DNA of 29,916 bases, from IMG/VR virus record IMGVR_UViG_3300024252_000057, positions 1-29,916 of that record; one strand, given 5' to 3'. A program made the translations under genes and the position numbers. Positions 1 to 29,916 of this stretch are shown one piece after another; position 1 is the first letter of the stretch, and the number at the start of each line of letters is the position of its first letter. The notes under the pieces are model-generated. The model was not told the DNA's origin. It was given only the letters and a program-made list of their open reading frames with translations, and did not search any database. This stretch comes from a virus.

Positions 1-319
1 TGAAAATTTCCCGACGCTCAATCGGAATGCCCAGCTTTTTAGCATGTTCAATGCCCTGCGCCATGCCGTAGGAAACCCCGTAGTCTTCATAGACAACAAC
101 GGCGTGAGCGCATTCGTACCAATCAAACGCCGCGTCCATCCCCAACTTGCGCTGTGTCGGGTCATCATCGTTCAGGACGCCTTTCTGCGTATAGAGCATG
201 TGAAACGCCAAGGGGGATTCACCGCGCATAATCGAGTCCTGAAGACAGGCCCGCGCATAGGTCTTGTTGCGCTGGTTTTTGCCGTTGAACGGGCTTTCAA
301 TAATGACTCGTTTTGTCAT
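1..319 (-). CDS. DUF7768-type protein (nucleoside deoxyribosyltransferase-like fold), 3' end cut off
   Basis: The reading frame starts at an ATG at 319 and stays open to base 1, giving 106 codons without a stop. GGAG lies seven bases before the start, a good ribosome site. The protein begins MTKRVIIESPF and continues with a run of family-typical blocks: NKTYARACLQDS, ESPLAFHMLYTQKGVL, AHAVVVYEDYGVSYGM and AKKLGIPIE. From memory of phage and bacterial proteins these are the hallmarks of the DUF7768 family, whose fold resembles nucleoside 2-deoxyribosyltransferases and DUF4406. The biochemical role is not established; nucleotide metabolism is an inference from the fold. It follows the DNA-modification genes on the same strand and overlaps the 3' end of the methyltransferase remnant at 297-428. 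Confidence 0.8.
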   Translation of the reverse strand, partial: MTKRVIIESPFNGKNQRNKTYARACLQDSIMRGESPLAFHMLYTQKGVLNDDDPTQRKLGMDAAFDWYECAHAVVVYEDYGVSYGMAQGIEHAKKLGIPIERREIF

Positions 320-428
320 GAAATTTCTCCATTGATTCAAGAATTGCGGTTCCGATCATTTCGACGACTTGGGGGACGACGGCGTTTCCGCTGAAAAGGT
401 CAAGGACGCGCAACTTTTCCAGCGTCAT
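297..428 (-). pseudogene. Internally deleted C5-cytosine DNA methyltransferase remnant (43 codons)
   Basis: This short frame starts at ATG 428 and stops with TGA at 297-299. Its first 14 residues, ending in LRVLDLFSG, match motif I at the extreme N-terminus of Dcm-type C5-cytosine methyltransferases. The very next residues, NAVVPQVVEMIGTAILESM, match the extreme C-terminal motif X region (normally GNAVVPQVVE..IG.AI). Everything between, including the catalytic PC motif and the target-recognition domain, is missing, so it cannot methylate DNA. The two ends are joined in frame at a shared glycine codon (GGA). It overlaps the end of the N6A/N4C methyltransferase by 29 bases and the start of the DUF7768 gene by 23. 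An AGGAG lies 10 bases upstream of its ATG, so it may still be translated as a microprotein. Confidence 0.75.
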
Positions 429-1215
429 AAGCCATGCGCTCCTGTACGGGTTTTTCGGGCGGCGCAACGAATAAGTCCGGTTGGTCGTATGCCTTCTGGA
501 TTCTCGAACAGGCTATGTCGAAATACTTGGGTTCAATCTCTATTCCAATGAACTTACGGCCCAACTTGGCGCAGGCGACGCCGGTGGTGCCGCTGCCCAT
601 GAACGGGTCGAGGATGGTGTGTCCCTTGTTTGTTGACATACCAATACACCTAGCCGCCAGTTCAATGGGAAAAGAGCAAACGTGACCATGTTCATTCCTG
701 TCTGGTGGAATAGACCATACAGACGTATGGCCCAAATCGTTCCAAACAACTGGGCGGTTGATCTGATAAACCCTTTCATCGGCCTGTGGGCATCTAAAAT
801 TGGGTTTTCCCCCTCCCCGCCTATCCCATATAATTTCGTGCCAGACAGGAAACTTTGATACCCAATCCCAAGGGTGGTACACGTTACTCTGAACCCGGTG
901 TTTATTCCGCGAGTGCCAAGCGAACCTTGGACGATGGTTATAAAATATACTACCTAAACACTTATCAGCCATTGCCGATATACACTTTATTTGCCATGAC
1001 TGGTATGCTGGTTCCTCCATGTCATCTTCATACCACTCGCTATATTTTTCCTCCATACCTTTCGCCATCTTAGTTTGACCACCAGAAGAATACGCCTTGT
1101 TAAGATTATACGGAGGAGAAGTCACCACCGCGTCCACCTTGCCCAACGTCGGCAGGATTTCGAGGCAATCCCCCAGATACAGCGTGGCGTCTCCTATAGT
1201 AACGGGATCAGTCAT
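400..1215 (-). CDS. DNA methyltransferase, beta-class N6-adenine/N4-cytosine type
   Basis: The 271-residue protein has the SAM-dependent amino-methyltransferase motifs in the order of the beta class. The catalytic motif IV TSPPYNL is at residues 32-38, the target region is in the middle, and the SAM-binding motif I DPFMGSGTTG is at about 203-212, followed by KFIGIEIEPKYF. It would methylate an exocyclic amino group in a specific DNA site; the motifs do not settle whether N6-adenine or N4-cytosine, and the recognition sequence cannot be read. I place the start at ATG 1215 because GGAAGGGAAAG lies just upstream and the codon overlaps the primase-polymerase stop as ATGA. An in-frame ATG at 1233 is a weaker alternative. 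No restriction enzyme is adjacent, so protection from host restriction is the likely role (inference). Confidence 0.93.
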   Translation of the reverse strand: MTDPVTIGDATLYLGDCLEILPTLGKVDAVVTSPPYNLNKAYSSGGQTKMAKGMEEKYSEWYEDDMEEPAYQSWQIKCISAMADKCLGSIFYNHRPRFAWHSRNKHRVQSNVYHPWDWVSKFPVWHEIIWDRRGGGKPNFRCPQADERVYQINRPVVWNDLGHTSVWSIPPDRNEHGHVCSFPIELAARCIGMSTNKGHTILDPFMGSGTTGVACAKLGRKFIGIEIEPKYFDIACSRIQKAYDQPDLFVAPPEKPVQERMAYDAGKVARP

Positions 1216-2795
1216 AGCGGCTTTCCCTTCCATAAATCAGTCGGTATTTTCCACACGCTTTTTGTCGAATAGTTCCCGTCTTCCTTCAGGACGGACTTTG
1301 AGTCCGGTGTGCAGCCTGCGGCGCGCAGCATGGCCCCGAATTTCTTGGAGCCGATTGACACGCCAAGGGACTGTTTCAACCACGTCAGCATATCGGTCCC
1401 AAGGATAAATAAGTCATCATGATATAAAAACGGGTTACCCTCGTTGACGGCGTCCGTCGTGTAAATCTTGGGCGGCGGGCGGTCTATGAGATAGCGTTGC
1501 ATCCAGCTTATGGCTTGCCCGCTGTCCGTGGCTTCAGTTCCGATGGACTCGATTTCCGCAATGTCCATCATGTGTTGAACAATGCGGAACCATTTTGCAT
1601 TTTTATAAAGCGGAATTACGATATTGGCGGCTTCCAGCATGGCTCGCTGAAAAGATCGTTGGGTCAGGAGCGTTGACGACTCCCCCAGCACTGAACCATG
1701 ACTCGTCACTATTTTATATAGCGGCGGGTCAGAGGTGTATTTAACGATCCTTAGAATCTTCACGTTCCGCTCGCCAAAGAACCCCTCGCTCATTGCCGTA
1801 AGGATTTTTGCGCGCCTCTCTCCGACATCTTCAATTTCGGAAGTTTGTCCGTCTGTTAGGAAATCATTTGCGTCGGCGCGCTCACGGTTGCTGTGAGCGC
1901 GTTTAATCGTTCTGGCGTAATAGTCCGCCCGAAGCTTCAAGTCGTCACCGTGGCGGCGGCGGTGGGCTATCAGGGCGCACGTTATTTCAGATGCAGACCA
2001 ACCGGTTGCGACGAAGTATGACGCCAGCGACAAGTCCCACTCCGAAGCTGACCAATCAACGTGCTTCGTCTTGTGGTCCCATGTATCGCGAACCACAGGG
2101 GCGTTATCGCACAGGGCTTCGAATTTTTCGAACGGCGGCTCCGCGTCGGCCTTGATAACCGGCGCTATTTCGCGCACCAACGAGTCAATATCCCTGTCAC
2201 CCGTCGGCCTTGCGGGCTTTTCCTCAGACTTTGGTTTAAGTTCCGGTTGCTTTTCCTCGTCTTCCCCGAAGATTCCAACGAGCCTGTCGGCCCGCTCTTC
2301 CAGCGTATCGGGTGTGCCGGGCATATGCTCACAGGTGACGGTGAAATATCGAAGGTCTTTGTAAACCTCAATGCGGCCCTTACGGTTTCTTGGAAGGTCC
2401 GGCTTGCCGCGAATTAAGATATGAACGCCGGACCCGCTTGGTGAGATTTCCGTATAACTATTGATTCGTTTTATTATGCCGTCCGCCCACGGCTCCATTG
2501 TCCCCGTCTTCGAATCCCGGCACTTGTCCAGATCGATTCCCGTGACCGGGCAATCCGCCGTGAAGACGAATCCCAACCCGTCGTATTTCTCTTCTCCAAG
2601 TTCTGAGAATGACAGGCATTGCGCCGCGGTTCTGAAGTCTGCCCATGTTTTCGGGTCATTCACCTTGGCGGGTCTGCCGCTGGGATTGAAGGGAACCTTT
2701 GTCGGTTTCCCCTTGCGCGTCATGGTACGCCACAACACCCATTGATTATGGGTGGCGAGTTCCTTGATCGCCGGTATGTCTAAACCAGTGGACAC
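1212..2795 (-). CDS. Primase-polymerase of the archaeo-eukaryotic primase superfamily (NrS-1 pol-like)
   Basis: This 527-residue protein should make primers, and perhaps extend them, at the phage replication fork. The N-terminal block QWVLWR..KGKPTKVPFNP, the metal-binding GIDLD at 86-90 (Asp88, Asp90), ISPSGSGVHI at 117-126 (Ser and His of the nucleotide site) and RYFTVT at 149-154 are the AEP prim-pol signature seen in NrS-1 polymerase relatives. At about 255-305 the segment beginning DWSASEWDLSLA and ending YYARTIKRA matches the helical domain that follows the catalytic core in that family. The last 200 residues are unrecognised, and no Walker A helicase domain is fused. The start is a GTG at 2795 behind GGGGGGAAG. 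An intrinsic terminator lies just upstream, so expression needs readthrough or a separate promoter. Confidence 0.85.
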   Translation of the reverse strand: MSTGLDIPAIKELATHNQWVLWRTMTRKGKPTKVPFNPSGRPAKVNDPKTWADFRTAAQCLSFSELGEEKYDGLGFVFTADCPVTGIDLDKCRDSKTGTMEPWADGIIKRINSYTEISPSGSGVHILIRGKPDLPRNRKGRIEVYKDLRYFTVTCEHMPGTPDTLEERADRLVGIFGEDEEKQPELKPKSEEKPARPTGDRDIDSLVREIAPVIKADAEPPFEKFEALCDNAPVVRDTWDHKTKHVDWSASEWDLSLASYFVATGWSASEITCALIAHRRRHGDDLKLRADYYARTIKRAHSNRERADANDFLTDGQTSEIEDVGERRAKILTAMSEGFFGERNVKILRIVKYTSDPPLYKIVTSHGSVLGESSTLLTQRSFQRAMLEAANIVIPLYKNAKWFRIVQHMMDIAEIESIGTEATDSGQAISWMQRYLIDRPPPKIYTTDAVNEGNPFLYHDDLFILGTDMLTWLKQSLGVSIGSKKFGAMLRAAGCTPDSKSVLKEDGNYSTKSVWKIPTDLWKGKPL

Positions 2796-2810
2796 TTTTC
2801 TTCCCCCCGT

Positions 2811-2844
2811 AAAAAAAGCGGGGTGATCAATTGCTGATCACCCC
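2811..2844 (-). terminator. Intrinsic terminator upstream of the primase-polymerase gene
   Basis: Read on the minus strand, a perfect 10-bp stem (GGGGTGATCA pairing with TGATCACCCC, 5-base loop) at 2820-2844 is followed two bases later by seven Ts at 2811-2817. This is a textbook Rho-independent terminator. It sits between the stop of the 244-residue protein at 2861 and the GTG of the primase-polymerase at 2795. The 3' arm CCCCG could also pair with CGGGG just downstream, in the primase Shine-Dalgarno region, giving a competing 5-bp helix. Confidence 0.9.
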
Positions 2845-2860
2845 AAGGCAGGGAAGAAAC

Positions 2861-3595
2861 CTATTCCGGCGTTTCGTCCGCGAAGTCCTCACGGGCCAAG
2901 TCCATGGTTTCGAACGTGGCACGGAAACCTTCAGCGTATTTCTTGACCTGTGCGACTTCTTCAGCCGAAAGCCGCGCGCCGACGGACGGGACAATGCGTG
3001 AATATTCAATACCGGTTCCGCTCTTTGCCTTTTCCAGCGTGAAGCGGGAAATCACGGTGTAGAACGGCACGGCTTGCCCGGCCAGACGCAGGAAGTAGGC
3101 GCGAATGGGCTTGAGGCTAGTCGGCGGCGCTGCAAGGACCGTGGGCAGCAACGAGTCAGGACGCAGCAAGAACATCATGCGGGTCTGTTTGCAAGCCTGT
3201 CCGCCGCCCTTTTCCGCCGTACCGAAAGCCGCCAGCGGACACTTGGCGCACTCACCGCCCGGCTCACCCATTCCGGTAACGCCGTCGAACGCGGAGCAAT
3301 CCGGGGGAGTACCGCCGCCAGAGTCTTCAAACTGCGTTGCCCAGTAGGCGCGCGGCTCTTTCCAGTAAACGATGATGCCGTCCACCATCTTGGTTTCGAG
3401 AATTTCACCATCAATGTTGGGGATTTCCCACGTCAGGCCACCGCCCGAAGGAACCTTGATCCGGTCAAGGTCGAACGGCGTGATGCCGCCTTCACCGATA
3501 TTTTCCGCCATGATTTCCTTCATGACCGAAGGATCAGATTTGACAACGGCAAAATTGCTGTACGGGATGACAGCCACTTCTTTCTTTTCCGCCAT
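2861..3595 (-). CDS. Conserved phage protein with Cys cluster, possible ssDNA-binding role
   Basis: The 244-residue protein starts at MAEKKEVAV (ATG 3595, GGAAAGG upstream, five bases after the stop of the preceding gene). The frame stays open further upstream, but that stretch overlaps the preceding gene. The middle has a Cys cluster (PPDCSAF, GGECAKCP, GQACKQ) typical of a metal-bound loop, followed by RMMFLLRP. The last 20 residues are acidic (ending ADETPE), as is common in phage single-stranded DNA-binding proteins. The pattern recurs in many phage replication clusters, but I cannot name a characterised family. It lies between a small coiled protein and the primase-polymerase. ssDNA binding is an inference from the acidic tail and the neighbourhood. 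Transcription probably ends directly after it at the terminator. Confidence 0.7.
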   Translation of the reverse strand: MAEKKEVAVIPYSNFAVVKSDPSVMKEIMAENIGEGGITPFDLDRIKVPSGGGLTWEIPNIDGEILETKMVDGIIVYWKEPRAYWATQFEDSGGGTPPDCSAFDGVTGMGEPGGECAKCPLAAFGTAEKGGGQACKQTRMMFLLRPDSLLPTVLAAPPTSLKPIRAYFLRLAGQAVPFYTVISRFTLEKAKSGTGIEYSRIVPSVGARLSAEEVAQVKKYAEGFRATFETMDLAREDFADETPE

Positions 3596-3600
3596 GGGTA

Positions 3601-4014
3601 TTAGCCTTTCCTTGCTTGGATTTTGAAGGTTTCTGACACCTTGATAACGCCCTTGAATTCTTCGGGCAACGGTTCCCCGTTGTTCTCGCACTCCCTGACA
3701 TAAGCGCTCAATGTTTGGGTGTTGAAGCGCATCGCCGCGAAGTCGCCAAGCCCGGCTTTCGCCAAGGCTTCGCAAGCAACCTCGTTAGTAACCCCCTCTT
3801 CGCGCCCGGCCCAAAGGTCGCGCTTCACATAAATAGTAACCCCTCGTACCGTGGTTCGGGGAATGCCGGACTTCTCAAAAAAATCAAGGACGCGTGGTTC
3901 GCACGCTTTGATGTCCGCCTTGATTCTGTCAAGCTTGGCTGTAACCGCCTTCATCTCCTTCCACAGACGGGAATAGGTCTGAAGGCTACGAGAATCACCG
4001 GTTGGATTCGACAT
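3601..4014 (-). CDS. Conserved phage replication-cluster protein of unknown function (137 aa)
   Basis: The protein opens with a likely coiled coil at about residues 15-50 (LWKEMKAVTAKLDRIKADI), then a compact domain containing GVTIYVKRDLWA, a NTQTLSAYVRE block and a Lys/Arg-ending tail (VSETFKIQARKG). This arrangement is familiar from unnamed proteins of phage replication clusters, but I know of no assigned function. The start at ATG 4014 has GGGAGAG seven bases before it and overlaps the preceding HTH gene by 20 bases, which suggests coupled translation. The stop is five bases before the next start. A DNA-binding or nuclease-inhibitor (Gam-like) role would fit the coiled N-terminus but is speculative. 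Confidence 0.7.
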   Translation of the reverse strand: MSNPTGDSRSLQTYSRLWKEMKAVTAKLDRIKADIKACEPRVLDFFEKSGIPRTTVRGVTIYVKRDLWAGREEGVTNEVACEALAKAGLGDFAAMRFNTQTLSAYVRECENNGEPLPEEFKGVIKVSETFKIQARKG

Positions 4015-4249
4015 TGCCGCGCTCTCCCTTCCACTTGCCCCACTTCTCGACGAACGCGGGGACTTGAGTTAACTCTTCCAGCTTGTCCAGCTTGGTATCG
4101 GCGATGCCCATGCCGCCGCGTTCCCACATGCGTACCGTCTGTTCCGACACGTCCATGCGGGCGGCAACTTCGCCTTGGGCAATCTTAGGGCTACTTGCCA
4201 GCCGCCAGACGCGCAGTGGGTTAGCCCTGATCCAATCTTCACGAGTCAT
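3995..4249 (-). CDS. Small helix-turn-helix (XRE/Cro-like) DNA-binding protein
   Basis: Residues 24-45 (AQGEVAARMDVSEQTVRMWE) form a clear helix-turn-helix of the XRE/Cro type, followed by a third helix (DTKLDKLEELTQ). At 84 residues it has room for little else; the C-terminus is basic (KWGKWKGERGN). The start at ATG 4249 is well supported by AAGGAG seven bases upstream, and the gene overlaps the end of the SNF2 helicase gene by 11 bases. It could be a transcription regulator of the replication genes or a small DNA-binding accessory protein. No obvious operator is visible nearby, so its target is unknown. Confidence 0.78.
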   Translation of the reverse strand: MTREDWIRANPLRVWRLASSPKIAQGEVAARMDVSEQTVRMWERGGMGIADTKLDKLEELTQVPAFVEKWGKWKGERGNVESNR

Positions 4250-5933
4250 CAGGCAGCTCCTTTTTCAAGACGGCTTCAACGAGATTGCGCCGCCGTCGGA
4301 GCGCGGCATAAATCATGGGGTCGATCGTGCCGGGCGTGGTCAGGTGAATGAACGTCACCTTGTTGACTTGGCCGGGACGGTGAAGGCGGGAGCGGGACTG
4401 TAGATAGTCGCCAAGCGAAAAACCGCATGAATAATAAACGGCATAGGACGCACGGGTCAGATCAACGCCGACGCCACCCGCCTGAATCTGAACACCCATG
4501 ACATCAACGTCCTCCGGGTATTCGGCGCGGTCTGTTAGATCGTTCTGGCGTCCCGAAACTTCCCCATAGGCCAAGCCACGGTCCACGGCGGTCTTGCGTA
4601 TATCATCCAAGTCGGCGCGGAAACGGGCGAACACAACAAGTGGCTCTTTTTCAGGCAGATCGTCCAGTATGGCGTCAAATTCGAGTCGTTTATGGTCACT
4701 GACTTTGGTTAACACCCCATCATCTGTGGTCAGCCAACCGCTCGTAATGCGCTGCAAATGAAGCATCTGGGAAAGCGCGTTGCTCGCCGTGACTTCCCCG
4801 GTCCCGACTTGCGCATAAAAATCACTTTCAATATCGGCGTAGAGTTTCAGCGCCGCCGCGTCCATGGGACAGTCGCGCCGGGTGTCGATTTCTTCCGGCA
4901 GATCAAGCGCCTCTTCCTTGGTCACGCGGTAGGCAATGGAATATAACTTGTCATGCAACTCGTCTTGGTGCTGGAACCCCACAACCGCCTTGTTCTGAAA
5001 GCCGCCCATGATTCCGTAGTGGGTCTTGAACCGGAAGTAAGACGTGCCGAAAATCGCCGGTTCCAAGAACTTGTATTGGGCGAAAATATCCAGCGGGCTA
5101 TGCGGCATGGGTGTGCCGGTCAGCATCAACTTGCGCGCCGGTTTGTGGGCGAGCGACGCCAAGAAGGTGGCAAACTTCCCCTTGGGCGCTTTGGCCCGGT
5201 GCGACTCATCAACGATGATGCAATGCCATTCCGTTTCGTGAATGAATTTATCGAATGGTTCGCGCCATGACGCCTCATGATTTATCACGCAGACGAACGG
5301 GCGCTTCTTGACGTGCGCCAACGTCATGGCTTCGCGCGCCGCCTTTTCCTTCTTCACACCACTGGCTTGCGTTGCCCTGAAGATGTCAAACGGCTTATCG
5401 GAGTGCGCGGCGAATTCGCGCGGCCACACATTGATAACCGACTTCGGGCAAAGAATGAGTGTCAATCGCGAGTCCATGTTTGACACAACGTCAACGGCCA
5501 CCTTCGACTTGCCGGTTCCCATGTCCATTGCCAACATCGTGGACGGCATTGAGGCGGCGTACCAGTAGGCTTGCCTCTGATGGTCCCAAGCCGTTGTCTT
5601 GGACGGCGGGTCCGGCAGATCAACGCGCGTCTTGAATTCGTCGGCGTCATCCGGCTTGCCCGTGGCGACAAGCCAGCGAAATTCGTCGTCGGCAACAAAA
5701 CCTCTTACAAAGACGTGGGAAGCGTGTTTAAACACTTCCCAAATTTTCTTCGCAATACCGTGAGTGCGCGGGAACAACCAGTTACCCCCGGCTGGATTCC
5801 AGCGCCCGCCAATAGCTTTTAACCGATCCTTGAAGCTGAACGGCGCGCGGACCCGAATATACTTCACGTCTGTGATGATTTTTACAGCATCAGGCATGGA
5901 CGTATTATTATTGTGTTTTATTTTGCACGTCAA
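4239..5933 (-). CDS. SNF2-family DEAD/DEAH-type DNA helicase/translocase
   Basis: This superfamily 2 ATPase carries all the core motifs: Walker A MGTGKSK near residue 138, DESH (motif II) at about 242-245, LTGTP (motif III) at 271-275, and near the C-terminus GGVGVDLTRA (motif V) and QSRSRLHRPGQ (motif VI). The last two are specific for SNF2/Rad54/SMARCAL1-like remodellers. The N-terminal 60 residues (FSFKDRLKAIGGRWNPAGGN) resemble the accessory module seen before the ATPase core in SMARCAL1-like phage helicases. It probably translocates on DNA during replication or recombination. The 564-residue version starts at TTG 5933, overlapping the nuclease stop as TTGA. The alternative ATG at 5897 (552 aa) has no Shine-Dalgarno site, so the start is uncertain. 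Confidence 0.92.
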   Translation of the reverse strand: MTCKIKHNNNTSMPDAVKIITDVKYIRVRAPFSFKDRLKAIGGRWNPAGGNWLFPRTHGIAKKIWEVFKHASHVFVRGFVADDEFRWLVATGKPDDADEFKTRVDLPDPPSKTTAWDHQRQAYWYAASMPSTMLAMDMGTGKSKVAVDVVSNMDSRLTLILCPKSVINVWPREFAAHSDKPFDIFRATQASGVKKEKAAREAMTLAHVKKRPFVCVINHEASWREPFDKFIHETEWHCIIVDESHRAKAPKGKFATFLASLAHKPARKLMLTGTPMPHSPLDIFAQYKFLEPAIFGTSYFRFKTHYGIMGGFQNKAVVGFQHQDELHDKLYSIAYRVTKEEALDLPEEIDTRRDCPMDAAALKLYADIESDFYAQVGTGEVTASNALSQMLHLQRITSGWLTTDDGVLTKVSDHKRLEFDAILDDLPEKEPLVVFARFRADLDDIRKTAVDRGLAYGEVSGRQNDLTDRAEYPEDVDVMGVQIQAGGVGVDLTRASYAVYYSCGFSLGDYLQSRSRLHRPGQVNKVTFIHLTTPGTIDPMIYAALRRRRNLVEAVLKKELPDDS

Positions 5934-6340
5934 CAGCCAAATACAAAGCGCCTTAACTCGTCACCATTTACCGGAAAATAAAACCTCTGGCCGGGCGCGT
6001 CAATGCCGTGTTCCTTGACTTCGCGCACCTCATGACCGCCCCACACGATCAGTTCGTTCACGTTAAGGCGCGGCCCTGTCTTCTTATGCCATGCCAGAAT
6101 GAAGACGCAGCCACCGGCACGGGTGCGCTTTTCAATCCAGTTGATTTGCAGCGGTGACAGGTTGATTTTCTTGCCCTGAACAACCTTGCATTCGATCCAG
6201 ACTTCAACGCCCTTGTAACAGCCGTTGCGGTCTGGAATGCCCGCCCCAATTTGCCAGCTTTCAATGCGCTGCCAGTGGGCGTCCGGCATCAATTGATTGA
6301 GTATCTTGTGAAGTTCTTTTTCCGTCGGGTTCTTAGACAT
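5930..6340 (-). CDS. PD-(D/E)XK nuclease, VRR-NUC-like (Holliday-junction-resolvase type)
   Basis: From ATG 6340 the 136-residue protein carries a complete PD-(D/E)XK catalytic core: GIPDRNG (Asp37), then WIECK with Glu50 and Lys52, then Gln65 in LSPLQINW. This compact arrangement matches phage VRR-NUC and resolvase-like nucleases, which cut branched or flap DNA during replication and recombination. The reading frame extends upstream, but that part lies within the endolysin gene. MSKNPTEKE at 6340 overlaps the endolysin stop by only eight bases. The SNF2 helicase follows directly, and a helicase-nuclease partnership in processing replication or packaging intermediates is a reasonable inference. 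Confidence 0.85.
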   Translation of the reverse strand: MSKNPTEKELHKILNQLMPDAHWQRIESWQIGAGIPDRNGCYKGVEVWIECKVVQGKKINLSPLQINWIEKRTRAGGCVFILAWHKKTGPRLNVNELIVWGGHEVREVKEHGIDAPGQRFYFPVNGDELRRFVFGC

Positions 6341-6746
6341 TGTATGTCCAAGGCCAAGGGCGCGGGCGTTTGCCGGGGATGTCTTCAAGATCGTCAAGGT
6401 GGATAAATCGGGCAAGTCGGCTTCCGTGTTGGCGTTGGCCGATTCCGGTAAAGCCCACCTTGTAAGCATAGTGAGCCAATATCATTGCCTTTTCCCCGAA
6501 TATGGGGATGTCCGCCGCCCGGCCCGGATAGATCGTATGGGGTCCATCAAAGCCTGTGGGCGAAAGCTTCGCGTTAATGGCAGGGGGACGGTACGCGCCA
6601 TAAGGCCCGGTAATGGTGATTGCGAAACCACACAGCCTGCGCAGATTGTCCAGCCGCCGCATGAATTCAGGGTCCATGTCATGAAGATCACAATGCAGGG
6701 ATTCGAAATCGGCTTGGCTGAAAAATTTCAGTTTAGGTTTCTTCAT
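6333..6746 (-). CDS. Endolysin-type peptidase, M15 family (L-Ala-D-Glu / D-Ala-D-Ala type)
   Basis: The 137-residue protein fits a single M15 zinc peptidase domain that cleaves peptidoglycan peptides at lysis. Visible metal ligands are His70 in GPHTIYPGRAADI, Asp79 in the same motif, and His116 in RFIHLDD; the end RPWPWTY is also usual in this family. There is no signal peptide, so it would need a holin to cross the inner membrane. I start it at MKKPKLKFF (ATG 6746), preceded by GGGGA; the frame extends upstream but only within the lipoprotein gene. It overlaps the lipoprotein stop by 14 bases and the nuclease start by eight. With the membrane protein and lipoprotein upstream it forms a lysis module. 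Confidence 0.87.
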   Translation of the reverse strand: MKKPKLKFFSQADFESLHCDLHDMDPEFMRRLDNLRRLCGFAITITGPYGAYRPPAINAKLSPTGFDGPHTIYPGRAADIPIFGEKAMILAHYAYKVGFTGIGQRQHGSRLARFIHLDDLEDIPGKRPRPWPWTYNV

Positions 6747-7095
6747 CCGGCTTCCCCGGTTTAAACCAGCGCCAGCCAAGGCCGGAAAGCACAAAGCACG
6801 CGTGACCCGTGTTGGTATCCATGACGGTCAGTGACCAGTTGCTGTTTGAAGCATAGGAAAGCTGCGCCAAAAGCTTGGTTCCCTCACCGGCAAACCCGGC
6901 CCCGACAACCTTTTCGCCAAACTTGGCGACGTGGGCAGTCAGCGCATCAATCGGCCCGCACTTTGTCAGGTCAAGAAGCTGAACCCCTTCAGGGGTGTCC
7001 GGCGCTGGCGGCAAGGGCTTTGTGGTGCAACCACTCAGGAGAACAAGCGCGCAAGCCATGAAAGCGGCAATGATAAGCAACGTGGCTAACCTCAA
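6733..7095 (-). CDS. Small outer-membrane-type lipoprotein in the lysis module
   Basis: A hydrophobic stretch (LATLLIIAAFMACALVLLSGC) ends in a clear lipobox LLSGC, so the protein should be lipidated on cysteine after signal peptidase II cleavage. The mature part, about 95 residues, begins TTKPLPPAPDTPEG and is soluble, with two further cysteines. I place the start at TTG 7095, which overlaps the TGA of the upstream gene as TTGA and has a G-rich site before it. A longer version from ATG 7140 would lie inside the neighbouring frame. Position between a one-TM protein and the endolysin suggests a role in the last step of lysis, like an outer-membrane spanin, but it is longer than Rz1-type proteins and not Pro-rich throughout, so this is an inference. 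Confidence 0.7.
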   Translation of the reverse strand: MRLATLLIIAAFMACALVLLSGCTTKPLPPAPDTPEGVQLLDLTKCGPIDALTAHVAKFGEKVVGAGFAGEGTKLLAQLSYASNSNWSLTVMDTNTGHACFVLSGLGWRWFKPGKPDEET

Positions 7096-7409
7096 TGGAA
7101 CCCCCCGCCACCCCCTGAAATCGGGATGTTGGCTATCCAAGATTTAATACCAAGGATCAGGACAGTAAGAACACCGGCAGCAACCGCGCCAACAAAGCCG
7201 CGTGTCAGCCACGTCGCAATTGCGGTTGTCGTTGCCTTGTGTTGCCGTCCCCATGAAAAGAATCGCTGAAGGTTTTTCACGTCTTGGGGATCGTTGATAT
7301 TCCACCCCATAATCCTCCAGTGGTCAGCGAGAACCACATTGGCCCCCTCTTTACCGGCTTCCCGCGCAATCAACTTTAGTTGATCGTCTGTTAAAGAATG
7401 ATCAGTCAT
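7092..7409 (-). CDS. One-TM phage membrane protein (DUF6127-like), holin candidate
   Basis: The 105-residue protein has a helical N-terminal half (LTDDQLKLIAREAGKEGANV, then INDPQDVKNLQRFFSW) and one transmembrane helix at about 70-91 (GFVGAVAAGVLTVLILGI). It ends in a glycine run and FH. The order 'acidic helix, IN/DxxD...LQ.dF.w.r, basic stretch, TM' is the layout I know from DUF6127-type small phage proteins, but I cannot verify the family here. The start (ATG 7409) overlaps the upstream stop as ATGA, and its own stop overlaps the lipoprotein start. Next to a lipoprotein and an endolysin it is the best holin-type candidate of this module, with cytoplasmic N-terminus inferred. Confidence 0.65.
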   Translation of the reverse strand: MTDHSLTDDQLKLIAREAGKEGANVVLADHWRIMGWNINDPQDVKNLQRFFSWGRQHKATTTAIATWLTRGFVGAVAAGVLTVLILGIKSWIANIPISGGGGGFH

Positions 7410-7861
7410 TGATTAGCACCTTGCCGTTGGATCACCTTAGTTTTAACAGCTTCAAACACTTGCCTTGCGTTTATTGTCTGCCGCCACTTCGGGCCGTGTC
7501 GTTCAAGGCGCTTCAGGTAGGGTTCGGCCTTTTCGTAATCACCCGTCCGCAAATGCTGCATGGCTAGAAACCAGTTAATTTGAGCCGAATTCGGATCAAC
7601 ACGTGCGGAACGCTCCAAGTAATGTATCACAACTTGTGGCGGAAGGAAATCAGCCATACCAAATACAGTTGCCGTCACGCCGCCGCTATAGTAACTGGCT
7701 TGATAATAAGCCGTTGCTTCTACTACGGCCAGAAATGCTTTTCCGGGTTGGTTGCTTGCGGAATAGATGTCGGAATCCCGAAAGCGCAGTTCAGACAGGG
7801 CGACGGAAACCGCGTACCACACGCCGACGCCGACAAGGATCAGCTTGAACGCGCTCGACAC
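7406..7861 (-). CDS. TPR-containing C-terminal half of an O-antigen polymerase/ligase (separate ORF)
   Basis: From GTG 7861 the protein of about 151 residues begins with one transmembrane helix (AFKLILVGVGVWYAVSVAL). An extended segment follows, then a TPR-like helix pair (HYLERSARVDPNSAQINWF and LRTGDYEKAEPYLKRL). TM plus TPR is what follows the last membrane segments in Wzy_C/PglL/WaaL-type enzymes, so this looks like the missing C-terminal half of the gene just upstream. The two frames overlap by 22 bases, and a -1 shift would join them; a GGGG run lies exactly in the overlap (7867-7870). The frame stays open upstream of the chosen start, but those residues mirror the neighbouring gene. 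The true start is therefore uncertain. Confidence 0.62.
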   Translation of the reverse strand: MSSAFKLILVGVGVWYAVSVALSELRFRDSDIYSASNQPGKAFLAVVEATAYYQASYYSGGVTATVFGMADFLPPQVVIHYLERSARVDPNSAQINWFLAMQHLRTGDYEKAEPYLKRLERHGPKWRQTINARQVFEAVKTKVIQRQGANQ

Positions 7862-8964
7862 AGGAACCCCGCTTGAATGCCGAATAGAAGGGCCGGGAAC
7901 GGGGTATACAGGGGGAAGGCGACAAGCCCCATGCCCAATATTGTCACTATCCCGCACCATGCCGCCCAATCCTCTTCACTTCGTAAGGGTCGCCGCATAA
8001 TAATAACAACAAGCATGACAAATACCGCAAGACCAATCAACCCTGTTTCGAAGCCAACCGTCAACACGTCATTATGTGCCGTGCGCGGGCGCTTGCCGAA
8101 AGTATATACGCTTGCCGGTGATTCCATCACCGCATCATTGATCAAAGGATAGCCCGTCCAGTAGCTTCCGACGCCGCGCCCGGTCAAGTCCAGCGTCGCC
8201 GCCGTGTTGACAAACAGCGCCACGCGATTCTGAAAATGTTGGTGGTTAAGCCAGCGCTCGCCCAACTTGTCTACCCCCAACGAATAAATGTAGCCCGTGG
8301 CGGACAGCCCGGCTACCGCGCAGATAAACAAAGCTGTCCGCCAACGCCGCTTCTTCGCCACCACGGCGACAAGCGCCACTAGGCCACCCACCATCGCCGC
8401 CTTTGACAAAAGCCCCATGGCGAGTACGGGGAATACGCGCCACTTCCAGAGAACAAGCCCCGGAACGCTGATTGCCATGGCGGCGGCGGCAAGCCGGTTG
8501 CGATTGATGAACAATCCGGCGTATTCAGTGGTCACAAGGGTCTTTGTGTCGAAAAGGACTGTCAGAAAGTCTATCCCGACTAGACCCCCCAAAATAATAA
8601 CCCCGTTAAGCGCCATACCGACAAGGCATAGGGCGATACCCATGCGGAAATCAGGGCGCTTCAGCATGGAGCCGCAAATGAAGGCCAAGCCAACGAGCGT
8701 GAACAACCACACCCGGTCAAGAGCCATGGGCAGGGAAAGCGCCCAAAAGCACGTCAGGGCAGACCAAGCCAGAAAAAGCGCGCCCAGCGCCGACGCGGCA
8801 TGGCTGATCGTTGGGTATACTGAGCCCTTATTATAGAAGGCGATCATCGGCAAGACCGCCGACATCACTAACCACTTCGGCGTTGTTGACGAAGCCAGAA
8901 AGCCGGTCCAGTAGACCAGCGGCATAATTCCCATTAAGGCAATCAGGCAGCGGGCAGGATTCAT
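7840..8964 (-). CDS. O-antigen polymerase/ligase-like membrane protein (Wzy_C superfamily)
   Basis: The 374-residue protein is almost entirely hydrophobic, with roughly ten predicted membrane helices. It carries the family landmarks GLFINRNRLA at 150-159, DLTGRGVGSYW at 259-269 and RTAHNDVLTVGFETGLIGL at 294-312; the conserved His297 and Glu306 lie in the last block. These mark the Wzy/WaaL/PglL superfamily of enzymes that polymerise or transfer lipid-linked O-antigen in the periplasm. Known phages such as Pseudomonas phage D3 carry their own Wzy to change host O-antigen and block superinfection, so a seroconversion role is likely. The start overlaps the preceding stop as ATGA. The C-terminus is shorter than in full ligases; the next ORF appears to supply the missing TPR part. 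Confidence 0.88.
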   Translation of the reverse strand: MNPARCLIALMGIMPLVYWTGFLASSTTPKWLVMSAVLPMIAFYNKGSVYPTISHAASALGALFLAWSALTCFWALSLPMALDRVWLFTLVGLAFICGSMLKRPDFRMGIALCLVGMALNGVIILGGLVGIDFLTVLFDTKTLVTTEYAGLFINRNRLAAAAMAISVPGLVLWKWRVFPVLAMGLLSKAAMVGGLVALVAVVAKKRRWRTALFICAVAGLSATGYIYSLGVDKLGERWLNHQHFQNRVALFVNTAATLDLTGRGVGSYWTGYPLINDAVMESPASVYTFGKRPRTAHNDVLTVGFETGLIGLAVFVMLVVIIMRRPLRSEEDWAAWCGIVTILGMGLVAFPLYTPFPALLFGIQAGFLCRARSS

Positions 8965-9329
8965 ACCGGTGGATCAAGCCTGTCGGCAATCACTTTCAAA
9001 TCTTGGTAGGCTTGCCGGGCTTCGGGACTGAAATCGGCGGGTGTCATTCCGGTGTTATCCAGCACCCATTGAACGAGTCTGACCACAACGAGTGTAACAT
9101 CCTTACCCGCGCCCCTCAACGCGTCAGTGTCCGCCGCGTTCTGAACAACGCCGGAAGCTTCGTATTCAACTTGCCAAGCGTCGGCCTGTTCCTGCGTCGG
9201 GTAGTCGCCAAGAACTTCCGGCCATTCAGTCAGTTCCATCAACCCCGTTTCTGGGTTCTGGTGACAGCGAATGCCCGGCGCGTAATTATGTTTCCAGCCA
9301 ACGGCGTGGGGATCACAATTTATATTCAC
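8961..9329 (-). CDS. Small protein coupled to the fibre-like gene, unknown function (122 aa)
   Basis: The N-terminal half (CDPHAVGWKHN, TEWPEVLGDYPTQEQADAW) has the look of small tail-fibre-associated proteins: a Pro/Trp-rich start and an acidic PTQEQADAW helix. The C-terminal half is helical (VTLVVVRLVQWVLDN, ARQAYQDLKVIADRL). No transmembrane segment or signal peptide is seen. It starts in an ATGA overlap with the stop of the fibre-like gene and ends in an ATGA overlap with the start of the O-antigen gene, so all three are translationally coupled. A chaperone or cap for the fibre is possible but unproven; I recognise no family. Confidence 0.65.
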   Translation of the reverse strand: MNINCDPHAVGWKHNYAPGIRCHQNPETGLMELTEWPEVLGDYPTQEQADAWQVEYEASGVVQNAADTDALRGAGKDVTLVVVRLVQWVLDNTGMTPADFSPEARQAYQDLKVIADRLDPPV

Positions 9330-10342
9330 GGCTCATACTCCAAAATTGTAATTGATGATGCCGCCACACCGCCGAAAATTCGGCTTGCTGTATTGCCGTT
9401 AATGCAGCTTGTCCCGGCTCCCTCTGCGCCAAAGCGGACGCGGAAGGTCGTTGAACTCGTTGTGCCCGCCGTCATTGTATGTGTCAGAGAGATTGCCAAA
9501 CCGCCAGTTGCGCCGGAAATAGTGTCGGCTGTCGCGGCAAGTGCGGCCGCCGTTGCGTCTTGGAAAAGCGCCAACGTACAACTACGATTTGCCGTATCAT
9601 GAGAACCGAAAAACTCAACCATAATGACGAGGATATTGGTCGCGCTCGTTGGCGTAATCGCCAACGTCATGTATTCATCACCTTCGGTGATTTGTGGAAT
9701 GGTGTCATCAAACGGTGTTTGAGTTGTCCCCGTCGCGTAGGCGCTTACTTGGGTTTTTACAGCCTGTTTCAGCTTGCCCGTCGCGTCGACCGAACGAGTC
9801 AGTTCGTACCAATCCGTCCCGCGTCGCTGAAGGATGATTGATTTGTCTGTATCGTCAAGGCTGTAATCGGCATCGCCTTGAAGATGAATCTGACCTGCGC
9901 CCGTCGCCGCATCCTTGACTACCACCGTTCTGTCGGTGTGGGCGGCGCGGAGAATCAGGATCGTTTCGTCCGCCACGCTCGTTGTCAGGACATTGGCTAG
10001 GTCGTCGCTTGCCGCATCGGCATTGGTATCAACTGTGTGGTGCGACTTGTCAGGGGTTATCGCGCCACCCGCTGAAATCGTCAGTTCGTCGGACTCCAGA
10101 GCAATGGAGCCACCAATGACGTTCTGAACGGCATCGTCACAGTTGATGGATTTTGCAAAGGCCGAAAGAACGGCGGCATTGACCGCTTCAGTGAAGGTCT
10201 TCAGAACGTCGGTTAATTTCGTAAGAATACCAGCCCAGCCCACAAGGTTTGCCGTGACTTGCGAGCCGTCGTCGGCGGGCGGCGACGCGTTATAGCCACT
10301 TGACGATTGTGTGGTGTACGGGTTTACGCTAGGACCGGTCAT
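9326..10342 (-). CDS. Putative tail fibre / receptor-binding protein
   Basis: The 338-residue protein has a Ser/Pro-rich, low-complexity N-terminus (PYTTQSSSGYN), a short helical stretch (LTDVLKTFTEAVNAAVLSAF) and then long beta-rich, Thr/Ala/Asp-rich sequence with Ser/Thr-Ala-Thr repeats. The C-terminal 150 residues (from ATGTTQTPFDDTIPQITEGD, then LAITPTSATNILVI, ending FRVRFGAEG...SITILEYEP) resemble beta-sandwich receptor-binding tips found at the ends of phage fibres. It lies right after the internal virion genes, where podoviruses usually place fibres. Its direct coupling to an O-antigen-modifying gene fits a role in recognising surface polysaccharide. No enzymatic tailspike motif is visible. 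Assignment is by composition and position, not by a named family. Confidence 0.6.
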   Translation of the reverse strand: MTGPSVNPYTTQSSSGYNASPPADDGSQVTANLVGWAGILTKLTDVLKTFTEAVNAAVLSAFAKSINCDDAVQNVIGGSIALESDELTISAGGAITPDKSHHTVDTNADAASDDLANVLTTSVADETILILRAAHTDRTVVVKDAATGAGQIHLQGDADYSLDDTDKSIILQRRGTDWYELTRSVDATGKLKQAVKTQVSAYATGTTQTPFDDTIPQITEGDEYMTLAITPTSATNILVIMVEFFGSHDTANRSCTLALFQDATAAALAATADTISGATGGLAISLTHTMTAGTTSSTTFRVRFGAEGAGTSCINGNTASRIFGGVAASSITILEYEP

Positions 10343-10352
10343 ATTTCATTCC

Positions 10353-12467
10353 TTATCTCAACCGAAGAGGCGGCGCGATCACACCGGCTTCGCGTCCACC
10401 CGGCGCCGCGACGGCGCGGGTGACTTCGGCCCGGTTCTGCGCCGCTTGCGCCGCGCGTTTTTCCGTTGCCGCCCCGGCAAATTTGTCAACACCCGCACGG
10501 CTTTGGTCAAAGAAGTCCTGCTTGGCGCGGGGATTAACGCTCGTCACACTTTCAAGAAGCCCGTGGGCATTCAACTGCGCAAGCAACTGCCCCATGGCCC
10601 CGGCAGCGGCCTTGGAGCCGCGCGGCGCTTTCAGACCGACGGTCAGCAACTTGGCCCAACCGGGATTCGACAAAACACGGTTAAAGGCCCAAGGGGCAAG
10701 CAAGATAAACGCGGCGGCGCTGGCGGCTTCGGGGGAGGCTCCACCAGCACCCAACGCCACGGCAATTGCGCCGCCTTGGGAAAGTTTGATCAGGGTTGAT
10801 CCCGTACCCGGCTTCATAGACTCCTGCGCCGTGTCCAGCGCCTTCGCCCACGCCTTGACTTGGGCAAGGTGCGCCTTGTCGGGGAACAACTCGTTCATGG
10901 CTTCGTCACCCATCTGGCGGAACTTGCGCAGCATGGCTTTGCCGGAAAGCTGGCCGTTGACAACGGATGTTTCCATGGCGTCCTTCAGGTAGAAGCCCTG
11001 AATGTTACCCCACACTTCCTTATTATCCACCATGTTGCGAATGCGTCTGATTGACGAAAATGCCTTGGGCTTGATAAAGCGTTTGACCACGGCTTCAGGT
11101 TCGATATTGGCAATCGCCTTGACAAGCTTGTGATTGAAGGTATCCCGGCCTTCTTTCCAATGCGTGTTGAGCGTTCGCCACGCGGCCATAAGTTCGTCGC
11201 CCTTGGGCTGCGCGCCGTTAGCCCGGAAAAGATTATTCAGGTCAAGAACGCTCTTTTCCATGGTCTTGTCCATGGCGTTCGCCAGCGTCTTTGCCGCGCC
11301 CTGCGCCTTGCCGATAACCTCAATGCCGGAATCGCCGCCGCCCTGTCGCCCGGCTCCCAACAAATCGGAACGCAAAATCTGCGCGTCGCGGAAGCTGATT
11401 TGATCCGGTTTGTCTAGAATCTTTTGCGCAATCCGGATCGTCCCGGCGTCACCAAGTCCGCCTTCCGCCTCGTCAAGCTGCGTCTGCGCCCACTTCTTCA
11501 TTGTGGTCTGAACGGTCTTCATGGCCGGCTTGCCGGTCTTCGGGTCGATCATGCGCGTGGCGATTGAAACCGGCGTATTCATATTTATAACGGCACGATT
11601 GGGCGCAAGCTTGTCAACCTTGTCGGCCAGCCCGCGCCCCGTAGCCCGCCAGATGTCGCTGGCTTCGTCAATGGCGTCCACAACCATGTTTGCAGCATCC
11701 TCGCGATTGCCGCCACGCTGAAGGAAGGACTCGACAAATTGTTCGTAGCCCTTGATAGCGTTTTCAATGGTCTTACCCTTGCGCTTTTCAAGCCGGGCGC
11801 TGACAATCGCGCCTTGCGCAACGTCTTCGGCAAAGGTCAGCGACTTACTATTTGAAACCATGCGGGGGGAAACAAGAATCGGTTCGCCCGTCGAATCCAC
11901 ATTCTTTGACAGGATGGACTGTGTTTCTTCGGCCCCTTCCTTCAAGGCTCCACTGAACGGCCTACCTTGCGCGGTGCGAACAACGGCACGCCCACCACCT
12001 GAACCCATGAACGCCTCGCCGCCAGCTTTTACGGCGGCTTCTGCGGGATTGGCGGACGGGTCAACCTGTTCCGCGACTAGACTGCCACCCGCGCCACCAA
12101 AGGAAGCGGCGAGCATAGGCCATAGGGTATAGGCGGCACGGCCAATAAGCCTAATCAGAGCGCCGGGCGGATTTACCACAGCCGCCCCCACTTCCAGACC
12201 AATACCACCGGCAGTTTCGAGAAGGGCGCGCTGACCTTCCGGCGTCTGCGCCCATTCCTTGGCGGCTTCCCACACCTGCTTCAGTTCGGCGCGTGCTTTC
12301 TCACCTTCTTCAAAACCGCGCGCCGGTTCGGCTTCCTTGATCTTTGCAGCTTCGCGAATGGCGGAAAAGTCAACGCTGCCCGCCGCCGTCGCCGGGTCAA
12401 CGGAACGGGTATGGCTGGAAGCCGTCTGTCCAGCGGAAGCTCTTATCGCGTCGAAAGGACTTGCCAC
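10353..12467 (-). CDS. Large putative internal virion (ejection) protein, 704 aa
   Basis: This alanine-rich, largely helical protein is the first and longest of three in a row. It has two Gly/Ala-rich hydrophobic regions that could insert in membranes, around residues 80-130 (GLEVGAAVVNPPGALIRLIG) and around 575-605 (AVALGAGGASPEAASAAAFI). A long charged helical middle lies between them. No lysozyme or transglycosylase motif is visible. The same position and composition are found for the gp14-16 group of T7 and the ejection proteins of P22, which leave the head to form a conduit through the host envelope. The stop is 10 bases from the start of the fibre-like gene. The assignment rests on context. 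Confidence 0.6.
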   Translation of the reverse strand: MASPFDAIRASAGQTASSHTRSVDPATAAGSVDFSAIREAAKIKEAEPARGFEEGEKARAELKQVWEAAKEWAQTPEGQRALLETAGGIGLEVGAAVVNPPGALIRLIGRAAYTLWPMLAASFGGAGGSLVAEQVDPSANPAEAAVKAGGEAFMGSGGGRAVVRTAQGRPFSGALKEGAEETQSILSKNVDSTGEPILVSPRMVSNSKSLTFAEDVAQGAIVSARLEKRKGKTIENAIKGYEQFVESFLQRGGNREDAANMVVDAIDEASDIWRATGRGLADKVDKLAPNRAVINMNTPVSIATRMIDPKTGKPAMKTVQTTMKKWAQTQLDEAEGGLGDAGTIRIAQKILDKPDQISFRDAQILRSDLLGAGRQGGGDSGIEVIGKAQGAAKTLANAMDKTMEKSVLDLNNLFRANGAQPKGDELMAAWRTLNTHWKEGRDTFNHKLVKAIANIEPEAVVKRFIKPKAFSSIRRIRNMVDNKEVWGNIQGFYLKDAMETSVVNGQLSGKAMLRKFRQMGDEAMNELFPDKAHLAQVKAWAKALDTAQESMKPGTGSTLIKLSQGGAIAVALGAGGASPEAASAAAFILLAPWAFNRVLSNPGWAKLLTVGLKAPRGSKAAAGAMGQLLAQLNAHGLLESVTSVNPRAKQDFFDQSRAGVDKFAGAATEKRAAQAAQNRAEVTRAVAAPGGREAGVIAPPLRLR

Positions 12468-12476
12468 ACTTCACCT

Positions 12477-14213
12477 TTACAAGTTGAATTCATCCATTTT
12501 GCTGACAAGCTTCTTCATGAAGTCGTGTGAGAACCCATGACCCTTGCCCAACCGGTTTTCTTCTGACTTCCCACTTCGCACCTGAACCAAGGGCATTACA
12601 AAACGGGCGACATTTGCAACGCCCTCCTTCGTAATGGCCGGATCAAAGATGTTATCAGTTGGAAGGTTTACCCTGTCATCCGCGCGGAGATAATCAAGAA
12701 CAACCTCGTCGCGTCCCACCTTCGCCTTATCAGCAAGGTTTCCATACTGACCTTCAAGCTGCAACTGATTGAACAGTTGTTCGCGATACAGGTCGCGGGC
12801 GGTTGAAATCAACTCATTGCGCTGTGTGTCCGTCAAGGATTTGGATTCAATCGCGCGCTCCAACCACGCCCGCATACCCTCGCCCAATTGCCCGGACGTA
12901 GCGACAGCGCGGGCTTCACCTTCACGAACCGTGGACGGCGGGTCTAACACCTTCATGAACATGAAAATCAACGCCAAGTCGCTCATGGCGTTCTTGTTCA
13001 TGCCCGCCCGTTGAATCTTCTGCCATGCGTTGGACAACTTCACAAACTCGCCGGACGCCTTGACGAATTCCTTGCGGATACCAGCAACTTCAGTCAGCGA
13101 CGCCGCGCCAACGTTCGCCAACGCCTCTTCAGCCCGCTGAACCTGTGGTGACTTCTTGCCGTCCACATCCGGGAACATTTCCTTGGCAAGTTCGACGCCC
13201 ATTTGCAGCTGACTCAACTCACCGCGCGACTTGGGCTCCGCGCCCAAGTGCGCGCGGACTTCAGCCGGGTTGGGTTTGCGGCCAACCAAGTTGGTGAATT
13301 CGTTCTTCCATGCCAGATATTTGGAAGCCTGTTTATCGCCGGGACTGGCAATGGTGTTGTCCAGCATCTTGGCAATGGCGGCGTGTTCGGCGGTCCCCGA
13401 CTCGTACAAGCCCATATCGTCAATCAGCTTGCCAACTTCGGTCTTGGCGACATTATCCAGCCCGACAAGGCGTTCCTTGTCTTCATCGGTCAATTTGCGC
13501 CCCAGCGCCTTTTCAATGTCGGCCATCTGCGCTTCAGCTGTACCGACCGTCAAGCCCTGATCCAACGCGGCGCGCTCACCCGTCGCCGCGCCAAGCGCCG
13601 TTTGCTCTGCCGTCTGACCGGCAGCGGACGCCGCCGCCGTGTCAAGGGTTCCCCGTGTGCCACTTTCAACAGCCGCTACGTCAGCCCCTATTGTTGCGGC
13701 TCGTTGCGCTCCTGCCACTTGACCAGCCCCAACCGCTTCCAAAGCGTTCAGCTTTGCACCCGCAACAAGGGACGGCTGAGTCGTCTTACCCTCAATCGTG
13801 CCTTCCGCCGTCCCCGCCGCCGTCTGTGACGCCATGAACCGCTCAAAAGCGGCGCGCGTTTCGGGGTTGGCTGTAATAGAAAGCTGACCTGTCAGGTCCG
13901 CCATGACTTGTTGTGGTGTCTTGTTCAGCGACTTGGCAAATGTCTGCAAGGTCGTCTGGAAGGTAGGAGAACCAATAAGCTCCAGCGTGCCGGGGAGATT
14001 GATCTTTGCTTCTTCACGCAACGTACCAATCAGCTTGTCATAACGCGCCGTTGCTTCTTTTAACAAGTCAGCCTTGGCCTTATTCCCCGCGACTTTGGCG
14101 CTCAACTTATCAGCCTTGCGCGCCCGCGATACCGACTGGCTGGCAATAACGTTTTTCATTGACGCGTTGAAGCCTTCCGCCGTGCCGCCCAAGAAATTAC
14201 CGATACCAGCCAT
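12477..14213 (-). CDS. Putative internal virion protein, coiled-coil rich, 578 aa
   Basis: The protein is highly helical. The start (MAGIGNFLGGTAEGFNA) is a Gly-rich amphipathic segment common in ejection proteins, followed by a Lys/Ala-rich coiled coil (KADKLSAKVAGNKAKADLLK). The centre is rich in Ala, Thr and Gln (TAAASAAGQTAEQTALGAATG), and another helical region follows. No catalytic motif is seen. It lies between two other proteins of the same type, with only 9-13 bases between genes, and was probably co-translated and packaged with them. I cannot match it to a named family; context within a podoviral virion block gives the assignment. Confidence 0.58.
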   Translation of the reverse strand: MAGIGNFLGGTAEGFNASMKNVIASQSVSRARKADKLSAKVAGNKAKADLLKEATARYDKLIGTLREEAKINLPGTLELIGSPTFQTTLQTFAKSLNKTPQQVMADLTGQLSITANPETRAAFERFMASQTAAGTAEGTIEGKTTQPSLVAGAKLNALEAVGAGQVAGAQRAATIGADVAAVESGTRGTLDTAAASAAGQTAEQTALGAATGERAALDQGLTVGTAEAQMADIEKALGRKLTDEDKERLVGLDNVAKTEVGKLIDDMGLYESGTAEHAAIAKMLDNTIASPGDKQASKYLAWKNEFTNLVGRKPNPAEVRAHLGAEPKSRGELSQLQMGVELAKEMFPDVDGKKSPQVQRAEEALANVGAASLTEVAGIRKEFVKASGEFVKLSNAWQKIQRAGMNKNAMSDLALIFMFMKVLDPPSTVREGEARAVATSGQLGEGMRAWLERAIESKSLTDTQRNELISTARDLYREQLFNQLQLEGQYGNLADKAKVGRDEVVLDYLRADDRVNLPTDNIFDPAITKEGVANVARFVMPLVQVRSGKSEENRLGKGHGFSHDFMKKLVSKMDEFNL

Positions 14214-14226
14214 AACCTACCTCTTT

Positions 14227-14919
14227 CTAAGGTGCGGGGAAAAAACCTTCAGCAAGGTTTTCACCCGCCCGCGTCGCGAAGCCGCCACCGATTGTACCAA
14301 GCGCCGTGCCGAAGAACCTACCCGCGCCCGCCGCTTCAGCCGCCGCCGTTTCCTGCGCCGAAATCATGTTGTCACTGACAAGTTGCTGCAACTGCGACGC
14401 AAGCCCGGAACTGATTTTCAACTCTTCCATTTCCCGGTCAAGCTGCGCGCCGATTTGGGCAAATTCCGCCTGAATCAACTTCATGTTTCCTTCAAGTTCC
14501 TGAAGGAACGATTCGCCCTGTTCCTTGTTGACGGCTTCCTGAACCGCCAATTCGGCGCGGGTCACGGCGTTGTTGAAGAAGTCGGAACCAAGCACCCGGC
14601 GCTTGCGTGCGTCTTCCTTCAGCCGTCCAATGATTTGCCGCCCCTCGTTCCTTGTCCCTTCCACACGCGCCTTACGGAGTTGTGAAAAGCCCGGCGTCAG
14701 CGACTTGCGGAGAACGTCGAAGTCGGCCAAGGACCGCCCGAAGCGGGCGTCAAAAGCCTTCTGCGCGGGACTGCCAAGGCGCGTCAGGTCAACCGAAGAG
14801 TTGGTCCCAAGCCCGGCGTCAGACGTGGCTGAACCGGACAACTTGAACGCCGGTGTTGAAGTTGTGACGCCCGCCGACAACGGATCAGGGTCGGAACCGA
14901 AAAAATCAAAAAAGCCCAT
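14227..14919 (-). CDS. Putative internal virion protein, 230 aa
   Basis: The N-terminus MGFFDFFGSDPDPL and the C-terminus (GRFFGTALGTIGGGFATRAG) are glycine/phenylalanine-rich and could interact with membrane. The middle is a long coiled coil (about residues 95-200) with many Glu, Gln and Arg residues. This layout is common for the smallest of the three podoviral ejection proteins. It is the first of the trio to be read. Only seven bases separate it from the following gene on one side and nine from the GNAT-like gene on the other. No catalytic residues or known domain are recognisable. Confidence 0.58.
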   Translation of the reverse strand: MGFFDFFGSDPDPLSAGVTTSTPAFKLSGSATSDAGLGTNSSVDLTRLGSPAQKAFDARFGRSLADFDVLRKSLTPGFSQLRKARVEGTRNEGRQIIGRLKEDARKRRVLGSDFFNNAVTRAELAVQEAVNKEQGESFLQELEGNMKLIQAEFAQIGAQLDREMEELKISSGLASQLQQLVSDNMISAQETAAAEAAGAGRFFGTALGTIGGGFATRAGENLAEGFFPAP

Positions 14920-14928
14920 ATTTCAACC

Positions 14929-15609
14929 CTACCGCTTTGAAACGAAAAGCATCATCGGTTCGTCCAGTGAATAATAATCAGGCACTTTGCCTACGCGGTG
15001 TAGGATACCATATTTCGCCAAGTGCGTATAGAACCGCCATTCCTCTTCAGGTGACGCTTGCATGATCAGGAACCCGCGCCGAAACTCATTGACGTAATTG
15101 ACGATACTTTCAAGCTTGTTGCGCGCCGACGCCCACGGAAAGAAGATGAATTCGGGGTTCATGCGGTGGTCTGTTAATTCAGCCGCGACCATGCCGACGG
15201 GTATGGTCCCCCGGTAGGTCGGCGCGAACAGCAAATCACACGAATCAATATTGGCAATCAGGACCGCCATGGTTTCAAGAAACTCGCGTGCCGTCAGTCC
15301 TTCGGTGATTTTGGGGAATGCTCCCTTCTGATAAGCCGCCCAAAGCCAGCCGAAATCATTCTTTGAAGATACCGGGCGGAAAGCCGGGCGACGGCGCAAT
15401 GTCCGGTAAAGCGCGGGCCTTCCCCTGAACCGCTCTTTTTCAGTCTGCTTCTTCGCTTCACGCTTAGTCCGTCGAACGGAATTCGGTTTCGACTGATTGG
15501 AGGATGAAATCTTCCGCGCCGTCCGCTTTGAGGCGGATGTTGTATTGGGGGGCGCTGCCGGGGGAATTGATTCGCTTTCGGGAATATCTTTGCTGGAAAC
15601 TTGCTCCAT
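14929..15609 (-). CDS. Virion-block protein with weak GNAT acetyltransferase-like features
   Basis: I start this 226-residue protein at ATG 15609 because a perfect TGGAGG lies eight bases upstream; the frame continues to 15684 without such a site. The first 85 residues are a basic, disordered Ser/Pro/Lys/Arg-rich segment. From there on (FGWLWAAYQKGAFP) the protein looks folded, with strand-turn-helix elements such as PVGMVAAELTD, EFIFFPWASARNKLESIV and RFYTHLAKYGILHRVG. Their spacing recalls a GNAT fold, but the acetyl-CoA loop (Q/RxxGxG/A) is not evident, so it may be inactive or unrelated. It overlaps the tail hub gene by 146 bases in another frame, which is long for this window. Its place in the tail region suggests a virion role. 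Confidence 0.6.
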   Translation of the reverse strand: MEQVSSKDIPESESIPPAAPPNTTSASKRTARKISSSNQSKPNSVRRTKREAKKQTEKERFRGRPALYRTLRRRPAFRPVSSKNDFGWLWAAYQKGAFPKITEGLTAREFLETMAVLIANIDSCDLLFAPTYRGTIPVGMVAAELTDHRMNPEFIFFPWASARNKLESIVNYVNEFRRGFLIMQASPEEEWRFYTHLAKYGILHRVGKVPDYYSLDEPMMLFVSKR

Positions 15610-17080
15610 AGTAAGAACCTCCACCCCAATATGCGCCGCCACCCCATACAGGCGCGTTAGCCGACGCCGGTAGGGAAATCTCAACGGAGTCGCTAATGAG
15701 GTTTTCCCCGCTCATTTCAAAGGTCACTTCAATATCTGTAACGAATAGCTTTTCGAAATACAAATAAGAATAAATATCAAACGCGCTCGTATCCTTGGGC
15801 GCTTTGAACGTTTTTGATACCCGGATGCACTCAATATCCGCCGTGCCGCCGTCCTGTGATCCTACACCCTCCAACTCATATATTTCACCGTTTCGCCACC
15901 CCATGTAGGACGTTTCCAATCCGTCTGTGGGACGGGTCATCGTCCAAGTGCAAGTCGGCTGGAAGGCAATATCAAGCTTGGTGTCCCACACTGACCACGG
16001 GCTGATTGTCAGAACTTCGCGGCGCTGGCGGACGGCGCGGGTCACTTCGTCAACAAAGCTTTTGTGTAGGACTAGGCAGACATTGTTATCCTTGGGGAAG
16101 AAATAAACATGCTGAAACCGCGCATTATATACCACTGTCCATTCAAGAACATCTTCGATAAGCGGGCGTATCAACCGGCTCAAATCGTCGGTGGCAACGT
16201 CGCCGGACGTTTCGGTGGCAAACAGGGTTTCTATTTTACCTTCCCGGCCATAGGCGACATCGTTGCCGATAAAGGCCATGGACTCTTCGCCCGCCGCCGC
16301 CGAATCCGGGTACAATTCATCAATGGCGTAGTCTTGCGCGTTGGTTCCCGTCAGCTTATACATTCGTCCTTTCTCGCTGGAAAAGACGATGATACCAAAG
16401 GCGGTCAGGACGCCGTTATCAGGTCGGAAATCCGGCGTCAGAAGATAGAAAGGATCATCAACGGCAAGCCCCGTGCTTGGCCTGTCCGTCACACTCATAA
16501 CGGTGTTGTCGGATAGCTTCGACACGGCAATCATGTGAGGCGTCGCCGTCCCGGCCTTAACGTTGCCGAAGAAAGCCCGCTCGCGTTCGACAAGACAGTA
16601 TTTGGCGAAGAAGTCGTTTGCCAGACCGGTGGTCATGGTGGCAAACGTGGTCCCGTCCCAAGTCGAAACGGGGTGTTGAAGGGCCAAGTCGGTGATTAAA
16701 ACTTCATCGGTCAATACCCAGTTGGCTTGACGTGGACCGCGTATCCTAGCGCCGCTATTGACGCTACCAACTACCGTGAACCCCGTTGCGCTGCCGTCCC
16801 ATTCGTAGACGGTATTTCCCGCCTGAATCAGTGTCGAATAGGTTCCGTCCGCCTTCGCCAGTTGAGCATAGCCATTGATTTGTTCGCCGTTGGTCGCCGT
16901 CGCTACCAAGTCAAAGGGCGCACGCCGTCGGAAAAGCTTACTGTCAATGGACAGGGCAAAATTCTTGGAGCCGCGCCCGCACTCTGAAATGTGAATATCA
17001 ATGGGCGACGCCGCCACGTTGATTCCGGCTCCGAAGGTCAGCGTTTCGCGATTGCCCAGTAGCTCGTCAGGAAGGGGCAT
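15464..17080 (-). CDS. Tail hub / stabilisation-type protein (P22 gp10-like by position)
   Basis: The 538-residue protein is beta-rich throughout. The N-terminal half contains GYAQLAKADGTYST, VYEWDGSATGFTVVG and STWDGTTFATMTT, a spacing reminiscent of a beta-propeller. This is what is seen in phage stabilisation and tail hub proteins that sit below the head-tail adaptor. The C-terminus has GGGAYWGGGSYYGASF and then a Lys/Arg-rich strand region. Its start overlaps the adaptor stop as TAATG at 17080, and the last 146 bases are shared with the next gene in another frame. The family is inferred from architecture and gene order (portal, capsid, adaptor, hub); I cannot confirm it by alignment. Confidence 0.7.
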   Translation of the reverse strand: MPLPDELLGNRETLTFGAGINVAASPIDIHISECGRGSKNFALSIDSKLFRRRAPFDLVATATNGEQINGYAQLAKADGTYSTLIQAGNTVYEWDGSATGFTVVGSVNSGARIRGPRQANWVLTDEVLITDLALQHPVSTWDGTTFATMTTGLANDFFAKYCLVERERAFFGNVKAGTATPHMIAVSKLSDNTVMSVTDRPSTGLAVDDPFYLLTPDFRPDNGVLTAFGIIVFSSEKGRMYKLTGTNAQDYAIDELYPDSAAAGEESMAFIGNDVAYGREGKIETLFATETSGDVATDDLSRLIRPLIEDVLEWTVVYNARFQHVYFFPKDNNVCLVLHKSFVDEVTRAVRQRREVLTISPWSVWDTKLDIAFQPTCTWTMTRPTDGLETSYMGWRNGEIYELEGVGSQDGGTADIECIRVSKTFKAPKDTSAFDIYSYLYFEKLFVTDIEVTFEMSGENLISDSVEISLPASANAPVWGGGAYWGGGSYYGASFQQRYSRKRINSPGSAPQYNIRLKADGAEDFILQSVETEFRSTD

Positions 17081-17775
17081 TAAATTTCACCGCGCGCGTT
17101 GAATGAGTTGGCCCGGCGCACCCCGTACCAATTGAAGGGTTCTGCTTGCCGCATCAACGTCGCCGCGTGCGCCTTGGAAGTATTGAAAGTCTTCTCGTCA
17201 AACTGACCCTTCAGCTTCCGTTCCCAGCGCTGAACGGCAACGTCCTGCAAGGCGTCAACGATTCTATCGTTCCACGGGAATGTATCGGTGATAAGAGACA
17301 GGAAGATATATTTCTCATAGGTGTACTTGTACACGCGCCCGTCTTCTTCGGTTTGCGGCGTCCGGTCCATTCTGAACTTGTTTGTCACCGGGTTGATGGC
17401 GTACCGGTACGGCAAACCGATAAATTTATCTGGTTGCCATTGGTCATTGCGCATTTGCTCGTAGCCGCCCGGATACGGTGTGATTCGCTGGCTGTTCGTT
17501 TCGTCAATGAATGTGCCGGTGATCTTTGAAAAATCGGTAGGCAGTGAATATTCGCGGGTATCGACTACAAGGGTCAGCGTCCCTTCAGCCTCTTCCCCCG
17601 AAAACGTCCCTAAGTCCTGAATTTGCGAAATGGCATCATTCCAAGCTTTCAGCATCACGTCAATTTCACGCTGACGCCCGGCGTCGGTAAAGCTTGCTAA
17701 CTCTCCGTCGGAGCCTTGGATTTCTCCAACCTCTTTCAGCGAATCGTTGATCTTATCAAGAAAGGAATATGCCAT
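17080..17775 (-). CDS. Head-tail adaptor / tail tubular protein A-like (P22 gp4 / T7 gp11 type)
   Basis: The 231-residue protein has the features of podoviral adaptors. An N-terminal helical part (FLDKINDSLKEVG, REIDVMLKAWNDAISQIQ) is followed by the diagnostic LTLVVDTREYSLPTDF segment, then ITPYPGGYEQMRND and NPVTNKFRMDRTPQ, and finally an aromatic-rich C-terminus with FPWNDRIVDALQDVAVQRW. In this family such proteins form a ring below the portal and bind the tail hub. The ribosome site AAGGTGATC is strong. The gene order (two small proteins, adaptor, hub) agrees with the assignment. Confidence 0.75.
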   Translation of the reverse strand: MAYSFLDKINDSLKEVGEIQGSDGELASFTDAGRQREIDVMLKAWNDAISQIQDLGTFSGEEAEGTLTLVVDTREYSLPTDFSKITGTFIDETNSQRITPYPGGYEQMRNDQWQPDKFIGLPYRYAINPVTNKFRMDRTPQTEEDGRVYKYTYEKYIFLSLITDTFPWNDRIVDALQDVAVQRWERKLKGQFDEKTFNTSKAHAATLMRQAEPFNWYGVRRANSFNARGEI

Positions 17776-17793
17776 TTCGCCAGATCACCTTTC

Positions 17794-18300
17794 CTATTTC
17801 TTCGCGCGGCCTTTCGGCTTTGGAGGATCAAATTCAGCGGTTTCAATGCCGGACGCTTCGATGTCTTCCGGCGTCCATTCTGCGTCGTCGCTGCCATCAT
17901 CTTCAGGAGGCGACTCAACTTCGCCGGGTTGCTTGTCCGCGCCCAACATTTCTTCAATGTGGGCAAGACGCCCAGCCATTTCCTCGTTGGAGCGGGTCAA
18001 CGCTTCATTCGCCCCGGTCAGCGCAGCGACAATGCGCTGGTGTTCCGTCGCCATGGGAACCATGATGTCATCAAAAAGACCGTCCATCATCGCCCCTTCG
18101 ACAATGCGGACAAGATCGTCTTTCTTCATGTTGCCACTGACCTTCAGACCAACTTTTTCGCCCAAGGCAACAAGCTGAATACGCCGCAGGGATGTCACCC
18201 CAAGAACAAACTCCGGCTGCTGACCGGTTGTCCCCGCAACGTCTTCAAAGAACTGAGAAAGGAAGTGTTTGCAAACGTCGCCACTTGTCGGAATCGGCAT
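17794..18300 (-). CDS. Virion-block protein with SAP/HeH-like motif, unknown role
   Basis: The 168-residue protein has a helix-extended-helix element at about 38-70 (LRRIQLVALGEKVGLKV, then KDDLVRIVEG). This pattern (LrxxqLxxLxxxxGlxxxG...LxxxI) is typical of SAP and HeH/LEM-type nucleic-acid-binding modules. After it comes a coiled coil around 85-125, then a Glu/Asp-rich segment and a basic end (PKPKGRAKK). AGAGGGG lies six bases before ATG 18300. It follows directly after another small protein with a similar motif and precedes the adaptor. Function is unknown; it might be a head protein touching the packaged DNA. Confidence 0.65.
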   Translation of the reverse strand: MPIPTSGDVCKHFLSQFFEDVAGTTGQQPEFVLGVTSLRRIQLVALGEKVGLKVSGNMKKDDLVRIVEGAMMDGLFDDIMVPMATEHQRIVAALTGANEALTRSNEEMAGRLAHIEEMLGADKQPGEVESPPEDDGSDDAEWTPEDIEASGIETAEFDPPKPKGRAKK

Positions 18301-18311
18301 GGTATACCCCT

Positions 18312-18500
18312 CTATTTCACCGTGGGAAGTCCTTTGACTTTCTTTCCCGCCGCCTGAAGTTCTTCGATCAGGGCGACAAGAACATTCTTGCCCTCTGACC
18401 CGTCAATATTGATCTTGTTCTTTTTGCACAAGTCCTGCAACGCAGGACGGCGAAGACCACGCACCGGACCGTCTGGCGCGTGATAATGAATATCAGTCAC
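18312..18500 (-). CDS. Small protein with HeH/SAP-like motif behind the capsid gene (62 aa)
   Basis: The frame is open from 18611, inside the capsid gene, but I choose GTG 18500 because ACGGAGG lies five bases before it and no comparable site exists for the ATG at 18572 (TAATG with the capsid stop) or for the internal ATGs. With this start the protein is 62 residues and contains a helix-extended-helix motif at 17-50 (LRRPALQDLCKKNKI, then NVLVALIEELQA), similar in style to the next gene. It is also possible that translation starts at 18572, in which case the G7/C7 hairpin would be coding. The product is probably a small DNA- or protein-binding factor of the head; I recognise no named family. 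Confidence 0.6.
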   Translation of the reverse strand: MTDIHYHAPDGPVRGLRRPALQDLCKKNKINIDGSEGKNVLVALIEELQAAGKKVKGLPTVK

Positions 18501-18524
18501 AATAGCCTCCGTTGACATAACGCC

Positions 18525-18552
18525 GGTAGGGGGGGACTCTTCCCCCCCTACC
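18525..18552 (-). promoter_or_regulatory. Perfect G7/C7 hairpin directly behind the major capsid gene
   Basis: GGTA plus seven G, a six-base loop and seven C plus TACC form an 11-bp stem without mismatch. On the minus-strand transcript it starts about 20 bases after the capsid stop and ends about 25 bases before the GTG start of the next gene. There is no U-run after it on the minus strand, so it is not a normal intrinsic terminator. It may slow polymerase, protect the 3' end of the capsid message or reduce translation of the next gene. The homopolymer runs are also prone to indels and sequencing errors. Confidence 0.75.
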
Positions 18553-18571
18553 ATTTTGGCGTCATCTACCA

Positions 18572-19630
18572 TTAAAGCTTGCTGGCCCCGGTACGCAGAC
18601 CAATCGCCCAAGTATCATTGAGGATCGTTCCGGCGTGCCAAGACTTCCAGCCCAGCGAAGCCATTTCGTTCAGGGCGTCCGCCGAACCGGCAGAACCCTT
18701 GGGGTGGCTGATCGCGATAATGCCCGGAACCTTGTCGCCCGCTTTGTAGGTCGTGCGAATCAGGTCACGGTCAAGGCTCAACGCCCCATGGGCGTCCATA
18801 CCCATGATGACGGACGTATACAGGTCCGCCTTGTTGGAGCCGGACGTATTCAACGTCTGGCCGGGATCGCCGCCCAAGCTGGCATCTTTCGAAGCCTCTT
18901 CGGTGGACACCCAGCGAACGCCGCCGACTGCGCCGAATTCATTCTGGAACAGCGCCGTCTGGCTGGCGTAGCGTTCCGCTGCAATGAACCCGCTCAACTC
19001 GCGAACGTCTTCTTCAACGTCCACATGGCAGATACCAAGATAGCCCGAACGAATCGGCGTCGTACCAATTGACGTTGAACCGGTGGTCTGGTTCGTGAAC
19101 GTCATGCCGGACGCGTTGTTCAGGACGTTGGTTCCCTTCTTGATCAACCCACGGCTGATTGCGTCGGTCACGTCACCGTCCGCCGTGCCGTTCGACGCGT
19201 AGTAGAGCGTCACGTTGTCTTCAAGGATATTGCGCTGCAACCGGTTAAGGCTGCGCCCGGCCTGAATGGCGAGAATTTCAATCAACTTGGCCGTTTGGCC
19301 GTTGTAGTTGATCAGGTCCGCTTCTTCAGTCGGGTAAATCACGTCACCGTACTTGGCGACGGTCGCCGTCGGCTGGGTGATCGTCGGAACCGAACCCGTG
19401 CGAAGCGGGAAGCTGCGCGAACCGGTTTCTTCCGACAAGGCCGACGTGGTGGGCGTCAGGTTTTCGATACGCCGCCAACGGACGGAAAACGTACCTTCGT
19501 GGGAAGGCAGAATGTCGCCGGGCGTCGAACCTTCGAAATACGGGCAGCGGGCCTTGGCGTTTTTCAGCAAGCGGCGCTGAAAGACGTAGTTGACCGGCGC
19601 TGTTAGTGTTGATGTCGTTGTAACGGTCAT
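18572..19630 (-). CDS. Major capsid protein, N4 gp56 family
   Basis: The 352-residue protein begins TVTTTSTLTAPVNYVFQ and contains SVRWRRIENLTP early on, then ITQPTATVAKYGDVIYPTEE, then QAGRSLNRLQRNILED. This sequence of elements is typical of the N4 gp56 family (HK97 fold). It forms the icosahedral head and would assemble on the scaffold encoded 14 bases upstream. The position after portal and scaffold agrees. The stop TAA overlaps an ATG as TAATG, but the downstream gene seems to use a later start. A strong hairpin directly after the gene may stabilise its message. Confidence 0.88.
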   Translation of the reverse strand: MTVTTTSTLTAPVNYVFQRRLLKNAKARCPYFEGSTPGDILPSHEGTFSVRWRRIENLTPTTSALSEETGSRSFPLRTGSVPTITQPTATVAKYGDVIYPTEEADLINYNGQTAKLIEILAIQAGRSLNRLQRNILEDNVTLYYASNGTADGDVTDAISRGLIKKGTNVLNNASGMTFTNQTTGSTSIGTTPIRSGYLGICHVDVEEDVRELSGFIAAERYASQTALFQNEFGAVGGVRWVSTEEASKDASLGGDPGQTLNTSGSNKADLYTSVIMGMDAHGALSLDRDLIRTTYKAGDKVPGIIAISHPKGSAGSADALNEMASLGWKSWHAGTILNDTWAIGLRTGASKL

Positions 19631-19644
19631 GACGGGTTACCTTT

Positions 19645-20265
19645 TCAAGCTGCGCCCTGCAACTTGTCGTTACGCGCCAATTGGGCTTCGTAAACGTCGA
19701 ACTCCGCGTCGGACATATTGGCAATATCAGCGTCAGCCATATGTCCATCCGGCAGAGTGTTGCGGGCAGGGGTTCCTCTTGCCAATGCCCTTGCAGCTTC
19801 GCGGCCCGCCGTTGCTTCGGTATCGACCGTGCCGGAAATCTCACCGGCAAACTTCTTCCCGATACTTGTGCAAACGGATTGCCACTTCTTGGGATTCTGG
19901 TGGCGATTGATCCACGCCCGCGCAATCCTTGGGTCTTCACGCGCTTCCGACTCAATCACAGCCCGAAGCCTTCCGGGCTTGAAAACCTCCAACGAATCGT
20001 CGGCGGCTTTCATGATGTCGATAGAAGCATCAAGGTCTTTTTGCGCTAACGCACCTTCAATCGTTTCCAGCCGCCCGGCCAAACCGGAGTCTTCGTCGCC
20101 AGCCGGATCGCCTGTCCCAGCATCCACAAGCGGTGCTGTCTCTTCGTCAAATTCCTTCAACAAAGAATCAAGGTCATCATCACCCTGCGCGCCGTCGCCA
20201 CCATCCGTCTGATCGTTGACAGAATCGTCGCCGTCCGCAGCTTGCTTACCGTCGATCTCAAACAT
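19645..20265 (-). CDS. Capsid scaffolding protein
   Basis: The 206-residue protein is strongly acidic in the first 65 residues (ADGDDSVNDQTDGGDGAQGD, LLKEFDEETAPLVD). It has a helical centre (LAGRLETIEGALAQKDLDASI) and a C-terminal region with DAEFDVYEAQLARND. Acidic, helical proteins of this size placed between portal and major capsid genes are scaffolds that guide head assembly and are later released or cleaved. GAAAGGG precedes the start. No protease motif is present. The identification rests on composition and gene order, and both are typical. Confidence 0.75.
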   Translation of the reverse strand: MFEIDGKQAADGDDSVNDQTDGGDGAQGDDDLDSLLKEFDEETAPLVDAGTGDPAGDEDSGLAGRLETIEGALAQKDLDASIDIMKAADDSLEVFKPGRLRAVIESEAREDPRIARAWINRHQNPKKWQSVCTSIGKKFAGEISGTVDTEATAGREAARALARGTPARNTLPDGHMADADIANMSDAEFDVYEAQLARNDKLQGAA

Positions 20266-20331
20266 GGATCAAAACCCTTTCAAACCATGATTAGTTATAG
20301 ATTAACCCAAATACAGGGCTACCGCAATTGA

Positions 20332-20547
20332 TTAACCTAACGGCGGAACCCCCTCTTCTTCAAGCAGAAACTTAATCACCATTTCCGCCCCTTCAATACG
20401 CCCACTTTCATGAGCGTATTGTTCCAGTGTTTTACCTTTAACCCAAGCCTTCAATACCGGCATCCGGTGGGAGTCCTTCAACCAATCCAGAACCACCTTC
20501 AGGTCCGGCTGCGTTCGCAAGTTCATCAAGGCCGACTTGACCGCCAC
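20332..20547 (-). CDS. Small helical protein overlapping the end of the portal gene
   Basis: The C-terminal part of this frame is clearly protein-like: MNLRTQPDLKVVLDWLKDS, AWVKGKTLEQYAHESGR and GAEMVIKFLLEEEG. The start is uncertain. GTG 20547 gives 71 residues and an overlap of 110 bases with the portal gene; ATG 20526 gives 64 residues. Neither has a strong Shine-Dalgarno site, which fits translation coupled to the portal gene. Similar short helical proteins follow portal genes in other podoviruses, but I know of no function. The frame also extends upstream to 20784, but those residues are Arg/Ser-rich and look like a shadow of the portal frame. Confidence 0.6.
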   Translation of the reverse strand: MAVKSALMNLRTQPDLKVVLDWLKDSHRMPVLKAWVKGKTLEQYAHESGRIEGAEMVIKFLLEEEGVPPLG

Positions 20548-22318
20548 TGGCTTCTCTAAAGATTGAGTCAATTTCGTGCCACCCCCCATCTTCCAGAATG
20601 ATACGCTGCAATTCCGCGATATCCAGCGGAGTGCCGTCCCGTTGCATCTTGGACTTGGGCTCTTCAAGCGCCAAAGCGGCGGACAGGGCTTGTTGCTTCT
20701 TGGCTTCCCTCTCGCGCTCTTCCAACGGACCCGCCGCACCGTGAACCTCGAAATAGCACTCATCCGGCAACGCGTCGGCGTCAAGGTGTAGGAACTGGTT
20801 ATATTTCGGCACGAATACGTCAGCGGGCTTCTTCAGCGCCTTCCGCATCATGCTATATTCCATCTGAAGGAAATTCGGGAAGAAGCCGAACATCATGGAA
20901 CGGGCAAAATCCACCGTCCTGATTTCGCTACGCCCGATTTCAACGTCCTTGGCAAATGCCGTAGTGTGCGATTTGGTCTGCGCCCCCATACGCGGTGCGT
21001 TGACGCCAACAATCTGTTCATACAGCTTCAACAGCAAGCCAAGAACCGCCGCCAGCTTTTCGGGTGATACCACATTGATTGGTTTAACATCACCCTGAGT
21101 CGGGAACTGCGCGCCGGGAGCCATGCGCGGACCGCCCTGCGCCGCCAGCCATGGATCATCCGGGTTCCAAGATATGGGCGGTTCAGCCGCCAGAATACTT
21201 GACTGCATGAGTCGGTTAAGCGCTTCGGTGACGGCAATCTGCAACGGCGACGCCATGATCAGCGGGCTTTGCGCATACAGCTTGTTGGCCCCGGTGAAAT
21301 GATACCCGCCCGTCAGGTAGGAATTCCACGGGAATTCGCGTTCACGGTAGCGGACAACCTTCGGGCCACCGCTTTGAACCACAACCGTCCATAATGTATT
21401 GGGTAGATAAATCGGCGGACCTTGATCTTGCTGAACGACAATATCGCCCTCGTAGTCCAAAACCTGAACCGTCTTTTGCTTCTTGTCCATGGGCGTAATG
21501 CTATCAAGGGCATTCTTGCGCCAGCCGCCGTTTTCCTTCGTCGGGTCCGCGCTTCCTGCCTTCGCCGCCATTTTGATGTCGTCAATATTCTGCCACCATG
21601 ACTCAATGGTTGAAGGCCCGATTTTATAGCCTTCGCCCAACATCATATAAGGCGCATCATCAAGGTAGGTGTTGCGAATGCTTCGCGGAAGCAAAACCGG
21701 GAAATGCCGCTTTTGAACAACAACGCCCCGGAACTCATTCTGATACTTGCTCGTTTCAACCATGCGGGTGCGGCCAACATACGTGCCGTACTTGTAGGCT
21801 TCAGCAAGAATAACGTCAACGTGAAGGCGGAAGTCATACATGGAATGAGCATAGGCCAGCGAGCCGTCAATAATGGCGTCAACGTCTTCTTGCACCAACT
21901 CCGACGGTACTTGCTCTTCAAGGCGCAGCCCCGCTATATAGCTGCGCTCGTTGGCCCGGTCATAGTATTCATCCGTCGCGTTGCCATGCGGCGTAAACCA
22001 GTTGCGGCTATCTGGAAACAGCAACCGGCGCGTATCCGCGCAAAGCACTTCCAAAGACTGCGTCTGACCCGGCGCTTCCAGCGACGGCATCCATTCAACA
22101 CCCGTGGTGACGAATTGTCCTGTGTTGTCCTGCCTCCCCTGAACCTCCAACTCAACCTGACGATCCACTTGCCGCCACTTCTTTTCATCGTCCTTGCGCT
22201 TCCCGGCCCGGCGCGCGACTTCGTCACGAATGAACACCGCAACCCGGTCAAAATCACCGTCTGAAAGGGTCACGCCGCCGATTGTGTTTTCTTTGGGAGC
22301 CTTGGTCTGATCTGCCAT
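20438..22318 (-). CDS. Portal protein (podoviral type)
   Basis: The 626-residue protein has the size and features of podoviral portals, which form the dodecameric ring through which DNA enters and leaves the head. Visible landmarks are the N-terminal acidic/basic helix (AVFIRDEVARRAGKRKDDEK), the RRLLFPDSRNWF block near 95, YKYGTYVGRTRMVET and VVVQKRHFPVLLPRSI in the wing region, a QIAVTEALNRLMQSSIL stem-like helix, and a Glu/Lys/Gln-rich helical end (EREREAKKQQALSAALAL). The start overlaps the preceding stop as TAATG. It lies between terminase and scaffold, as expected, and its last 110 bases are shared with the next small gene. Confidence 0.85.
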   Translation of the reverse strand: MADQTKAPKENTIGGVTLSDGDFDRVAVFIRDEVARRAGKRKDDEKKWRQVDRQVELEVQGRQDNTGQFVTTGVEWMPSLEAPGQTQSLEVLCADTRRLLFPDSRNWFTPHGNATDEYYDRANERSYIAGLRLEEQVPSELVQEDVDAIIDGSLAYAHSMYDFRLHVDVILAEAYKYGTYVGRTRMVETSKYQNEFRGVVVQKRHFPVLLPRSIRNTYLDDAPYMMLGEGYKIGPSTIESWWQNIDDIKMAAKAGSADPTKENGGWRKNALDSITPMDKKQKTVQVLDYEGDIVVQQDQGPPIYLPNTLWTVVVQSGGPKVVRYREREFPWNSYLTGGYHFTGANKLYAQSPLIMASPLQIAVTEALNRLMQSSILAAEPPISWNPDDPWLAAQGGPRMAPGAQFPTQGDVKPINVVSPEKLAAVLGLLLKLYEQIVGVNAPRMGAQTKSHTTAFAKDVEIGRSEIRTVDFARSMMFGFFPNFLQMEYSMMRKALKKPADVFVPKYNQFLHLDADALPDECYFEVHGAAGPLEEREREAKKQQALSAALALEEPKSKMQRDGTPLDIAELQRIILEDGGWHEIDSIFREASGGQVGLDELANAAGPEGGSGLVEGLPPDAGIEGLG

Positions 22319-22635
22319 TAGTTATATCTCCCAACTTCCACCGCGTCGTCCATGTAGAACTTTGCCGCCTCTTTCGCCGCATTTATGCGCGCCGCACGCG
22401 GCACACCCAACGGAGTCGAATGCCCGTCTTCCTTGCCGGTGATATGGAGCCGTTGAGCAACGTCGATTTCGCCGCGCGCAATAACCCAAAGCATCTGCCA
22501 ATGGGGTTCAGGAAAATCAGGAAACCAGTTGACATACTTTTCCCCGATAAGCACTTCGCCATGACGCATTTGGAACTTGCCAAGAGGCTGGAAGCCCGAT
22601 TTTTCACAAGTATTTGTGAATTCCTGCAAGTCCAT
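22318..22635 (-). CDS. Small conserved phage protein between terminase and portal
   Basis: The 105-residue protein starts two bases after the terminase stop and ends in a TAATG overlap with the portal start, so it is certainly part of the packaging operon. It has an N-terminal helix (LQEFTNTCEKSGFQPLG), a Trp/Pro-rich middle (YVNWFPDFPEPHWQMLWVI) and a helical C-terminus (AARINAAKEAAKFYMDD). There is no helix-turn-helix of a small terminase that I can see. Position suggests head or packaging function, but the role is unknown. Confidence 0.65.
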   Translation of the reverse strand: MDLQEFTNTCEKSGFQPLGKFQMRHGEVLIGEKYVNWFPDFPEPHWQMLWVIARGEIDVAQRLHITGKEDGHSTPLGVPRAARINAAKEAAKFYMDDAVEVGRYN

Positions 22636-22636
22636 G

Positions 22637-24130
22637 CTATCCCCACATTTTGAGAGGCGGACGGCTCATGACTACGCGCTGAACGGGGACTTCGCCGGGG
22701 CGCGCGTAGCGCCGCATCATGTAAGCGTAGAACGTCGCCTTCAAAATATCGTCCATGACGGCAACAATCTTGCCGTCCTTCCGGTGGTAGCGCCGGTACT
22801 CTTCAAACCACTTGTCCAAGTGGGAGAATACCTTAAACGTTCCGTTTTGCATACGGTCATCAATATCGACAATAACCGGTTCCTGTGCCTGTCGCCCGCC
22901 CGTATCGTTATCATAGCGGGCCGAAATACCCAGCATCTTGACGCCTTCCTTGCGGTAGCTTTTCTGAAGCTTCACACCGCTGTCCTTATCGCGGTTCTCG
23001 CCGTCGTGCGGCCATGCCACCGGAATCCACTTGCCGCGCTTGTTGATTTTGACGGCATGGTGAGAAGGTGTTTCCTCTGCCTTGCGCCACGCGTCGTAAA
23101 CATAGAAAACGTCTTGGTCAGCGTCGTAGGCGCAGCAAACGTGAGCGAACGGGTGGCCCATTCCGAAGTCAATTCCCGCAATATGCCGGAAGTGGCGCGG
23201 AATGGGAAACGGCGTAATCATGATGTCTTCTTCCGGCGTCAGAAATACGCGCCCCTCACCGGCAATGGGGATACCCTTGGCCCGCGCGTCGCGCTCATAC
23301 GGCTTCCACGCCGCCACGATGTCCTTGGTTTGGCTTTCCGTATAATGACCCGTCCATGGTTGACCGGCCCATGGCGTGTCTTCGGGCCAAGTGCCGCCCG
23401 TGCATTCGTAAATCGTCATATTGGTGGTATGCCGCAAATGTTCTTCACCGGGTTGCGGCTCCAAGAAATCCTTGACGATACTGGTATACCCGCGCAGCGG
23501 CGTAAACGTCAGCATGGTCATGCCGCCGTCGGCGGCTTGCGTGCGCGTCAGCCCTTCGGAGTAAATGCCGGGATCGTCCGGTTCCTCGTCCGGCCAGAAA
23601 ATGTCCACCTTCTTGCCTTGGAACTTGGGGCGCTTCTGTTCATAGGCTTTGAGAACGATTCGCGACGTGCCGCCACCTTTATGACGAACCATTATTTGAT
23701 CAACAACATCGGTAACGCCGGCCTGTCGGCGCGTGATCCTGATAATGCTGTCGCCCGGAATGGTCCCCGTACCAAAATCCGGGTGGTTCATGTCGCACTC
23801 TTCAGTACCCAGCAACATGGACTGAATGATTTCGCGGGAAGACTCATTTGACTCACTGGCGGTCCACACCAGAACCGCACGGGTAAACTTCTTTCCGGGC
23901 CACCAGTCAGGATACAGCCCGGTCACGTGCATGGCGACTTCATGGGCAGCGGAGTAGGTTTTACCTTCCTGATTGCCCGCCATTAAACAGCGCTGACGGA
24001 AGGAAGCCCCGGCTGCATGAAATTCGTACTGCCGTGGGTAGGGCTGATAAGCAAAAAGTCGGCGGCGGCGACGCCGCCGCACTAACTCCGTGAGTGCCGC
24101 CCCTGTCGAAATAGGGCGGGCTGCAAGCAT
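22637..24130 (-). CDS. terL: Terminase large subunit
   Basis: The 497-residue protein is the ATP-driven DNA packaging motor. Its ATPase domain has Walker A AGNQEGKT at 51-58, Walker B VDIFWPDEEP at 175-184 with Glu182/183, and the coupling motif LTFTPLRG near 207. The nuclease domain begins with GIDFGMGHPF (Asp321), followed by WPHDGE (Asp375) and DDILKATFYA (Asp460/461), giving the acidic cluster of the RNase H fold. The GNQxGKT form of Walker A is typical of T7-like and related podoviral terminases. The start at ATG 24130 is behind AAGGGG. Residues 17-25 are an arginine run encoded in a perfect inverted repeat. A small terminase subunit was not identified in this window. Confidence 0.93.
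   Translation of the reverse strand: MLAARPISTGAALTELVRRRRRRRLFAYQPYPRQYEFHAAGASFRQRCLMAGNQEGKTYSAAHEVAMHVTGLYPDWWPGKKFTRAVLVWTASESNESSREIIQSMLLGTEECDMNHPDFGTGTIPGDSIIRITRRQAGVTDVVDQIMVRHKGGGTSRIVLKAYEQKRPKFQGKKVDIFWPDEEPDDPGIYSEGLTRTQAADGGMTMLTFTPLRGYTSIVKDFLEPQPGEEHLRHTTNMTIYECTGGTWPEDTPWAGQPWTGHYTESQTKDIVAAWKPYERDARAKGIPIAGEGRVFLTPEEDIMITPFPIPRHFRHIAGIDFGMGHPFAHVCCAYDADQDVFYVYDAWRKAEETPSHHAVKINKRGKWIPVAWPHDGENRDKDSGVKLQKSYRKEGVKMLGISARYDNDTGGRQAQEPVIVDIDDRMQNGTFKVFSHLDKWFEEYRRYHRKDGKIVAVMDDILKATFYAYMMRRYARPGEVPVQRVVMSRPPLKMWG
24062..24080. repeat. Inverted repeat GCGGCGGCG/CGCCGCCGC in the terminase start region
   Basis: Two 9-base arms are separated by one base, about 50 bases into the terminase coding region. 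They encode most of an arginine run with CGG/CGT/CGC codons. It could form a short hairpin in the mRNA, or simply reflect codon use for a basic patch. Confidence 0.6.
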
Positions 24131-24139
24131 TGCAACCCC

Positions 24140-24670
24140 TTACCAAGCCCAAATATCAACCGTCGCGATACCCGACGCAATATGGCTGACAATACCCTTG
24201 GTCTGCCAAGGTTCCGTAACACAGAACTGGTCAAGTGCGTCATCAGCCCCCAACGCTGGAATCCGCATTGGAATGGCACGCCCGAAAGCGTATGTGCCGG
24301 TCTGACCGGCAATAAACACCGTCGAACTCGACGCCGGAGCCGTCATGCGATCCGTCGCGTAGTCGGACGCAATGTAGTAGTTGGTTCCGGTGTTGGTGTA
24401 GGACGTTTCAGTGGATACGGAAACGTCAGCCGTCGCCGTGGCGAACCGGAAATACATGGGAACCGACGTGGTGGCCGGCTTAACGCAAAGCCTGACCATT
24501 TGCGATTCGAAGCCGAAGGCGAAGGCATCCAGCGTCGCCGTTGACACGCCAGCCGGTGACGAGAAATCAACAACCTTGCCGGTGATTCGCTTGATCGGGT
24601 CCGCCGCCATGGCAACGCCCAAAAGCATGAAAGCAAAAAGAACGGTAAAGATGGAAAGCAATTTCTTCAT
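24140..24670 (-). CDS. Secreted beta-rich protein of unknown function (176 aa)
   Basis: I start at ATG 24670, because MKKLLSIFTVLFAFMLLGVAMA-A is a classical Sec signal peptide with a likely cleavage after VAMA. The open frame further upstream lies within the preceding gene. The mature part is about 155 residues, Ser/Thr/Ala-rich and probably all-beta (MVRLCVKPATTSVPMYFRFA, VSVSTETSYTNTGTNYYIA). Two cysteines (one in RLCV, one in QFCV) could form a disulfide in the periplasm. It stands directly after another signal-peptide protein and before the terminase. A phage-encoded exported protein could be an exclusion factor or a surface/periplasmic effector; nothing in the sequence decides this. Confidence 0.72.
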   Translation of the reverse strand: MKKLLSIFTVLFAFMLLGVAMAADPIKRITGKVVDFSSPAGVSTATLDAFAFGFESQMVRLCVKPATTSVPMYFRFATATADVSVSTETSYTNTGTNYYIASDYATDRMTAPASSSTVFIAGQTGTYAFGRAIPMRIPALGADDALDQFCVTEPWQTKGIVSHIASGIATVDIWAW

Positions 24671-24684
24671 GGGGAAGCACCTTT

Positions 24685-25044
24685 CTATTGAGCAGCGCCC
24701 ATAAGGGTGAATGTGCAAGTGTTGGCGTTTGCCGTGTCGGGACTCGCTGTGACGCTATACACCCGCATTGAGGCTTCGAATGTTTCCGACGGCGACAAGC
24801 GGAGCGGATAGCGCCGTGCCGCCGCGTCCCGAACATCCCGAAGATCAAAATACAAAGCGCCCGCCGGACAGTCGTTTTTCAGGTAAATCCAATCAACGTA
24901 GCCACGGGAGCCGGTAAACACAACTTCGGTTGTTGCCGTCGTGCTTACCGAAATGTCCGGCGTGGACGGGACAGGGAACAGAGTGTCCGCCCGCACGGGC
25001 AAAGCAAAGAGCAAGACGGCAAAGAGGACTACTGCCCACTTCAT
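24685..25044 (-). CDS. Secreted small beta-rich protein of unknown function (119 aa)
   Basis: A clear signal peptide (MKWAVVLFAVLLFALPVRA, cut before DTLF) is followed by about 100 residues with alternating strand-like pieces: TTEVVFTGSRGYVDWIYLKN, GALYFDLRD and FEASMRVYSVT. Two cysteines (DCPAG and NTCTF) may be bridged after export. Start ATG 25044 is preceded by GAGGG. The arrangement (short strand, 'IYLKN..p.gaLYfDL' and a C-terminal strand) is similar in style to the next gene, so both may be paralogous or function together. No known domain was recognised. Confidence 0.7.
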   Translation of the reverse strand: MKWAVVLFAVLLFALPVRADTLFPVPSTPDISVSTTATTEVVFTGSRGYVDWIYLKNDCPAGALYFDLRDVRDAAARRYPLRLSPSETFEASMRVYSVTASPDTANANTCTFTLMGAAQ

Positions 25045-25129
25045 AACTCTAATCCCTCTTCTACTTCAAACACCATACAATCCCCGGTAAAATATCATGA
25101 CTCCACAGGTGATTGCTACCCATTATTGA

Positions 25130-26299
25130 TTAGGTGAATCCAACGTCCGAAGCGTCGGGACCGCCCGGATCACCAAATCCGCCACCTTCAAACCCACCAC
25201 CGAAGTCTCCACCACTATCAAATGACGTTACGGCAGTTCCCCGTTTACCGCGTGCGGCAGCGGCTAAACTACTGGCTGACGGACGCGGCGGCGCGACGGC
25301 AACCGGCTTCGGCGCAGGTGCGATTTTCGGCTTGGTGGTCTTCGGTTTACGCCCAATAGTAATGCCGCTACCTGTAAACTGCGACGCCGGACCAAGCAAG
25401 CCGTGCGGTATTTGCCCATCAAAGATGTCCGTTCCCCCACCGTCGCCGCCAAACACTGTTGGGAACTTGGGCGCTTTGCGCAGAAAATTAAATGGTGGCG
25501 GGAAGCTTGCAATAAAGTTTTCACCAAGTGTCCGAAGTGGACTTTCAGTGTAACGATAATTTAGCCCCATTGCTGCCATACGATCATTGAAGGCGTTAAT
25601 TTGTTGCCGTTCAGCCAGCGCACCCGTCACCGTTCCGCTGAACGGCAACACCACATTGCTGGCTCCCCGGATAACGTCGTTGCCGAATTTCCGACTCCCC
25701 AAATAATCACCTACCTGCTTTACCCCTGTCTGGATATTCCTGTTAATGACTTCACCGAATCGGGGATCATTGGGGAAAGTCGCGCCATCTTGAAACAGGC
25801 TTTTAATGCCGCCTGACACGGTGTCAAAAATCGTACCGTCGCCCGATACAGAGCGCCCGCCAGACGTACCTGTCGGGATGGAGCCAGCGGGCCGACTAGA
25901 CGCAGTTGGGCTTTGACCAACGGATTCGTCGCCAAAACCAAAATTTATATCCCCCGGCTCACGCGGACCGCCGCCATCCCCCGAATTGTCTTGAACATCG
26001 GGAAATAAAATGCGACGCATCAAGTTATAACCATTGGGGTTGGTGGCCTTGTCAAATCCGAAGCCACCAAGGATTTGGTCAACTTGGGCGGCGCTACCTT
26101 GGATTTCAGGGTTGTCAAACGTGCCGGGCGTCAGTGTTAGATTGCGCCCGCGCGGTCCGGTGGCGAGTGCTGGCGACGAGTCAATGGTTGACACACGCCC
26201 CGCGTCGCCACCTTCCGATACCGTGCCGCCTTCGGCAGCGATAATATCAGCCAGAAGCTTTTGAAGTTCTTCGTCGGACAGGCCGTCAATCACCGCCAT
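25130..26299 (-). CDS. Gly/Pro-rich protein upstream of the packaging genes, unknown function (389 aa)
   Basis: The protein starts with a helical segment (LSDEELQKLLADIIAAEGG) and then becomes rich in Gly, Ser, Pro and Asp. A more ordered core around 195-275 (TGVKQVGDYLGSRKFGNDVI, VVLPFSGTVTGALAERQQI) is followed by low-complexity sequence with Pro/Lys/Ala runs and a Gly/Phe/Asp-rich end (GGDFGGGFEGGGFGDPGG). This composition is common in phage virion accessory or tail-tip proteins, but no family is recognised. It starts four bases after the stop of a 56-residue gene. It may be a structural component; the evidence is context only. Confidence 0.6.
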   Translation of the reverse strand: MAVIDGLSDEELQKLLADIIAAEGGTVSEGGDAGRVSTIDSSPALATGPRGRNLTLTPGTFDNPEIQGSAAQVDQILGGFGFDKATNPNGYNLMRRILFPDVQDNSGDGGGPREPGDINFGFGDESVGQSPTASSRPAGSIPTGTSGGRSVSGDGTIFDTVSGGIKSLFQDGATFPNDPRFGEVINRNIQTGVKQVGDYLGSRKFGNDVIRGASNVVLPFSGTVTGALAERQQINAFNDRMAAMGLNYRYTESPLRTLGENFIASFPPPFNFLRKAPKFPTVFGGDGGGTDIFDGQIPHGLLGPASQFTGSGITIGRKPKTTKPKIAPAPKPVAVAPPRPSASSLAAAARGKRGTAVTSFDSGGDFGGGFEGGGFGDPGGPDASDVGFT

Positions 26300-26302
26300 G
26301 GG

Positions 26303-26473
26303 CTAAACCTTCGCCGCCGCGTCCAGTGCCGCCTTCTGTTCCTTGATCATCTTACGGGCGCGGGCCATGCGCGGCTTGTCCTTGGTAATCTCCGCAACAC
26401 GCTGAAGCGCACGGATATCCTCTTCGGACTGCCAGCGTTGTTCGTCAGATTTGGGGGATGAAGCAACAGCCAT
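26303..26473 (-). CDS. Small basic helical protein (56 aa)
   Basis: ATG 26473 with GAGGG upstream opens a 56-codon frame that ends with TAG three bases before the start of the 389-residue protein. The product begins MAVASSPKSDEQRWQSEEDI and continues as one or two helices rich in Lys, Arg and Ala (ALQRVAEITKDKPRMARAR, KMIKEQKAALDAA). The tight spacing and ribosome site support it as a real gene. A small DNA- or protein-binding role is possible; function unknown. Confidence 0.7.
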   Translation of the reverse strand: MAVASSPKSDEQRWQSEEDIRALQRVAEITKDKPRMARARKMIKEQKAALDAAAKV

Positions 26474-26521
26474 GGGAAACCCTCAAACAATGAATCATTA
26501 TTCGAAGGCGCAAGCATACGC

Positions 26522-26641
26522 TTAATTTGCGAAAGAATCCAGAACTTGGGGAATGACCCAATTGGTCGGGCGACAGCCACAATTGCCCGCTGAGTTGTGA
26601 ACCTGTCCGCATATTCCACATCTTCCATCGCCCATCGCCAT
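26522..26641 (-). CDS. 39-residue zinc-ribbon-like microprotein
   Basis: ATG 26641 opens a 39-codon frame with a very good ribosome site: GAGGAGGG overlaps the stop of the preceding gene ten bases upstream. The product has cysteines in a CGICG...CGC arrangement (Cys8, Cys11, Cys21, Cys23), a compact zinc-binding pattern. The overlapping 93-codon frame (26347-26628) has neither a ribosome site nor protein-like composition. Probably a tiny metal-binding protein of the early region; role unknown. Confidence 0.65.
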   Translation of the reverse strand: MAMGDGRCGICGQVHNSAGNCGCRPTNWVIPQVLDSFAN

Positions 26642-26657
26642 CTCTAAATTCCCTCCT

Positions 26658-26831
26658 CTAGTTTTCCATCCGTTCAATCGCCCACATCGTCGCTTGGCGG
26701 ATCAAATGAGCCATCGTCACGTTGTTCTTTTTTGCCGCCGCCTCGATGACTTCGCGCTCGGCTTCGGTGAAACGGACACCCGTCTGTTTGAGTTCGTCCC
26801 GCGTATCGTATGGTTTGAACGTGTCACTCAT
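26658..26831 (-). CDS. Ribbon-helix-helix DNA-binding protein (57 aa)
   Basis: ATG 26831, behind AGGAGG, opens a frame of 57 codons ending with TAG at 26658. Residues 17-54 have the ribbon-helix-helix pattern: a short strand (QTGVRFT), helix A (EAEREVIEAAAKKNN), the turn VTMAHL and helix B (IRQATMWAIERM). This is the layout of CopG/Arc-type and DUF1778-type repressors that bind as dimers. It is probably a transcription regulator of the phage; the inverted repeat at 29680-29697 is a possible target but the link is untested. Confidence 0.78.
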   Translation of the reverse strand: MSDTFKPYDTRDELKQTGVRFTEAEREVIEAAAKKNNVTMAHLIRQATMWAIERMEN

Positions 26832-26846
26832 GACTGGGTAATCCTC

Positions 26847-27071
26847 CTAATCGGTCGCGCTCATTTCTTGCCGCATCTTGTGGGCAATCTTTTTGACACG
26901 CTCCAAGCCAGACCGTGACCACCGATCAATGATGGCGCGGTTGACTATCTGGCAGCGGCTACCATCACCCCCACCAAGACCCTCCATGCAAACGCCGTAA
27001 AGGACGCCAGCGGAACGTTGGGTTCCGTTTTCAATCTCGTAATCCAGCAAATCCATCAATGTTTTCGGCAT
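26847..27071 (-). CDS. Small hypothetical protein of the early gene cluster (74 aa)
   Basis: ATG 27071 is preceded by GAGGAGG eight bases upstream, the best ribosome site in this cluster. The 74-residue product has an acidic helix (LMDLLDYEIENGTQRSAG), a Gly-rich middle with two cysteines (VCMEGLGGGDGSRC) and a basic helical end (LERVKKIAHKMRQEM). No known domain is recognised. It sits between a zinc-ribbon microprotein and the ribbon-helix-helix gene, a typical place for host-takeover proteins. Confidence 0.7.
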   Translation of the reverse strand: MPKTLMDLLDYEIENGTQRSAGVLYGVCMEGLGGGDGSRCQIVNRAIIDRWSRSGLERVKKIAHKMRQEMSATD

Positions 27072-27098
27072 CGTTTCGGCCTCCTCTATCAGTCGGAT

Positions 27099-27203
27099 TT
27101 ACGATTTTAACCAACAGCGCGGGCATCGCCTCACCAGAACAATGACCGCTCCGTAGATTGTTTCGCGGTATCCACAGCGGGGACATTTTAATATTTGCCA
27201 CAT
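27099..27203 (-). CDS. 34-residue zinc-ribbon microprotein
   Basis: ATG 27203 opens a 34-codon frame ending in TAA at 27099. The protein has two CPRC knuckles: LKCPRCGY (Cys7, Cys10) and RRCPRCWLK (Cys27, Cys30), with a hydrophobic strand (YGAVIVLV) between. This is a complete zinc-ribbon. GGAGG is 11 bases upstream, inside the end of the preceding gene. It is short, but two matched Cys pairs and good context make it credible. Function unknown. Confidence 0.68.
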   Translation of the reverse strand: MWQILKCPRCGYRETIYGAVIVLVRRCPRCWLKS

Positions 27204-27208
27204 GACCT

Positions 27209-27502
27209 CTATTTCCTCCTCAACTCCTTGAACCGGCTCAAAATCGTATTGAGCGTTTCCAGATCAAGGCCAGATGACATAAGTGCCTGACACCAAAGCG
27301 CATCGCGCTCTTGATCCGGGGTGAGCGGTTTGGACGCACAGACCTTGCAAGTAACCCGACGCTTATATCCAGTGAAGTTCTCGCCGCAATCGTGACACCG
27401 GCAAAGGTATTGGCCGTTTTCGTGAGCGAAATCCTCCGGCCAATTTCCGGGGTTTTCCACTGTTAAAATTGGTTTAGTCTTGAAAGTGGAAGTGTTGCTC
27501 AT
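27209..27502 (-). CDS. Zinc-ribbon phage protein (97 aa)
   Basis: The protein has a central zinc-ribbon with Cys36-x2-Cys39 (CRCHDCGENFTGYKRR) and Cys52-x2-Cys55 (TCKVC), flanked by an N-terminal segment with NPGNWPEDFAHENG and a C-terminal helix (LETLNTILSRFKELRR). The HDCG.nFtGyKRRvtCk.C pattern is a recurrent small phage protein type of unknown function. The start at 27502 has GAGGAG 13 bases before it, a little far, and the gene overlaps the preceding 47-residue frame by 29 bases. It could bind nucleic acid or a host factor. Confidence 0.8.
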   Translation of the reverse strand: MSNTSTFKTKPILTVENPGNWPEDFAHENGQYLCRCHDCGENFTGYKRRVTCKVCASKPLTPDQERDALWCQALMSSGLDLETLNTILSRFKELRRK

Positions 27503-27617
27503 GTCGTGTTACTCGCTCCTCAAACGAGCGCCGCAGCGTCGGCGGGAACTTGTCGGCGTTCTTATCCCACTTTGAACTACGTCCGCGCCCTCTCGCTGGC
27601 AGTCCCTTAACCATCAT
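27474..27617 (-). CDS. Small basic protein, first gene of the leftward cluster (47 aa)
   Basis: A double ATG at 27617-27612 follows AGGAG by four bases, a very good ribosome site. The 47-residue product is basic (PARGRGRSSKWDKNADK) with a charged end. It is the first frame downstream of the predicted leftward promoter at 27718-27745. No family is recognised. The overlap of 29 bases with the next gene suggests coupled translation. Confidence 0.62.
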   Translation of the reverse strand: MMVKGLPARGRGRSSKWDKNADKFPPTLRRSFEERVTRHEQHFHFQD

Positions 27618-27717
27618 CGTTCTCCTGTGGACTCTTGGGGGACCAGTCTCGGTGCTTCACGCGAACAGCTTCGGCCAACACGAAGCCGGTCACCCTAAAA
27701 ACATAGCGTTCCATACA

Positions 27718-27745
27718 AGTATAACAATAAGCCAAACTTATTCAA
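27718..27745 (-). promoter_or_regulatory. Predicted leftward promoter for the main gene cluster
   Basis: On the minus strand a -35-like TTGAAT (27740-27745) and a -10 TATACT (27718-27723, 5 of 6 to consensus) are separated by 16 bases. Transcription would begin near 27711 and reach the first ATG at 27617 after about 94 bases. The match is moderate, but this is the only gap of this kind before a run of about 27 kb of minus-strand genes. Confidence 0.5.
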
Positions 27746-27775
27746 GCCGCCCCGTGAGCCAAAACATAACCCGTC

Positions 27776-27804
27776 ATGACAAAAGCGCCGAAAAATGGTA
27801 TTAA
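27776..27804 (+). promoter_or_regulatory. Predicted promoter for the single plus-strand gene
   Basis: ATGACA (27776-27781, 5 of 6 to TTGACA) and TATTAA (27799-27804, 4 of 6) are separated by exactly 17 bases. Transcription would start close to 27811, leaving a leader of about 25 bases with CGGAG before the ATG at 27835. Confidence 0.45.
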
Positions 27805-27834
27805 ATAATTCCAAACCGCACCGGAGATACCATC

Positions 27835-28599
27835 ATGCCTTGGCGCGCTTACCCCGACCCAATCCAAAACCCCATGATAGCCATACCCATGGGACTCATC
27901 CCCGGCGTCACAGGCGTCAACAAGTTTGGCCGCAACTCAGACGTGGCGCAAAACGGAACCGAAGAAATTTGGGACGGGTCCGCCGCCTACACCTTCCCAG
28001 CAACCGCGCTCATGGTCAAAATCAGCCAGACCGCTGACCAAGAAGCCATGCGCGGAAAAACAATCAAAATTCAGGGGCTTGACGAAGACTGGAACTTGGT
28101 CGTCCAGAATGCCGTCCTCGACGCCACACTGACCACCACCCCCGTCGTTCTCACCACACCCCTGATACGTTGCTTCAGAATGAAGGTACTGGCAAACGTG
28201 GTCAGCGCGTCGCCCATCCGAATTCACAACGCCGCCGAATCCACAGACTACGCCATTATCTCAACCGGAAACAACCAAACCCTAATGGCAATCTATACCG
28301 TCCCGGCCAACAAGTCCGCCTACATGGTCAACTATTACGCCAACCTCAACCCCGCCGCCGCCGTCGGCCCAACGTCCCTGATCATCAACCTGTGGGCGCG
28401 TGACAACGCGTCAGGATACGAGAAGCAAATCAAATCCTCGCTGGGACTGGATAGTGACGCGTCAAGCCACATCCTTCACGAATTCCAACCCCACCAACTC
28501 TTTACCGAAAAAACCGACATCTTCATTACCGCCTCACCAACCGGAAAGGCGGCGGACGTGTCGGCGGGCTTCGACCTGATCTTGGTGGACGTACCGTAA
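27835..28599 (+). CDS. Beta-rich protein, only plus-strand gene, putative virion or decoration protein
   Basis: The 254-residue protein starts at ATG 27835 behind CGGAG. It is beta-rich, with regions such as YTFPATALMVKISQTA, KTIKIQGLDEDWNLVVQNAV, IRIHNAAESTDYAIISTGNN, AIYTVPANKSAYMVNYYANL and DIFITASPTGKAADVSAGFD. Such Asn/Thr/Ala-rich repeated strands are usual in phage decoration and adsorption proteins. There is no signal peptide. It is the only gene on the plus strand and has its own predicted promoter, so it is expressed independently of the rest. Its codon use does not look foreign. No family is recognised; the virion role is an inference. Confidence 0.72.
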   Translation: MPWRAYPDPIQNPMIAIPMGLIPGVTGVNKFGRNSDVAQNGTEEIWDGSAAYTFPATALMVKISQTADQEAMRGKTIKIQGLDEDWNLVVQNAVLDATLTTTPVVLTTPLIRCFRMKVLANVVSASPIRIHNAAESTDYAIISTGNNQTLMAIYTVPANKSAYMVNYYANLNPAAAVGPTSLIINLWARDNASGYEKQIKSSLGLDSDASSHILHEFQPHQLFTEKTDIFITASPTGKAADVSAGFDLILVDVP

Positions 28600-28624
28600 G
28601 TACGCAACCGTGTGGACGTACCGT
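28585..28624 (+). repeat. 13-bp direct repeat GTGGACGTACCGT at the end of the plus-strand gene
   Basis: The sequence at 28585-28597 recurs identically at 28612-28624. The first copy includes the last codons of the gene; the second lies after its stop. A short hairpin (CGTAC, 5-base loop, GTACG at 28590-28604) overlaps the first copy, but there is no T-run for termination. It looks like a small tandem duplication at the convergent gene junction. Confidence 0.7.
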
Positions 28625-28626
28625 GA

Positions 28627-28830
28627 TTATTTAATGCGGCTTATGAGCGCTGACCACATGGCGGCTACACCATCCGAAAGACCATGCAGGACCGGGGCCA
28701 GTACCCCCGCCAGCGCCAAGGCTTCCGGCGTGGTCAACGTCAGCCCGTAATAGGCAAACAACTTGATCAACAGAATGCTGCCCGTCGCACCCCCACCCGC
28801 CGCCGCCGCCGTCTTGCCCGAACCGTTCAT
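28627..28830 (-). CDS. Small two-TM membrane protein, holin candidate
   Basis: The 67-residue protein has a short Gly/Ala-rich N-terminus, two hydrophobic helices (TGSILLIKLFAYYGLTL and ALALAGVLAPVLHGL) and a basic end (ALISRIK). Size, membrane segments and charged tail are typical of holins. Start ATG 28830 follows GGGGG by five bases and is nine bases after the lipase stop. It may release the lipase or the M15 endolysin encoded about 22 kb away. No named holin family is recognised. Confidence 0.65.
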   Translation of the reverse strand: MNGSGKTAAAAGGGATGSILLIKLFAYYGLTLTTPEALALAGVLAPVLHGLSDGVAAMWSALISRIK

Positions 28831-28839
28831 GATAACCCC

Positions 28840-29529
28840 CTAAATTGGCCCGTGAAGTTCTTCGTGATTCACCAAATGCTGACGCAACGATGAAATATAA
28901 CCCGTGATACCGTGATCCTGAACGGCGAAGATTTTATCATCAACGGGCGGGAGAGAATACTCAACCGAAACCTTCGGATGGCTGATCCACGGCGGCATGT
29001 AAGGAACAGGGTCGCGACCATGAATAAACCTGTCGAACGGCAACCCCTCCAAAGCGGCTAGTCGGCCCGGTCTGGAAGCCCCGAAAGTCACGACAAAAGC
29101 GGGCTTGAAGTACCTATAGAACATAGCCGCCAGATCAGACGCCTCCGCGCCACCCTTGGAATGACCAGCAAAACCAACCGGCATTTCATGGCGGACCGCC
29201 AGAATGTCATTATAACAAACCTTGAACAGTCCCCGTGCGCCCTTCAGATACCCCGAATGTGCCCAACCCAAATACTGGTCATACCACGGCACAGCCCGTA
29301 AATTGCGTACCCAGTCCGCCCCAACGTGCCAACCCGTCTTCGGGCCTTCAGTCCCGCGAACAATAACAACAGCCAAGCCGGAATGGGGAACGTGCAAGGA
29401 CGCCTGAACGCTTTTGTAATGCCAAGTGCTGTCCTTGCCGGTGGATAATGATCGCTCATAGTCAGATTGTATGAGTTCCGCAATTTCCAAGGCGCGGTGG
29501 GTTTTGTCGGGCGAAAGATAAGGGGTCAT
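28840..29529 (-). CDS. Class 3 lipase-like alpha/beta hydrolase
   Basis: The 229-residue protein has the features of a lipase class 3 hydrolase: the oxyanion strand VVIVRGTEG at about 55-62, HSGYLKG at 91-97, the nucleophile elbow GHSKGG with Ser124, the acid Asp173 in IHGRDPVPY and His206 in AVQDHGITGY. All three catalytic residues are in the expected order and distances. There is no signal peptide, so it acts inside the cell or is released by the neighbouring holin-like protein. It might attack host membrane lipids at lysis or inactivate a host lipid or acyl group. The start at ATG 29529 has no clear Shine-Dalgarno site and lies downstream of a small hairpin. Confidence 0.83.
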   Translation of the reverse strand: MTPYLSPDKTHRALEIAELIQSDYERSLSTGKDSTWHYKSVQASLHVPHSGLAVVIVRGTEGPKTGWHVGADWVRNLRAVPWYDQYLGWAHSGYLKGARGLFKVCYNDILAVRHEMPVGFAGHSKGGAEASDLAAMFYRYFKPAFVVTFGASRPGRLAALEGLPFDRFIHGRDPVPYMPPWISHPKVSVEYSLPPVDDKIFAVQDHGITGYISSLRQHLVNHEELHGPI

Positions 29530-29540
29530 TGTTTGGTGCG

Positions 29541-29647
29541 CCGATTGATTTGAATCGGGCTGGATTTTGGGGGGTCTTCAGGTGGGCGACTGGACCCGCG
29601 CCCGAAGGCGCAGGGGGGTGCTAGGGGGTCGAAAAACCGCAGTTTTT
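29541..29647 (-). other. Leader region of the lipase gene with three small hairpins
   Basis: Between the lipase start and the inverted repeat at 29680 no gene is seen. Three stems are visible: CCGATT/AATCGG at 29541-29558, GCGCC/GGCGC with a CGAA loop at 29598-29611, and AAAAAC/GTTTTT at 29632-29647. The last is followed by T-rich sequence on either strand only within its own arms, so it is a weak terminator at best. The first one lies 12 bases upstream of the ATG and might affect translation. Confidence 0.4.
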
Positions 29648-29679
29648 GGCGAATGCGAATGATTTGCACTCCCAGTATT

Positions 29680-29708
29680 CGTTAACAAAGGTTAACGCGC
29701 ATATTATA
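29680..29708 (-). promoter_or_regulatory. Candidate promoter (TATAAT) with overlapping inverted repeat, possible operator
   Basis: On the minus strand a perfect TATAAT (29703-29708) is followed at once by the inverted repeat CGTTAAC-AAAG-GTTAACG (29680-29697), which would cover the transcription start. No convincing -35 is present at 16-18 bases. On the plus strand TTAACA-17-TATACA is an alternative promoter. A repressor dimer could bind the repeat and close either promoter. Confidence 0.42.
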
Positions 29709-29747
29709 CATTATGAAAAATAGGAATTACCCTTATTTATCAATGCC

Positions 29748-29916
29748 CTACGCCGCCTCACCCCTTGTGATGTTGCGCAGAAATACCAACATACGGTTGT
29801 ATTTGACATCGTCACTACCAGCGATACTGCGCGCCAAATCCTCATCCGTCATGGTTTGTTCCGCTGGCGTTTGAATTACGTCCACAAACAGACGATTCAC
29901 CTTGCCAAGTAGTTCA
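29748..29916 (-). CDS. 3' end of an unknown gene, cut by the right edge
   Basis: A minus-strand frame is open from the window edge to TAG at 29748-29750. Its last 55 residues include GKVNRLFVDVIQTPAEQ, MTDEDLARSIAGSDD and MLVFLRNITRGEAA. The composition is protein-like, and there is no stop in 56 codons. An internal ATG gives a 34-residue alternative, but it has no ribosome site. Function cannot be inferred; it is upstream of the lipase operon. Confidence 0.55.
   Translation of the reverse strand, partial: ELLGKVNRLFVDVIQTPAEQTMTDEDLARSIAGSDDVKYNRMLVFLRNITRGEAA

Follow-up and report, generated by a model that had tools for sequence, protein, structure and literature searches.

A conserved pair of overlapping late phage genes that probably encodes a two-subunit Wzy_C and TM-TPR enzyme

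An uncultivated phage lineage carries, between its tail-fibre and lysis genes, a gene for a Wzy_C-type membrane enzyme (ORF1) and, in a second frame, a separate gene (ORF2) for a TM helix with a TPR-like tail that apparently starts inside the enzyme gene. Both frames are coding and under selection, their layout is kept in three phages, and no slippery site is common to the three. We conclude that both are probably genuine late genes, which overlap and together specify a two-subunit enzyme, Wzy_C plus TM-TPR. The product of the first would be an inverting glycosyltransferase of the Wzy_C type, acting as O-antigen polymerase or ligase. The second would supply a separate partner, one TM helix with a TPR-like tail; bacterial relatives have this part at the C-terminus of one chain. 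We infer that translation of ORF2 probably starts at an ATG at position 7960, about 120 nt inside ORF1 and behind a purine-rich Shine-Dalgarno (SD)-like site, and that in the phage studied here a GTG at 7861 may also be usable, for which a G4 run would act as ribosome-binding site. In the membrane, the products of ORF1 and ORF2 would come together and, as a catalytically active enzyme, act on host surface polysaccharide, either in the late phase of infection or in lysogens, should the phage be temperate. This might change the receptor, exclude rivals or avoid binding to debris. If true, the arrangement would tie O-antigen remodelling to late gene expression, provide a natural two-subunit form of an architecture that is normally a single chain, and be a clear example of overlapping coding kept across a large divergence.

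The stretch of DNA that was analysed (29,916 nt, hereafter the window) is a 29.9-kb virus record from IMG/VR. Profile matches identify a terminase, a portal-like protein, a major head protein and an SU10-type adaptor. The order continues, on the minus strand, with a tail-fibre-like protein (9326..10342), a 122-aa protein (8961..9329), ORF1 (7840..8964), ORF2 and a small TM protein (7092..7409) that is the first gene of a presumed lysis cassette; beyond it lie a Rz1-like lipoprotein, an M15-type endolysin and then replication genes. This late-operon position suggests expression late in infection. The ORF1/ORF2 pair is flanked on both sides by 4-nt ATGA junctions, with the 122-aa protein upstream and the small TM protein downstream, and these are also in the -1 register. 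Other overlaps in the window, of 34, 40, 49 and 22 nt, have a register identical to that of ORF1/ORF2, and -1 is the commonest register among overlapping same-strand neighbours, accounting for most of them. The -1 shift between the two frames, which a sequence-only reading of this DNA had singled out, is therefore confirmed as a relation but is an ordinary register for overlaps in this genome.

Several other features of the genome stand apart from this locus. The C-terminal half of the tail-fibre-like protein is similar to the C-terminal domain of Pgp3 (PF05475, E 2.3e-5, slightly under the cut-off), and this Pgp3-like half recurs at 42-59% identity in more than 25 viral contigs that are otherwise unrelated. 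An ORF with a class 3 lipase domain (28840..29529, minus strand; PF01764, E 8.6e-8), unusual in a phage, lies near the contig end. With the terminase as query, near-identical contigs of the same species (L002-L004) were found in other metagenomes; all stop short of the ORF1/ORF2 locus. One of them, L003, is about 99% identical to the window across 14-25 kb, but identity falls to 83-88% at window positions 12628-13547 and 25793-26251, and the gene at 12477-14213 has a homologue there with only 68% identity, a divergence that points to mosaic exchange in the tail region.

ORF1 encodes a protein of 374 aa in the O-antigen ligase/polymerase superfamily that matches PF04932 with an E value of 8.5e-7. 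Its score of 29.3 bits is slightly under the Pfam gathering score of 31.7; the homologous Wzy proteins of two related phages, L104 and L105, score 36.0 and 34.7 bits and are over it. The protein has eight hydrophobic segments and contains the motifs by which it had first been recognised (NRNRLA, GRGVGSYW and AHNDV...E). Its HX10G motif, H297-X10-G308, is conserved in L104 and L105, and a loop arginine, R247, in the motif [QK]NR[VI], is conserved across all three phages. Phage D3 Wzy-beta has an essential His of HX10G and periplasmic-loop Arg (PMC4815439). ORF1 is likely an active inverting glycosyltransferase, for which the sequence cannot tell polymerase from ligase. A single-sequence AlphaFold model of ORF1 had a pLDDT of 47, too low for use. 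The proposed PglL type found no support: the PglL-specific Pfam domains (PglL_A, Wzy_C_2) gave no match to ORF1 or ORF2 at E values up to 0.1, nor to ORF2 even at E values up to 1.

The open stretch of the second frame runs from 7975 to its stop codon at 7408-7406 (minus strand) and contains, as possible starts, ATG 7960, GTG 7957 and GTG 7861-7859. Begun at the conserved nested ATG, ORF2 (7406..7960) has 184 aa, comprising an N-terminal extension, a TM helix and a TPR-like tail, and overlaps ORF1 by 121 nt (7840..7960, -1 register). Begun at the GTG found only in the window, it has 151 aa (7406..7861) and the overlap is 22 nt (7861-7840). The overlap of 22 bases described earlier is accordingly correct for GTG 7861, but the earlier ATG 7960 and GTG 7957 permit one of 121 nt. 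We confirm the predicted make-up of ORF2, one hydrophobic N-terminal TM helix and TPR-like helices; the TPR assignment comes from the window ORF2 (E about 1e-4) and is marginal in the relatives (E 0.064 and 0.011). In a codon-bias scan of the window, the coding bias switches near 7860, close to the junction, from the frame of ORF1 to that of ORF2, which marks the two as genuinely coding. In the same scan, the extension of ORF2 from the nested ATG scores as non-coding.

The evidence that this layout is kept comes from L104 and L105, two viral contigs from one other metagenome that were found with the tail-fibre gene as query. Direct ORF1 or ORF2 searches of IMG/VR, INPHARED, PLSDB and GTDB representatives returned no relatives, nor did helicase- and profile-based scans of IMG/VR, and an exact DNA search of IMG/VR for the junction gave no match. 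The terminase query also found distant phages, which had no Wzy_C match, and INPHARED contained no further relatives of L104 and L105. The Wzy proteins of L104 and L105 are 37% and 33% identical to ORF1. In each contig, a Wzy_C homologue and an ORF2 homologue lie downstream of the fibre, and partial homologues of the 122-aa protein occupy the equivalent place. Wzy and ORF2 are in separate frames in the -1 register, with a junction as in the window; in all three phages it directly follows AG[FY]L, the motif at the end of the Wzy_C core, and the TM helix of ORF2 is recognisable in each. One continuous Wzy_C-TM-TPR frame is absent from all three. The sequence-only reading had called for single-protein phage homologues: the two found both have two frames and share the nested ATG. 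Because L104 and L105 are akin (72% identity in Wzy), the conservation argument rests on three sequences from only two independent lineages. Between L104 and L105, ORF2 has a dN of 0.21 and a dS of 1.84, and Wzy a dN of 0.20 and a dS of 1.57; ORF2, as much as Wzy, is under purifying selection. Among the four options originally raised (frameshifting, phase variation, a true split and sequencing error), a true split is favoured by the two-frame layout that these diverged relatives share.

The surroundings of the pair vary. Positions 7474-8400 of L105, between the fibre/122-aa region and Wzy, hold two extra ORFs, for a 192-aa membrane protein and a protein of 112 aa, that are absent from L104 and the window. 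The genes after ORF2 (L104 9008-9690, L105 9965-11038) have no detectable similarity to the window lysis genes, so that L104 and L105 keep fibre, Wzy and ORF2 while the genes after ORF2 differ.

The relatives also inform on how ORF2 is started. Neither L104 nor L105 has an ATG, GTG or TTG near the junction, and the next in-frame ATG is at the far end of the TM helix, at +62 (L104) and +56 (L105) from the end of the Wzy stop. Since the TM helix is kept, entry into the frame must precede it in these two phages. A nested ATG is found in all three, 121 nt (window, 7960), 118 nt (L104) and 124 nt (L105) before the end of the Wzy stop. It is the sole start that the three have in common and, in L105, the only standard start ahead of the TM helix. 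It always falls within the Ala-Trp codons GCA TGG; GCA makes up 12% of the Ala codons in the window phage, yet it is present at the nested ATG in all three. An SD-like site precedes it at a spacing of 7-11 nt, with energies of -5.8 (window), -5.4 (L104) and -5.3 (L105) kcal/mol. The conservation of this ATG is partly expected, as it is made of Wzy codons for conserved residues, and an overlap of 120 nt is long, which counts against a two-gene reading.

The overlap coincides with the most conserved 105 nt of the L104/L105 gene pair (85%). Between these phages, 97% of overlap residues are conserved in the Wzy frame and 65% in the ORF2 frame, where dN is 0.18 and dS 0.04; these values imply that the ORF2 extension is unselected as protein sequence. 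The synonymous rate of the Wzy frame in the overlap is about half the gene average (0.74 versus 1.57), and silent changes here appear to be restricted by something. A ribosome-entry region, a recoding signal or local chance could each explain their scarcity; another stretch of Wzy is likewise poor in silent changes.

In the window, the sequence AAGCGGGGT stands ahead of GTG 7861 and scores -7.2 kcal/mol; of 612 internal ATG/GTG codons, just 3.6% have a site as good. Comparable G-rich sites are found in front of terL, the primase gene and the gene that begins at 18300. GTG 7861 lies 5 nt downstream of the G4 run (7867..7870, minus strand), which would form the core of this site. Given the strong score, its few equals and the similar sites elsewhere, the run is most simply a ribosome-binding site. 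GTG 7861, at first read as the main start of ORF2, was demoted because it is missing from L104 and L105.

The alternative that survives best, although unlikely, is programmed -1 frameshifting, or recoding of another kind, close to where ORF1 ends, which would yield a Wzy_C-TM-TPR fusion either in place of the short form or in addition to it. It would fit the -1 register kept in three phages, the missing standard start near the junction of L104 and L105, and the one-chain state of bacterial relatives; the high nucleotide conservation of the overlap could equally be a recoding signal, and each phage has partial single-tRNA slip sites. However, these sites do not coincide between the phages, and a canonical X_XXY_YYZ heptamer is absent from the overlaps of the window, L104 and L105, for which reason canonical -1 frameshifting was rejected. 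At the Ala-Gly codons homologous to the G4 site, the relatives read GCT GGT and GCT GGC. The run is thus missing from both, and phase variation or tRNA slippage at G4 is ruled out as a shared cause: the run is where the sequence-only reading placed it (7870-7867), but it is unconserved as a slippery site. Furthermore, the RNA fold after the junction, computed for the window, is no better than that of shuffled sequence (z -0.86), overlapping genes of this phage usually stand in the -1 register, and an ATG with an SD-like site lies ahead in all three. A more specific version, in which non-canonical recoding that uses no classical heptamer joins the frames in part of the products and so sets the ratio of short Wzy_C to full-length Wzy_C-TPR enzyme in the late phase of infection, is more doubtful than recoding at large.

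Less probable again is that the genes are unrelated neighbours, ORF1 being a stand-alone Wzy_C enzyme of the D3 Wzy-beta kind and ORF2 an independent TM-TPR protein that is not its partner. ORF1 does match stand-alone phage enzymes in size (386, 411 and 419 aa), and the equation of ORF2 with the bacterial tail is weak by sequence in the window and absent for L104 and L105. Nevertheless, overlap and junction are conserved in three phages, and the order of the parts matches bacterial single chains. Several Wzy_C proteins of bacteria carry a TM-TPR or helical tail within a single chain some 570-630 aa long. A profile built from 16 of them gives 28.9 bits for ORF1 by itself and 42.9 for ORF1 joined to ORF2, and the joined window sequence can be aligned to it from one end to the other. 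With shuffled tails, 0 of 200 reached 42.9 (maximum 41.1), although 3 of 200 did in a repeat with slightly different joining; L104 and L105 showed no gain in score. The architecture thus agrees with the earlier idea that the halves correspond to one WaaL/PglL-type chain, but the sequence similarity is weak. Common descent of ORF2 and the bacterial tail is likely, and the two frames may have originated by gene fission. No TM-TPR-type neighbour gene was found beside bacterial stand-alone Wzy genes (0 of 21 loci), a point against the favoured two-gene reading.

It is very improbable that one continuous gene is interrupted here by a fault of assembly or sequencing, by a recent frame-breaking mutation or by G4 phase variation. 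In favour of this, bacterial Wzy_C-TPR proteins usually form one chain, and the last eight codons of ORF1 score worst in codon usage among 24 gene ends, but such a score is expected where a second frame is under constraint. Against it, slipped-strand phase variation is not efficient at a run as short as G4, alignments of the window with its sister contigs L002 and L004 are gap-free (across 11.3 and 17.3 kb, with this locus outside the alignment), and L104 and L105 show the same two frames in different local sequence with no G run. As phages with only about a third of their residues in common share the layout, local error or mutation cannot be its cause, and sequencing error, phase variation and G-run slippage, all raised at the outset, are effectively excluded.

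The Wzy_C enzymes known from phages are chiefly stand-alone polymerases that convert serotype. The two-gene arrangement described here is real, conserved in the three phages and unusual. Like ORF1, D3 Wzy-beta and the enzymes of PMG1, phi297, PP9W, Fyn8 and VarioGold are phage Wzy_C-type proteins of similar size with the HX10G histidine, and their genes are also placed between tail-fibre or spike genes and lysis or integrase genes. Unlike ORF1, their genes stand alone and run opposite to the late genes, as reported for D3 and VarioGold (PMC9658991), no TM-TPR gene is annotated alongside, and their pairwise similarity to ORF1 is not significant. The O-antigen ligase gene of Halomonas phage YPHTV-1 is Wzy_C-type and, as here, lies among late genes in the same orientation; in contrast to ORF1, its next gene is for an O-acetyltransferase, and the annotation shows no TM-TPR gene. 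PglL-type O-oligosaccharyltransferases are membrane enzymes of the Wzy_C superfamily with a C-terminal extension. No domain specific to this family (PMC3643930) was found in ORF1 or ORF2. The best sequence matches found are bacterial single-chain Wzy_C proteins such as L027 and L028, which combine a Wzy_C core, one TM helix and helical repeats in the same order; there, one continuous gene encodes what the phages distribute over two overlapping frames.
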